Part shown: positions 1-64,000 of the stretch, piece after piece
Layout: every line of letters starts with the position of its first letter
How positions within the stretch are numbered: position 1 is the stretch's first letter
Origin: Methylophilaceae bacterium
GTDB taxonomy: Bacteria; Pseudomonadota; Gammaproteobacteria; Burkholderiales; Methylophilaceae
Direction of reading: 5' to 3'
Length of the DNA: 64,000 bases
Assembly: GCA_028351715.1 (NCBI GenBank)
Contig: JAOMKM010000004.1
Span: 1-64,000 of the forward strand
Program-made: the position numbers and the translations under genes
Notes under the pieces: generated by a model
Told to the model about the DNA's origin: nothing
Seen by the model: only the letters and a program-made list of their open reading frames with translations
Databases searched by the model: none

Positions 1-165
1 GGTAAAGAAAATGGACTATGGCAGCAATGGTATAAAGATGGCCAACCTAAATTAAAAGTTAAATTTAAAAATGGAATAAAAAACGGGGAAGAATATTATT
101 GGAATAGTGATGGGACTGTCCGATATAAAGATATTTATATTAATGGTAAGATTAAAAAAAAATAG
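1..165 (+). CDS. C-terminal end of a MORN/YwqK-like repeat protein (5' truncated by window edge)
   Basis: An open frame runs from base 1 to a TAG at 163-165 and gives 54 residues with no start inside the window. The peptide carries two units of the form G-x-W-x-x-W-Y-x-D-G-x-x-K and N-G-x-x-x-G-E-E-Y-Y-W-x-x-D-G. This is the pattern of MORN-like 'antitoxin component YwqK' repeats, short beta-hairpins rich in Gly, Trp and Tyr. The tail is Lys-rich (GKIKKK). Its function cannot be told from this fragment. It ends 11 bases before the aldehyde reductase start, so the two may be co-transcribed. The family assignment rests on repeat pattern only. Confidence 0.6.
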   Translation, partial: GKENGLWQQWYKDGQPKLKVKFKNGIKNGEEYYWNSDGTVRYKDIYINGKIKKK

Positions 166-176
166 AAGGAAAATAA

Positions 177-1178
177 ATGGTCAAATCATATGCAGCAATG
201 AGTAAGGGAAGTGAACTCGAGCTATTTGAATATGAGCCAGAAGATCTAGAACCAAATAAAGTTAATATTCATGTGGAGTCATGTGGTATATGTCACAGCG
301 ATATTAGTGCGATTGATGGTAGCTGGGGAAAATCAAAATACCCAATGGTTGCAGGACATGAAGTGATTGGTAAAATTATTGAGGTTGGTTCAAATGTTTC
401 CTTACATAAAATTGGCGATCGTGTTGGTTTAGGCTGGCATTCTGGTTATTGCCATAATTGCGATTATTGTAATGCTGGAGATCACAATTTTTGTAGCTCA
501 ACAAAGAAAACAGTATTTAGTCAACATGGTGGATTTGCGGAACAAGTTAATGCTGACGAAGTTAGTGTCATCCCTATCCCGAAAGGATTAAATCATCAAG
601 ATGCTGGGCCCCTATTGTGTGGTGGAATAACGGTTTTTACCCCCCTAGTTGAATTTAATATTACTAAAGATCACAAAGTTGGAATAATTGGTATTGGAGG
701 ACTAGGGCATCTAGCGCTTAAAATTTATAAGGCTTTAGGATGTCATGTTACTGCATTTACCAATTCGGATGATAAGAACGATTTACTTGAAGAACTGGGG
801 GCAGATGAAATAATTTCCTCAACAGATGAATCTAAGATAAAAGCAATTGAGTCCAGATTTGATTTAATAATATCTACTGTAAATGTTAAATTAGATTGGA
901 ACTTATTTCTTAGTATTATAAAACCAAGAGGAAGGCTACATTTTGTTGGTGCAGTTTTAGCTCCAATTGAAACATCTGTTTTTTCTCTTATGGGTGGACG
1001 TAAATCTATTTCTGGTAGCCCTGTTGGCAGCCCAGAAAATATAAAAAAAATGTTAAATTTTTGTTCTGAGCATAAAATTTCTCCCATGGTGGAGCATTTT
1101 AAATTTGATCAGATAAATGATGCAATAACTAAACTTAGGCATAATAAACTTAGATTTAGAGCTGTATTAACTTGGTAA
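177..1178 (+). CDS. ahr: NADPH-dependent zinc aldehyde reductase (Ahr/YjgB-like)
   Basis: This is a zinc-dependent medium-chain dehydrogenase/reductase of 333 residues, close to the usual length for Ahr. Catalytic-zinc ligands are seen at Cys36, His61-Glu62 (GHE) and Cys148. The structural zinc site is Cys92, Cys95, Cys98 and Cys106, and the Rossmann motif GIGGLG lies near 172-177. The peptide stretches around VAGHEVIG and PLLCGGITVF strongly resemble E. coli Ahr, which reduces a broad range of aldehydes to alcohols with NADPH. The role here is probably detoxification of aldehydes in the cytoplasm. The ATG is preceded by AAGGA at good spacing. Specific substrate is not determined by the sequence. 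Confidence 0.85.
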   Translation: MVKSYAAMSKGSELELFEYEPEDLEPNKVNIHVESCGICHSDISAIDGSWGKSKYPMVAGHEVIGKIIEVGSNVSLHKIGDRVGLGWHSGYCHNCDYCNAGDHNFCSSTKKTVFSQHGGFAEQVNADEVSVIPIPKGLNHQDAGPLLCGGITVFTPLVEFNITKDHKVGIIGIGGLGHLALKIYKALGCHVTAFTNSDDKNDLLEELGADEIISSTDESKIKAIESRFDLIISTVNVKLDWNLFLSIIKPRGRLHFVGAVLAPIETSVFSLMGGRKSISGSPVGSPENIKKMLNFCSEHKISPMVEHFKFDQINDAITKLRHNKLRFRAVLTW

Positions 1179-1225
1179 TAACAGCGGAAGTAATTAATAA
1201 TTAATTGTAATTAATAAGGGTAAGT

Positions 1226-1495
1226 ATGAAAAAAATTTTATGTTGTTTGTGGTCAACGCCAGCTGCAATCATAATAGGCTCATTAATCATTGCTTTTCAT
1301 TATGTATGGATTAATAAATATGAATTTATTCCTTATGGAAATGGCGAATCCTTTACAGTAGTCAATAAGTGGACGGGAAAGATTTGTACTCATCCAGTTA
1401 CTTTAGAGTCTCATGATACTTTATTTGACGAGGGAGCCGTTTTTCTTACTTGCGATGCATATCCTCTGAGTTCTGGTAAGGTGGAATTACCATAA
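1226..1495 (+). CDS. Small single-pass membrane protein of unknown function
   Basis: The 89-residue product has a hydrophobic segment at about 11-28 (PAAIIIGSLIIAFHYVW), followed by a polar, probably periplasmic part of about 60 residues with two cysteines (in KICTHP and LTCDAY) that could form a disulfide. It lies 47 bases after ahr in the same direction. AAGGGTAAGT precedes the ATG. I do not recognise the family. Confidence 0.6.
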   Translation: MKKILCCLWSTPAAIIIGSLIIAFHYVWINKYEFIPYGNGESFTVVNKWTGKICTHPVTLESHDTLFDEGAVFLTCDAYPLSSGKVELP

Positions 1496-1556
1496 ATATA
1501 TCTTCAGCAATGTGCTTTTCTCTTAAACTTATATTTGCCATATATCATTCATTATA

Positions 1557-1862
1557 ATGGCTAACTATAATGTCAGCGGCCTACAAACATTATCTGAGCT
1601 TGCAGCCCTAAATAAAAAATCCTGGTTCGTTTACATCATATTATGTAAGGATGAAACTCTCTATACAGGAATCACTAATAATATTGAAAAGAGATTAAGC
1701 GACCATACAAAGGGTAATGGTGCTAAATATACTAAAAGTCGTGGTCCCTTTACTTTAATGTATACAGAGAAATGTTCTGATAGGGTAATTGCAAGTCAAA
1801 GAGAATTTCAAATAAAAAAAATGACTAGGGCAAAAAAACTAGCCCTTTCTAATCAACAATAA
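1557..1862 (+). CDS. GIY-YIG domain protein (YhbQ/YazA type)
   Basis: The single GIY-YIG nuclease-like domain of about 75 residues starts at residue 23. The VYI and YTG triads are at about 25-27 and 37-39, the conserved Arg at 46 (in EKRLSDH), and a Glu at 83. The length of 101 matches the small UPF0213/YhbQ group of stand-alone domains, thought to act on DNA. The first 22 residues are an extension not usually present, and no clear ribosome site precedes the ATG, so the true start could be internal. A short GC hairpin at the 3' end of the gene may serve as a terminator. Confidence 0.8.
   Translation: MANYNVSGLQTLSELAALNKKSWFVYIILCKDETLYTGITNNIEKRLSDHTKGNGAKYTKSRGPFTLMYTEKCSDRVIASQREFQIKKMTRAKKLALSNQQ
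1827..1850 (+). terminator. Possible weak intrinsic terminator at the end of the GIY-YIG gene
   Basis: AGGGC (1827-1831) and GCCCT (1842-1846) can pair around a 10-base A-rich loop, followed by TTTCT. The stem is only 5 bp and lies inside the last codons of the gene, so this is tentative. Confidence 0.3.
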
Positions 1863-2064
1863 TCTATAAATCTAATTTCTGTTAAAAACTATTTTAGAAA
1901 TAATTTTTTTCACTCATTTTTTATTATAGGGAAATGTATGAACAACTAGGAAACATATAAATTTGCTTTATTTTCATATACATATATACTTCGCACTCGC
2001 AAGGATTGACATTGAACTTTATATTGCCAGTCTTTAACTATTGACTCAAATATAAGGAAATAAA
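1863..2064. other. AT-rich intergenic region before rhlE
   Basis: This 200-base gap has no supportable ORF. TTGACA occurs at 2006-2011 as a possible -35 box, but no good -10 lies at standard spacing. TATATT at 2020-2025 could be an alternative -10. The rhlE promoter is presumably here, but I cannot place it. Confidence 0.3.
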
Positions 2065-3369
2065 TTGTCATTTCAAACTCTAGGTTTAGAGTCTGGTATT
2101 CTTAAAGCAATTACAGATGCCGGCTATACAGAAGCAACCCCCATTCAAATGAAAGCCATTCCAGAAGTCATGCTGGGAAAGCATGTTATGGCATCTGCTC
2201 AAACTGGTACAGGAAAAACAGCAGCATTTGTTTTACCAATTTTAAATGAATTAGCCAAGGAGAGAAATCCTGGGCGAGGTCCTCGAGTACTTATCGTTAG
2301 CCCTACAAGAGAACTAGCAAATCAAATTACTGACAGTATTAAAACTTACGCACGCTTCTTGAAAATAAATTCTGTTACGGTAACTGGTGGTATGTCATAT
2401 AAATTACAAAATCGTTTATTGTCAAAACCATTAGATATACTTATAGCAACCCCCGGTCGCTTACTTGACTTAATTCAACAAGGAAAAATAAAACTTAAAG
2501 ACACCCAGGTAATGGTCCTTGATGAAGCAGACCGTATGTTAGATATGGGATTTATTCCAGATATACGTAAAATTTATAAAGCAACATCTAAGCAACAACA
2601 AATGCTTATGTTCTCTGCCACATTTGATTCTTCGATCGCTAAAATAGCGCATGAATTTCTTAAGGATCCAGTAACAATAGCTATTAAGCCTGATACAAAA
2701 GGACATATTAATATTGAACAGTCGCTTTATTTTGTTGACAATCAAATCCACAAGAAAAAATTACTTACGCATTTCATTACCGATAGTGAGATGGACCAAG
2801 CAATCATATTTACTTCCACAAAGAGAAATGCAGACGTCTTATCAGATCACCTCTACCATTCGGATTTTAAAACTGCGGCACTTCATGGAGATATGTCACA
2901 GGGAGCTAGAACCAAAACAATTAATCGATTTAAGCGCAATGAAATAAAGATTTTAGTTGCTACTGATTTAGCATCTCGAGGTATTGACGTAAAAAATATT
3001 ACTCATGTAATCAATTATGATTTGCCACGTTTTGCTGAGGATTATATTCATCGAATAGGCAGAACTGGTCGGGCCAATAAACAAGGTCACGCTTTTAGCC
3101 TCGTTAGTCCAACTGATCGTGAATTTCTAAAGAAAATTGAGCGGTTTACTGACATGAAGATTGATATTAAAACTGTACCTGGGCTCGAACCAACGAAACT
3201 GGCATCTCAACCAGCATTAAAAAGAAAAGGCAGGGGAAGTAATAAACCTTTTAATAAATCTAAAAAACCTTTTAAAAACCAAACCAATGCAGCTAGAAAG
3301 CCTTTTAAAAACCAAACCAATGCAAAAAAAAGAATGGCCAGAAAATCAAACCAGCCGTTTGCTAATTAG
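2065..3369 (+). CDS. rhlE: DEAD-box ATP-dependent RNA helicase RhlE
   Basis: This 434-residue DEAD-box helicase remodels RNA, typically in rRNA/ribosome maturation and mRNA turnover. Seen in order: the Q motif (ATPIQ, about 24-28), Walker A AQTGTGKT at 45-52, PTRELA, TPGRLLD, the DEAD box in VMVLDEADRMLDMGF, MFSAT, and HRIGRTGR. The C-terminal tail is very basic with an 11-residue tandem unit (KPFKNQTNA..) and is likely an RNA-binding tail. The start is a TTG at 2065 with AAGGA upstream; no ATG fits the conserved N-terminus. The stop overlaps the stop of the convergent downstream gene. Confidence 0.93.
   Translation: MSFQTLGLESGILKAITDAGYTEATPIQMKAIPEVMLGKHVMASAQTGTGKTAAFVLPILNELAKERNPGRGPRVLIVSPTRELANQITDSIKTYARFLKINSVTVTGGMSYKLQNRLLSKPLDILIATPGRLLDLIQQGKIKLKDTQVMVLDEADRMLDMGFIPDIRKIYKATSKQQQMLMFSATFDSSIAKIAHEFLKDPVTIAIKPDTKGHINIEQSLYFVDNQIHKKKLLTHFITDSEMDQAIIFTSTKRNADVLSDHLYHSDFKTAALHGDMSQGARTKTINRFKRNEIKILVATDLASRGIDVKNITHVINYDLPRFAEDYIHRIGRTGRANKQGHAFSLVSPTDREFLKKIERFTDMKIDIKTVPGLEPTKLASQPALKRKGRGSNKPFNKSKKPFKNQTNAARKPFKNQTNAKKRMARKSNQPFAN
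3268..3324 (+). repeat. 33-bp direct repeat in the rhlE C-terminal tail
   Basis: A 24-base sequence beginning CCTTTTAAAAACC occurs identically at 3268-3291 and 3301-3324, in frame at a 33-bp period. It encodes two copies of KPFKNQTNA. A partial, diverged third unit precedes it. This looks like recent tandem duplication inside the basic tail. Confidence 0.85.
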
Positions 3370-3854
3370 TCAGTTAAGGCCAGGTCTGTAATTGAGTAAA
3401 ACCCAGTAGGGCGATCTTTTTCGCTCTTCCAAAATTTAGTTTTAACAACACAACATCGGTCTCTATTAATATCTGAAACACCAAATTTTAATTTTGCATT
3501 CGGTATTATTCTATATATATGTCTCTCTATCCCATCTATTGTTTCAGGCGCATCATCTTGTGCACAAAAAATTAGCACATTTTTTCGGCGGCTATCTTCT
3601 TGTCTAGATATGACAAGATCTTCACGTCCCAGCTCTTTTAAATGTTTACGTATCTTATTTAACTCATCATTAGTTATAGGCTCTAATTTTAACAAACTAA
3701 TTCTTTTCATTAATGAAATTGCATTTGCATTAATTTTTTCCTTACTGAGTAATTGAGGAATAAAGCGTATGATCCACGTCTCTTTTTCCTTTGATTTTTT
3801 TAGGTTAGAAACAATTTGATCTATTGGGTATTTTGCTAAAATTGGTGGTCGCAT
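3366..3854 (-). CDS. Hypothetical protein, 162 residues
   Basis: This is an intact 162-residue frame, starting ATG, with no signal peptide or membrane segment; it is mixed charged and predicted soluble. The N-terminal half looks helical (KKSKEKETWIIRFIPQLLSKEKINANAISLMKR is rich in Lys and Leu) and the C-terminal half has strand-like segments with a Cys-Cys pair (DRCCVVKTKFW). I do not recognise a family. Its stop codon overlaps that of rhlE tail to tail (TTAG), so the two transcripts must run into each other. The coding call rests on length in AT-rich DNA and codon-like composition. Confidence 0.6.
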   Translation of the reverse strand: MRPPILAKYPIDQIVSNLKKSKEKETWIIRFIPQLLSKEKINANAISLMKRISLLKLEPITNDELNKIRKHLKELGREDLVISRQEDSRRKNVLIFCAQDDAPETIDGIERHIYRIIPNAKLKFGVSDINRDRCCVVKTKFWKSEKDRPTGFYSITDLALTD

Positions 3855-3986
3855 AATCTATATTTGTTATCTATGAAATATTATCTAACTTATCTATTAT
3901 AAACTTATTTCTTCTGGTTATCATTAATACATAGCAACCCATAATCAGGTTAATATTATAAAATTCACATTTCAATATTTTTACAT

Positions 3987-4100
3987 ATGAATTTTCCTTA
4001 TTTCTATTATTATATTGGTGTTTTCGTATCACTAATTATATTGTTAATATTATTAATATATATAGCTTATAAAAAAGTAATGAAAGAAAAGAATAACTAA
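3987..4100 (+). CDS. Possible 37-residue membrane microprotein
   Basis: ATG at 3987 opens 37 codons ending TAA at 4098-4100. The product is an aromatic N-terminus (MNFPYFYYYIG), one strongly hydrophobic segment at about 10-28, then a Lys-rich tail (KKVMKEKNN). That is a classic positive-inside single-pass microprotein. It lies 24 bases before the DUF3147-like gene. No clear ribosome-binding site precedes it, and AT-rich DNA gives hydrophobic frames by chance, so confidence is low. Confidence 0.3.
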   Translation: MNFPYFYYYIGVFVSLIILLILLIYIAYKKVMKEKNN

Positions 4101-4124
4101 CTAATTGATTTTAAAAGGAAGTAT

Positions 4125-4475
4125 ATGACAATAATAATAATTAAATTTTTAACTACGGCTGCAATTATTGTTCTGATTTCTGAGGTGGCTAAATTTTCTG
4201 ACAAACTTGGAGCACTAATCGCTTCTTTACCTCTCATTACTTTTATTACTTTGTTCTGGTTATTCTATGAAAATCAAAGTAATGAAAAAATAGCCAATCA
4301 TGCTTATTATACTTTCTGGTATGTCTTGCCAACGCTGCCTATGTTTCTTTTCTTTCCATGGATTATTAAGCATCTAAGTTTCTGGCCAAGCTTTTTATTA
4401 TCAATATTATTAACTATTACAATTTTTTTTATTTATGCTTTTTTCTTAAAGCGATTTAATATTCACTTAATATAA
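4125..4475 (+). CDS. DUF3147-like integral membrane protein
   Basis: The 116-residue protein has about four transmembrane segments (about 5-21, 28-48, 63-82 and 88-108). The N-terminal motif ISEVAKFSDKLGALIASLPL and overall size resemble the DUF3147 family of small inner-membrane proteins with no known function. AAGGAAGT precedes the ATG. A strong hairpin starts at its stop codon. It is convergent with the 78-residue gene that follows. Confidence 0.7.
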   Translation: MTIIIIKFLTTAAIIVLISEVAKFSDKLGALIASLPLITFITLFWLFYENQSNEKIANHAYYTFWYVLPTLPMFLFFPWIIKHLSFWPSFLLSILLTITIFFIYAFFLKRFNIHLI

Positions 4476-4508
4476 CTAAAAAGGCCCCGAAGGGCCCTTT
4501 TTAGTTAT
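4472..4508. terminator. Bidirectional intrinsic terminator
   Basis: A long stem is formed by ATAACTAAAAAGG (from 4472) and its partner ending TTTTTAGTTAT at 4508, with a GC core around GGCCC/GGGCC and a CGAA loop. A-runs on one side and T-runs on the other let it work on both strands. It sits exactly between two convergent genes. Confidence 0.9.
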
Positions 4509-4523
4509 AGATTAAATCTAGTT

Positions 4524-4760
4524 CTATTTACGTGATTTCCAAATAGAATATAGTACCCATAATGCTACTAAGCCAATAAGTCCTTGGCTACCTAGCGTTT
4601 CTAGAATACCTGATACATTACCGATAACATCGGTTGATCCAAGAAATGGTACATTCGCTGAGCCCATTAAGATTTGAAGTGCAATTGCTAAAGCTGCTAG
4701 GCTTATTGCAGTTTCTGCAAGTCCAGCAGACCACTTTCTAATAGTTCCTAAAATATCCAT
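4524..4760 (-). CDS. Small two-pass membrane protein of unknown function, 78 residues
   Basis: The 78-residue product has an amphipathic start (MDILGTIRKWSAGLAE), hydrophobic segments at about 16-33 and 58-74, a Gly/Ser/Asn-rich loop between them, and a short basic tail (WKSRK). An AGGAG site 8 bases before the ATG and the strong terminator behind it suggest a well-expressed monocistronic gene. The topology resembles pilin-like or coat-like small membrane proteins, but I see no diagnostic motif and assign no function. Confidence 0.7.
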   Translation of the reverse strand: MDILGTIRKWSAGLAETAISLAALAIALQILMGSANVPFLGSTDVIGNVSGILETLGSQGLIGLVALWVLYSIWKSRK

Positions 4761-5031
4761 ACTTGTTTCTCCTGTTGTAATAAAAAAGTTTAAACTATCA
4801 TCTCTTTAAACTTGATAAAGTCTAACCTTTTTTTTCAATAAAAACACAACATATAGATATTTTTTTATTTTTTTCACTAAATGTTGTTTTTTTATATTAC
4901 AATTATAAGTTCCCACTAATAATCAACTTTTCACTGCGTAATTACATGATCTAGTAGTATTTCCTGATTGATATTCTATGATTATTACTATTATAGAAAT
5001 TTATTGTATGTTCAGATAAGAAATATTTAAT
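4761..5031. other. AT-rich intergenic region with an inverted repeat
   Basis: No ORF is supportable here. ACAACAT (4846-4852) and ATGTTGT (4881-4887) form an inverted repeat around a 28-base AT-rich centre, with a T-run on each outer side. It could end the leftward DUF6607-like transcript or be an operator. The promoter of the 78-residue gene must lie between 4770 and 4860 on the minus strand, but I see no convincing -35/-10 pair. Confidence 0.35.
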
Positions 5032-6108
5032 TTATTTCTCTATTTTCGAGTGAATGTTTACTATGTCTTCAATACTATTTAACACTTCATTCTCGCCTTG
5101 CGCATATTGATCAGCCATCATAAATAGTTTAGTAAATAACATTTCTCCATCTACTTTATTTTGAAGTTTAAAGCTGTTTGAATTATCTAATTTTCTATTC
5201 CATGCTTCTCTTACCGCCCTCCAAAAAATATTTGTATTTTTCCAATAATCTTTACCTGCTTCCCAATTAAAATCTTTTATTCTTTGATATCTGGCAATAC
5301 CTATTTCTTTAGCTAGTACTTGATGCCCATCGTTTAATACTACTTTCTTATTATTTTGTTCATGAACCCAACCTGTTGGAGTAATTGTCTGAATATTAGT
5401 ACCCACCATGACATCATAATCATTCCTTATTGAAAATTCTCTTCTCGGTAATGGTCGCCAGGTCTCTTTACTTGTCCATGATGAAAAATTTTCAGAATGA
5501 GTCCATTCCCCATAGCTTTGATACCTTGGAGTATCATCAACTTGATAAGCAGCCTGTGACCATGTTCCCTTTTTAGTCATCCACGGAATTCTATCTTTTA
5601 CCCATGTTTTATTACCAACAAAAGTATTTATTTCACTATCTTGAAATTTCCAATCCTGTCTCCAATGTTTCATTACAACTGAATTAGAAACAGAGCCGTC
5701 ATCTTGTTTAAAATACATAACAATTATGTGCTGCAAACTTATAAAATCTTTTTCTTCGTCTACTACTTCAACAAATTCAGTTGCCCATGATTGATAAGGT
5801 TGTTTTGGTTGATAATTCTCAACAAAACCCATTGTTTCCATAAAATCAAAATATACTCTATATTTACCAACCATCGATAGAATAGCTAATCTATCTTTTT
5901 CGAACTTAGATAAATTTGGATCTTGGAGAAGTTTCCAAGATGAACTTGTCTCAGTATCTAAAGTGACTGCAGGGCCAGTTGTCGTACCTCCTCTTGGGGT
6001 CCTTAAATTAGAATCTTCTAAATGAGTCCAACCAAAAATATATTTAGATTCTTCTCCGTATGTAAGAAATGAAATCGATAATAGAATTACAAATAAAATA
6101 TTTTTCAT
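5032..6108 (-). CDS. Exported DUF6607-like protein
   Basis: The 358-residue protein has a clear signal peptide (residues 1-18, MKNILFVILLSISFLTYG). The mature part is rich in Trp, Tyr and charged residues, with the conserved-looking stretches GWTHLEDSNLRTPRGG, TTTGPAV and VMKHWRQDW. These resemble the DUF6607 family of periplasmic or outer-membrane-associated proteins of unknown function; I rely on memory of the family pattern. No membrane anchor or lipobox is seen. It follows glmS in the same direction after a 189-base gap, so it may have its own promoter. Confidence 0.7.
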   Translation of the reverse strand: MKNILFVILLSISFLTYGEESKYIFGWTHLEDSNLRTPRGGTTTGPAVTLDTETSSSWKLLQDPNLSKFEKDRLAILSMVGKYRVYFDFMETMGFVENYQPKQPYQSWATEFVEVVDEEKDFISLQHIIVMYFKQDDGSVSNSVVMKHWRQDWKFQDSEINTFVGNKTWVKDRIPWMTKKGTWSQAAYQVDDTPRYQSYGEWTHSENFSSWTSKETWRPLPRREFSIRNDYDVMVGTNIQTITPTGWVHEQNNKKVVLNDGHQVLAKEIGIARYQRIKDFNWEAGKDYWKNTNIFWRAVREAWNRKLDNSNSFKLQNKVDGEMLFTKLFMMADQYAQGENEVLNSIEDIVNIHSKIEK

Positions 6109-6297
6109 AACTTATGGACTTAATATATTTGTGAAAGTTTCTTAAGTATTTAATCAGGGATTGTGAACTTACTAATCTTAATTGGAAAGACTCTGTCTCT
6201 TATTTCTTTATTTGGGTTATTCATGAGATTGTTACTTTGAATTTCAATACTGAATTCAAGATGCGGAATTGTGTCCTCTAAATATGTACTCTCGAAA

Positions 6298-8127
6298 CTA
6301 CTCCACTGTAACTGATTTTGCTAAATTTCTAGGCTTATCTACATCAGTGCCCTTTCTTAAAGCAACATGATAGGCTAACAACTGAACAGGTATTGAATGA
6401 ATAATAGGAGATAAAACACCTGTATGTCTTGGAGCTCTTATAACTTTAATACCTTTGCTTTCGATGAAATGGCTATCAGCATCTGCGAAAACAAATAATA
6501 TCCCCCCCCTTGCTTTTACTTCCTGCATGTTAGATTTTACTTTTTCTAATAATGAATCATTTGGAGCAATTACAACTACTGGCATGTTTTTATCAACTAA
6601 TGCTAATGGTCCATGTTTTAATTCACCTGCTGGATAAGCCTCAGCGTGAACATATGAAATTTCTTTTAACTTCAATGCCCCTTCTAATGCAATTGGATAG
6701 TGGATCCCACGACCTAAAAATAATGCATGGTCCTTATTCGAAAAATGTTTCGCCCATTGTTTAATCTGGGGTTCTAAATTCAACGCAGATTGAATACCGC
6801 CAACTAAACATCTTAAATCCTCCAAATATTTCTTTTCTATTTTTTTATTTATAAGTTTTTTATTCTTTGCTAGTGTTACCGTCAAAATAAATAATGAAAC
6901 TAACTGGGTTGTAAATGCTTTTGTAGACGCAACACCAATCTCAATACCCGCTCTAGTATAAAAAACTAAATTAGAAGCTCTTGCTATCGCACTTTCTTGA
7001 ACATTACAAATTGCTAATGTTTTTTTATGCCCAATTTTTTTAGCATGTTTGAGTGCTTCAATAGTGTCTAGCGTCTCCCCTGATTGTGAAATAGTTATTA
7101 TTAATTGATTTTTATTAGGGACTGATTTTCTATATCTGTATTCACTTGATATTTCTATTATTGTTGGAATCTGAGCTATATCCTCAAGCCAATATTTAGC
7201 AGTTAATCCAGCATAATAACTTGTACCTGCAGCAAGAATCAAAATACTATCTATATTCTTAAATACATCTTTTGCTTTATTACCAAACAGTGAATAATCA
7301 AATTCATTATTATCAATAACAGCTTCAATAGTGTCGCCTAAGGCTCTTGGTTGCTCATAAATTTCTTTTTGCATAAAGTGATCATGTGGGCCTAAATCCA
7401 TAGATGAAATTTTTACCTTACTATGGTTTATTTTTCTATTAACCTTCTTTAGCTTGCTACTAAATATATCAAGTGATGTTTTAGAAATTTTGGCTAGATC
7501 GCCATCTTCAAGATAAATTATCTTTCTTGTAACCCCTAACAGAGCACTAATATCTGATGCAATAAAATATTCTGATTTACCCTGACCAATGATTAACGGA
7601 CATCCTAGTCTTGCACAAATTAATTCATCTTTATTATCAACAGAAATCACAGCAATGGCATAAGCCCCAACTAAATCTTTAGTAGCTAATTGGGTGGCTT
7701 TTAATAAATTCTGCTTACTTTGATAATAATAGTGAATTAAGTGCGCAATGACTTCGGTGTCAGTTTCAGATTCAAATTTATAACCTAATTTTTTTAATCG
7801 GCTACATTGTGATTCATGATTTTCAATTATGCCATTATGAACAACAGCAATTTGATTATTAGAAACATGTGGGTGAGCATTATCTTCTGTTACCCCACCA
7901 TGAGTAGCCCATCTTGTGTGTCCGATTCCTAAAAAACCTTCTAATTTATTTTTTTTCACCTTGTCTTTAATTGAATTAACTCGGCCAATTGATCTAATAC
8001 GACGAATTGATCCATTCAATATTGCAATACCAGCCGAATCATAGCCTCGATATTCTAAACGTTCTAACCCTTCTATTAATTTAGGTAAAACATTTTTATT
8101 TGATATGCCTGCAACTATTCCACACAT
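6298..8127 (-). CDS. glmS: Glutamine--fructose-6-phosphate aminotransferase GlmS
   Basis: This 609-residue enzyme makes glucosamine-6-phosphate from fructose-6-phosphate and glutamine, the first step towards UDP-GlcNAc for peptidoglycan and LPS. The N-terminal class II glutaminase begins MCGIVAG, so Cys2 is the nucleophile after Met removal; HTRWATHG and HNGIIENH follow. Two SIS domains carry [10 protein letters not shown] and the C-terminal LAKSVTVE typical of the family. It starts 3 bases after the glmU stop, so glmU-glmS form an operon. No glmS ribozyme is expected or seen, since the gene is translationally coupled to glmU. Confidence 0.97.
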
Positions 8128-8130
8128 AAT

Positions 8131-9483
8131 TTAATTCTTCTTTGGCTTTTCCCAGCCTGGGATACTTGTTTGTTTCGTTCGAGATAAAGATAATTCATTT
8201 GCTGGAGTATCTTTTGTTATTGTTGAACCAGCTCCTATTGTTGAACCAGCTCCTATCCTAACTGGTGCAACGAGTTGTGAATTTGAACCAACAAAAACAT
8301 TGTCTTCAATGATAGTTTGGTGTTTATTAACACCGTCATAATTACATGTAATGGTTCCTGCACCAACATTCACGTTAATACCAATAATGCTATCTCCAAT
8401 ATAACTTAAATGATTTATTTTGGTACCGGCTCCAATTTTTGAATTCTTTATTTCTACATAATTACCAATATGAACATCTTTATCAGTATCAGTTCCAGGT
8501 CTTAATCGAGCATAAGGGCCAATAATATTATTAATGCCTACCTTAGCTGAATCTATATGAGAATATGGCTTTATAATTGTATTATCAGAAATTACGCTAT
8601 CTTTTATATGTGTATATGCTCCAATTTTTACGTTATTTCCCACCGTAACAATACCTTCAAAAATACACCCAACATCAATTTCTACATCCAGATTACACTT
8701 TAAATTTCCTCTAATATCAGTCCTAGAGGGATCTAATAAAGTCACACCTTGCTCCATCAATAAATTAGTTTTTGTTTTTTGCAAAGCCCTCTCCATCATT
8801 GCTAATTCAATTTTAGTATTTACCCCTGAAATTGTAATTTCAGACTTAGCTTCATGTGATCTAACCTTAATTTGTTCTTTTCTAGCTAAGGCTACTATAT
8901 CAGTTAAATAATATTCTTTTTGAGAATTATTATTTGATATTAAAGACAACCAGTTAATTAGATTGTTTGTATCAATGCACATTATTCCAGTATTTATTTC
9001 AGTAATTTTTCTATCTAAATCATCACAATCTTTTTCTTCTACAATCTCTTCAATATTATTTTCAATTCTTTTAATCCTGCCGTACCCTGTTGGGTTAGTT
9101 TTATTAAAAGTTAATACTCCCAAACCTTTTTTTGTTTTTTTTATAAGTTCTTTTAAGTCATCTAATTCAACCATCGGCACATCGCCATATAAAATAATGG
9201 TCTGAGATCCTTTCAAATGTGGAATTGCATATTTAACTGCGTCCCCCGTACCTAATTGCTCTTTTTGAATAATCCAATTTAATTTTTCATGTGAAAAAAC
9301 TGACTTAACTTCTTTTGATTTATAGCCTACAACTATATTTATATTTTCTGGGTTTAAGCACTTTGCAATATCAATAACATATTGCAACAAAGGTTGGTTT
9401 GCTAGGTTATGTAAAACTTTAGGGTAATCGGAAAACATTCTAGTGCCTTTTCCAGCAGCTAAAATAACTACACTTAGTGACAT
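8131..9483 (-). CDS. glmU: Bifunctional GlcNAc-1-P uridyltransferase / GlcN-1-P acetyltransferase GlmU
   Basis: This 450-residue bifunctional enzyme catalyses the last two steps to UDP-GlcNAc. The N-terminal nucleotidyltransferase starts LAAGKGTRMFSDYPKVLH. The C-terminal left-handed beta-helix has hexapeptide repeats (IGAGSTIGAGSTI near 415-430) and the acetyltransferase signature around ARLRPGTD and EIKNSKIGAGTKINHLSYIGD. The bases encoding IGAGST are nearly tandem-duplicated at about 8221-8257, as expected for the fold. It lies downstream of atpC, separated by an intrinsic terminator, and upstream of glmS. Confidence 0.97.
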   Translation of the reverse strand: MSLSVVILAAGKGTRMFSDYPKVLHNLANQPLLQYVIDIAKCLNPENINIVVGYKSKEVKSVFSHEKLNWIIQKEQLGTGDAVKYAIPHLKGSQTIILYGDVPMVELDDLKELIKKTKKGLGVLTFNKTNPTGYGRIKRIENNIEEIVEEKDCDDLDRKITEINTGIMCIDTNNLINWLSLISNNNSQKEYYLTDIVALARKEQIKVRSHEAKSEITISGVNTKIELAMMERALQKTKTNLLMEQGVTLLDPSRTDIRGNLKCNLDVEIDVGCIFEGIVTVGNNVKIGAYTHIKDSVISDNTIIKPYSHIDSAKVGINNIIGPYARLRPGTDTDKDVHIGNYVEIKNSKIGAGTKINHLSYIGDSIIGINVNVGAGTITCNYDGVNKHQTIIEDNVFVGSNSQLVAPVRIGAGSTIGAGSTITKDTPANELSLSRTKQTSIPGWEKPKKN

Positions 9484-9510
9484 TTATTTTCCTTTTTTCT
9501 TTAAGTATAA

Positions 9511-9541
9511 ACAAAAAAAACAGCAAACTGCTGTTTTTTGT
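9511..9541 (-). terminator. Intrinsic terminator of the atp operon
   Basis: AACAGCA (9519-9525) pairs with TGCTGTT (9529-9535) around a 3-base loop, flanked by A- and T-runs, so the stem extends and works on either strand. It lies between atpC and glmU. Confidence 0.85.
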
Positions 9542-9559
9542 AAATACTAAATTAGGTAA

Positions 9560-9979
9560 CTATTTTTTTCTTAGTTTTTCAATGGCTCGAATCTGTGCCA
9601 CTGCCTCAGCTAATTCTGCTTCTGCTAAAGCAAAATCTATGTCACTTCCTTTTTTAGCTAAAGATTCTTCAGCTGCTTTTTTTGCAGCTTTTGCTTTTGT
9701 TTCATCTAAATCTTTACCGCGAATGGCTGTGTCTGAAAGAATAGTAATATGTCCTGGTTGAACTTCCAATATTCCACCAGAAATAAAAATTAAATCCTCA
9801 GTAGCTTTATCAAGCATCTTGATTCTAACTGAGCCAGCTTTTAATAAAGTAATCATTGATGCATGATTTGGATAAATACCTACTTCGCCCATTTGAGCTG
9901 GGGCTACAACAAACTCGGCTTGCTCAGACAGAATAGATTCTTCCGCGCTTACCACATCAATTTGAATTGTATTTGCCAT
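9560..9979 (-). CDS. atpC: F1Fo ATP synthase epsilon subunit
   Basis: The 139-residue epsilon chain belongs to the F1 central stalk and modulates ATPase activity. The N-terminal beta-sandwich starts IQIDVVSAEESI and has the family motif GEVGIYPNHASMITLLKAG. The C-terminal helical hairpin is Ala/Glu-rich (AEAELAEAVAQIRAIEKLRKK). It is the last gene of the atp operon, 15 bases after atpD, before an intrinsic terminator. Confidence 0.95.
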   Translation of the reverse strand: MANTIQIDVVSAEESILSEQAEFVVAPAQMGEVGIYPNHASMITLLKAGSVRIKMLDKATEDLIFISGGILEVQPGHITILSDTAIRGKDLDETKAKAAKKAAEESLAKKGSDIDFALAEAELAEAVAQIRAIEKLRKK

Positions 9980-9994
9980 TAGTTACCTTTAATA

Positions 9995-11419
<1,425 letters not shown>

Positions 11420-11468
11420 TTATTTATCCTTACTCATCTAAATTAATTAATATTAAATTCAAAAATTT

Positions 11469-12335
11469 TTACGATACTGCTGCCGCTCCGCCAACAATTT
11501 CTGAAATTTCTTTAGTTATTGCTGCTTGCCTTGCCTTGTTATAAACCAATGTTAATTCGTCAATTACGTTTCCTGCATTGTCAGACGCTGCTTTCATTGC
11601 AACCATTCTTGAAGACTGTTCTGAAGCCATGTTTTCTGCCACTCCATGATAAATCAGAGTTTCTATATAGCGAGATAGCAATGCATCAATTACCAATGTT
11701 GCATCAGGCTCATAAATATAATCCCAAGTACTATCTGGTGTTTCAGTTTTATCGCCTGAAAGGGGTAATAGTTGTTCCATATTTGGTTCTTGCTTCATTG
11801 TATTAATAAATTTTGTGTAGCAAATATAAAGCTGGTCTATTTCTCCAGCAACGTAACCATCTAGCATTACTTTAATTGCTCCAAGTAGATCCTCCATATG
11901 AGGAGTATCTCCCATACCGGATACTTGCGATTTTATATCTGCTCCGACTCTTCCCATAAAACTAATTGCTTTATTACCAATCGCACTAATCTGTACTTTT
12001 TTACCTTCTTTTTCCCAATCTTTTATTTGAGCTATTGAAGATCTTAAAACGTTTGTATTGAGCCCGCCGCATAGTCCTTTATCTGAAGTAACAACTATAA
12101 GGCCAATATTTTTAATATTATCTCTTTGAATAATAAAAGGGTGCTTATATTCAGATTGTGCATGTGATAAATGAGCAGCAACTGCTCTAATTTTTTCCGC
12201 ATACGGTCTAGCAGCTGTCATTCTATCTTGCGCTTTACGCATTTTAGAAGCAGCTACCATCTCCATAGCTTTTGTGATTTTGCGTGTATTTTCTACACTC
12301 TTAATCTTAGTTCTTATTTCTTTACTTCCAGCCAT
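11469..12335 (-). CDS. atpG: F1Fo ATP synthase gamma subunit
   Basis: The 288-residue rotor gamma chain starts [27 protein letters not shown] (residues 1-27), the conserved N-terminal helix, and ends with the matching C-terminal helix ([23 protein letters not shown]). The middle contains [15 protein letters not shown], the family signature. Confidence 0.96.
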
Positions 12336-12348
12336 TTAAAATCCTATA

Positions 12349-13890
12349 TTAATAAGTATTTGTAGCTTTAAAGTCTTCTATTGCTTTTACAATTTTCTTT
12401 TCGCCATCTTCATCAAGCGCTAATGTTTTTTCTATGCCATCCATTACTGATTTATATTTCGATGACATGAACCCATGAAGTGCAGACTCAAAAGATAAAA
12501 CTTTTTCAGTTGGCACATCATCCAAATATCCATTATTAGCAGCCAATAAAGTTACAGCCATTTTTGATACTGTTAATGGAGCATACTGAGCTTGTTTCAT
12601 TAATTCAGTAAACATAAGTCCTCGATCCAATTGCTTTCTTGTTGCCTCATCCAAATCTGAAGCAAATTGTGCAAAAGCTGCTAATTCTCGATATTGAGCT
12701 AAAGCTAATCTAACCCCACCACCTAATTTTTTAATAACTTTAGTTTGTGCAGCGCCGCCCACTCTAGAAACTGAAATACCAGCATTGATTGCGGGACGGA
12801 TACCAGCATTAAATAAATCACTTTCTAAGAAAATCTGTCCATCCGTAATAGAAATAACATTGGTTGGGACAAAAGCTGAGACATCACCAGCTGCTGTCTC
12901 AATCACTGGAAGAGCAGTTAAGGAACCAGTTTTACCTTTTACTTTTCCTTTTGTAAATTTCTCTACATATTTTGAATTAACTCGGGCGGCTCTTTCTAAT
13001 AATCTTGAATGAATATAAAACACATCTCCTGGATATGCTTCTCGACCTGGTGGTCGACGGAGTAATAAAGAAATTTGTCTATAAGCAATCGCTTGTTTTG
13101 TAAGGTCATCATAAACAATTAATGCGTCTTCCCCACGGTCTCTGTAATATTCACCCATTGTACAACCAGCGTAAGGTGCTAAAAATTGAAGAGCTGCGGA
13201 ATCTGATGCTGATGCACTTACAACCGTCGTATATTCCATTGCGCCATACTCTTCTAGCTTTTTGACCACATTCATAATGGTGGACGCTTTTTGACCAATA
13301 GCAACATAAACACATTTCATGTCTTGGCCTTTTTGATTAATTATTGCATCAACAGCAACTGCAGTTTTACCAGTTTGACGATCACCAATAATTAACTCCC
13401 TTTGTCCTCTGCCAATTGGCACCATAGAATCAACTGATTTAAGGCCAGTTTGGACTGGTTGAGAAACAGATTGTCTATCAATCACGCCAGGAGCTACTTT
13501 TTCTAACTTATCTGTAAGTTTAGTTTTTATTGGTCCTTTTCCATCAATTGGCACCCCTAATGCATCTACAACTCGGCCTAATAATTCAGTTCCTACAGGC
13601 ACCTCTAAAATTTTACCTGTACATTTACATATATCGCCCTCAGTAATATGTTCATAATCACCAAGAACCACTGCTCCAACTGAATCTCTTTCTAAATTAA
13701 GAGCTAAGCCAAAAGTATTTCCTGGGAATTCAATCATCTCTCCAGACATTACATTAGATAAGCCATGAATACGAACAATGCCATCTGTTACTGAAACTAC
13801 TGTTCCTTGTGTTCTGGCTTCTGAACTAGTAGAAAAATCTTTAATCCTAGTTTTAATTAATTCACTTATTTCTGATGTTGATAACTGCAT
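12349..13890 (-). CDS. atpA: F1Fo ATP synthase alpha subunit
   Basis: The 513-residue non-catalytic alpha chain has P-loop [11 protein letters not shown] at about 169-179 and the [24 protein letters not shown] region. [11 protein letters not shown] is the ATPase alpha/beta signature. Length is exactly as usual. It is followed 13 bases later by atpG. Confidence 0.97.
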
Positions 13891-13906
13891 TAAGTATCTC
13901 CTGGTT

Positions 13907-14443
13907 TTATGCTTTTAATGTATAAGCTAAATTATCTAATTGTCCTCGAACTGAAGCATCTATAACGGTATCCCCAACTATTATTTTGGTGCCACCAATA
14001 ATGCTTTTATCAATAACTACTTTTCCTTCAATTTTTTTATTAAATCTTTTTTCTAGGCTTTTTAATAAGTTTTCAACCATCTTTTTATCCGGTTGATCAG
14101 CCATAATAATTTCAGCTTCTATAACCCCTTCATCTTTAGCTTTAAGCTCTTCAAAAAGGAGAGCTATTTTAGACAAAATTGACAACCTCTTATATTCCAC
14201 TAGAAGCTTAATTAAATTTTGTCCAGATGCATTTATTTTATCCCCACAAATATTTAATATAAGCTTTTCTCTATCCGTATCTAATACTTTAGAATCGTTA
14301 ATAAAAGAATTAATATCATCGTTCTCAATAATTCCACTCATAAGGGACAACATATCTGACCAATCAGAAAGAGCATTCTCTTCTTTTGCTAAATTAAATA
14401 TAGCAACTGCATAGGGTCTTGCAATTGTTGAAATTTCAGCCAT
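13907..14443 (-). CDS. atpH: F1Fo ATP synthase delta subunit
   Basis: The 178-residue delta (OSCP-like) subunit links the peripheral stalk to F1. The N-terminus [21 protein letters not shown] and C-terminal [23 protein letters not shown] are typical. It starts 5 bases after the atpF stop. Confidence 0.95.
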
Positions 14444-14448
14444 AAGTC

Positions 14449-14919
14449 CTATAAATCCTTTGCTAATTTAGTTAGCATATCTGCGTGGACTTTCTTATCA
14501 ATTTCTTTGTCTAAAATCTTTTCAGCGCCTTGTATAGCAAGAGTTGATATTTGACCGCGAAGCTCTTCTTTAGCCCTATTAACTTCTTGATCAATCTCCG
14601 ATTTAGCACTCGCTATTATTCTATCGCCTTCGTCTTTAGCAACATTTTTTGCTTGTTCTACAATTTCAGCTGCTCTTTTTTCTGCCTGACCCACAATTTC
14701 TGCGCCTTTTTGCTTAACCTCATTAAGGGTTTCTGCATTTTTTTTAGCAGCTACTTCAAGAGATAGTTTTCCTTCTTGAGCTGCTGCTAAACCATCAGAA
14801 ATTTCTTTCTGTCTTTTCTCAATTGCGTTTAGCAAAGGTGGCCAAACAAATTTAACTGTGAACCAAATTAATATTGCAAAAGCTATAGCTTGAGCAATCA
14901 TTGTAAAATTAATATTCAT
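14449..14919 (-). CDS. atpF: F1Fo ATP synthase b subunit
   Basis: The 156-residue peripheral stalk b chain has one N-terminal membrane helix (about 5-24, starting [19 protein letters not shown]) followed by a long Ala/Glu/Lys-rich amphipathic coiled coil. Its length matches the single-b type used by gamma- and betaproteobacteria. Confidence 0.95.
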
Positions 14920-14968
14920 CTTTACTCCGTCTTATCCCCAAATATTGGGATAAAAAACAATATTTAAA

Positions 14969-15244
<276 letters not shown>

Positions 15245-15269
15245 TTACTTCCTTTTAGTTTAAAAAAAA

Positions 15270-16510
<1,241 letters not shown>

Positions 16511-16564
16511 TTTTAGCCGCCGAAAATAATTTTCTTCCTACTTCTTAATATTGCAAAGCACGCA

Positions 16565-16593
16565 ATTTTGGCTTGATTTGTTAAATTCGTCAA
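16565..16593 (-). promoter_or_regulatory. Putative sigma-70 promoter of the atp operon
   Basis: On the minus strand TTGACG (16588-16593) and CAAAAT (16565-16570) are separated by 17 bases, in the 92-base gap between parB and atpI. The -35 is good and the -10 matches at four of six bases. Not tested. Confidence 0.4.
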
Positions 16594-16602
16594 GGTCTAA
16601 AA

Positions 16603-17442
16603 CTATTTTTTTAGTTTTTTTAATAACGTGTCAAATTGATCTAAATTTGAATAATTAATTTTTAAAGTCCCCTTGCCACTTTTATTATGCAAAATTTTAG
16701 TGCTCATACCCAATATTTCTGATAAATCATTCTCTAAAACTTGAATATCAGCACTCTCAGATACCTTTATTTTTTTTTGAGGATGACGTTGATTACCCAC
16801 TAATATCTCAACTTCTCTTACTGATAATTTTTGACTGATAACTTTTTGACAAATCATTGCTTGTTCGCTTGTTCCAAGACTTAATAGTGCTCTAGCGTGC
16901 CCCATTTCTATTTTCTTATTAAGTAATGCATCTTGAACATAATCACTAAGGTTTAATAACCGCAATATATTAGAAACCGCTGTTCTAGATTTTCCTAATG
17001 TCTCGGCTGCTGCATCGTGCGTCATGCCGAACTCATCAATCAGCTGTTTTATCCCCTTCGCCTCTTCAATGACATTAAGATCTTCTCTTTGTATATTTTC
17101 AATTAATGCCATAGCAAGTGCAGATGAATCTGATATTTTTTTTATTAAAACAGGAACTTCAGTTAGATTAGCTAACTTTGCAGCTCGCCATCGACGCTCA
17201 CCTGCAACTATTTCATAGTCGTTTTGCGTCAACATCCTCACTAATATTGGTTGCATAATACCCTGAGCTTTTATTGATTCCGCAAGCTCCTCTAGGGGTT
17301 CTGAGTCCATAATTGAACGGGGTTGATATTTTCCAGCACTCAATTTTTCAATAGATATCATTTTTAATTGATCGTTGCTTTGTTCACTATCATCATTGCC
17401 TAATAAAGCTTCTAATCCTCTACCTAATCCTCTATTTTTCAT
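16603..17442 (-). CDS. parB: Chromosome partitioning protein ParB
   Basis: The 279-residue DNA-binding CTPase loads at parS and spreads to organise the origin region. It begins with the conserved MKNRGLGRGLEALLG (which stimulates ParA). The ParB/CTP-binding box is YEIVAGERRWRAAKLA, followed by the helix-turn-helix (GKSRTAVSNILRLLNL) and a C-terminal dimer domain. It overlaps the end of parA by 11 bases. Its likely targets are the two parS sites at 20813-20853. Confidence 0.96.
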   Translation of the reverse strand: MKNRGLGRGLEALLGNDDSEQSNDQLKMISIEKLSAGKYQPRSIMDSEPLEELAESIKAQGIMQPILVRMLTQNDYEIVAGERRWRAAKLANLTEVPVLIKKISDSSALAMALIENIQREDLNVIEEAKGIKQLIDEFGMTHDAAAETLGKSRTAVSNILRLLNLSDYVQDALLNKKIEMGHARALLSLGTSEQAMICQKVISQKLSVREVEILVGNQRHPQKKIKVSESADIQVLENDLSEILGMSTKILHNKSGKGTLKINYSNLDQFDTLLKKLKK

Positions 17443-18202
17443 TGTTATATTTTCCTAAAATTTCATCAGCAAGAGCAAGATATGCAATAGCTCCTTTTGA
17501 ACTTTTATCATAAAAAAGTACTGGCTTACCATAACTCGGGGCTTCTGCAAGCCTAACGTTTCTTGGAATAATAGTTTCATACACCTTAGAACCAAAATGA
17601 GCAGACAACTGTTCTGATACTTGTTGAGCCAACGTATTACGCTTATCAAATAAAGTTCTAAGTAAACCCTCAATTTCAATCTCAGTATTTAGGTGATTTT
17701 TTACTTTTTTTATTGTATTAACAAGGTCAGAAAGGCCTTCTAGAGCAAAATATTCACATTGCATTGGTATCAAAACTGAATTAGCAGCAACCAATGCATT
17801 TACTGTCAGTAAATTGAGCGCTGGAGGACAATCGATAAGAATAAAATCATATTGCTTGTTAAGTGATTCAATCTGTTTTTTTAAAATATATTCTCTATCA
17901 GGAATATCAACTAACTCAATCTCAGCTCCTGCTAAAGATTGATTAGCAGCTGCAACATCAAAAAGACTTTCTTTGGACGTTACAATAATGTTTTTTAAGG
18001 TATTTTGGCCAATTAATGCCTCGTATATGCTCCCTGCTGTCATTGATTTTTTAATTCCAGATCCAGATGTAGCATTACCTTGAGGATCTAAGTCAATTAA
18101 TAAGACTTTTTTCTTCTTTTTACTTAAGCTAGCAGCCAGATTGACTGTTGTTGTTGTTTTTCCAACGCCGCCTTTTTGATTTGATATAGCAAAAATTCGC
18201 AT
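17432..18202 (-). CDS. parA: Chromosome partitioning ATPase ParA (Soj)
   Basis: This is a Walker-type ParA/MinD ATPase of 256 residues if started at the ATG at 18202. The product then opens MRIFAISNQKGGVGKTTTT, the usual N-terminus with the deviant Walker A. An upstream ATG at 18244 in the same frame would add 14 residues and overlap rsmG; the shorter form fits the family. It also contains LLIDLDPQGNAT and ILIDCPPALN. It works with ParB to segregate origins. Confidence 0.95.
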   Translation of the reverse strand: MRIFAISNQKGGVGKTTTTVNLAASLSKKKKKVLLIDLDPQGNATSGSGIKKSMTAGSIYEALIGQNTLKNIIVTSKESLFDVAAANQSLAGAEIELVDIPDREYILKKQIESLNKQYDFILIDCPPALNLLTVNALVAANSVLIPMQCEYFALEGLSDLVNTIKKVKNHLNTEIEIEGLLRTLFDKRNTLAQQVSEQLSAHFGSKVYETIIPRNVRLAEAPSYGKPVLFYDKSSKGAIAYLALADEILGKYNNEK

Positions 18203-18215
18203 TTTTTTATGTATA

Positions 18216-18854
18216 TTACCTATAAAATTTATTAGTTGCGGCATTCACCACAGTAATTAAGTAACGCTCTGCCTTAAGATGTGGAACATCAATTTTATCC
18301 ACATGATAAGAATATTTAATTGTAGTCATTTCACCATTTCTACTGTTTTTGCTCTTCATGCCATACCAATTTCCGCCATCTATAAGTAAGTGTGAAGTCA
18401 ATTTAATCATTGTCTCCATATCAGAAAAAGCTCTCGAAATAATCCCATCATAATGTTTATGATTTTTTATGTCTTCCACTCGCCCCTTTAATGCCATAGC
18501 ATTATTGAGATTAAACTCACCTATAACTTGTTGAATAAAGGCCGTTTTTTTCCCCACTTTATCTACCATTGTTATATTTCTATCAGGAAAACAAAGCGCA
18601 AAAATTAATCCAGGTAATCCCGCACCACTCCCTACATCCATTATATTTTTTGCGTTAACCAACTTTGTAACCGACAGACAATCTAGCAAATGGTGCGTAA
18701 TAATATCTTGCTCTTCTCTAATAGCTGTCAGATTATATGTTTTATTCCATTTTCTCAATAAGTCCATATAAAACAATAACTTATCTACTAAACTATTTTG
18801 ATTTTGAATGCCTAATGTTTCTAGCCCAGAAACCAATAACTCCTTATTATGCAA
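18216..18854 (-). CDS. rsmG: 16S rRNA (guanine527-N7)-methyltransferase RsmG (GidB)
   Basis: The 212-residue SAM-dependent enzyme modifies G527 of 16S rRNA. Seen: [21 protein letters not shown] and the SAM loop [13 protein letters not shown] at about 71-83. The frame starts at TTG 18854, overlapping the mnmG stop by 8 bases; another in-frame TTG six codons later follows AAGGAG too closely. Either start keeps the domain whole. Translational coupling to mnmG is likely. Confidence 0.94.
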
Positions 18855-20751
18855 CTTTTTCTTTAAGCTCCTGAGAAGATTTTTGATATTTTTTCTTAAT
18901 ATAAATAACTAAAATCGAAATAGTTGCATCTGTAATCGCAGAGATTCTAGTTGCTTGGTCAATAGTTTCAGGACGATGCTCTGATAACCGTTGTTTTGCT
19001 TCTGTACTTAAGCCATGAACAATATCATAATTGATATCACTAGGTATTTTAAGATTATATTGAGCTTTATTTCTGTCAATTTGTTCCTGTTGTCTAACTA
19101 TATAGCCTGAATACTTTGCCATTATCTCTACTTGCTCTCCCACTGCTTCTTGCTCTAGAGATTTTTCACCCATCATAGTCATAAGGTCTTTATAGCTGAC
19201 CTCAGGGCGTCTTAGCAAGTCAAAAGCTGAATATTCGTGATCAAGAGCCTTACCTAAAATAGTTTCTTGCATCATTTTTTCTTTTTCTGATGGTCGAATA
19301 AATGTTTTTTTAAGTCGGCCTTCTTCTTTATTAATACTTTCTTGTTTTGTATTAAAGTTTTTCCAATGCTTGTTACAAATCAGCCCAACTGAACGTGCGT
19401 AAGCCGTTAATCTTAAATCAGCATTGTCTTCTCGAAGCAATAAACGATATTCTGCACGACTTGTGAACATTCTATATGGCTCGGTAACTCCTCGGGTGAT
19501 TAAGTCATCAATCATTACCCCTATATAAGATTCTTGACGAGTTGGTGTCCAGCTTTCTTTCCCTTGAGCCTTGAGTGATGCGTTCATACCTGCGATTAAT
19601 CCCTGGGCTGCTGCCTCTTCATATCCAGTAGTACCATTAATCTGCCCTGCAAAAAATAATCCCTCAATAGACTTTGTCTCCAAGCTAGTTTTTAATGCTC
19701 TAGGATCAAAATAATCGTATTCGATAGCATAACCAGGACGTAATATATGAGCATTTTCCAACCCCTTAATTGAACGCACTAAGTTATATTGAACATCAAA
19801 GGGTAAGCTAGTTGATATTCCATTTGGATAAACTTCATGGGTAGTAAGGCCTTCAGGCTCAATAAAAATTTGATGTGAATCTTTGTCAGCAAATCGATGA
19901 ATTTTATCCTCTACAGAAGGACAATACCTAGGCCCTACTCCTTCAATAGCCCCGGTATACATAGGCGACCTATCTAAGCCTTGGTGGATAATTTCATGAG
20001 TTTGCTTGTTGGTGTGCGTAATCCAGCAAGATATTTGCTTTGGATGCTCAATTTTTGGATTAATAAATGAAAAGTTTGGAGCAGGATTGTCTCCTGGCTG
20101 CTCATCCATTTTTTTATAATCAATAGATCTTCCATCAATTCTGGGTGGCGTGCCAGTTTTTAAGCGTCCTACAGGCAAATTTAATTCTTTTAATTTTTTT
20201 GCTAAAGTCGAAGCTGAAGGATCTCCTGCACGCCCTGCTTCATAGTTTTGTAGGCCAACATGAACTAAGCCACCTAGGAATGTTCCTGCAGTTAAAATGA
20301 CATTATCAGCATAGAAAGTTAAGCCAATTTGGGTAATCACGCCTTTTACTTTATTATTTTTTACAATTACATCGTCAACTGACTGCTGGAATAACCACAA
20401 ATTTTCCTGATTCTCTATTGCATGCCTAACCGCAGCTTTATAAAGAACTCTGTCAGCTTGTGCGCGAGTTGCTCTTACAGCTGGGCCCTTGCTTCTATTG
20501 AGAATTCTAAATTGAATGCCTGCAATATCTGCAGCTCTTGCCATAATTCCACCCATTGCATCAATTTCTTTAACTAAATGGCCCTTACCAATTCCACCAA
20601 TAGAGGGATTACATGACATTTGCCCTAAGGTTTCAATATTATGAGTTAACAATAAGGTTTTTTGGCCCATACGCGATGAAGCCAAAGCAGCTTCAGTACC
20701 TGCGTGGCCACCACCGATAACAATTACATCAAATTTACTTGGAAAATCCAT
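18847..20751 (-). CDS. mnmG: tRNA uridine-5-carboxymethylaminomethyl modification enzyme MnmG (GidA)
   Basis: The 634-residue FAD protein, with MnmE, makes cmnm5U34 in tRNA anticodons. The FAD-binding [10 protein letters not shown] is at about 13-22. [17 protein letters not shown] and [18 protein letters not shown] follow. The C-terminal helical domain is present ([20 protein letters not shown]). A 105-base gap holding two parS sites separates it from mnmE upstream. Confidence 0.97.
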
Positions 20752-20812
20752 AAGTTAAAAATTAAAATTGACTAAGATATAAATTTTACTTTATTTCTTA
20801 TAAATGACCTAC

Positions 20813-20826
20813 GTTTCACGTGAAAC
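20813..20826. promoter_or_regulatory. parS site 1 (ParB-binding centromere)
   Basis: GTTTCACGTGAAAC is a perfect 14-bp palindrome and matches the universal parS core. It lies in the mnmE-mnmG gap, about 3.9 kb left of dnaA, next to parAB in the same gene block. Confidence 0.95.
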
Positions 20827-20829
20827 TTT

Positions 20830-20863
20830 TAAATAAGACGTTTCACGTGAAACGTCTTATTTA
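20830..20863. promoter_or_regulatory. parS site 2 inside a 34-bp perfect palindrome overlapping the mnmE stop
   Basis: The parS core GTTTCACGTGAAAC at 20840-20853 is embedded in a perfect 34-bp palindrome (20830-20863). Its arms extend through ATAAGAC on one side and GTCTTAT on the other. The mnmE stop codon (20857-20859) lies in the right arm. In mnmE mRNA the palindrome would fold into a long hairpin followed by TTTAAAAG, so it could also end or stabilise the transcript. Confidence 0.92.
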
Positions 20864-22209
20864 CCAATACAAAACTCACTAAATATCTCTCCCAACAAAT
20901 CATCAGGACTAAATTCTCCTGTAATCGAGGATAAAGCCTGCTGTGCCTGAGTCAACTCTTCGGCAACAATTTCAGCCGCATCAATATTTATAAAAGCTTT
21001 CGTTAATGCTGATTGAACAGTACTAAGCGCATTAAGATGCCTGTCTCTTGCCATAAAAATATTTTGATTGTCATCAATATTCAATGGTATGCCTTTGTTA
21101 ACTGTAATTTGATCAATTAATAGGTTGATACCATCTCCAGTTTTTGCAGATAAATAAACATGGACTCCGTCTTTTTTTTCAATAATTTTAGGTGCAATCT
21201 TTAATAAATCAATCTTGTTAAAAATCCATATTTTACGAGTATCAGAGGATAATTGCTTTAGAACAGTCTTTTCATATTCGGTAATACCATTACTAGCTTC
21301 AACTAAAAATAATGCAATATGGGCCTTTTGTAGAGACTGCCATGTTTTTTCAATACCTTTTTTTTCAACTAAGTCGTCCGTTTCTCTTAAACCTGCTGTA
21401 TCGACAATATGAACAGGAATACCATGCAATGAAATATGTGTAGAAATTGAATCTCTCGTCGTCCCTGCAACTTCAGTAACAATTGCACGTTCTTCTCCTA
21501 ATAACTGGTTAAGCAGACTAGATTTACCAACATTAGGTTGGCCAACTAAGACAATATCTAAGCCATCTCTTAATAACTTACCTTGTTGGGCAGATTTAAA
21601 AATATCTTGCATAATAGTATGAAGTTTGTTGATTTTTTCGGCGACATTCCCTTGAGTTATAAAATCAATCTCTTCTTCTGGAAAATCTAAACATGCCTCA
21701 ACATACATTCTAAGTTCAATCAAATCTTTTAGTAAGTTATTGATTTTAATAGAAAATTTACCTGATAGTGAATTAACCGCGCTCCTTGCTGCTGTTTCCG
21801 TAGAAGCATTAATTAAATCAATAACAGCCTCTGCCTGCATTAAATCAATTTTATTATTGAGATATGCTCGCTTAGTAAATTCCCCTGGCTCAGCAACAAC
21901 TGCTCCTATCTCTACGCATGCATTAACTATTTGTTGAAGCACAACAGGACTGCCATGCGCCTGAAACTCAATAACATCTTCACCTGTAAAAGAATTTGGA
22001 CCAGGGAAATAGATAACAATACCTTGATCAATTACATTACCACCTGGATAAATGAAACTATGAAAGCCTGCGTATCTTGCAACAATTTTATTGTCACATA
22101 ATTTTTTAGCAATCTCCAAGGCTATTGGCCCTGAAACGCGAACCACCCCAATACCCCCACCACCTGCTGCAGTAGATACGGCAACAATTGTTGAAGATTC
22201 GTTAAGCAT
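20857..22209 (-). CDS. mnmE: tRNA modification GTPase MnmE (TrmE)
   Basis: The 450-residue protein is the partner of MnmG. The N-terminal tetrahydrofolate-binding domain starts MLNESSTIVAVSTAAGGGGIG. The G domain has GQPNVGKSSLLN, DTAGLRE and NKIDLL, and the C-terminus is the catalytic CIGK. The ATG at 22209 is chosen over an upstream in-frame ATG at 22236 because it gives the standard N-terminus. It overlaps the yidC stop by 8 bases, which suggests coupling. Confidence 0.96.
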   Translation of the reverse strand: MLNESSTIVAVSTAAGGGGIGVVRVSGPIALEIAKKLCDNKIVARYAGFHSFIYPGGNVIDQGIVIYFPGPNSFTGEDVIEFQAHGSPVVLQQIVNACVEIGAVVAEPGEFTKRAYLNNKIDLMQAEAVIDLINASTETAARSAVNSLSGKFSIKINNLLKDLIELRMYVEACLDFPEEEIDFITQGNVAEKINKLHTIMQDIFKSAQQGKLLRDGLDIVLVGQPNVGKSSLLNQLLGEERAIVTEVAGTTRDSISTHISLHGIPVHIVDTAGLRETDDLVEKKGIEKTWQSLQKAHIALFLVEASNGITEYEKTVLKQLSSDTRKIWIFNKIDLLKIAPKIIEKKDGVHVYLSAKTGDGINLLIDQITVNKGIPLNIDDNQNIFMARDRHLNALSTVQSALTKAFINIDAAEIVAEELTQAQQALSSITGEFSPDDLLGEIFSEFCIGK

Positions 22210-23833
22210 TACCTTTCTTTTTAATAGTCTCGGCATGTATTTTCTTATTTACATAGGCTTGCTGAGCAATCGATAGAATATTATTTACGAGCCAATACAA
22301 AACAAGGCCTGCCGGAAAAAAGAAGAAGAATATACTAAAGACAATAGGCATCCACATCATCAATTTAGCTTGTAAAGGGTCTGTAGGTTTTGGGTTAAGC
22401 TTAGTTTGTAAAAACATAGAAGCGGCCATTAAGATCGGCAGAATATAGTATGGGTCACTCACAGATAGGTCGCTGATCCAACCAAAAAATGGTGCGTGTC
22501 TTAATTCAACCGAACCTAATAACACCCAATAAAGTGCTATAAAAACAGGGATCTGTATCAAAATAGGCAAACATCCACCCAAGGGATTAATTTTTTCAGT
22601 TTTATAAAGCTCCATCATCGCTTGTTGCATTTTCTGTTTGTCGTCGCCAAAACGCTCCTTCATGCTTGCCAATCTCGGTGCCAGCTCTCTCATTTGAGCC
22701 ATCGAACGATAACTTGCTGCCGATAAAGGATAGAACAAAAGTTTAATCAAGACAGTCAGTAGGATAATAGAGATGCCCCAATTACCAACCATTTTATGAA
22801 TGCCGGATAATACTGAAAATAACGGAGATGCAATAATGGTTAACCACCCATAATCAACGCTATATTTCATGCCTTCTGCCGCTAATATAAGATCATCTTT
22901 ACTCTGAGGCCCTGCATACAATTTAACCTCAAATGATATGTTTTTATTTGGTTCAATACTAGGTAGCTTAGTAACCATACCGGCCGCATAGATATTATCT
23001 GCAACTTTTTTAGCATAAAGCTCGCGGCTAATAGGCTCTGATAAAATCCAAGCACTAGCAAAATACCTCTGAATAATACCCATCCAACCATCATTACTTG
23101 TATGAGTAAAAGCTTTTTTTTCGGTCTTTGAAAATGCAAATTTGGTAAAGTCCTCTTGGTCAGTATAGTACGCAGGTCCTGTAAAAGAAGGTGTTAAATT
23201 TGTTCCCTGATTAGAATCTCCATCATGTATTAATTGGAAATAAGCTGTTGGGACTATCGTTGTTTGAGTTTTGTTTTGAACATCATAACGAACATTAATC
23301 AAGTAAGAATTTTTTGAAAATTGATAGGTCTTTTTAACACTAACTTCAGGAGAATTAAAAGTCATTGGAACACTTAAAGTGTCTCCATTTAATGTATAAG
23401 AGTTTTTTTCAAATATAAATTTGGATTTATGTGAGGGTAAATTTTTACCCAGCAATCCGGATTGAGCAACATATAACAAACTATCTAAAAGAGGGTCTGA
23501 AGCATCAGAAAACAAAACATAGTCATCAATATAATTATCTGCCAAGTGATCAGACAAAGTAAGCTTGCGGATATCGCCACCTATTTCACTAATACTAAGA
23601 TTATATTTATCAGTTTTTACCTCAATAGTTTTACCATTGAGTAGTTGATAGCCTGATGAGACGTTTGGTAGATCAGCTTTTCCAACAAACTCAGTTGATG
23701 GCTTCGGAATACCATCTTGTGAAATCTCTAAAGTATCAGTGGGCGGGCTTATATTTTGTCTTTGCCAAGAATCCCATAGCAATAAGAGCGAAAAAGAAAA
23801 CACTACGAAAAGAATAAGTCGCTTGGTATCCAT
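22202..23833 (-). CDS. yidC: Membrane protein insertase YidC
   Basis: The 543-residue insertase works alone or with SecYEG. The chosen ATG (23833) gives MDTKRLILFVVFSFSLLLLW, the standard N-terminal membrane helix, and follows AAGGA; the longer TTG start at 23866 would overlap yidD. A large periplasmic beta domain (about 60-330) precedes the five-helix core with GNWGISIILLTVLIKLLFYPL, LGGCLPILIQIPVFIALYWVL and a Lys-rich tail. This is the long Gram-negative type. Confidence 0.96.
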   Translation of the reverse strand: MDTKRLILFVVFSFSLLLLWDSWQRQNISPPTDTLEISQDGIPKPSTEFVGKADLPNVSSGYQLLNGKTIEVKTDKYNLSISEIGGDIRKLTLSDHLADNYIDDYVLFSDASDPLLDSLLYVAQSGLLGKNLPSHKSKFIFEKNSYTLNGDTLSVPMTFNSPEVSVKKTYQFSKNSYLINVRYDVQNKTQTTIVPTAYFQLIHDGDSNQGTNLTPSFTGPAYYTDQEDFTKFAFSKTEKKAFTHTSNDGWMGIIQRYFASAWILSEPISRELYAKKVADNIYAAGMVTKLPSIEPNKNISFEVKLYAGPQSKDDLILAAEGMKYSVDYGWLTIIASPLFSVLSGIHKMVGNWGISIILLTVLIKLLFYPLSAASYRSMAQMRELAPRLASMKERFGDDKQKMQQAMMELYKTEKINPLGGCLPILIQIPVFIALYWVLLGSVELRHAPFFGWISDLSVSDPYYILPILMAASMFLQTKLNPKPTDPLQAKLMMWMPIVFSIFFFFFPAGLVLYWLVNNILSIAQQAYVNKKIHAETIKKKGNA

Positions 23834-23846
23834 AAAATCCTTTAGT

Positions 23847-24059
23847 TTATTTAGGAATAGGGTCAAAACCAGCTTTAGAGCCTGGGCGACACCTTAATAG
23901 CCTTTTTAATGAGAGCCAAAGGCCTTTAGAAAAACCATATTTTTGTAATGCCTCAATTGTATACACTGAACAGGTTGGAGTAAACCTACATCTGTTTCCA
24001 AAAAAAGGGCTAAAAGCAAATTGATAAATCTTAACTAAAAAAATAATAAAGCGTGTCAT
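23847..24059 (-). CDS. yidD: Membrane protein insertion efficiency factor YidD
   Basis: The 70-residue protein belongs to the small Cys-containing YidD family. It shows YQFAFSPFFGNRCRFTPTCS, with two conserved Cys, and RLLRCRPG near the end. The ATG at 24059 lies one base after the rnpA stop; a GTG four codons upstream is possible but less likely. It helps YidC-dependent insertion. Confidence 0.94.
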   Translation of the reverse strand: MTRFIIFLVKIYQFAFSPFFGNRCRFTPTCSVYTIEALQKYGFSKGLWLSLKRLLRCRPGSKAGFDPIPK

Positions 24060-24060
24060 T

Positions 24061-24390
24061 TTATTTAACACGCCCTATTAATAGCTCAAGCTCTGATCTA
24101 ATTTGACTAAACTCATTTCGGTAAAAAGACTTATGAACACGAACAACAATATCAAAAGAGAGATTTTGAGGCAATAAATCCTTTAAAATTTCTCGAATTG
24201 AGCGTCGCATATAATTCCTTCTAACAGCCTTTTTTTCTATTTTTTTTCCAATTACAAATCCCAGACGATAATGATCTAATAAATTGGGGGTAAAATGAAA
24301 AAAAAGGTGGGGTGAGTTTAGTCGTTTTCTAAAATTAAAAACGGAAGAAAAATCATCCGCATTTAGTAATTTATAATCTTTATTATGCAA
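24061..24390 (-). CDS. rnpA: Ribonuclease P protein component
   Basis: The 109-residue protein subunit of RNase P supports 5' processing of tRNA. The family core RLGFVIGKKIEKKAVRRNYMRRSIREILK is present at about 42-70 (the RNR motif region). The start is TTG at 24390, 10 bases after the rpmH stop, with no good ribosome site. No ATG is available in the N-terminal part, so coupling to rpmH is likely. Confidence 0.94.
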   Translation of the reverse strand: MHNKDYKLLNADDFSSVFNFRKRLNSPHLFFHFTPNLLDHYRLGFVIGKKIEKKAVRRNYMRRSIREILKDLLPQNLSFDIVVRVHKSFYRNEFSQIRSELELLIGRVK

Positions 24391-24400
24391 TAGAGAAGTT

Positions 24401-24535
24401 TTATATACCTAGACGTGATCTTCCTTTGGCTCGTCGTGATGCAATAACTGCACGGCCGCCTCGAGTTTTCATTCTAACTAAAAACCCATGCGTTCTTGCA
24501 CGTTTAACTTTTGATGGTTGGTAAGTTCGTTTCAT
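24401..24535 (-). CDS. rpmH: 50S ribosomal protein L34
   Basis: The 44-residue protein opens [19 protein letters not shown] and continues [20 protein letters not shown], the nearly invariant L34 sequence. GGGAG lies 7 bases before the ATG. It heads the leftward block of the origin region. Confidence 0.97.
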
Positions 24536-24570
24536 TATATTGCTCCCAGTGCTTTCATCATTGACCGCGA

Positions 24571-24599
24571 ACGATACTCTAGTCGACCTTTAAAGTCAA
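24571..24599 (-). promoter_or_regulatory. Putative sigma-70 promoter of rpmH-rnpA
   Basis: On the minus strand TTGACT (24594-24599) and TATCGT (24571-24576) are spaced by 17 bases, 36 bases upstream of the rpmH ATG. This is the best promoter-like match seen in the divergent rpmH-dnaA gap. Confidence 0.55.
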
Positions 24600-24629
24600 T
24601 AATATAAGAGAAAAATTATATAAAATGCC

Positions 24630-24638
24630 TGTGGATAA
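24630..24638 (-). promoter_or_regulatory. DnaA box upstream of dnaA
   Basis: TGTGGATAA is the exact complement of the consensus box TTATCCACA. It lies 70 bases before the dnaA ATG in an AT-rich tract. Its position fits DnaA autoregulation, and it may contribute to the origin. Confidence 0.85.
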
Positions 24639-24708
24639 CTTTGTATTTTTAAGCTAATATTAACCTCCAAATTAAAAATCTAATATTAAAACTAAGAAAA
24701 AAAATTAA

Positions 24709-26046
24709 ATGGAAATCGATAAATTTTGGCTATTGTGTTTAGAGCAGTGTAACAAAGAGCTAACTGCCCAACAATTTAACACCTGGTTAAAACCCCTTGC
24801 GCCAGAATATGACAAAGAAAAAAATATTTTGTATATTGTCGCACCAAATCTATTTGTCCTACAGTGGGTGAAAGAACGATTTAACGAAAATTTAGCAGCC
24901 CTTACAAAAAATCATTTAAAGTCCACTCAGCTAGATTATAAGGTAGCTAAAAATAAACAGCGAAATAGAACCAACACCTTAAAAAAAATTATCGTTCCAA
25001 AAACACAAAAACCAAACACAACTAAAAATAATGGGCTTAATAAAGCGTTTACATTTAGCAACTTTGTAACAGGAAAAGCAAACCAACTTGCTACAGCAGC
25101 AGCCGTTCAAATTGCTGAAAATCCAGGGTTGGCTTATAACCCTTTATTTATTTATGGAGGTGTTGGATTAGGTAAAACGCATTTAATACATGCCATTGGA
25201 AATCACTTAAAAGAACTACAACCTGATGCGAAAATTAAATATTTGCATGCAGAACGTTACGTTCATGATGTCGTTAAAGCATATGAAAATAAAGCCTTTG
25301 ACAGCTTTAAGAAAACATACCATTCATTAGATTTATTGTTAATTGATGATATTCAATTTATAGCCAAAAAAAACCGAACACAAGAGGAGTTTTTTTATGC
25401 GTTCAATAGCCTCATAGAAAATAAAAAACAGATTATCATTACTTGTGATAGCTACCCTAAAGAAATAGTAGGTGTTGACGAACGGCTAAGAACCAGGTTT
25501 AGTTGGGGTTTAACAGTTGCTATTGATCCCCCTGAACTAGAAATGCGTGTTGCAATCTTACTTAAAAAAGCAGAAGAAAACAAAATGTCTCTCCCAGAAG
25601 ATGTTGCTTTTTTTATTGCAAAACAAATACGATCTAATGTAAGAGAACTAGAAGGATCATTAAACAGAATACTAGCAATGTCTAATTTTACTGGACGAGA
25701 AATTGATATGAGTTTAGCAAAAGAATCACTTAAAGATTTAATTGCGGTTCGTGGCAGACAAGTAACAATTGAAAATATACAAAAAACCGTAGCAGAATAT
25801 TATAAAATTAAAATTTCTGACATTCACAGCAAAAAACGATCAAGAAACTTCTCCCGCCCAAGACAAATTGCGATGAGCCTTACACGAGAACTAACTAACA
25901 TGAGCTTTCCAGAAATTGGAGAGGCATTTGGAGGAAGACACCACACAACAATTATGCATGCATGTGATGAAATTGAACAACTTAGACTAAAGGATCATAA
26001 TGTTGGGCAAGACCTTGGTTTTTTAACTCAAGTACTAAGGGGCTAA
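24709..26046 (+). CDS. dnaA: Chromosomal replication initiator DnaA
   Basis: The 445-residue AAA+ initiator has the N-terminal DnaB-contact domain (FWLLCLEQCNKELTAQQFNTW). A Lys/Asn-rich linker at about 85-110 follows. The Walker A is GGVGLGKTHL at about 150-159 and the Walker B LLLIDDIQF. The C-terminal DNA-binding signature is GGRHHTTIMHA. The gene starts the rightward block. Confidence 0.98.
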   Translation: MEIDKFWLLCLEQCNKELTAQQFNTWLKPLAPEYDKEKNILYIVAPNLFVLQWVKERFNENLAALTKNHLKSTQLDYKVAKNKQRNRTNTLKKIIVPKTQKPNTTKNNGLNKAFTFSNFVTGKANQLATAAAVQIAENPGLAYNPLFIYGGVGLGKTHLIHAIGNHLKELQPDAKIKYLHAERYVHDVVKAYENKAFDSFKKTYHSLDLLLIDDIQFIAKKNRTQEEFFYAFNSLIENKKQIIITCDSYPKEIVGVDERLRTRFSWGLTVAIDPPELEMRVAILLKKAEENKMSLPEDVAFFIAKQIRSNVRELEGSLNRILAMSNFTGREIDMSLAKESLKDLIAVRGRQVTIENIQKTVAEYYKIKISDIHSKKRSRNFSRPRQIAMSLTRELTNMSFPEIGEAFGGRHHTTIMHACDEIEQLRLKDHNVGQDLGFLTQVLRG

Positions 26047-26259
26047 ATAAGACATCCTATGAATTACCTGTGGATTAAAAACCAGTTAAAGAAAAAAAAC
26101 AGTTCATAAAAAAAATTATGCACATTTCATCCACAGTTAAGTGATGATAAATTCATAATGTAAAAAATACACTAAATAACTGTTTTAAATAACATTAAAG
26201 ACGTAAACTACTAAAAAGCACACTATTATTATTATTATTATTTATATAAAGAAAAAACT
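26047..26259. other. Probable replication origin (oriC) between dnaA and dnaN
   Basis: This 213-base AT-rich gap holds a cluster of DnaA boxes. They are TGTGGATTA (26069-26077, one mismatch to consensus), TTATGCACA (26116-26124) and TCATCCACA (26127-26135, one mismatch). They are followed by an AT-rich stretch with (ATT)6 at 26225-26242. The gene orientation switch and parS/parAB nearby support an origin here or in the rpmH-dnaA gap. The exact unwinding site is inference. Confidence 0.75.
26225..26242 (+). repeat. (ATT)6 trinucleotide repeat before dnaN
   Basis: Six perfect ATT units are followed by TATATAAAG and end 17 bases before the dnaN ATG. They read as AAT repeats on the other strand, the form of DnaA-trio elements, and may be part of the duplex-unwinding element. 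Confidence 0.9.
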
Positions 26260-27360
26260 ATGAATATAAAAATCAAAAGAGACTTACTATTAAAACCCCT
26301 TTCAGATGTTTCTGGTATTGTAGAAAAAAGACACGCCCTTCCTATTTTATCTAATTTATTACTTGAAGGCGAAGATGGAATATTGAAGTTCACAGCTACA
26401 GACCTAGAAGTACAAATTTCTTTATCTATAAAATCAGACACGAAAGAATCATTTAAAACAACAATTGCAGCACGCAAATTATTTGATATTACTAGAGCAC
26501 TTCCTGAGGAAAGTGTTTTAGACATTCAAATAGACGAATCAAAAGTTATGGTAAAAGCAAAAAAAAGCAGATTCAATCTTCAGACATTACCAGCAAAAGA
26601 TTATCCTGTTATGATAAAAAATGAAGAAGAGGATATAACTTTTTCTTTACCTCAAAATGAACTTAAGAGCCTTTTAAAGCAAGTAGATTTTTCAATGGCT
26701 CAACAAGATATTCGGTATTACTTAAATGGCTTATTACTTGAAGTAGATGGAAAAAAATTAAATGTTGTTGCAACAGACGGACATAGACTTAGTTTTACCT
26801 CAACAAACCTTAAAGATTCCCATGAAAAAAAACAAATAATTATCCCAAGAAAAACAATTATTGAATTAATTAAATTAATGGCCGATGAGAATAAGCCGGT
26901 CACAATCACCATTACAAAGAACCAGGTTGCATTTCAATTCAATGAAATTGATTTAATTACAAAAGTAATTGATGGGAAGTTTCCTGACTACAATCGCGTT
27001 ATCCCAGAGGGACATACAAATATTTTTGATGTAGATCGATTAAACTTATTATCTTCAATGCAAAGAGCTTCTATTTTATCTAATGAGAAATATCGGGGCA
27101 TCAGAATGGTAATTAATGAGAACAACCTTAAGTTAATTAGTTCAAATAGTGACCAAGAACAGGCCGAAGAAGAGTTAGAAATTAATTATTCAGGAACTAA
27201 CATTGATATTGGATTTAATGTGACATACTTAATCGATGTTTTATTAAACATTCAGTTTGATAAGCTAACTTTTGCCTTTAATGATTCATCTAGTAGTTGT
27301 TTAATAACCATACCCAACAACAGTGATTATAAATATGTTGTTATGCCCATGAGAATTTAA
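26260..27360 (+). CDS. dnaN: DNA polymerase III beta sliding clamp
   Basis: The 366-residue beta clamp is built from three repeated domains. Recognisable parts are the N-terminal LLKPLSDVSGIVEKRHALPILSNLLL, VATDGHRLS near the end of domain 2, and the C-terminal YKYVVMPMRI, which ends in the family's conserved M-P-M-R. Usual length. Confidence 0.97.
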   Translation: MNIKIKRDLLLKPLSDVSGIVEKRHALPILSNLLLEGEDGILKFTATDLEVQISLSIKSDTKESFKTTIAARKLFDITRALPEESVLDIQIDESKVMVKAKKSRFNLQTLPAKDYPVMIKNEEEDITFSLPQNELKSLLKQVDFSMAQQDIRYYLNGLLLEVDGKKLNVVATDGHRLSFTSTNLKDSHEKKQIIIPRKTIIELIKLMADENKPVTITITKNQVAFQFNEIDLITKVIDGKFPDYNRVIPEGHTNIFDVDRLNLLSSMQRASILSNEKYRGIRMVINENNLKLISSNSDQEQAEEELEINYSGTNIDIGFNVTYLIDVLLNIQFDKLTFAFNDSSSSCLITIPNNSDYKYVVMPMRI

Positions 27361-29793
<2,433 letters not shown>

Positions 29794-29795
29794 CA

Positions 29796-30692
29796 TTGAC
29801 CCTTAGCGAACTTAGATTCGTTGTTGCTCTTGCCCGCGAAAGAAATTTTAGAAGGGCGGCAGAGAAATGTTTTGTAAGCCAACCTGCTTTAAGTTTAGCA
29901 ATAAAAAAACTAGAAGAAGAATTAGGTTTGTCATTATTTGAAAGAAGCCGTTCTAGTGTAACGGTAACGTCAATTGGTCAGCTTATTATTAATCAAGCAA
30001 ATGTGGTGCTAGATGAAGCTGAAAAAATCAAAGAGTTGTCTCAGCAGGGTGATGGACAATTGGGCTATCCTTTTAGTTTAGGTCTCATATACTCTATTGC
30101 ACCATATCTACTTCCATTAATAATTCCAATACTACGAAGAGACTTACCTAAGATGCCATTAGAAGTTGAAGAGAATATTACTAAAAATCTTGAAGAACAT
30201 CTTAAGAAAGGATCACTTGATGCAGCAATTATTGCTCTGCCATTTGAAAAACCAGGCATTGAATGTGTTCATCTATATGATGAGCTATTCGAAGTTATCG
30301 TTCCGATTAATCATGCTCTGGCAGACAAAATTTCATTAAGTGCAAAGGAATTAGGTAGGGAAAAAGTAATGTTATTAGATAATGATCATTGTTACAGCAA
30401 TCAAATATTAGAGGCGTGTCCAGGGCTTGCAAAAAATAGAGATGTCCAATTAGGAAATTCTCTAGAAACTATAAGAAACATGGTTGCATCAAACTTAGGA
30501 ATATCAGTCCTTCCAAAATCTGCTACAGTTTCTGGGTATGAGAACCCATTAGTAAAAACTATTCCTTTTAGTGATCCAAAACCTTATCGTCGAGTTGCAT
30601 TAGCTTATCGAAAAAGTACAGTCAAGAAAGAGGCCATAAACCATATTATTCAATCAATACAAAAAATTAATTTAAATTCAATTTTAAATTAG
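29796..30692 (+). CDS. oxyR: Hydrogen peroxide-sensing LysR-type regulator OxyR
   Basis: The 298-residue LysR-type regulator has an N-terminal winged helix-turn-helix (RNFRRAAEKCFVSQPALSLAIKKLE) and a substrate-like sensing domain. Two cysteines fall exactly at 199 and 208 (HCYSNQILEAC), the redox pair that forms the activating disulfide in E. coli OxyR. This supports peroxide sensing rather than metabolite sensing. It starts at TTG 29796, two bases after the gyrB stop and without a ribosome site, so translation is probably coupled to gyrB. Possible targets in this window are not proven. Confidence 0.88.
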   Translation: MTLSELRFVVALARERNFRRAAEKCFVSQPALSLAIKKLEEELGLSLFERSRSSVTVTSIGQLIINQANVVLDEAEKIKELSQQGDGQLGYPFSLGLIYSIAPYLLPLIIPILRRDLPKMPLEVEENITKNLEEHLKKGSLDAAIIALPFEKPGIECVHLYDELFEVIVPINHALADKISLSAKELGREKVMLLDNDHCYSNQILEACPGLAKNRDVQLGNSLETIRNMVASNLGISVLPKSATVSGYENPLVKTIPFSDPKPYRRVALAYRKSTVKKEAINHIIQSIQKINLNSILN

Positions 30693-30895
30693 TTGCCTAT
30701 ATTTAGAAAAAATATCGCAGAAAAAAATTCTAAAGTCAACCTGCCCTAAGATTATTAATTGTGTAAGAATGATTCTAGATAATGCAAAAGCAAAGTTATC
30801 GATAATGTATTAGTTGGCCGCCTTTCAATTGATCTTAATGATTTTATTGGAATTTGTTAAGTTGCTGATTAATTTAAATGTGGAGATATGGCTGA
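30693..30895. other. Intergenic region before the transhydrogenase operon
   Basis: The 203-base gap has no convincing ORF. It contains a 10-bp palindrome, TTATCGATAA, at 30796-30805. A GGAG at 30882-30885 probably serves pntAA. A tiny frame ATGGCTGAATGA overlaps the pntAA start and might couple initiation. No confident promoter. Confidence 0.3.
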
Positions 30896-32017
30896 ATGAA
30901 AATAGGAATTTTAAAAGAAACTATCACCGGGGAAGCAAGAGTTTCTGCCACCCCAGAAACAGTCAAAAAAATGATTGCTCTCAAGCAGGATGTTCAGGTA
31001 GAGTCTGGAGCTGGGAATGGTGCAGCTATATCAGATGAAATGTATAAGAAGGAAGGGGCAAAAATTGTTGATCGCTCAAATATACTTAAATCTGACTTAA
31101 TATTGCAAGTTCGTGCAATGAATTCAGAAGATATTAAACTCCTTCAACCGAATCAATATATTGTGGGATTATTAGAGCCATTCAATTTAGACCTTAAAAA
31201 TCAGTTCTCACAACAAAAAGTTACAGCTTTTTCTTTAGAAGCTTTGCCAAGAAATACACGAGCTCAGTCGATGGATGTATTATCATCACAAGCGAATATT
31301 GCAGGCTATAAGGCTGTTATTTTAGCTTCAGATCATTATAAAAGATTTATGCCTATGTTAATGACTGCAGCCGGGACTGTAAAAGCTGCGAAGTTAATGG
31401 TGTTAGGTGCAGGAGTAGCTGGATTACAAGCTATTGCTACAGCAAAAAGACTAGGTGCAGTTGTGGAAGCATCTGATGTGCGCCCTGCAGTGAAAGAACA
31501 AATTGAATCTTTAGGAGCAAAATTTATTGAGGTTCCTTTTGAGACAGAGGAAGAAAAAGAAAATGCAGCAGGGATAGGTGGATATGCAAAGCCTATGCCT
31601 AAATCCTGGCTAGATAGACAAAGCAAACTAGTTGCAGAAAAAGCATTACTAGCAGATATTATTATTACTTCAGCTTTAATTCCTGGCCGAGAGCCACCTG
31701 TATTGTTATCGGAAGATACGGTTAAGAAGATGAAAGCAGGCTCTGTCATTGTAGATATGGCTGCTGGTCTTGCAAAAGATGGTTCTGGTAATTGCCCACT
31801 AACGAAAGCTAACGAAATTATTGAGATTAATGGTGTTAAAGTTATTGGCTTAAATAATTTACCTAGTCTTTTAAGTACTGATGCGTCAGCGCTTTATGCT
31901 CGAAATATTTTGGAGTTTATTAAGCTGCTGTTAGATGAAACTGGAAGATTAATGTTAAATCTGGAGGATGACTTAGTAAAAGGATGTTTATTAACCACTG
32001 GAGGCAAACTCATTTAG
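30896..32017 (+). CDS. pntAA: NAD(P) transhydrogenase subunit alpha part 1
   Basis: The 373-residue domain I of proton-translocating transhydrogenase binds NAD(H) in the cytoplasm. Seen: the alanine-dehydrogenase-like N-terminus ([21 protein letters not shown]), [23 protein letters not shown], the Rossmann motif [20 protein letters not shown], and [13 protein letters not shown]. In E. coli this domain is fused to the next; here the alpha chain is split. The three genes are tightly packed. Confidence 0.95.
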
Positions 32018-32025
32018 GAGAAATT

Positions 32026-32346
32026 ATGGCTGAACTGTTAACTATTCAAAACATTTCCATATTCGTGTTAGCAATATTTGTTGGTTACCACGTAGTTTGG
32101 AATGTAACACCTGCTCTTCATACCCCATTAATGTCGGTAACTAATGCGATATCAGGTATTGTTATTGTGGGTGCAATACTTCAAGTGGGCAACTATAATG
32201 GAGAGTTAGTAACATTTAGTAACATTTTAGGTGCAATTGCTATCTTTTTCGCGTCAATTAACATATTTGGGGGATTTTTTGTTACACAGCGCATGTTAGA
32301 AATGTTTAAACAAAAAAAAATGAAAGTAGAAAAGCCAAATGACTAA
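32026..32346 (+). CDS. pntAB: NAD(P) transhydrogenase subunit alpha part 2
   Basis: The 106-residue membrane part of the split alpha chain has about three to four hydrophobic helices. The motif [22 protein letters not shown] is characteristic. AGGAG precedes the ATG at 32026; an in-frame ATG at 31984 lies inside pntAA and is less likely. It overlaps pntB by 8 bases. Confidence 0.94.
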
Positions 32347-33703
32347 TCTTGCCTTATCAAACCTTGCGTATTTACTAGCAGCTGTTTTTTTTATACTAGC
32401 TCTACGAGGATTATCATCACCTACCTCGTCTAGGATAGGTAACTTGTTTGGCATGATTGGTATGTCAATTGCTGTAGCCGCAACTTTCTTGATAGGCGAA
32501 AACTTAAATTTACTATTGATTTTCATCCCTCTTTTATTGGGTGGTGGTATTGGAATTTATGCAGCAAAAACAGTACAAATGACAAAAATGCCAGAGCTTG
32601 TTGCTTTAATGCATTCTTTTGTTGGTCTTGCTGCAGTTCTTATTGGTCTTGCTGCAGTATTTAATGTATTTGAGTCACATTCAACAGTGCAACGCTTCGA
32701 ATTATTTATAGGGGCTTTTATTGGAGCCATTACCTTTACCGCATCTATAGTTGCTTTTGGAAAATTATCTGGCAAGTTTGGAGCGAAACCAATTGTATTC
32801 AAAGGACAACATTTAATAAACCTATGCTTAGCTATAGCTATGGTGATTTGCGGTGTTATCTATTTTCAATCAGAGTCAATTGCGGCATTTATAATGATGG
32901 TAACGTTAGCTCTGGTCTTGGGGGTAACCTTGATTGTTCCAATTGGTGGTGCGGATATGCCAGTAGTCGTTTCGATGTTAAACAGTTATTCTGGATGGGC
33001 GGCAGCGGGTATTGGTTTTACTCTTAATAATTCTGTGCTAATAATTGCTGGCGCATGCGTCGGTTCATCGGGAGCGATCTTGTCATACATAATGTGTAAA
33101 GCTATGAATCGATCCATTATTTCAGTCATGTTGGGAGGATTTGGTGCGGATGCAACAGCTGATATAGCAAGCCAAGCAGAACGACCAGTAAAATCAGGAT
33201 CTGCAGATGACGTTGCTTATTTAATGTCTAATGCTGATTCCGTTATCATTGTGCCAGGATATGGATTAGCAGTGGCAAGGGCACAGCATGCATTGCAGGA
33301 ACTAACTGCCAAACTTATTGAAAAAGGCGTTAGTGTTAGATACGCTATTCACCCAGTTGCTGGACGTATGCCAGGACACATGAATGTTTTATTGGCAGAG
33401 GCTGATGTACCTTATGAGCAGGTCGCTGAAATGGAAGATATAAATGGAGAGTTTAGTCAGACTGACGTAGTGTTGGTTATTGGCGCAAACGATGTTGTTA
33501 ATCCAGCAGCAAAAACTCCCGGCAGTGCAATATATGGAATGCCTATTTTAGAAGCTCAAAAGGCAAAAATGATTATTGTAAATAAACGGTCTATGGCCCC
33601 AGGATATGCAGGATTAGATAACGAACTCTTTTATTCTGATAAAACAACGATGTTATTTGGAGACGCTAAAAAGGTTGTTGAGGATTTAGTTAAAGCAATT
33701 TAA
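32339..33703 (+). CDS. pntB: NAD(P) transhydrogenase subunit beta
   Basis: The 454-residue beta subunit has eight or nine membrane helices (domain II), then the NADP(H)-binding domain III from about 275. That domain includes [47 protein letters not shown] and [18 protein letters not shown]. It supplies NADPH from NADH using the proton gradient. Confidence 0.96.
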
Positions 33704-33763
33704 AAAAATATTAAGCTAAAAGTTGTAATATTATTAAGTATTAAAACTGGTAACATTAAGAAA

Positions 33764-34048
33764 ATGCAAGATATATTAAATGATATGATAAATCAACTTA
33801 TGGCACACCCTAATAATGTTGTTGTTATCATATTAGTTTTATCAATAGCGATAGTATTTATCTCTATTTTGTATGTTTTATTCCAAGCCCCAGGGAACCC
33901 AAACTCCAACTTTAAGAGTAAAAAACTAGAAAAAAAATCAATAAGCAAGGCACAAAAAAAAAGTGTGACAAAGAAAGTAAAATATACCAAAGAATTTTTA
34001 AAGCGTGTTGAGGGATTGGACTTAGAGTTAAAAGAAAACTCAAAGTAA
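33764..34048 (+). CDS. Small single-pass membrane protein with basic tail
   Basis: The 94-residue product has a short N-terminus, one hydrophobic helix at about 19-40 (VVVIILVLSIAIVFISILYVLF), then a Lys/Ser-rich charged C-terminus of about 50 residues. I do not recognise the family. It lies 60 bases after pntB; a 9-bp AT-rich inverted repeat (34067-34075 / 34094-34102) downstream might end the transcript. Function unknown. Confidence 0.6.
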   Translation: MQDILNDMINQLMAHPNNVVVIILVLSIAIVFISILYVLFQAPGNPNSNFKSKKLEKKSISKAQKKSVTKKVKYTKEFLKRVEGLDLELKENSK

Positions 34049-34114
34049 CAAGTCTGATCTTAAGTAAAATATCAATCTAATAAATAAGCTATTTTGATAT
34101 TTATATCGTAGTAA

Positions 34115-34144
34115 ATCCTGACTTATTTTCAAACTTTTCGTCTA
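34115..34144 (+). promoter_or_regulatory. ECF-type promoter A (before the 85-residue gene)
   Basis: ATCCTGACTT (34115-34124), 13 bases, then TCGTCTA (34138-34144). The same two boxes at the same spacing recur at 34544 and 36151. The TGAC-type -35 and CGTC-type -10 are the hallmark of ECF sigma promoters. It ends 27 bases before the ATG of the 85-residue gene. Confidence 0.8.
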
Positions 34145-34169
34145 CCTGATACAAATTATCAGGAGACGA
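34138..34169 (+). repeat. Inverted repeat spanning promoter A -10 box and the ribosome site
   Basis: TCGTCT (34138-34143) and CCTGATA (34145-34151) are matched by TATCAGG (34157-34163) and AGACGA (34164-34169), with one unpaired A. The inner 7-bp stem includes part of the AGGAG ribosome site, so it could gate translation. At DNA level the whole element could be an operator. Confidence 0.7.
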
Positions 34170-34171
34170 GT

Positions 34172-34429
34172 ATGCCAAAGAATGACCTTTCATATCAAGT
34201 TCAAGATGTACCCCCTTTCATACAAGATATTTTAATGAAGTATGGAGAAAAGACCCCAATCGGTAGCGAAGAATTCATACGCAGTTTTAGCGAAAAGGTC
34301 TTAAAGAAAGTATCTGATAAGTATGGGTTTAATGTCGCAAGTAAAATTAAGGATCATGGAAACTCTTATATTGTTCATTCAAATGATGGAAAAGTCATCA
34401 TAACAATGGGTATTTATTTAAATCATTAG
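34172..34429 (+). CDS. Hypothetical 85-residue protein under ECF-type promoter
   Basis: This is a small soluble protein with no signal peptide or membrane segment. The N-terminal half is helical (PPFIQDILMKYGEKTPIGSEEF) and the end is strand-like (GNSYIVHSNDGKVIITMGIYL). I do not recognise the family. AGGAG lies 6 bases before the ATG, inside a hairpin. It is the first gene of the ECF module and has its own copy of the shared promoter, so it is probably co-regulated with the sigma gene and the exported Sel1 gene. Confidence 0.65.
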   Translation: MPKNDLSYQVQDVPPFIQDILMKYGEKTPIGSEEFIRSFSEKVLKKVSDKYGFNVASKIKDHGNSYIVHSNDGKVIITMGIYLNH

Positions 34430-34440
34430 TTTACTCGCAG

Positions 34441-34520
34441 AAAATTTTAGTATCCTCCTGTTAAATATTTTCTGCCGCCTGGTTAGTGCGAAAACTAACC
34501 ACCTAAATTACTAAAATTTT
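34441..34520 (+). repeat. Nested inverted repeat / structured RNA candidate
   Basis: AAAATTTTAGTA (34441-34452) is perfectly complementary to TACTAAAATTTT (34509-34520). Between them TGGTTAGT (34480-34487) and ACTAACCA (34494-34501) form an 8-bp stem with a GCGAAA loop. The outer arm is followed by TT. It may be the terminator of the 85-residue gene or a structured 3' RNA. Confidence 0.75.
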
Positions 34521-34543
34521 TTAATAATATTAATTAAGAATAA

Positions 34544-34573
34544 ATCCTGACTTTTAATTATATTGATCGTCTA
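34544..34573 (+). promoter_or_regulatory. ECF-type promoter B (before the sigma gene)
   Basis: ATCCTGACTT (34544-34553), 13 bases, then TCGTCTA (34567-34573), identical in both boxes to promoter A. It lies about 190 bases before the sigma ATG, consistent with autoregulation of the ECF sigma factor. Confidence 0.8.
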
Positions 34574-34607
34574 CCTAGTGTAATAAAGTTTTACCCTGTG
34601 GAAGATC

Positions 34608-34636
34608 GGAGGAGTTTCGACTTCTCCTTTCTTTTT
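34608..34636 (+). terminator. Intrinsic terminator or attenuator in the sigma-gene leader
   Basis: GGAGGAG (34608-34614) pairs with CTTCTCC (34621-34627), including one G-T pair, around loop TTTCGA, and is followed by TTTCTTTTT. It lies about 35 bases after the -10 of promoter B and before the sigma gene. It would give a transcript of roughly 55-60 bases unless bypassed. Confidence 0.7.
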
Positions 34637-34764
34637 AGTAACTATGTTATTTGTATCGAGTAATATGAGGAGCTAAAATTGTTAGATTCATATTACAAAT
34701 ATTAAATGAGAACAGAGGTTATGTTAAAGCAAAAATAGGAATAAAGTATTGATAGGGGGAATCA

Positions 34765-35424
34765 ATGACAATAGAAGCGCGTGAGATTGCAACTGAAGTG
34801 ATGACTTTAATCCAAGGAAATGAAAAAGATAAAAACCATGGCTTCATAATGTATGGTCTTCACTATGGGCCAAAATATGGTAAAAAAAAATCAGCTTTTA
34901 ATTATGGTGAGTTTATGCTTTTTGCAATGAAACATGGGAAGTTGTCGCCTGATGATGCAAGTGAAGTTTATCAATTAACGACTATTAAAATTTTTAAAAA
35001 AGCAGATACTCTTGAAAACTTAAAATTTGCCAGAACATGGATGTATCAGGTACTAAGAAATACTCTATTAGATTATAAGAAGAAACAAAAAAATATGGAT
35101 AAGAAAAAACAAAAGCATATGGAATATTCATTAGATCAAGAAAGTGACGAACACTCGAAAGATGAAAATATGGGAAATATTGATTACAACCGTAAAGAAG
35201 GTTATGAAGATCGAACAGAATGCATACAGGATAAACTTGAAAATTTCTTTGATGTGTATCCTGATCATGCAGCAGCGTTAGATTATCAAATGGATGGCAT
35301 GGATATAAAATCTATTGCTGATGTCATTGGTAGAAGTGCTAATGCTACTAAAGAATTATTATCGCAAGCCCGGAAAAAAATAGCACCATCAATTGAAGAA
35401 TGTTTGCAGATTGGAGTGAGATAA
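34765..35424 (+). CDS. ECF-type RNA polymerase sigma factor
   Basis: The 219-residue sigma-70 family factor has region 2 at about 58-110 (DDASEVYQLTTIKIFKKADTL, then FARTWMYQVLRNTLLDYKKK). An acidic/Lys-rich linker separates it from region 4 at about 155-207 (YPDHAAALDYQMDGMDIKSIADVIGRS, then KELLSQARKKI). No region 1 or 3 is present. An N-terminal extension of about 45 residues (with YGPKYGKKKSAF) is unusual. AGGGGGA precedes the ATG. The next gene starts immediately after its stop, the place where anti-sigma genes normally sit. Likely targets are the three shared promoters. Confidence 0.85.
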   Translation: MTIEAREIATEVMTLIQGNEKDKNHGFIMYGLHYGPKYGKKKSAFNYGEFMLFAMKHGKLSPDDASEVYQLTTIKIFKKADTLENLKFARTWMYQVLRNTLLDYKKKQKNMDKKKQKHMEYSLDQESDEHSKDENMGNIDYNRKEGYEDRTECIQDKLENFFDVYPDHAAALDYQMDGMDIKSIADVIGRSANATKELLSQARKKIAPSIEECLQIGVR

Positions 35425-36141
35425 ATGGCCAGAGATGAATCAAAGTTTGACCAAGACTGGTTAAGTATTATTGCTGGGAATACAGTCATCAAGATGGATA
35501 ATAAGTTGCGGCTTAAAGCGAGATTGGTAAGAGCCGCTTTGGTTAACCGAAAGCTAAGAATAGAGAGCCAGACTCCAAGTAATGCAGCTGATATAAATGA
35601 GCGACTTCGATTAAGGTTAGAAGAAGAGGGGTTAATTGCCCCACAATCTAAATACACTAAAAAGTTTTTAGATCATAAAATAAAAGCATTAGTCTTTTTA
35701 CTTATTAGTGGAACCGTGGTCTGGGCAACAAAAATTGAACCCCACTTTACAAAACCAATGGTAGCTGGTAATTTTTTTAATGAAGAGACAAAAGAGGAAA
35801 CTGTGCAACAATCTTTTAGAAAAAATTTCTTTGATCATTCAGGGGCATTTACAGGATTTTGGTCAAGACTCAATAATTATGTCGCCCTTGTCCCAGCCCC
35901 AAAAGACTCTTTAGACAATCAATGTAATCCTAAACTACTAACTATTGAAGGATGTTTGAGTTTAGCCTTAAAATTTGATTCTGCAGCACAATTTAATTTA
36001 GGGTTGATGTATGAGCAAGGCATTAATGTGGCTCAAGATTATAATCGTGCACTAGATTGGTATAAAAAATCAGCTGCGCTGGGTAATACACAAGCAAAAT
36101 TTAATATGAATTACATTGTCGTTAAAAAATTAGTGGAATAA
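35425..36141 (+). CDS. Membrane protein with C-terminal Sel1 repeat, candidate anti-sigma factor
   Basis: The 238-residue protein starts directly after the sigma stop with GGAG upstream. The N-terminal 85 residues are cytoplasmic in character, helical and basic (KLRLKARLVRAALVNRKLR). One membrane helix lies at about 86-102 (IKALVFLLISGTVVW). The rest is predicted periplasmic and ends with a Sel1-like repeat at about 187-222 (AAQFNLGLMYEQGINVAQDY, then ALDWYKKSAALG). Topology and position fit an anti-sigma factor whose outer part senses or binds partners. No ZAS zinc motif is seen, so the role is inferred from context. Confidence 0.65.
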   Translation: MARDESKFDQDWLSIIAGNTVIKMDNKLRLKARLVRAALVNRKLRIESQTPSNAADINERLRLRLEEEGLIAPQSKYTKKFLDHKIKALVFLLISGTVVWATKIEPHFTKPMVAGNFFNEETKEETVQQSFRKNFFDHSGAFTGFWSRLNNYVALVPAPKDSLDNQCNPKLLTIEGCLSLALKFDSAAQFNLGLMYEQGINVAQDYNRALDWYKKSAALGNTQAKFNMNYIVVKKLVE

Positions 36142-36150
36142 TTAAATTTA

Positions 36151-36180
36151 ATCCTGACCTTTAGTGTTATGTATCGTCAA
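36151..36180 (+). promoter_or_regulatory. ECF-type promoter C (before the exported Sel1 gene)
   Basis: ATCCTGACCT (36151-36160), 13 bases, then TCGTCAA (36174-36180). It differs from promoters A and B at one position in the -35 box and one in the -10. It is 31 bases upstream of the Sel1-protein ATG and lies beyond the stop of the preceding gene. Confidence 0.78.
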
Positions 36181-36211
36181 TCTAATGACAACAACAAATA
36201 GAGGTCAGATT

Positions 36212-37468
36212 ATGAAATTTAATAAAATTACTTTAGCAATATCTCAGTTACTCTTAATCTCAACACTTAGTCATGCAGACACTTCATGTAAGCAAGAAAA
36301 TTTTTGGCAAAGTTGGTTTCCTGAAGGTGAATTTGTTGGATTTGGGAAAATTCCATCTGTGGATAAGGTCGCCAAAGCACAATATGAATTCGCACAAAAT
36401 TATCATCGCGGAAATATTCTTACTAAAGATTATTCTCGTGCTTTAGACCTTTTTCAAAGAGCAGCAAATAATGGACTAACTCAAGCTCATTTTAAGTTAG
36501 GTCTCCTCAATCATTATGGACAAGGTAAGGCCAAGGATTTATCCGAGGCTTACGTTCATTATGAAAAAGCGGCTGAACAAAATAGTCCAGAAGCTGAATT
36601 CAATCTGGGCCTCATGAATCGATATGGCCTGGGTCGACCAAAAAATATGCCTGCCGCATATGAATGGTTTAGTAAATCTGCACAAGCAAAAACTGCAATG
36701 AATATTGATAAGTGTGAAATAAATTTATCTGGTGTCAAAGAATCCCAATTTAATTTAGCTCAAATGTACCACTATGGACTGGGTATAAAGAAAGACATGG
36801 TAAAGGCTGTAAATATGTATGAAAAAGCTGCAGCTTACAATATGAAAGAAGCTCAATTTAATTTAGCTAAATTATTACTTTCAGGAGAGGGGATTAAATA
36901 TGATTTTGATCGAGCTATGGAGAATTATAAATTGGCCGCCGAACAGGGTTTGGCTGAAGCACAACTTAATTTGGCTCAGATGCTTCACTACGGACCAAGT
37001 TACTTTCAGGATCATTTTGCTGCATATAATTGGTATCAAAAGGCTGCTAAAGGAGGATTGTCTGAAGCAGAATTTAATCTTGGACTAATGAATCATTATG
37101 GCAGAGGGACAAATCAAAACTATATAGCGGCGCTTGGTCATTATATTAAAGCGAAAAATGCCAACATTCCAGAAGCCTATTTAAATCTTGGGTTTTTATA
37201 TCACTATGGATTAGGTACTTCCATCGATGAAAAAAAAGCTTTTGAGTATTTTAAGGAGGCGGCACGTCATGATCTACCTCAAGCACAATACCATTTAGGC
37301 CTTCTATATCAGGATGGTAAATGGTTGTTACAGGATAAAAGCCAGTCGGCATATTGGTTTGATAAAGCTTCAAAAAATGGGATTCAGGAGGCAGAATTAA
37401 TGATTCAAGCTTTAGCGATGCGTGAGCCAGAAGATGCTGATTTATATATTGTGAGTCCTGAGAGATAA
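36212..37468 (+). CDS. Exported Sel1-repeat protein
   Basis: The 418-residue protein has a signal peptide (MKFNKITLAISQLLLISTLSHA) and then about nine Sel1/TPR-like helical repeats of about 36 residues. Each carries patterns such as EAEFNLGLMNHYGRG and AAYNWYQKAAKGG, and a non-repeat insert with one Cys (NIDKCEINLSG) interrupts the series. Sel1 repeats are protein-protein interaction solenoids. The ATG at 36212 is chosen because an upstream in-frame ATG (36164) lies inside promoter C. It likely acts in the periplasm, possibly with the Sel1 domain of the candidate anti-sigma. Confidence 0.85.
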   Translation: MKFNKITLAISQLLLISTLSHADTSCKQENFWQSWFPEGEFVGFGKIPSVDKVAKAQYEFAQNYHRGNILTKDYSRALDLFQRAANNGLTQAHFKLGLLNHYGQGKAKDLSEAYVHYEKAAEQNSPEAEFNLGLMNRYGLGRPKNMPAAYEWFSKSAQAKTAMNIDKCEINLSGVKESQFNLAQMYHYGLGIKKDMVKAVNMYEKAAAYNMKEAQFNLAKLLLSGEGIKYDFDRAMENYKLAAEQGLAEAQLNLAQMLHYGPSYFQDHFAAYNWYQKAAKGGLSEAEFNLGLMNHYGRGTNQNYIAALGHYIKAKNANIPEAYLNLGFLYHYGLGTSIDEKKAFEYFKEAARHDLPQAQYHLGLLYQDGKWLLQDKSQSAYWFDKASKNGIQEAELMIQALAMREPEDADLYIVSPER

Positions 37469-37588
37469 ATGTTGATTAAAAATTTAATTAAAGGTGCTAT
37501 TATTTTAATTAGTCTATTAGCTTTAGTGAGTGTAGTGGAAACCTCAGTTAATCAGAAGTTAGAGCGCAATTATGAACTTAACCATTAA
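37469..37588 (+). CDS. Possible 39-residue single-pass membrane microprotein
   Basis: The ATG directly abuts the stop of the exported Sel1 gene. Product: basic start (MLIKNLIKG), one hydrophobic helix at about 9-23 (GAIILISLLALVSVV), then a polar 16-residue tail. It overlaps the following lipoprotein frame by 17 bases. Tight packing favours a real gene in the ECF-controlled operon; there is no homology evidence. Confidence 0.45.
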   Translation: MLIKNLIKGAIILISLLALVSVVETSVNQKLERNYELNH

Positions 37589-37700
37589 AATATTTTGGAT
37601 AATGAGCATATGTATTATGGGATGTGCATCACCGTCGGTAGACGTTGGAAAAATTACAATCGTGGTTGATGAACCCTATACTGTCGCTAGTAAACATTGA
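37572..37700 (+). CDS. Possible 42-residue lipoprotein
   Basis: The 42 codons start ATG at 37572. The signal segment (about 4-17) ends in a lipobox-like IMGC with Cys18, followed by Ala-Ser, which would favour outer-membrane sorting. The mature part is only 25 residues. It overlaps the preceding microprotein in another frame. A lipobox at the right distance from a Met start is unlikely by chance, but the gene is very short. Confidence 0.5.
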   Translation: MNLTIKIFWIMSICIMGCASPSVDVGKITIVVDEPYTVASKH

Positions 37701-37730
37701 TAATTTATAGCGATACTTCGGTTTTTTAAT

Positions 37731-38561
37731 TTATTTAAAATTCCCTTTGGAGCGTGCCTTACTTTCATTGGAGCCACCAAAAAAACCTGGTTGATCAACC
37801 ATTTTTAGGTAGTCCTCAAAAATTTTCACTCCATCAGTATTAAATTTTTCTTGGATATCTTCTAAAGGAATATCATTTGAAATGATTACAGGATCGCCCA
37901 TCTGCCAATTGGCAGGAGTCGATACATTATACTTAGAAGATAGTTGCAAGGCATCAATAATCCTAATAATCTCGTCAAAGTTCCTTCCGATATTTTTTGG
38001 GTAGATTAAAATAGTCTGGATTGTTTTTTTAGGATCAATAATAAATACTGATCGAATAGTAGCCTTATTCGAATTACCAAATGACCCTTCATTAGGTTTA
38101 GCTTTTGGGTGATACATACCGTAAAGACTAGCGACTTCAAATTTTTCATCGGAGATTAATGGAAAATTAACGTCAGTATTTTTACTAAAATTATTGATAA
38201 TTTTATCTAAAGTACTTTTTTCTTTAATTTTATCTTTATAGCGATTGATGTCTGGGATCCACTCATTATGATCCTCTAAAGAATCAGTACTTAATGCGAT
38301 GACCTTGACATTTCTCTTCTTAAACTGAGGCTGAAGTTTTGCTACTTGTGCCAATTCAGTAGTACACACTGGTGTAAAATCGCTTGGATGAGAAAATAAT
38401 ACCACCCATTTCCCATCACTCCACTTATGGAAATCTATTTCCCCCTTTGTGGTCATTGCAGTAAAATTAGGTGCAATATCACCTATCTGATTAGCCGATA
38501 TGCTGCTAGCAAATAATAAACTTAAGAGGCATGTAATTAATATATTTTTAATACTTAGCAT
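37731..38561 (-). CDS. Exported 1-Cys peroxiredoxin (Prx6-like)
   Basis: The 276-residue peroxiredoxin has the peroxidatic motif FSHPSDFTPVCTTEL with Cys66. This is the only cysteine in the mature chain, so it belongs to the 1-Cys type. The C-terminal domain of Prx6-like proteins is present (TPANWQMGDPVII). Unusually, it starts with a signal peptide (MLSIKNILITCLLSLLFASSISA), which implies the periplasm, whereas Prx6 proteins are normally cytoplasmic. The reductant is unknown. It follows the oxidase-OYE fusion gene by 15 bases, so the two are probably co-transcribed. Confidence 0.9.
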   Translation of the reverse strand: MLSIKNILITCLLSLLFASSISANQIGDIAPNFTAMTTKGEIDFHKWSDGKWVVLFSHPSDFTPVCTTELAQVAKLQPQFKKRNVKVIALSTDSLEDHNEWIPDINRYKDKIKEKSTLDKIINNFSKNTDVNFPLISDEKFEVASLYGMYHPKAKPNEGSFGNSNKATIRSVFIIDPKKTIQTILIYPKNIGRNFDEIIRIIDALQLSSKYNVSTPANWQMGDPVIISNDIPLEDIQEKFNTDGVKIFEDYLKMVDQPGFFGGSNESKARSKGNFK

Positions 38562-38576
38562 ACTAGTTATTTTACC

Positions 38577-40331
38577 TTATTCTTTTGAATAAAATGAATA
38601 ATCTGAGTAGCCTTTTTCAGTGCCACCATAAAAGGTAGCCTTGTCTGCATCTCCTAGTGGTAAGTCATGTTCTAGGCGATATACTAAATCTGGATTAGCA
38701 ATGAAAGGGACGCCAAAAGCAACTAAGTCTACGGACGTAGTTTCTGCTAGGTGTTTATCGTATCCATTGTTTGCCATACTGGCAATACCACCATGCATTT
38801 TGAAGGTTTGATAAATTTTATTATAATCAAATATTTCACTATTTCGATCCCCACCAGTTTGGCCTTCAATTACGTGGATATAACCTAAACTCTTTCTGCC
38901 TAATTGTTCGGCTACGAAGTTAAATAGGGTTTGTGGATCTGAATCTTGTATATCGTTAAATTCTGATGATGGTCCAATACGGCAGCCAATACGGTTAGGT
39001 GTATATATAGTTGAGACTGCATCGATGATTTCTAATAAGAATCGTGTCCGATTTTGAATGGAGCCCCCATAGTTGTCTGCTCTAACATTACTACTATCAC
39101 GTAAGAATTGATCTATGAGATAGCCGTTAGCCGCATGTATCTCTACCATGTCAAAGCCAGCTTTTTTAGCATTTACAGCAGCCTGTCGATATTCTTCAAC
39201 AATTAAAGGAATTTCATATGCCATTAAGGATCGTGGTTCGGATACATCAGTTAATCCAGAAGATATAAAAACTTTTGCATTTGCTTTAATGGCAGAAGGG
39301 GCTACTGGCTGCCCTTTGTTTGGTTGTAATTCATTATGTGAAATACGACCTACGTGCCAAAGTTGTAAGCATATTTTACCGCCACGATTATGCACAGCAT
39401 CTACAACTTGTTTCCAGCCTTGGGTTTGCGCCTCAGAATAAATACCTGGCGTACAGAAATAGCCTTGCCCTTGTTGGCTTATTTGTGTTGCTTCAGCAAT
39501 AATAAGACCAGCACTGGCTCGCTGCTCATAGTATGAAGTCATCATTGGCGTAGGTACTCCTTTATCTGTAGCTCGATTTCGGGTTAATGGTGCCATGACA
39601 ACTCGATTAAAAAATATAAGGTCACCCAAGTGAAATTGTTGATAACGTAAAGAATTAATGCCTTCTGGGGTAGAATTAAATTTTGGCTCTTCCTTTTTTA
39701 ATTCAATTTTTTTAATATGATTGTTGTTAGAGTCTTCATCGAGGATATCTGCAAGATTATGATTAACAAGGGCATGTTTTTTTTCATCATCGCGAACTAC
39801 CTTAATGACATCGATTAGTTTTGCGTCACTTTTGAGCCTCCAATAATCAATAGCAATTTGCGGCGCATCAACATTAAGATCTGGATTATTTTCAACTTGT
39901 TCAAGATATGCTGTGTAACTTGTCACAGCTTCTTCTTCAAAGTAACCAACAATTCGATGTGCAGTTCTAGGAAAAAATACATAGATAATAAAATAGAAAT
40001 GCCAGAAAACAGCTTGTGCAATTAAAATTAAAGCCCGTTCAAACCAATTGGGTTTGGCAATTTCAATAAAAGTCATCAAATGCATTCGTTCATTTTCAGC
40101 TTCGTCTAATAAAATTTTAATCCAGCCTCTATCATGCTGCATTTTCCTAAGACATTTTAAATGAATCCACATACCAGCTACCATTCCAGGAACTGCAGCC
40201 ACTGTTTCAAGAACTACAGCTCGGTGACCGTAACGTTTTGAAAAAAAGGTGTCTGCAAAAAAACGTAAAAATTTGGTGATTAAAATTGCGATATAGTCAC
40301 TACTGTTCTCGGGCTTACGATGTTCTATCAT
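38577..40331 (-). CDS. Alternative oxidase - Old Yellow Enzyme fusion protein
   Basis: The 584-residue single frame joins two enzymes. Residues about 20-200 are an alternative oxidase diiron domain. Likely iron ligands are Glu42 (in VLETVAAVPGM), Glu81 and His84 (NERMH), the FEEEA motif at 131-135, and Glu183 and His186 (DDEKKH). Hydrophobic stretches at about 101-120 fit a monotopic membrane enzyme that oxidises ubiquinol with oxygen. Residues about 228-575 are an FMN-dependent Old Yellow Enzyme/NemA domain, with LWHVGRISH, HAANGYLIDQFLRDSSN and DNYGGSIQNRTRF. A charged linker (about 198-220) joins them. The combined activity is unknown. Confidence 0.88.
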   Translation of the reverse strand: MIEHRKPENSSDYIAILITKFLRFFADTFFSKRYGHRAVVLETVAAVPGMVAGMWIHLKCLRKMQHDRGWIKILLDEAENERMHLMTFIEIAKPNWFERALILIAQAVFWHFYFIIYVFFPRTAHRIVGYFEEEAVTSYTAYLEQVENNPDLNVDAPQIAIDYWRLKSDAKLIDVIKVVRDDEKKHALVNHNLADILDEDSNNNHIKKIELKKEEPKFNSTPEGINSLRYQQFHLGDLIFFNRVVMAPLTRNRATDKGVPTPMMTSYYEQRASAGLIIAEATQISQQGQGYFCTPGIYSEAQTQGWKQVVDAVHNRGGKICLQLWHVGRISHNELQPNKGQPVAPSAIKANAKVFISSGLTDVSEPRSLMAYEIPLIVEEYRQAAVNAKKAGFDMVEIHAANGYLIDQFLRDSSNVRADNYGGSIQNRTRFLLEIIDAVSTIYTPNRIGCRIGPSSEFNDIQDSDPQTLFNFVAEQLGRKSLGYIHVIEGQTGGDRNSEIFDYNKIYQTFKMHGGIASMANNGYDKHLAETTSVDLVAFGVPFIANPDLVYRLEHDLPLGDADKATFYGGTEKGYSDYSFYSKE

Positions 40332-40433
40332 TTATACCTTTATTTAAGAAATGGGAAGACTTGTTAAGGGTGACATTGTAAATTATTTATAACTATTATT
40401 CGAGAGATGATTTTGATAAATGAGTTGAATATT

Positions 40434-41198
40434 TTAGAGAGGAGTAGTTTTTTTTCGTGGAGCTCTCCTGGCTAGCCAATCCCAAATCATTATTGGTAGA
40501 AGGTACATGATTCTTCCGATAATATTCATTTGCCATGGAACAATGCAGTATTTTTTTTTATTTTTAATAGCCTTAATTATTGCTCGAGCGGCTTTATCAG
40601 TAGGCATAAGAAAAGGCATTGAAAAATCGTTTACATCAGTCATAGAGCTTTTAATATAACCAGGTGCAATTGTTGTAACATAAATATTAGTGCTAAAAAG
40701 TTCAATACGCAGACTTTCTAGATAGTTTGTAAGAGCAGCCTTTGATGAGCTATAGGCGCCTGCTCCAGGTAGACCTCGGATACCTGCAACACTTGATATA
40801 CCAACAAGGTGTCCAGACCCTCTTTTTTTAAAAGCCTGAATAAATGGATAAAATGTATGAGTGACCCCAATCAGATTTGTGGCTATAATTTTTTTAAACG
40901 TTTCAAGGTCAGAGAAATTTTCGGTGAGAGTACCTGAGCTAATTCCTGCATTGGCAATGACAATATCAGGAGTCCCATGTAGGGCCATAAATTCCTCTGC
41001 AGCTAATCTACACTGGGCAAGATCTGTTACATCAACAGAGAAAATTAACGATTTGCAGGAAAGAGTTTTTTGTAATTCAATTAGCTTATCTTTACGCCTG
41101 GCAAAAAGACCAATCACCGCTCCCTGCTTATCGTATTCTTTTGCGAGGGCTTGGCCTATTCCAGAACTGGCGCCTGTTATTATAATTTTCAGAGCCAT
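40434..41198 (-). CDS. Short-chain dehydrogenase/reductase
   Basis: The 254-residue classical SDR has the cofactor loop TGASSGIGQAL at about 8-18, NAG in IANAGISSG, and Ser in GISSVAG. The active site is YSSSK at about 148-152. The basic residues after the first strand (ARRKDK) favour NADP(H). The C-terminal tail is hydrophobic (IIGRIMYLLPIMIW) and may touch the membrane. It is the last gene of the argS-SPOR-dsbA-SDR operon. Substrate unknown. Confidence 0.88.
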   Translation of the reverse strand: MALKIIITGASSGIGQALAKEYDKQGAVIGLFARRKDKLIELQKTLSCKSLIFSVDVTDLAQCRLAAEEFMALHGTPDIVIANAGISSGTLTENFSDLETFKKIIATNLIGVTHTFYPFIQAFKKRGSGHLVGISSVAGIRGLPGAGAYSSSKAALTNYLESLRIELFSTNIYVTTIAPGYIKSSMTDVNDFSMPFLMPTDKAARAIIKAIKNKKKYCIVPWQMNIIGRIMYLLPIMIWDWLARRAPRKKTTPL

Positions 41199-41207
41199 AA
41201 AGATTTA

Positions 41208-41837
41208 TTATTTTGTTTTATCTTTTCGAACATTGTTGATGATGTAATTCATTAGATCAATGGTATTTTGCTCTCCACCGGCCATGGTGCTAGAAGTTAA
41301 ATAACGACCATCAATAATGATGCTAGGAACTCCTGTAGCCCCTGCGGCTTTGAACATCTTAAATGAGCGAGATAACTTAGCATTCATAGAAAAAGAATTA
41401 AAGGCTGACTCGACCTCAGCCGTGTCTAGTTTTCCATTTAGTGCTATCCATTTTACAAGGGCTTTAGGGTCACCAGGATTTAAAGTTTTATCGTTATGAA
41501 TTGCCTCGAATAGCTTCTCATGAAGCTTATGGTCTAAATCTAGTGTTTCTAAGGCATAGTAAGCTTTAGCAGCTGGAGCCCAGTTTTTTCTTGGAATGGC
41601 TGGAACTCTTTTGAACACTACATCTTTTGCTAATTTATCAGACCATTTATCTAGATAGGGATCTAAATTGTGGCAATGGATGCAGCCATACCAAAATAAT
41701 TCAACGACTTCAATTTTATTTCCAGAATCAGTTGCGATAGTCTCATTGGTAGCTTTAAAATTAACTCCCGGTTTAGGTTCAACGGCAACAGCAGTATTTG
41801 CAGTGATAATTAAGAGTGCTATTATTAATTTTTTCAT
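41208..41837 (-). CDS. dsbA: Thiol:disulfide interchange protein DsbA
   Basis: The 209-residue periplasmic oxidase has a signal peptide (residues 1-18), the thioredoxin fold with helical insert, and active site CIHC in VELFWYGCIHCHNLDP. The canonical E. coli site is CPHC; Ile replaces Pro, which may change redox potential. The cis-Pro loop is TGVPSIIIDG. It lies between the SPOR gene and the SDR gene. Confidence 0.93.
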   Translation of the reverse strand: MKKLIIALLIITANTAVAVEPKPGVNFKATNETIATDSGNKIEVVELFWYGCIHCHNLDPYLDKWSDKLAKDVVFKRVPAIPRKNWAPAAKAYYALETLDLDHKLHEKLFEAIHNDKTLNPGDPKALVKWIALNGKLDTAEVESAFNSFSMNAKLSRSFKMFKAAGATGVPSIIIDGRYLTSSTMAGGEQNTIDLMNYIINNVRKDKTK

Positions 41838-41852
41838 GAGTATCTCCTATAA

Positions 41853-42410
41853 TTAGTTAACTTTAGGCCTAGTAAGTTTAGTTAAGTTCGCTTTAAATCC
41901 CTCTTTCATTAATTTTTCGCTAACTTCTTTGGCTTTTTCATATTTTTGGTAAGGCCCTACGCTAACTCGATGAAAAACGTTATTACCAATCTGAGCGGAC
42001 ATAATGACCGACTCAAATCCCATTAGAGCTAGTTTAGCTTTAAGATTATCTGCTGGACTCTCTTCAGAGAAGGCACCAACTTGAATAAAGTAATCAACAT
42101 TACGATCTTTGTCGGGATTAGATCTTATTTTTTCTTCTCTATAGACGGATGATTCTCTAGGAAGGGTGTCATAAAAGTCAAAAGTTGCATCTTCGTCAAT
42201 GTTAATAACTTCTTCTTGTCCTATTGATGAGTTGACTTCAATACACGCCCCTTCTGTTTCTTTTGAAACAAAAGGACTTTTTCCATTAGTAACAAATAAA
42301 GTAACCGCAATCGAAACTAAAATTCCGAGTAATATACCAAAAAATAAACCATTGGTAAAAGGAGTTTTTTCAGCATTAATTGCTTTCTTTGTTCGGTAAT
42401 CGTCAGTCAT
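41853..42410 (-). CDS. SPOR domain membrane protein
   Basis: The protein is 185 residues from the ATG at 42410, which follows AAGGA; an upstream GTG would add 11 residues. It has a short cytoplasmic N-terminus, one membrane helix at about 21-40 (GLFFGILLGILVSIAVTLF), an acidic linker, and a C-terminal SPOR domain (VDYFIQVGAFSEESPADNLKAKL, residues continuing to a family-typical end). SPOR domains bind denuded septal peptidoglycan. Downstream of argS, as commonly in betaproteobacteria. Confidence 0.9.
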   Translation of the reverse strand: MTDDYRTKKAINAEKTPFTNGLFFGILLGILVSIAVTLFVTNGKSPFVSKETEGACIEVNSSIGQEEVINIDEDATFDFYDTLPRESSVYREEKIRSNPDKDRNVDYFIQVGAFSEESPADNLKAKLALMGFESVIMSAQIGNNVFHRVSVGPYQKYEKAKEVSEKLMKEGFKANLTKLTRPKVN

Positions 42411-42423
42411 TTTAAATTTTCCT

Positions 42424-44082
42424 TTACATTTTTTTTGGCGCACTAATACCTAATAATCTTAGACCATTTTTTATTACGCATTGTGCAGCATAAATAAGGG
42501 TAAGTCTTGATAGCTTAGTTAATTCGTCGTCAACTAAGAATTTGCTGTCATTATAATAGCTATGAAGTTCGGCTGCACAGTCTTTTAAGAAGTTTGTAAT
42601 TTGATGAGGGGCTAATTCTTCCGTAGCCTGCACCACAACTTCAGGAAACTCGCTTAACCTTTTTATAAGTTTTTTTTCTGCCAGGGATCTAAAATTATAA
42701 ATAGAATCAATACTAAGTTTATTTCTCTCCCCACCCCACTGATTTAATACGCCTTCAATCCTAGCATGCGCATATTGAATATAGTAAACCGGATTATCGT
42801 TACTTTGACTTTTTGCGAGATCAATATCAAAAATTAGTTGCGAGTCGGAACGTCGTGCAGCTAAAAAATAGCGAGTTGCATCACAGCCAACCTCATCTAT
42901 TAAATCTTTGAGTGTGACATAGCTGCCAGCTCTTTTTGAGATTTTTACTTCAGCCCCATTTCTCATTACAGTAATCATTTGATGCAAAACATATTCAGGC
43001 CAACCACTAGGAATATTTTTATTTAGACCTTGCAGCCCTGCACGGACTCTACTAATAGTACTGTGATGATCTGCACCTTGTTCATTAATGACTCTAATAA
43101 ATCCCCGTGTCCATTTATCGAAATGATAAGCAACATCTGGTACAAAATAGGTAAAATCCCCATCTGATTTTTTCATCACACGATCTTTATCGTCTCCGAA
43201 CTTGGTTGTTTTTAGCCATAAAGCGCCATCTTTTTCATAGGTATGACCCTCCTTAATTAATGTTTCAACAACAAAATCTACCTTATGATTTTTGTATAAG
43301 TCAGATTCTAGAGTATAAATATCAAAAGTAGTTTGGAAGGCTTCTAAGTCTGTATCCTGCTCGTTTCGCAAGTAGGCGATGCTAAAAATTCTTATCGAAT
43401 CCTCATTGTTTACATCACCTGATGCCTGAATATTTTGACCCGCGCATTTTATAGATTTTTTAGCTAAATAGTCTTTGGCAATATCTGCAATATAGCTGCC
43501 TCGATAGCCATCTTCTGGAAAATTTTTATCGTTAGGTTTAATATTGAGACAGTGGGATTTGACTGAACGCATTAAATTATCAATTTGAGCGCCAGCATCA
43601 TTATAATAAAATTCTCGAGTTACTTCCCATCCTGAAAATTTAAATAATCGCGCAATTGAATCACCAATTGCTGCCCCCCGTCCATGGCCAACATGTAATG
43701 GACCTGTTGGGTTAGCGGACACAAATTCAACTTGAATTTTATGGTTTTGTCCATTTTTATTACTTCCATAATTATCTTTTTCTTTCATAACTTGGTTGAT
43801 AATTGTTTGATGGGAAAAAGGACTGAGAAAAAAATTTAAAAAACCTGCTCCAGCAATTTCAATTTTATTAAAATGAGTTGTTTCAGGTAGTTGGTTTAAA
43901 ATTAGTTCGGCAATATCTCGAGGTGGTTTTTTTAATATTTTTGAGAGAATTAAAGCAATATTGGTCGAGAAGTCCCCATGTTCAATGAGCTTTGGCCTAT
44001 CAATAATAATTTGGCTTTGACTTAACTTGTCTGTCAACTGTTTGATGACATTAAAAAGTAAATCAGTAAGGTGATCTTTCAC
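42424..44082 (-). CDS. argS: Arginyl-tRNA synthetase
   Basis: The 552-residue class I synthetase has the N-terminal Add1 domain with HGDFSTNIALILSK and HVGH (the HIGH motif) in ANPTGPLHVGHGRGAAIGD. ISKRAGSYVTL is in the place of KMSK, as usual for ArgRS variants. The anticodon-binding helical domain ends with GLRLLGISAPKKM. It is divergent from priA with a 79-base gap. Confidence 0.97.
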   Translation of the reverse strand: MKDHLTDLLFNVIKQLTDKLSQSQIIIDRPKLIEHGDFSTNIALILSKILKKPPRDIAELILNQLPETTHFNKIEIAGAGFLNFFLSPFSHQTIINQVMKEKDNYGSNKNGQNHKIQVEFVSANPTGPLHVGHGRGAAIGDSIARLFKFSGWEVTREFYYNDAGAQIDNLMRSVKSHCLNIKPNDKNFPEDGYRGSYIADIAKDYLAKKSIKCAGQNIQASGDVNNEDSIRIFSIAYLRNEQDTDLEAFQTTFDIYTLESDLYKNHKVDFVVETLIKEGHTYEKDGALWLKTTKFGDDKDRVMKKSDGDFTYFVPDVAYHFDKWTRGFIRVINEQGADHHSTISRVRAGLQGLNKNIPSGWPEYVLHQMITVMRNGAEVKISKRAGSYVTLKDLIDEVGCDATRYFLAARRSDSQLIFDIDLAKSQSNDNPVYYIQYAHARIEGVLNQWGGERNKLSIDSIYNFRSLAEKKLIKRLSEFPEVVVQATEELAPHQITNFLKDCAAELHSYYNDSKFLVDDELTKLSRLTLIYAAQCVIKNGLRLLGISAPKKM

Positions 44083-44161
44083 AAGGTTACAATATAATGA
44101 ATAAAAAGTTATTTTACCCTATCCTCTGATTTCTATTTAAGGAAATAACTACAAATTCAAT

Positions 44162-46348
44162 ATGGTAGCTAAAGAAAAATTTATACAGGTCGCAATTGAT
44201 GTTCCTATGGATCAATTATTTGATTATTTACCTAATAATCAGATATTAAAAATTGGCCAATATGTGAAGGTTCCTTTTGGAAGAAGACAAATAATAGGTA
44301 TTATTTGTGGTATCTCCTCTACCACTAATGTGCCTAAGGAAAAGCTAAAAAAGATTATTTATGCTGAAGAAGAAATTATCTTTGATAATACGCTATTCAA
44401 ATTATTATATTTTGTCTCTACTTATTATCATTATCCTATTGGTCAGACTATCATGTCTGTTGTGCCATCAAGAATTAAACAAGCCAAGGGACAAATTAGA
44501 AAAATTGACGAAATCTATGAAGCGAAAATTGAACTTACTCTTGAGTGGATTGAAGGATTACCGAAACGGAAAGTTAGACTGAGGAAGTTAGCTCATGCAC
44601 TACTTATAGGTGGTATAAGAGGTTCTGAATTAAATCTTTCTGTATCTAATGGTCGTAAATGTGCTCAAGAATTAGTTTCTCTGGGGGTGGTAGTTGAAAA
44701 AAAATGGATGCCAAAGAGAAGCCAATCTGAAAAACCCCTTTTATTAAATGCCCAGCAAAAGGATGTGCTCTCTACTTTAATAAAAGAACATGGGAATGCT
44801 CCCTGGCTAATTCATGGTATTACGGGAAGTGGTAAAACTGAAATTTACCTTCAGTTACTAAATAATTTTATAGATGATGAAAAGTCGCAGATATTAATTT
44901 TAGTACCAGAAATAAATTTAACACCCCAGCTTGAAGCACGATTTAAACTAAGGTTTCCAGATAAAATTTTAGTTGCTTTACACAGTCACTTATCAGGTAT
45001 TGAGCGGCTTGATAATTGGAGAAAGGCGAAGTCTGGCGAAGCTCAAATTGTTATTGGTACGCGGTTAGCAGTCTTTACCCCATTACCAAATCTTAAGCTC
45101 ATTATTATTGATGAGGAACATGACGGATCTTTTAAGCAACATGAGGGTCTTCGATATCATGCAAGGGATGTAGCCATGATGCGGGCTAAATATGAAAATA
45201 TTCCAATTGTGTTAGGCACTGCAACACCTGCTCTTGAAACTTGGTTTAATACTAAAGGAAAATATGCAAAGTATCGTTACTTAGAATTGACTCAACGGGC
45301 TGTAAAAAATGCGAAATTACCTGCCATTCATACTATTCCTATGAGTGATAAATATGGCCCTGCTCTATCCAATATTATTATTGAAGCTATAAAGTCTCGG
45401 ATTGACCGCCAAGAACAAGTATTAATTTTTATTAATCGAAGAGGCTATGCTCCAGTTTTAGTCTGTTCAAATTGTGGAGGGGCTCCTAATTGTGAACGAT
45501 GTAGCTCTAGGTTGGTGGTTCACTTAAAAACAAAGCGATTAAAATGCCATCATTGTGGGTATGAAAAAAATATTCCTATGCAATGTGTAGATTGTGGAAA
45601 TACAGATTTACATCCTATCGGTTTAGGGACGCAAAAAATTGAGGAAAGCTTGAATCAGTTGTTTCCCAATGCAAACATCTTGAGGGTGGACCGAGACACT
45701 ACTCGAACAAAAGATGCGTTAAATCAATTATACCGACGGATGAACAATAGAGAAATTGATATTTTAGTTGGCACACAGATGTTGGCAAAAGGTCATGACT
45801 TTGCACATCTATCATTAGTTGTTGTTGTTGATGCAGATAATGCATTATATAGTTCTGATTTTAGAGCACCTGAGCGATTATTTTCACAGCTTATGCAGGT
45901 AGCAGGCAGAGCTGGTCGAGCAGAAATTAAAGGAGAGGTATTAATTCAAACTGCTTTTCCCAACCATCCGGTTTATGAGGCGTTAAAGGCCAATAATTTT
46001 TCAGATTTTGCTGAAAGTTTATTGGAGGAAAGAAAGCAGATGAAATTATCCCCTTTTAGTTTTAATGCTTTATTACAAGTGGAAGCTAAATCATTGAATC
46101 ATTCCGTGGCTTTCAGTAATATGGCCTTGGAAAAAGCTAATACATACAACTCTTCTGTGAGCCTATATGGACCAGTTCGTCCAGTTATGGAAAGATTGAA
46201 AGGATTTGAGCGACATCAATTATTTTTGCAAGCTAATACTAGAATGGAATTACATAATTTATTAAAGCCATGGATTAAGGATTTAAGAGAACATCCTTTG
46301 TCTAACAGAGTAAAATGGTCAATTGACGTCGATCCTATTGAATTTTAA
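44162..46348 (+). CDS. priA: Primosomal protein N' (PriA helicase)
   Basis: The 728-residue replication restart helicase has an N-terminal 3'-DNA binding domain (VAIDVPMDQLFDYLP) and Walker A GITGSGKTEIYL. DEEH is in IIIDEEHDGSFKQHEG. The two-zinc cluster begins CSNCGGAPNCERCSS and continues with CHHCGYEKNIPMQCVDC. The helicase C domain has TQMLAKGHDF and QVAGRAGRAE. Confidence 0.97.
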   Translation: MVAKEKFIQVAIDVPMDQLFDYLPNNQILKIGQYVKVPFGRRQIIGIICGISSTTNVPKEKLKKIIYAEEEIIFDNTLFKLLYFVSTYYHYPIGQTIMSVVPSRIKQAKGQIRKIDEIYEAKIELTLEWIEGLPKRKVRLRKLAHALLIGGIRGSELNLSVSNGRKCAQELVSLGVVVEKKWMPKRSQSEKPLLLNAQQKDVLSTLIKEHGNAPWLIHGITGSGKTEIYLQLLNNFIDDEKSQILILVPEINLTPQLEARFKLRFPDKILVALHSHLSGIERLDNWRKAKSGEAQIVIGTRLAVFTPLPNLKLIIIDEEHDGSFKQHEGLRYHARDVAMMRAKYENIPIVLGTATPALETWFNTKGKYAKYRYLELTQRAVKNAKLPAIHTIPMSDKYGPALSNIIIEAIKSRIDRQEQVLIFINRRGYAPVLVCSNCGGAPNCERCSSRLVVHLKTKRLKCHHCGYEKNIPMQCVDCGNTDLHPIGLGTQKIEESLNQLFPNANILRVDRDTTRTKDALNQLYRRMNNREIDILVGTQMLAKGHDFAHLSLVVVVDADNALYSSDFRAPERLFSQLMQVAGRAGRAEIKGEVLIQTAFPNHPVYEALKANNFSDFAESLLEERKQMKLSPFSFNALLQVEAKSLNHSVAFSNMALEKANTYNSSVSLYGPVRPVMERLKGFERHQLFLQANTRMELHNLLKPWIKDLREHPLSNRVKWSIDVDPIEF

Positions 46349-46352
46349 TCTT

Positions 46353-46478
46353 ATGAAACCATTCGCCGATACAATAACTATTTTAAATAATACTATTAGC
46401 CAGCTATGCTTAAACACAGAGTTTAAGCATTCTAAGCTTAATATACTAGTTGAATCTTTGGTAACTACTAAATACTAA
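46353..46478 (+). CDS. Possible 41-residue protein between priA and thiD
   Basis: ATG at 46353 opens 41 codons ending TAA at 46476-46478, directly abutting the thiD ATG and 4 bases after priA. The peptide is polar with no membrane segment and one Cys. The exact packing favours translation. Against it, a 10-bp perfect inverted repeat lies inside, and no ribosome site is obvious. Confidence 0.35.
   Translation: MKPFADTITILNNTISQLCLNTEFKHSKLNILVESLVTTKY
46406..46430. repeat. 10-bp perfect inverted repeat between priA and thiD
   Basis: ATGCTTAAAC (46406-46415) and GTTTAAGCAT (46421-46430) are separated by ACAGA. It is not followed by a T-run, so it is more likely an operator or mRNA structure than a terminator. 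Confidence 0.75.
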
Positions 46479-47318
46479 ATGCAAAAATTACCACCAAAAG
46501 TTATGACCTTTTCAGCCACTGACCCAAGTGGTGGTGCTGGACTTCAAGCGGATGTTCTTACATTGGCAAGTATAGGATGCCATCCTTTATCTGTAACAAC
46601 TGGGATTACTGTTCAAGATACTATAGGAGTAGATAGCCTCATGGCATTAGGTAGTGAATGGGTAAATGATCAAGCTCGTTCAATTCTTGAGGATATTGAT
46701 GTCGCTATTTTTAAATGTGGCGTGCTTGGGAGTGTCGAAAATATAACAGTTTTGGCAGAAATTGTAGCTGATTATCCTGATATTCCTCTTATTATTGATC
46801 CAATCTTATCTTCAGGTAGGGGGGACGAACTAGCAAATGCAGAAATGTTATTGGCTATGACAGAGCTGTTATTTCCTCAATCGCTATTAATTACACCTAA
46901 TAGTTTTGAGGCTCGACGATTAGTTATTAAAGATGACGAAGAATTTTCTGATATTAGTGTTGACGAATGTGCTAACCGATTTAGGCTAATGGGATGCAAA
47001 AACGCCTTGATTACAGGGACTCATGAGAAAACGGATTCTGTTATTAATACCTTATACGATCTTCTAGGCCAATCTACCCCTTTTTATTGGGATCGCCTTC
47101 CTGGTAATTACCATGGCTCTGGATGTACTCTAACATCAGCTATAGCTGGATATTACGCACAAGGACTAAGTTTGGAGGTAGCTATAGAAGAAGCCCAACA
47201 ATTTACATGGCAAACATTAAAGAATGCATTTAAACCTGGTATGGGACAATCTATACCCGATCGTTTTTTTTGGGTCAACGATGAAGGGGACGATGATGGT
47301 AGATACAACCATAATTAA
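46479..47318 (+). CDS. thiD: Hydroxymethylpyrimidine/phosphomethylpyrimidine kinase
   Basis: The 279-residue ribokinase-fold enzyme phosphorylates HMP and HMP-P for thiamine synthesis. It shows SATDPSGGAGLQADVLTLASIGCH near the start, IIDPILSSGRGDEL, ITPNSFEARRL, and the anion-hole/catalytic NYHGSGCTLTSAIA. The 3' end overlaps thiE. No TPP riboswitch is seen upstream. Confidence 0.93.
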   Translation: MQKLPPKVMTFSATDPSGGAGLQADVLTLASIGCHPLSVTTGITVQDTIGVDSLMALGSEWVNDQARSILEDIDVAIFKCGVLGSVENITVLAEIVADYPDIPLIIDPILSSGRGDELANAEMLLAMTELLFPQSLLITPNSFEARRLVIKDDEEFSDISVDECANRFRLMGCKNALITGTHEKTDSVINTLYDLLGQSTPFYWDRLPGNYHGSGCTLTSAIAGYYAQGLSLEVAIEEAQQFTWQTLKNAFKPGMGQSIPDRFFWVNDEGDDDGRYNHN

Positions 47319-47937
47319 AGGCCTATATGCTATTACACCAGATGAGCCTGATACTGATAAATTGTCAGCTAAGGTCTTGGCAGCATTAAAGGGGGGTGCG
47401 CGCTTATTTCAGTACAGAGCAAAAAATCTAAATGAAACACACCAATTTTTGCAGGCAGAAGTCATAAAGCAGCTTTGTGATCGTTATAATGCTAGTTTAA
47501 TTATTAATGATAATGCTGAATTATGCTCATATTTAGATGCTTTTGGTGTACATTTGGGCGAAGATGACGGCACGATAGAAGCAGCAAGAAAAATTATTGG
47601 GTCAGAAAAAGTAATAGGGTTGTCCTGCTACAACTCACTTGAAAGAGTGGAACTGGCACAAGATAGCGGAGCCGATTATTTAGCCTTAGGAGCTTTTTTT
47701 AATACTAGCACTAAGCCAAAAGCACGAAAAGTAAGCTTTAATATTTTTAAAAAGGCTCGGGCACAGACACAACTTCCTATTGTTGCTATCGGTGGAATTA
47801 CACTTGAAAATACTTCTTCATTAATAATTGAAGGAGTAAAAACAATTGCAGTAATTAATAGTCTTTTTATGTCTGATAATATTGAGGCTACAACTAAACA
47901 GTTTATTAATCTTTTGAGTAATAATGAAAAATCATGA
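47296..47937 (+). CDS. thiE: Thiamine-phosphate synthase
   Basis: The 213-residue TIM-barrel enzyme joins HMP-PP and the thiazole phosphate. [47 protein letters not shown] and [12 protein letters not shown] are all family motifs. The ATG at 47296 (or 47293 just before) follows AGGGG; a far upstream in-frame ATG inside thiD is not needed. It overlaps thiD by 23 bases and hemL by 4. Confidence 0.94.
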
Positions 47938-49211
47938 ATAAGAATCACGACCTATTCGAACGTTCACTTGAATCTATTCCAGGAGGGGTGAATTCTCCAG
48001 TACGAGCTTTTAATTCAGTGGGGGGGAAACCTATCTTCTTTAAGAAAGGAGATGGTAGTCGTTTATGGGATGAGAATGGTAAAGAATATATTGATTATAT
48101 AAATTCATGGGGGCCTATGATTCTAGGTCATGCGAATCAGGAGGTTATTCGTGCGGTGCAAGAAGTTTCTAAAAATAGTTTATCTTTTGGTGCACCAACA
48201 GCAGGTGAACTTCAAATGGCAGAATTACTGGTTAAATTAGTACCTAGTATTGAACAAGTTCGTTTAGTTAGTAGCGGAACAGAGGCGACTATGAGTGCGA
48301 TTAGGGTCGCGAGAGGATTTACTAGGCGAGATAAAATTGTAAAATTCGAAGGCTGCTATCACGGTCATGCTGATGCACTTTTAGTTAAAGCAGGATCAGG
48401 TGCTTTAACTTTCGGGCAACCTAGCTCCGCTGGGGTGCCTAAAGATGTTGCTAAACATACACATACTTTACCTTTTAATGACATTGAAGCGTTAGAGAAA
48501 TGTTTCAAAGACATAGGAGGTGAGATAGCATGTGTAATTATTGAGCCAATTGTTGGAAATATGAATTTAATTCTGCCAGATATTAATTTTCTTAGGACTT
48601 TAAGAAGTCTTTGTACAAAAAATGAAGCTATATTAATATTTGACGAAGTCATGACGGGATTTCGGGTAGCTTTAGGGGGCGCACAAGAACTATATAAAGT
48701 AACTCCTGATATGACAACATTAGGTAAAATTATTGGGGGAGGTTTGCCTATGGGCGCTTTTGGTGGCAAGAGAAAAATTATGGAGCAATTAGCCCCATTA
48801 GGACCGGTTTATCAGGCTGGAACATTATCTGGGAATCCAGTAGCTGTAGCAGCAGGCTTAAAAACATTGGAGCTTCTTCAAAAGCCAAATTTTTATGATG
48901 ATTTATCTTTAATAACTAAAAGATTAGTGGATGGAATAACAAAGTCTGCAAAATTAAAAGGGGTAAGTTTTTGTGCTAGAAGTATAGGTGGTATGTTTGG
49001 TATGTATTTCAGGGATAATCCTCCAAATAGTTTCGATGAAATAATGAATAGTGACCGTGAAAAATTTAATAAATTTTTTCATTCAATGTTAGATCAAGGC
49101 TTTTATTTTGGACCATCAGCATTTGAGGCTGGATTCGTATCAATTGCTCATTCAAAAGAAGATATTGACCGGACAGTTGAAGCCTCTATCAATGCTTTTA
49201 ATCAGCTCTAA
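47934..49211 (+). CDS. hemL: Glutamate-1-semialdehyde 2,1-aminomutase
   Basis: The 425-residue PLP enzyme forms 5-aminolevulinate for heme by the C5 pathway. [16 protein letters not shown] is at the N-terminus. [17 protein letters not shown], the [12 protein letters not shown] cofactor motif and the Schiff-base Lys in [18 protein letters not shown] follow. Its ATG overlaps the thiE TGA, so thiD-thiE-hemL are coupled. Confidence 0.96.
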
Positions 49212-49301
49212 CTGATTAAAATATAGCGTTGAAAAAATATCCAAATAAGAATAACATTGAAGGTTCCGTATAAAACAATAAGCAGAAAAAAGAAAAATTA
49301 A

Positions 49302-52300
49302 ATGGCGAATCAAAAAAACCTAAAACAAGGATTGTACAACCCCAAAAATGAACATGATTCATGCGGGGTTGGGTTTGTTGCTAACATTCATGGTAAAAAA
49401 ACCCACAAGATTGTAAAGCAAGGGCTAGAAATTTTAACAAATCTTACGCATAGAGGAGCCACTGGCTATGATCCTAAGCTTGGAGATGGCGCAGGTATAT
49501 TGATTCAAATTCCTGACACTTTTCTCCGCCAAGAAACTGAAAAAAAATTTATATTACCTGAACCTGGGCATTATGGTGTTGGGATGATTTTTTTACCACA
49601 ATCAAAAGTGCTCAGTGAAAAATGTGAATTAATAATTTCCAAAATGATTGCAGAAGAACAACAGGTAAATATTGGATGGCGTGAAGTGCCTGTTAACAAC
49701 AATAATATTGCGCAGGCCGCTAAAGATGTAGAGCCTTGTATCAGACAAATTTTTATCGGAAGAAATAAGAGCTGTAAGACCCAAGAAGATTTTGAAAGAA
49801 AGCTATTTGTAATTCGTAAAAGAATAGAAATCGAAGTTGGTAAGTTGAATATTGATGATTCAGCTAATTTTTATATTACCTCAATGTCTTCAAGAACCAT
49901 TGTTTACAAAGGTATGTTGCTTGCAAATGAGGTTGGTGTTTATTTTAAAGACTTATTAAACAAATCAGTAAATTCTGCTTTAGCCTTAGTCCATCAAAGA
50001 TTTTCTACAAACACTTTTCCATCTTGGGAGCTAGCTCACCCTTATAGAATAATAGCGCATAATGGAGAGATAAATACAGTACAGGGAAATGTTAATTGGA
50101 TGAATGCACGCCGCGATAAAATGCGGTCACTCTTGCTAGGAAAAGATTTAGAAAAGTTATGGCCTCTAATAGAAGATGGTCAATCAGATACAGCTTGTTT
50201 TGATAATTGTTTAGAGCTTTTACTTGCTGGAGGCTATAGTCTTCCTCACGCAATGATGATGTTAATTCCAGAGCCTTGGTCGGGTAATTCACTCATGAAT
50301 GATGAAAGAAAAGCTTTTTATGAATATCATGCTGCATTAATGGAACCTTGGGACGGGCCAGCGGCGGTTGCATTTACAGATGGAAAATTAATAGGTGCCA
50401 CACTTGATAGGAACGGATTAAGACCGGCTAGATACCTATTAACTGACGATGGTGATTTAATGATGGCTTCAGAAATGGGTGTTTTAAAGTTTCCTGAAGA
50501 AAAAATTATAAAGAAATGGCGTTTAGAACCAGGGAAAATGTTATTGATTGATCTAGAGCAAGGCAAGTTAATAGAAGATGATGAAATAAAAAAATTACTA
50601 TCTATTAAAAAACCATATCGAGATTGGTTAAAAAAATCTCGATATTTTTTAGGCGACTTAAAAGCTGTTAAGGGTAAGTCTAGTCAGACTGAAAGCTTGT
50701 TAGATTTGCAACAAAGTTTTGGATATAGCCAAGAAGACTTATCTTTTGTTTTAAGTCCAATGATTTCAGCTGGACAAGAAAATTCAGGGTCTATGGGGAA
50801 TGATGCGGCTTTACCTGTTTTATCGAACCGGCCTAAACTTTTATATAATTACTTTAAGCAATTATTTGCTCAAGTAACTAATCCTCCAATAGATCCAATT
50901 CGCGAAAATATTGTGATGTCATTAGTAACATTTATTGGTCCTAAGCCAAATCTCTTGGGTATTGAGGATGAAGTGCCACCGTTTAGACTAGAAGCAAGCC
51001 AGCCAGTTTTAAGTGTTGAAGAACTAGAGCAGCTAAAGCAGATTGATTCTCTAACACAAAATAAATTTAAATCTATTGTTCTTGATATTACATACGAACT
51101 AGAAAAAAATGAAGACCATGGGAAAAAACTAAATAATGCTTTAGAAAACATATGCAAAAAAGCAAATAAAGCAATAGATGATGGTTACAACATAATAATT
51201 CTATCTGATAGAAATACTTCAAATAAAAAGGCGGCAATTCCAGCCTTACTAGCATGTTCAGCAACACATCAGCATTTGGTTAGATCTGGAAATAGAACGA
51301 ATGTAGGATTAGTTATAGATACTGGCTCAGCAAGAGAGGTTCACCATTTTGCATTGCTTGCAGGTTACGGAGCAGAAGCAATTTGTCCTTGGTTAGCTTA
51401 CGAAACAATTAAAACATTAACTGATGACTTCTTTACTGCCCAGGAAAATTTCATAAAGGCAGTAGGAAAAGGTTTATTTAAGGTTATGTCAAAGATGGGT
51501 ATTTCAACTTATCAGTCTTATTGTGGTGCTCAAGTTTTTGAGGCAATTGGTTTAAGCAAGGAATTTATTGAAAAGTATTTTACTGGGACAACTTCTAACA
51601 TTGAGGGTATTGGAATAAAGCAAGTTGCTATGGAAACAGAAAGAATTCATAGCCTTGCCTATGGAAACGATCCTGTACTAAGTAATGCATTAGACGCAGG
51701 AGGTGAATACGCTTTTAGAATAAGGGGTGAAGAGCATATGTGGACTCCAGAATCTATTGCTAAACTTCAGCACTCTACTAAAAAAAATAATTTTGATACA
51801 TATAAAGAATATGCAGAATTAATAAATAATCAAGCTCATAGACACATGACTCTAAGAGGTTTATTTTCTTTTAAGAAAAATAAAACAATCCCTTTAGATG
51901 AGGTCGAATCAGCAAAAGAAATTGTTAAAAGATTCACAACTGGAGCAATGTCTTTAGGATCTATCTCTACTGAAGCCCATACAACATTAGCAATTGCGCT
52001 TAATAGAATCGGTGGAAAATCAAATACTGGTGAAGGCGGAGAAGATATTAAGAGGAGTATTCCAATTCTCAAAGATACATCTCTTTCAAAGCATTTGGGG
52101 TCTGATATTGTAGTTAGTGACATAGATTTAAAAGCAGGAGATTCTTTAAGATCAAGAATTAAACAAGTTGCATCTGGAAGATTTGGAGTAACTGCTGAAT
52201 ATTTAGCATCAGCAGATCAAATTCAGATAAAAATGGCACAAGGAGCAAAACCTGGTGAAGGGGGACAGTTACCTGGACATAAAGTTAGTGAGTATATAGC

Positions 52301-53918
52301 GCGCTTAAGATTTTCTGTGCCCGGTGTTGGATTAATCTCCCCTCCCCCCCATCACGATATTTATTCTATTGAGGATTTAGCGCAATTAATTCATGACTTA
52401 AAAAATGCAAACCCAAATGCAAGTATTTCAGTAAAGTTAGTGGCAGAAACGGGTGTTGGAACAGTAGCTGCAGGCGTAACTAAAGCTAAAGCAGATCATA
52501 TCGTTATAGCTGGCCATGACGGAGGAACAGGAGCATCTCCTTTAACTTCCATTAAACATGCTGGGGGGCCTTGGGAAATTGGCTTAGCTGAGACTCAACA
52601 AACTTTATTACTAAATCAATTAAGAAGTAGAGTCGTCCTTCAAGTCGACGGCCAATTAAAAACTGGGAGAGATGTTGTTATAGGTGCAATGTTAGGAGCA
52701 GATGAATTTGGTTTTGCGACTGCTCCACTTGTAGTTGAGGGATGCATAATGATGAGAAAATGTCATTTAAATACATGCCCTGTTGGTGTTGCTACACAGG
52801 ACCCTGAGCTAAGAAAAAGATTTTCAGGTCAGCCAGAGCATGTCGTTAATTTCTTCTTTTTTATTGCGGAAGAGGCAAGAGAGATAATGGCATCGCTGGG
52901 TATTAGAAAATTTAATGATTTAATTGGACGATCAGATTTACTAGACATGCAAAAAGGTATAGAACATTGGAAAATACAGGGACTTGATTTTAGTAAAATA
53001 TTTTATCAACCTAAGGTGGCAGATGAAGGCTGTAAGTATAATACAGATAGCCAGGACCATGGACTAGAAGAAGCTCTTGATAATTCTCTTATTAAAAAGT
53101 CTTTATCAGCTATTGAAAATAAGAAAAAAATAAAATTTGATACATTTATTACTAACACTAATAGAACTGTTGGAACATTGTTATCACATGAGATAGCTAA
53201 AAGGTATGGAAATAAAGGCTTAGGTGATGATTCGATTCAGATTAATTTAACTGGAACAGCTGGTCAAAGCTTTGGTGCATTTTTAGCAAAAGGGATAACT
53301 TTTGATCTTGTTGGAGAGGGAAACGATTATGTAGGTAAAGGTCTTTGTGGAGGTAAAATAATTATACGTCCGCCAAAAGAGTTTTCTGGAAAAGCTGAAG
53401 ATAATATTATTATTGGAAATACTGTTATGTATGGAGCAACCTCTGGAGAAACCTACTTTAATGGAATTGGGGGTGAAAGGTTTTGCGTAAGAAATTCAGG
53501 GGCCTCTGCAGTTGTTGAGGGCGTAGGTAATCACGGTTGTGAATATATGACTGGAGGTACAGTCGTAATTCTAGGACAAACGGGCCAAAATTTTGCAGCT
53601 GGAATGTCAGGCGGCGTTGCATATATTTATGACCCAAAAAATATATTTAAGAATTATTGTAATTTAACAATGGTTACTCTTCACAATGTTGAAAAAGAAA
53701 ATATTAAAACAGATATGCCAAAGCATTTAGATTTAGCAGATGAAGTTATATTAAAAACTTTAATTGAAAAACATAGTCTATACACAAATAGTAATGTAGC
53801 TAAAAAGATATTGATTAATTGGAATAAAGAACTTAAGAATTTTGTAAAAGTTATGCCAATCGAGTATAAAAGAGCATTGAATGAAATGAGAGAAACTAAA
53901 ACAAAGGAAGTGGCTTAA
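49302..53918 (+). CDS. gltB: Glutamate synthase (NADPH) large subunit
   Basis: The 1538-residue GOGAT alpha chain moves ammonia from glutamine to 2-oxoglutarate. It has an N-terminal class II glutaminase after a short propeptide, with nucleophile Cys21 in DSCGVGFVA. The central domain is followed by the FMN-binding synthase domain with [18 protein letters not shown] and [18 protein letters not shown]. The 3Fe-4S cysteines are in [13 protein letters not shown]. The C-terminal right-handed beta helix has the repeats [25 protein letters not shown]. Confidence 0.97.
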
Positions 53919-55345
53919 TGGGAAAGGTTACAGGTTTTTTAGATTTTCCTCGACAAAGTGCGAGCAATCTTCCTGCTGAAGAACGTGTAAAGAATTATAA
54001 AGAATTTATTTTACATTTATCAGATGAAGAAGCAAAAGTCCAAGGTGCTCGCTGTATGGATTGCGGAATTCCATTTTGTAATAATGGATGCCCAGTGAAT
54101 AATATTATCCCTGATTGGAATGATTTAGTTTTTAAGCAAGACTGGGAAGCTGCGATCAAGGTTCTTCATTCAACAAACAATTTCCCAGAATTTACAGCTC
54201 GTATTTGTCCTGCGCCATGTGAGGCGGCTTGTACTTTAAATATTAACTCAGACCCAGTGGGAATAAAATCAATAGAGCATGCAATTATTGATAAAGCATG
54301 GGAAAATAACTGGGTTGTTCCTCAACCATCAAAAAATAAAACAGGTAAATCAATTGCAATTATAGGATCTGGTCCCGCTGGTTTATCTGCTGCTCAACAA
54401 TTAGCAAGAGTAGGGCATGATGTAGTTGTGTACGAAAAAAATGATCGTATTGGAGGATTGCTACGATATGGTATTCCAGATTTTAAAATGGAAAAAATTC
54501 ATATCGATCGTCGTGTGAAACAAATGGAAGCCGAGGGTGTTAAATTTAAAATTAACCAGAATGTTGGCGAAAACGTTGACTCTGAAAAACTCACTAATGA
54601 TTTTGATGCAGTAATTCTAGCGGGGGGAGCTGAGTGGCCAAGAGATTTACCTGTTCCTGGAAGAGAATTAAACGGGGTTCATTTTGCTATGGACTTTTTA
54701 CCCTCACAAAATAAAATAGTTGCAGGCGATTCTGTTTCTGATCAAATCATGGCAACTAAGAAACATGTAGTAGTAATTGGTGGAGGAGATACAGGATCAG
54801 ACTGTGTTGGAACATCGAATCGACATGGGGCAAAATCAATTTCGCAGTTTGAGTTAATGCCACAGCCACCCGAGCAAGAAAATAAGTCATTAGTATGGCC
54901 ATATTGGCCTCTAAAAATGAGAACATCAAGCTCACATGAAGAAGGCTGCGAAAGAGACTGGTCAATCGCAACAAAATCTTTTGAGGGTGAAAATGGTAAT
55001 GTTAAAGAGTTAGTTGCGGCTAAGGTTGAATGGAAAGACGGAAAAATGCAGGAGATTCCAGATTCTGAATTCAGAATAAAAGCTGATTTAGTATTATTGG
55101 CTATGGGATTTATGGGGCCTAAACAAACTATGCTTGATAAATTTGGCATTGAGAAAGACGCTCGGGGAAATGCAAAGGCAGAAACTGAAGGTGATAAATC
55201 ATACACAACATCAAGAAGGAAAGTTTTTGCTGCAGGTGATATGCGTAGAGGCCAGTCATTAGTGGTATGGGCCATACGAGAGGGTCGACAATGTGCCCGA
55301 TCTGTGGACGAATTTTTGATGGGTACGACTAATCTTCCCCGCTAA
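53918..55345 (+). CDS. gltD: Glutamate synthase (NADPH) small subunit
   Basis: The 475-residue GOGAT beta chain oxidises NADPH and feeds electrons to GltB. The N-terminal 4Fe-4S cysteines are in [20 protein letters not shown] and [10 protein letters not shown]. The FAD motif is [18 protein letters not shown] and the NADPH motif [15 protein letters not shown]. It overlaps gltB by one base. Confidence 0.97.
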
Positions 55346-55413
55346 TTTTAAAAATTATGAAATTGGTTTAATTCCCTTGATATTTTTGACGATGACTAAA
55401 GTAATATGATCCG

Positions 55414-56478
55414 ATGGACTCAATTCAAAACGATACTTTTCTTAGAACTTTAAAGCAACAGCATAGCTCATATACTCCTGTATGGATGATGCGACAGGCT
55501 GGAAGATATTTACCTGAATATAGAAATACCAGAAAAAATGCTGGTAGTTTCCTCGAGCTTTGTAAAAATAATGATTTTGCAACAGAAGTTACACTTCAAC
55601 CCCTAGACCGATATCCTTATCTTGATGCCTCTATTTTATTTTCAGATATTTTAACAATCCCGGACGCGATGGGGTTAGGCCTATATTTTGTGGAAGGTGA
55701 GGGCCCAAAATTCGAAAGACCATTACAAGATGAAAAAGAAGTACATAAGCTAGATATTCCTAATGTAGATGAAAAATTACATTATGTTTTTGAGGCGGTA
55801 AAGTCTATTAAAAAAGCACTCAATCAACGAGTACCATTAATTGGTTTTTCTGGAAGTCCCTGGACATTAGCAACTTATATGGTTGAAGGAAAAGGTGGAA
55901 CAGACTTTCATAATATTAAAAAAATGTTGTACTCAAGGCCAGATTTAATGAATCATATATTGAAGATAAATACTGAGACAGTTACTAAATATTTAGCATC
56001 TCAAATCGAAGCTGGAGTAGATGCAGTTATGATATTTGATTCGTGGGGAGGAGCATTAGCACATTCGGAATACGGAAATCATTCGCTCAATTATATGAAG
56101 GTTATTATTTCTAATCTTAATTTATTAGGCTATGAAAACACCCCAAAAATTATTTTTACCAAAGGGGGAGGCCAGTGGCTAGAATTGCAGGCGAAGGTTG
56201 GAGCTAATGCAATTGGACTGGATTGGCAAACAGATCTTGCAAAAGCTAGAAAGACTGTCGGTGAAAGTATTTCATTACAAGGAAATTTAGATCCCGCTAT
56301 TTTATTATCTAGTCCAAAAGCGATAGAAGTTGCAGTTAAGAAAGTATTAGATAATTATGGTTATGGAGAGGGGCATATTTTTAATTTAGGCCATGGAATT
56401 ACACAATTTACTCCACCAGAAAACGTTCAATGCATGCTAGAAACTATAAGAAGCTATAGTCCAAAATTTCATAAATAA
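55414..56478 (+). CDS. hemE: Uroporphyrinogen decarboxylase
   Basis: The 354-residue heme pathway enzyme turns uroporphyrinogen III into coproporphyrinogen III. The signatures [16 protein letters not shown] and [13 protein letters not shown] are clear, and the catalytic Asp is in [15 protein letters not shown]. It is convergent with the exported unknown gene that follows. Confidence 0.97.
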
Positions 56479-56510
56479 AAGTATCTATTTTATTATGCCT
56501 ATTAAAAATT

Positions 56511-57152
56511 CTAATTACATACAAAAACATCAGAGTTGGCTGAAATCTTTTTGCAACCTAGGGAAGAATTATTAATATAGAAGCCAGCAATACTATTAAG
56601 TACCTCATTAAAGCCATTATTTCTTCTTTCTCTCTCTGCTTTATCTTCTAAGTCTAAATTATCTTTAATCCAAGCATTATGGTCTTTTGAAAGGGAGCGA
56701 ATAATTAATAATTTTTTAGATTTATTAAGATTTAATTGAGAAGCCTTTTGAAATAATATTGTTTCTTCTGATTCATGAAAAGAATCATAAAGAATCTTTT
56801 CAAGTTCAAAGCGATACTTTACTAGACAGCCAGCTCTTGCAAAAACTGAGGCCATACTTTCCATCTTATTAGCATGCATTTTTAAAGCTTTTTTATTATC
56901 AATATTTTTTATTTTTTTTGATTCTTTTAAAAATGATAGTGATCTATCTTTTATAATTTTAGTAAGATTTTTTTCGCATAGTTGTCGTTCACTTGAAAAA
57001 TTATTAATAAAATGTTGATTAAGGTTTTCTACTAAAATATCAGCTGACTCTTGATTAATCTTTTTTTGTACATTTTCGTTAATATCCCCTGCAGTAACGG
57101 GGTTTAAAAAAAATATGCTAATTAAAATTAATATCATTTGTAATATATTCAA
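56511..57152 (-). CDS. Exported protein of unknown function, 213 residues
   Basis: A signal peptide (about 1-21, MNILQMILILISIFFLNPVTA) precedes a Lys/Asn/Glu-rich, mostly helical mature chain. It has four cysteines (in RQLCEKN, AGCLVKY, LGCKK and the C-terminal FVCN), which could make two disulfides. I do not recognise the family. It lies 14 bases downstream of the actP-like gene on the same strand, so it may be the third gene of that operon. Confidence 0.65.
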   Translation of the reverse strand: MNILQMILILISIFFLNPVTAGDINENVQKKINQESADILVENLNQHFINNFSSERQLCEKNLTKIIKDRSLSFLKESKKIKNIDNKKALKMHANKMESMASVFARAGCLVKYRFELEKILYDSFHESEETILFQKASQLNLNKSKKLLIIRSLSKDHNAWIKDNLDLEDKAERERRNNGFNEVLNSIAGFYINNSSLGCKKISANSDVFVCN

Positions 57153-57166
57153 TGATTAATATCCTT

Positions 57167-58744
57167 TTATTTATTCTTTCCTGTTTGAGAACGAAAATAT
57201 TGATTTTCAAATAATGCTTTTTCTTTTGAAGCTTGTAATGACTTATCTGTAATAGAAAAAAACCAAATTCCAATAAAGGTTATAGACATAGAAAATAATG
57301 CTGGATACTTATATGGGAATATAGCTTTTGTATTATTAAGAATATCTACCCAAACAATAGGGCCAAGAATTACAAGAATAATACATGAGATTAGACCAGC
57401 ACTTCCTCCAGTAATTACTCCTCTTGTTGTGATTTTTTTCCAGTAGATAGATAAGAATAAGATAGGAAAATTTGTGCTTGCAGCAATCGCAAATGCTAGG
57501 CCAACCATAAATGCAACATTTTGTTCTTCAAAAATTATTCCTAAAACAATTGCCATAAAACCAAGTAGGATAGTTGCAAATTTTGATACTATCATTTGTG
57601 ACTTATCATTTGCTCCTTTATTTATTACATTTGCATATAGGTCATGTGATATTGCTGAAGCACCAGCTAATGTTAATCCAGAAACAACTGCAAGAATTGT
57701 TGCAAAAGCAACTGCAGAAATAAAACCTAGTAATATGTTACCCCCGACAGCATGGGCAAGATGAATAGCAGCCATATTATTATTTCCAAGAATTTCCCCA
57801 CTGCCAGAAAGATAAGCCGGGTTGTTTGATACCAATATGATGGCACCAAAACCAATAATAAAAGTTAGTATGTAGAAGTAGCCAATAAATCCTGTAGCAA
57901 AGGCTACTGACCTTCTTGCCTGTTTTGCATTCGAAACAGTAAAAAAACGCATTAGTATATGAGGTAATCCAGCCGTACCAAACATTAAGGCGAGGCCTAA
58001 GGAAATTGCTGAGATAGGATCTGATATTAGTCCGCCAGGCGCTAGAATGGCAGAACCATTATCATGAGTATTTATAGCTGCATCAAAAAATTGATTAAAG
58101 CTGAAATTAAATTGATTTAATACAAGAAACGCAATAATTGTTGCACCAGTAAGCAGTAAAATAGCTTTAATAATTTGTACCCATGTCGTTGCTAACATGC
58201 CTCCAAAAGTAACGTATAAAATCATTAGAATACCTACAATAATTTCAGCTGTAACATACGGTAGCCCAAATAAAATCTCAATTAGTTTTCCCGCGCCAAC
58301 CATTTGTGCAATTAAATATAAGATAACGGTTGATAAGGAACCAAAAGCCGAAAGAATTCGAACGGGCTTTTCATCTAAGCGGAATGACACAACATCTGAA
58401 AAACCATATTTTCCTAAATTCCGAAGAGGTTCGGCAATTAATAAAAGAATAATTGGCCAGCCTACTAGAAATCCAATTGAATAGATGAGCCCATCAAATC
58501 CAGATAAAAAAACTAAGCCAGATATTCCTAGGAATGATGCTGCAGACATAAAGTCACCTGATATTGCTAGACCATTTTGAAGCCCAGTAATATTTCCACC
58601 GGCAGTAAAGAAATTGTTTGTTGATTGTGTTTTTTTTGCTGCCCAAAAGGTTATATAGAGAGTCACAACAACAAAAATCAAAAACATCCAGATAGCGACA
58701 GTATTAAGATCCCCTGACTGAGATGAAGTAAAAAATTTGAGCAT
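57167..58744 (-). CDS. actP: Sodium:solute symporter, acetate permease (ActP) type
   Basis: The 525-residue SSS-family transporter has about 13 membrane helices. [25 protein letters not shown] in the first helices and the [16 protein letters not shown] signature in the middle are typical of ActP. The DUF485 gene directly upstream is the usual partner of this transporter. Acetate or another short-chain monocarboxylate is the likely substrate; related MctC-like transporters differ little. Confidence 0.88.
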
Positions 58745-59016
58745 TAGCTATTTAATTCTTTAATAATAGGTTCAATATGCTTATTTGCCAGGTATACATA
58801 AAGTAAGGTAATAACCCATATAATTATTATGAGTATAAATCCCAAGATAATTCCAATTGACACACTGGAATTAAGAAGCATATTGCCAAAAAGATGTGGA
58901 TAAAAAGCAATAATACATATGAATGTTAAGTATGGAATAACGGTCAAGAAAAGAAGAGGGCGAATGATAAGTTTTTTCTTATTAATAAGTCTTTTAAATA
59001 AATCTTCTTTGTGCAT
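58744..59016 (-). CDS. DUF485 membrane protein (YjcH-like)
   Basis: The 90-residue protein has two membrane helices (about 20-40 and 51-75) in the DUF485 pattern, ending in a polar tail ([15 protein letters not shown]). Its stop overlaps the actP start by one base (TAATG), the standard yjcH-actP arrangement. It probably supports the transporter. Confidence 0.85.
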
Positions 59017-59055
59017 AATATATTGACCCAGTGTACTTAAGCTATATAGTTTATT

Positions 59056-60807
59056 TTAGTTGAGGCTATAGACACTGATGTAATCTCCTTGTTTATATCC
59101 CATAATCTTATTACCCCCTGCAGCTACTGCTATATATTGTTTGCCATCAATCATATATGTAATTGGTGGAGCATTTACCCCAGCATTAATTTTAGTTGTC
59201 CATAGCAGTTTTCCAGTTAAGCTATGAAAAGCATTTAGGTTTCCATTACCTTCGCCAGAGAAGACTAATTTTCCTTCCGTAGCAAGCGTGCCACCAAGAA
59301 GAGGTTGATCTGTTTGATATTGCCAAACTATTTTACCATTTGATAAATTGATAGCTGACAGTAACCCCCACTGTTTATCATCTGTAGGCTCAGAACTTGT
59401 ATAATTAATAGAAACATTGGTATTACTAGAAATTTTTTCATGAAGTATATATTTTATGGGAGCATGTATTCCTGATATGTATGCGATATGTTCGTTGATA
59501 TCAAGACTTACAGGCGACCAATTTGATCCTCCTAAAATTCCTGGATAAATAATAGTCCCCTCTTTGGTAGCTTCTGCAAACATATTTTGTTGTGGAACAA
59601 ATGCTTCTGATTTTAAAATTAATTCGCCAGTATCTCGATGATGAATATAAAACCAACCTGTCTTTCCTGCTTGTCCTACTACAGGTATAACCTTTCCTTC
59701 TTTAATGGTGTGAAAAAGAACCGGAGGACTAGCAACGTCATAACCCCAAATATCATGTGGAACCTGCTGGTAAAACCATTTTATTTTTCCTGTGTTTGCA
59801 TCTAATGCTATTAAAGAGACAGTATATAAATTATCTCCTGGGCGGCTTTCTCCAGTCATTTGAGGGGAGGGATTTCCAGTACCAAAAAATAATGTATGTG
59901 TTGTAGAGTCAATGGCTGGTGTTGTCCAGGCTGAACCACCTCCATATTTTGAGGCATCAGGATAATTATTAAGTGATTCTTTTTCAATTAATAAATCTCG
60001 GTTTAAGGACTCACCATCACGAGTGTAATTACTCATTTCCCCTTCCCAGCCTTCATTTGGAATAGTATCAAATTGCCAAATTTGTTTTCCTGAGTAGATG
60101 TCATATGCAGCTAAAAATCCTGGACGTCCAAACCTTCCATTTACACCTACAACTGCACCTAGCGGCGAATCTTTCTCAGCATCCTCAACATGAAGTCCAT
60201 AACCAACGCCTGTAATCCCGATAATAACTTTATTTTCATAAACGACAGGTGCCATTGAGATACCTACTCCTGTTCCTCCACTAACCAATTTTTTTCGGTT
60301 TGGATCAACATCATTGAGAAAAGAAATAGATTCAGTAGTTACAAGATTCCCAACAACATCAATGTCCCATATTTTTTTACCAGTTTTAATGTTTAGAGAA
60401 ATTAATCGAGCATCTACTGTTCCCATAAAAAGTTGATTTCCATGTATAGCTAAACCTCTATTCGAGGGGCCACAACACATTTTCCATTCAAGATTCCTTT
60501 GATGTTCATAACGCCAGAGCTCTTCACCATTTTGTGCATTCAATGCAATAACATGGTTATAAGGAAGAGAAATATACATTACACCTTTATAAACAAGGGG
60601 CGTAGCTTGAAAAGTTGCTTTAATACCAGTCTGATATTGCCACGCTAACTTTAGATTATTAATATTTTTTTCATTGATTTGACTAAGTTTTGAGAAACGT
60701 TGATTCTCGAGATTGCTACCGTAGGATAACCAATCTACATTTCTTTCTTGGCAGCCTGAGAGAAGAATCAATAAAAGTAGAGCAATAAGTGATTTAATAT
60801 GTGTCAT
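59056..60807 (-). CDS. PQQ-dependent-dehydrogenase-like beta-propeller lipoprotein
   Basis: This 583-residue quinoprotein-family propeller has a lipobox (LLSGC, Cys19), so it is a periplasmic lipoprotein. The tryptophan-docking motifs (DANTGKIKWFYQQ and similar) and the vicinal disulfide Cys111-Cys112 in MCCGPSNRG are those of PQQ alcohol/sugar dehydrogenases. Two usually essential positions look changed. The Gly-Ala-Glu metal-ligand motif is replaced by TGVGYG near 199-204, and the Asp in the W-D-x-D motif is Gly (DIWGYD, Gly355). The Asn in GTGNPSP (312) is kept. It may be a divergent enzyme or a non-catalytic binder. It overlaps the radical SAM gene by 4 bases. Confidence 0.8.
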   Translation of the reverse strand: MTHIKSLIALLLLILLSGCQERNVDWLSYGSNLENQRFSKLSQINEKNINNLKLAWQYQTGIKATFQATPLVYKGVMYISLPYNHVIALNAQNGEELWRYEHQRNLEWKMCCGPSNRGLAIHGNQLFMGTVDARLISLNIKTGKKIWDIDVVGNLVTTESISFLNDVDPNRKKLVSGGTGVGISMAPVVYENKVIIGITGVGYGLHVEDAEKDSPLGAVVGVNGRFGRPGFLAAYDIYSGKQIWQFDTIPNEGWEGEMSNYTRDGESLNRDLLIEKESLNNYPDASKYGGGSAWTTPAIDSTTHTLFFGTGNPSPQMTGESRPGDNLYTVSLIALDANTGKIKWFYQQVPHDIWGYDVASPPVLFHTIKEGKVIPVVGQAGKTGWFYIHHRDTGELILKSEAFVPQQNMFAEATKEGTIIYPGILGGSNWSPVSLDINEHIAYISGIHAPIKYILHEKISSNTNVSINYTSSEPTDDKQWGLLSAINLSNGKIVWQYQTDQPLLGGTLATEGKLVFSGEGNGNLNAFHSLTGKLLWTTKINAGVNAPPITYMIDGKQYIAVAAGGNKIMGYKQGDYISVYSLN

Positions 60808-61643
60808 ATAAAAGATAAAACAGGTACTTTTAGTTGTTTAATATTATCAGCAACTGAATTTAATTCATCATTGGATAATCTTTCAATTAAATCAGAACTC
60901 TTTTGCTCTGTGGGCCTAGCAAGACTATATAAATGAATGGCTTTTAAGTTACTTTCAAATGGCTTTAAAAAATTAATATAATGATTTATTGTTTGAATTG
61001 ATGGCAGCTCATTATTTATTTTTAATATACAGGTTTGGATAATAGTAGGGGAGATTTTAATTGAAGATTGAAGATTACTTATGACGCTCTTTGTAGATAT
61101 ATTAATTTGGTTAATTCGTTTAGATTCAACAGGATCGATTGCATCTATCTTGAACCATATTTCTCGATTAAGGTTTTGTAGCTGCTCCCATGCTTTTTGA
61201 GTTGATGGGCGGTCCAAATAACTACCATTTGTAATGAGACGTATAGTAATCTTATTTTTTAGCTTAAAATTCTCAATCTGTTCCATAACAATTTTGATAG
61301 CCTCACCAAATTCCTTGGCTGCTGTAGGTTCTCCATTGCCGGAAAAAGCTATATCCCTTAAAAGGGTCCCTGGCTCAGTATGCTTACCTAAAAAATCATG
61401 ATGAATAACTTGGTTGAGCCAATAGATTAACTCTTCTCTAAGAAGTGCTAGGTCAATTGGTTCAGGCTTACCTCTTTTTAAATCAGGAACCTCGCAATAA
61501 ATGCATTGCCAGTTACATGCACTATTTGTATTTAAATTGATACCAATCGATAATCCGTCAGCCCTTCTTGATACAACAGGATAAATATATTTACCTTTGA
61601 ATATTCTACGATCATGATTAATAGCTGAGAGTTTGTTAGGCAC
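60804..61643 (-). CDS. Radical SAM protein of unknown function
   Basis: The 279-residue radical SAM enzyme has the 4Fe-4S motif CxxxCxxC in NSACNWQCIYCEVP at about 42-50. SAM-binding elements are DIAFSGNGEPTAAKEF and RLITNGSYLD. No SPASM or auxiliary cluster motif is obvious at the C-terminus. Its target is unknown. It lies 9 bases after the cytochrome b561 gene and overlaps the PQQ-propeller gene, so an associated maturation role is possible but unproven. Confidence 0.85.
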   Translation of the reverse strand: MPNKLSAINHDRRIFKGKYIYPVVSRRADGLSIGINLNTNSACNWQCIYCEVPDLKRGKPEPIDLALLREELIYWLNQVIHHDFLGKHTEPGTLLRDIAFSGNGEPTAAKEFGEAIKIVMEQIENFKLKNKITIRLITNGSYLDRPSTQKAWEQLQNLNREIWFKIDAIDPVESKRINQINISTKSVISNLQSSIKISPTIIQTCILKINNELPSIQTINHYINFLKPFESNLKAIHLYSLARPTEQKSSDLIERLSNDELNSVADNIKQLKVPVLSFI

Positions 61644-61652
61644 GGTCTTGGT

Positions 61653-62279
61653 CTATTTAAACCACATTCTTCGGAGAGTCCCGTCTTTATCTACAAAAGT
61701 ATGTTTAAGTGCACCAATAATATGAAATATTAGAATAAATAAAATTAACAATCCAAATATTTCATGAAACTCATAGAAAAGCTCTCGTACTGAAGGAATA
61801 TCTAGTCCGGGGATTAATTCGATTCCAAACCATTTAATTCCATATTTACTTGCAACTGACATAATTAAGCCAGCTAATGGAGTTAATATCATTAAAAGAT
61901 ATAGTCCATGATGCACAATAGTTGCTAATCTCTTTTCCCATGACTTCATTGATGACAATAATTCAGGCGGCTTATGCGTAAACCTCCAAAAAACTCTAAA
62001 TATAATTAAAGCAAATAATGTAACTCCAATTGATTTATGTAAGTTAAAATAAAATGATCTTGGTGAAGTTTCCTTAGCTAACTCCCATGTATAAATGCCT
62101 AGATTAAATAAATCATAGGTCGAAGATTTAGCCGCTTCTTTAGGTAGCTCTTGCATAAACCAGCCTAATATAAACATAAAAATAATACTTATCCCAATGA
62201 GCCAATGCAATATTATTGCTACTTTTGAATAGCTTGTAGGCTTATTAAGGTAAGAGAAATTCTTTCTAGTTTTTGCCAT
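61653..62279 (-). CDS. Cytochrome b561 family protein
   Basis: The 208-residue membrane protein has four helices and His pairs typical of bacterial b561 (ILHWLIG near 24, LHKSIG near 80, HHGLYLL, and HEIFGLLILFILIFHIIG near the end). It probably carries two heme b and exchanges electrons with ubiquinone. First gene of the b561-radical SAM-PQQ propeller operon; it could be the electron acceptor of the periplasmic quinoprotein. Divergent from the metallo-hydrolase gene, 69 bases apart. Confidence 0.9.
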   Translation of the reverse strand: MAKTRKNFSYLNKPTSYSKVAIILHWLIGISIIFMFILGWFMQELPKEAAKSSTYDLFNLGIYTWELAKETSPRSFYFNLHKSIGVTLFALIIFRVFWRFTHKPPELLSSMKSWEKRLATIVHHGLYLLMILTPLAGLIMSVASKYGIKWFGIELIPGLDIPSVRELFYEFHEIFGLLILFILIFHIIGALKHTFVDKDGTLRRMWFK

Positions 62280-62348
62280 TAAAGTTTAAATTTTATTTTT
62301 GATGATAATATGAAGGTAAGTTTAATGCCGTAATGAGAAAAAAGAAAG

Positions 62349-63302
62349 ATGAAAAAAATATTTTTTTTGTGGACTATTTGTATACTTAGTATAGCTTCAA
62401 TGAATGTTTTTTCTCATGAAACCTTATCCATGAAACAAGAAACCTTATCAATGAAAGAGGTAGCAACTGGAATTTTTGTTCATCAGGGAAAGCATCTTGA
62501 TGTAGATGATGGATATCAAGGCGATATATGTAACATTGGTTTTATAATAGGTCAGAAGAGTGTGGCTGTAATTGATACCGGTGGTTCGGAGTCTATGGGA
62601 TATGCTCTACTTTCTGAAATAAAAAAAAGAACTAACCTTCCAGTTAAGTATGTAATTAATACCCATGTCCATCTTGATCATATATATGGAAACATAGCTT
62701 TTAAAAAAGAAGGGGCAAAGTTTATCGGCCATGAGAATTTAACTAAAGCTATGAAATTGAGAGAAGAGTTTTATAAAGGATTAAATTTAAAATATTTAAA
62801 TATTCCTTATGAGAAGAGTATTCAAATTCCTCCTAATTTATTAGTAAAAGTAACTCAGCCCCTTGAGATAGATTTAGGAGATAGATTGCTAAAAATAACA
62901 GCTTATCCAACTGCTCATACTGATACCGATATTACGATTGAAGATTATAAGACTTCAACTTTATGGACAGGAGATTTATTATTTGCTGAAAGAACTCCAG
63001 TAGTTGATGGAGATATACATGGATTTATCAACGCAATTGATTCTATGAGTAAAGTTAAATTTAATTTATTAATTCCAGGTCATGGGACACCTACATTAAA
63101 GCCAAATATAGCTTGGAATAATATAAGACGCTATCTAGTTACTTTGAGAGACGATATTAGAGCTGCAATTGACGAAGGCTTAGATCTTCAAATGGCAATT
63201 GATAATATTGCGAAAGAAGAATCTTCAAATTGGGAATTATTTGATATTCAGAATGGGCGTAACATCAATATGATTTATCCTAAAATGGAGTGGGAGGAGT
63301 AA
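62349..63302 (+). CDS. Exported metallo-beta-lactamase-fold hydrolase
   Basis: The 317-residue protein has a signal peptide (about 1-22). Zinc ligands of the MBL fold are in THVHLDH (HxHxDH), with further metal residues in AYPTAHTDTD, LWTGDLL and LIPGHG. The pattern resembles the 'quinoprotein relay system zinc metallohydrolase' group, which occurs near PQQ systems, and here it is divergent from a PQQ-propeller operon. An in-frame 7-residue tandem repeat (ETLSMKQ/ETLSMKE) follows the signal peptide. Confidence 0.82.
   Translation: MKKIFFLWTICILSIASMNVFSHETLSMKQETLSMKEVATGIFVHQGKHLDVDDGYQGDICNIGFIIGQKSVAVIDTGGSESMGYALLSEIKKRTNLPVKYVINTHVHLDHIYGNIAFKKEGAKFIGHENLTKAMKLREEFYKGLNLKYLNIPYEKSIQIPPNLLVKVTQPLEIDLGDRLLKITAYPTAHTDTDITIEDYKTSTLWTGDLLFAERTPVVDGDIHGFINAIDSMSKVKFNLLIPGHGTPTLKPNIAWNNIRRYLVTLRDDIRAAIDEGLDLQMAIDNIAKEESSNWELFDIQNGRNINMIYPKMEWEE
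62418..62459 (+). repeat. 21-bp tandem repeat in the metallo-hydrolase gene
   Basis: Two 21-base units starting GAAACCTTATC (62418-62438 and 62439-62459) differ at three positions. They duplicate seven residues just after the signal peptide, where length change would be tolerated. Confidence 0.85.
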
Positions 63303-63307
63303 GCTCG

Positions 63308-63730
63308 ATGACAAAAGAGAAGGATTGTGTATTATGCCTTCCGCCAAAATACCCAATAATATGGAGTAATTCAGATTTTAGAGTAGTTTTGATTAACGAT
63401 CATTCCTACCCAGGTTATTGTAGGGTGGAGTCAATTCTTCATATTAAAGAGATGACAGATTTAAGTGATTCAAAGCGTCACAAATTAATGAGGATTGTGT
63501 TTTTAATTGAGAGTGTACTTAGAAATCACTTAATTCCTGAAAAAATTAATTTAGCTACTCTTGGAAATATTACTCCTCACATACACTGGCATATAATCCC
63601 CAGATATAAACTCGATAATCATTTTCCAGAAAGCATATGGTCGAATCCAAAGCGAGCAGAAAAAAAAGAACTTTCAGAATCAGAAAGCTTAACTCTAATA
63701 GCGCTTATTCAAAAAAAATTAGGCAACTAG
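63308..63730 (+). CDS. HIT family protein
   Basis: The protein is 140 residues from the ATG at 63308, which follows GGAGGAG; an upstream in-frame ATG would overlap the preceding gene. The histidine triad HIHWHIIP (HxHxH) is at about 91-98, and an N-terminal CxxC-like pair (DCVLC) suggests a zinc site. HIT proteins hydrolyse or transfer nucleotides. The end overlaps the convergent ferredoxin gene by 12 bases. Confidence 0.9.
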   Translation: MTKEKDCVLCLPPKYPIIWSNSDFRVVLINDHSYPGYCRVESILHIKEMTDLSDSKRHKLMRIVFLIESVLRNHLIPEKINLATLGNITPHIHWHIIPRYKLDNHFPESIWSNPKRAEKKELSESESLTLIALIQKKLGN

Positions 63731-64000
63731 ACGCTCAACAACCTTTCCGTTAATGAGGTGCTTGTCAATAATTTCATCAATATCTGATTCATCAATATAT
63801 GTATACCATATGGCCTCTGGATAAATTACTAATAAGGGACCTTCATGACAACGATCAAAACACCCACCTCGATTAACTCGTATTTTACCAGGGCCATTAA
63901 GGCCTAATCTTTTAATCTTCTTTTTCATATATGTGTAAATAGTATCAGCATTAAAATCTGAACAACATTGCTCCCCATTTTCACGTTGATTGAGACAGAA
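63719..64000 (-). CDS. Thioredoxin-like (2Fe-2S) ferredoxin, N-terminus beyond the window
   Basis: The frame runs from the stop at 63719 to the window edge with no stop, 93 residues. An internal ATG at 63928 is not the start, because the upstream residues FCLNQRENGEQCCSDF contain the family's first cluster cysteines. The later cysteines are in VNRGGCFDRCHEGP, and VIYPEAIWYTY is the conserved C-terminal stretch. This is the NuoE-like thioredoxin-fold ferredoxin; its electron partner is unknown. Confidence 0.9.
   Translation of the reverse strand, partial: FCLNQRENGEQCCSDFNADTIYTYMKKKIKRLGLNGPGKIRVNRGGCFDRCHEGPLLVIYPEAIWYTYIDESDIDEIIDKHLINGKVVERLVA

Follow-up and report, generated by a model that had tools for sequence, protein, structure and literature searches.

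A single-chain alternative oxidase-Old Yellow Enzyme fusion at a variable oxidase locus of marine Methylophilaceae

The alternative oxidase (AOX) attaches as a monotopic protein to the inner face of the membrane and is represented among solved structures by the T. brucei enzyme. Class-I Old Yellow Enzymes (OYEs), among them NerA, NostocER1, morphinone reductase and NemA, are FMN enzymes built on a barrel. AOX is a single-domain protein in every sampled genome outside the genus studied here, which makes a natural, conserved fusion of AOX with a flavoenzyme surprising. Such a fusion is present in the genome of one of the Methylophilaceae, a tiny methanol-eating marine bacterium. The window analyzed, 64 kb in length, is the start of a contig of 75.5 kb; the draft genome to which it belongs totals 873 kb in 31 contigs and is 68% complete. 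Its relevant features are as follows.

38577..40331, minus strand: AOX-OYE fusion gene, 584 aa plus stop (open reading frame, Pfam, orthologues)
39747..40331, minus strand: alternative oxidase domain, residues 1-195 (Pfam; ligand motifs intact; helical in the model)
39636..39746, minus strand: charged linker with K[KRQ]E(E)P motif, residues 196-232 (203-226 predicted disordered)
38580..39635, minus strand: Old Yellow Enzyme domain, residues 233-584, class I, NerA / GTN reductase-like (Pfam; sequence and fold matches)
37731..38561, minus strand: peroxiredoxin with a signal-like N-terminus by eye, downstream of the fusion (Pfam, synteny)
40434..41198, minus strand: short-chain dehydrogenase (SDR), upstream of the fusion (Pfam, synteny)
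41208..41837, minus strand: DsbA-like protein, upstream; left border of the variable oxidase locus

One frame, two domains

The fusion begins with an ATG at 40331 and its stop codon ends at 38577, forming a single uninterrupted frame of 584 codons on the minus strand; the corresponding plus-strand frame is riddled with stops. An earlier note on this DNA had claimed the uninterrupted frame without naming a strand, and the claim holds for the minus strand. In the six fusion genes read, the stretch that leads from AOX to the MAPLTR motif contains no ATG or GTG. In-frame TTG codons occur there once each in four of the six, with no clear ribosome-binding site by eye, and a separate translation start for OYE is therefore rejected. 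The peroxiredoxin gene follows after a gap of 15 bp and is probably co-transcribed with the fusion. Past it, two adjoining Sel1-repeat genes occupy positions 35425-37468 of the window, one of them with nine repeat matches (Pfam).

The AOX domain spans residues 2-195 and matches positions 11-216 of the 216 in Pfam profile PF01786 (E 9.8e-79). Its ligand motifs are intact, with E42 in LETVA, E81 and H84 in EAENERMH, one Glu of 132-134 in GYFEEE, and E183 and H186 in RDDEKKH; the four Glu and two His are presumably the iron-binding residues. Residues 2-200 align with T. brucei AOX (PDB 3vv9), the four motifs included. Pfam and the motif check thus bear out the diiron AOX domain with Glu/His ligands that had been read from the sequence, and the loss of ligands on proper alignment that was raised against it is not seen. 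Only one of six fusions checked, that of the genome designated G029, is missing a ligand Glu.

The OYE domain spans residues 233-559 (Oxidored_FMN, E 2.8e-73) and carries the motif residues T250, W325, R367, H399/N402, Y404 and R451. T250, H399/N402 and Y404 are taken to be the catalytic Thr, His/Asn pair and Tyr of a class-I OYE. In class-I OYEs the Arg of a GRPFIAN-type motif lies near the FMN phosphate. The fusion has V541 at this position, as does the free OYE of genome G053, and the other OYEs listed have R or K. The nearest solved relatives of this half, by both sequence and fold, are the glycerol trinitrate reductases and NostocER1. Its substrates are not predictable from sequence.

An AlphaFold model of the fusion, built on 52 sequences, has a mean pLDDT of 85 and a pTM of 0.63. 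It presents a confident OYE (beta/alpha)8 barrel with a TM-score of 0.93 of target length against NerA (4jiq), together with an AOX that is helical throughout but modelled less confidently at residues 31-70 (block pLDDT 45-59, below 50 at 59-67). A fold search returned 1258 matches, and since all of the best 50 listed are OYEs, it is uninformative on AOX. Pfam, motifs and modelled barrel agree on an OYE domain in the same chain. The charged linker proposed between the two domains is also there, with pLDDT below 50 at residues 203-226, and is predicted to be disordered. Across the fusion genes it evolves faster than either domain. The K[KRQ]E(E)P motif, which was defined post hoc after viewing the fusion genes, is found in all 13 of them, counting AOX-OYE together with a second kind, AOX-DUF3293, and in none of the other AOX loci of the set (192 loci, duplicates included).

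Conservation and origin of the fusion

The named relatives are Methylophilaceae, including Methylophilales bacterium HTCC2181 (AAUX01000001.1), a cultured OM43 methylotroph described as the first isolate of lineage OM43-a (PMC10872708). OYE is present in 7 of 31 genomes of the genus and is attached to AOX in each, and no free OYE was found in the 31. The fused frame is uninterrupted in five genomes: the genome under study, G027 (90% identical), G025 (88%), G024, also called UBA4017 (76%, beginning at a contig end without its first ~20 residues), and HTCC2181 (74%). The sixth copy, in G008, is split, the gene leaving contig C117 inside OYE while the OYE end and the peroxiredoxin lie on C77; we infer a single gene. 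The seventh, in G029 (68%), has an in-frame stop near the N-terminus, and Lys replaces the missing ligand Glu. The nearby argS is likewise broken into pieces, and the damage may reflect assembly error or decay.

That an assembly or sequencing artefact joined two genes is almost certainly wrong. The genome under study is an incomplete draft in many contigs, as given above, but the in-frame fusion recurs with matching gene order in HTCC2181, in the record named isolate AH-578-I23, and in metagenome assemblies. These orthologues in independent genomes refute the artefact, and the independent assemblies of HTCC2181, G025, G027 and, from residue ~21 onward, UBA4017 exclude a frameshift between two genes, a doubt attached to the original reading. 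Among the fusion genes, AOX has a dN/dS of 0.014-0.145 in the 11 of 15 pairs whose dS is finite, and OYE one of 0.059-0.115 in 6 of 15 pairs, the rest being saturated; synonymous sites are near saturation between the more distant orthologues. By this measure of sequence change, purifying selection is acting on both domains.

The OYE tree, which covers 59 of 90 loci after duplicates and pieces under 300 aa were dropped, places the six fused OYEs long enough for inclusion in one clade (100/100). This clade adjoins the OYEs of G053, a free gene, and of L036, both from other Betaproteobacteria (100/98), and lies apart from the OYEs that five other Methylophilaceae genomes carry. This placement points to a probable origin of OYE outside the family and a single fusion event. 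In the AOX tree, six of the AOX-OYE genes group at weak support (70/76) and G029 groups with the AOX-DUF3293 genes. A single AOX clade of all seven fusions is rejected (p-AU 0.0004), and a clade uniting AOX-OYE with AOX-DUF3293 is not (p-AU 0.26). In G029, a DUF3293 gene directly follows AOX-OYE. A simple account, leaning on this doubtful genome, is that AOX, linker and OYE were once followed by DUF3293 and that deletion of OYE produced AOX-DUF3293. The tree of flanking genes differs from the AOX tree, placing G029 on a long branch with species that have AOX alone (88/87).

No other AOX-OYE fusion was found in the sampled genomes, plasmids, phages and viral contigs. In even samples of the class and the phylum, PF01786 occurs in 10 of 369 and 19 of 398 genomes respectively, and in the family it occurs in 52 of 187; each count includes the genome under study. 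Outside the genus, AOX open frames in sampled genomes reach at most 343 aa, and the longest owes its length to overhang on the upstream side, its tail being 24 aa; these frames are too short for an OYE tail. Among the best 80 of 213 relatives in the genome-contig search, full or partial fusions occur only in the genus (L031-L035). A plasmid search queried with the AOX part matched 26 records, of which the 15 listed are all annotated as alternative oxidase, and none of 44 phage records covers 80% of the fusion. Peptide patterns located 78 AOX loci in viral contigs, a few cut by contig ends, with no OYE and no AOX tail of at least 30 aa.

Those 78 putative viral contigs (IMG/VR, L182-L259) encode single-domain AOX in company of their own. 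Phage-like NrdA and NrdB accompany AOX in 25 of them, 13 of these with ThyX too; 10 have NrdB only, 7 have a helicase and SbcD, and 36 have none of these. In L252, AOX sits between nrdA and nrdB. The AOX of these contigs looks like a gene carried by marine phages.

The earlier note knew of no description of this architecture, and a literature search on the fusion, on AOX in OM43 and on OYE fusions likewise found none in the portions of the sources that were accessible. The term 'alternative oxidase' is absent from the main text of the Methylophilaceae papers searched for it. Since the HTCC2181 genome is public, domain databases may already display this architecture.

A variable oxidase locus

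AOX is present in 18 of the 31 genomes of the genus, as AOX-OYE in 7, AOX-DUF3293 in 6, AOX alone in 4 and a fragment in 1, so that 10 of the 17 non-fragment AOX genes are without OYE. The AOX-DUF3293 genes (PF01786 + PF11697; L020-L025 in G021, G016, G022, G023, G018 and G013) rest on Pfam runs for two and, for all six, on a genome search that matched DUF3293; that of G016 is cut by a contig end. The left border of the locus is shared, in the order argS, SPOR, dsbA and often SDR. The right side consists of peroxiredoxin and Sel1 genes in the genome under study, G027 and HTCC2181, and pntB lies further on in cydAB genomes and in 4 of 6 AOX-DUF3293 genomes. Behind lone AOX genes (L011 75-1510, L148-L151) are phage-like PD-(D/E)XK and YqaJ-type recombinase genes.

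cydA is present in 10 of the 31 genomes, and none has both AOX and cydA. The probability of no overlap by chance is 6e-6 across 31 genomes and 0.0023 across 14 near-complete ones, both figures being too small because they ignore shared descent; the exclusivity rests on few clades, and the genome under study is itself only 68% complete. Three genomes have neither gene: G012 and G020, which are 64-66% complete, and G010. G010, which is 99% complete, carries a cydB-like remnant beside dsbA (L167, L262). In 7 of the 10 cydA genomes, cydAB lies beside SDR and dsbA (L157-L161, L168, L169), and in the other three, G019, G026 and G030, cydA and dsbA are on different contigs. A COX1-family match occurs in 28 of 31 genomes (27 over the cut-off), and in the genome under study it is a cytochrome c oxidase (CtaD, and CoxB with a cytochrome c domain; NCBIfam). 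The mutual exclusion, the common place beside dsbA and the separate cytochrome c oxidase together suggest that AOX is probably an alternative quinol oxidase, replaceable by cytochrome bd.

In G019, G026 and G030, genes for rubrerythrin, a GlpC-like Fe-S protein and DUF3501, a possible peroxide-reduction operon, lie between SDR and peroxiredoxin, and in G024 they likewise follow SDR (L143 2897-5264; also L142, L144 and L171). G019, G026 and G030 are sisters of HTCC2181 plus G024 in a tree of argS, SPOR and dsbA covering 29 of 31 genomes (100/99). The idea that the operon stands in for AOX-OYE was dropped, since G024 has both, the three genes ending its dsbA contig and AOX-OYE opening another. 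HTCC2181 has no rubrerythrin at the locus. It is more likely that rubrerythrin entered ahead of AOX-OYE, which was then lost in G019, G026 and G030.

Function and comparison with known systems

The reading we favor, at a probability of about one half, is a membrane-tethered bifunctional redox-relief enzyme with two co-located activities, each having its own electron source and sink. The N-terminal AOX, on the cytoplasmic face of the inner membrane, would pass electrons from ubiquinol to oxygen without proton pumping, beside the ordinary cytochrome c oxidase. As AOX is monotopic on the inner face, OYE would hang from it in the cytoplasm on a flexible tether of ~25 residues, close to the quinone pool. 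There, near the membrane, it would draw on NAD(P)H and FMN for the reduction of electrophilic enones, quinones and the like. Made together and held together, both activities would serve one stress, an over-reduced quinone pool with reactive electrophiles. The activities, membrane side, substrates and benefit of co-location are inferred from the sequences. OYE never occurs in the genus without AOX and AOX often occurs without OYE, which suggests that OYE gains from AOX and not the reverse; six species carry DUF3293 instead and another four lack any tail, so AOX does not need OYE.

The same observations lend themselves to a near-neutral origin, in which neighbouring genes of a compact genome ran together when a stop codon was lost or a short stretch deleted, and the domains would act independently and gain nothing from being joined. 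DUF3293 follows, at the same position, a linker that likewise bears K[KRQ]E(E)P, as if the tail were interchangeable, four species do without one, and G029 has AOX-OYE and then directly the DUF3293 gene. We consider this unlikely, if far from negligible, as the frame survives in two well-separated clades with OYE under constraint and no genome of the 31 has a free OYE.

The fixed 1:1 tethering of an OYE that is never free in the genus would also suit a single-chain shunt, in which electrons run from NAD(P)H through the OYE FMN to ubiquinone, AOX and oxygen, giving a non-pumping, water-forming NAD(P)H oxidase. The dissimilatory ribulose monophosphate (RuMP) branch via 6-phosphogluconate dehydrogenase yields NADPH, and OYEs reduce small quinones. 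The shunt would burn excess reductant of this metabolism in a streamlined marine methylotroph. In OM43 strain NB0046 the TCA cycle is incomplete and RuMP metabolism includes this dissimilatory branch (PMC5120137), a setting that the shunt would suit. Set against the shunt are the predicted disorder of the linker and the presence of AOX without OYE in sister species. We know of no class-I OYE established to reduce long-chain membrane ubiquinone, and we regard the shunt as quite improbable. The disordered linker, the AOX genes without OYE and the DUF3293 tail are no less compatible with a co-localised function than with an obligate path for electrons. On this sequence evidence, of the two possibilities first put forward, co-localised defence against electrophiles and over-reduction would fit better than direct coupling of OYE to oxygen.

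The fusion raises the question of whether an OYE can feed, or work beside, the quinone pool, and the cultured HTCC2181 makes it testable. One place in related streamlined marine genomes holds AOX-OYE, AOX-DUF3293, AOX alone or cytochrome bd, and it puts DUF3293, whose function is unknown, into a respiratory setting.

Set beside described enzymes, the fusion is a new combination built from known parts. It shares with T. brucei AOX (PF01786) a full-length domain, all four ligand motifs and a similar helical core, but bears a 350-residue flavoenzyme at its C-terminus; AOX genes in sampled genomes outside the genus have frames too short for such a tail. Its OYE shares the barrel of NerA (4jiq) and NostocER1 (6uff), with TM-scores of 0.93-0.95 of target length, and the active-site motifs of these two, morphinone reductase and NemA, and differs from known class-I OYEs in being tethered to a membrane oxidase. 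AOX-DUF3293 of six sister species has the same position after dsbA, a related AOX and a similar linker motif, with a domain of unknown function in place of OYE. Cytochrome bd CydAB is a quinol oxidase, as AOX probably is, and adjoins dsbA and SDR in related genomes, but it is an unrelated haem protein found in no AOX genome of the genus.
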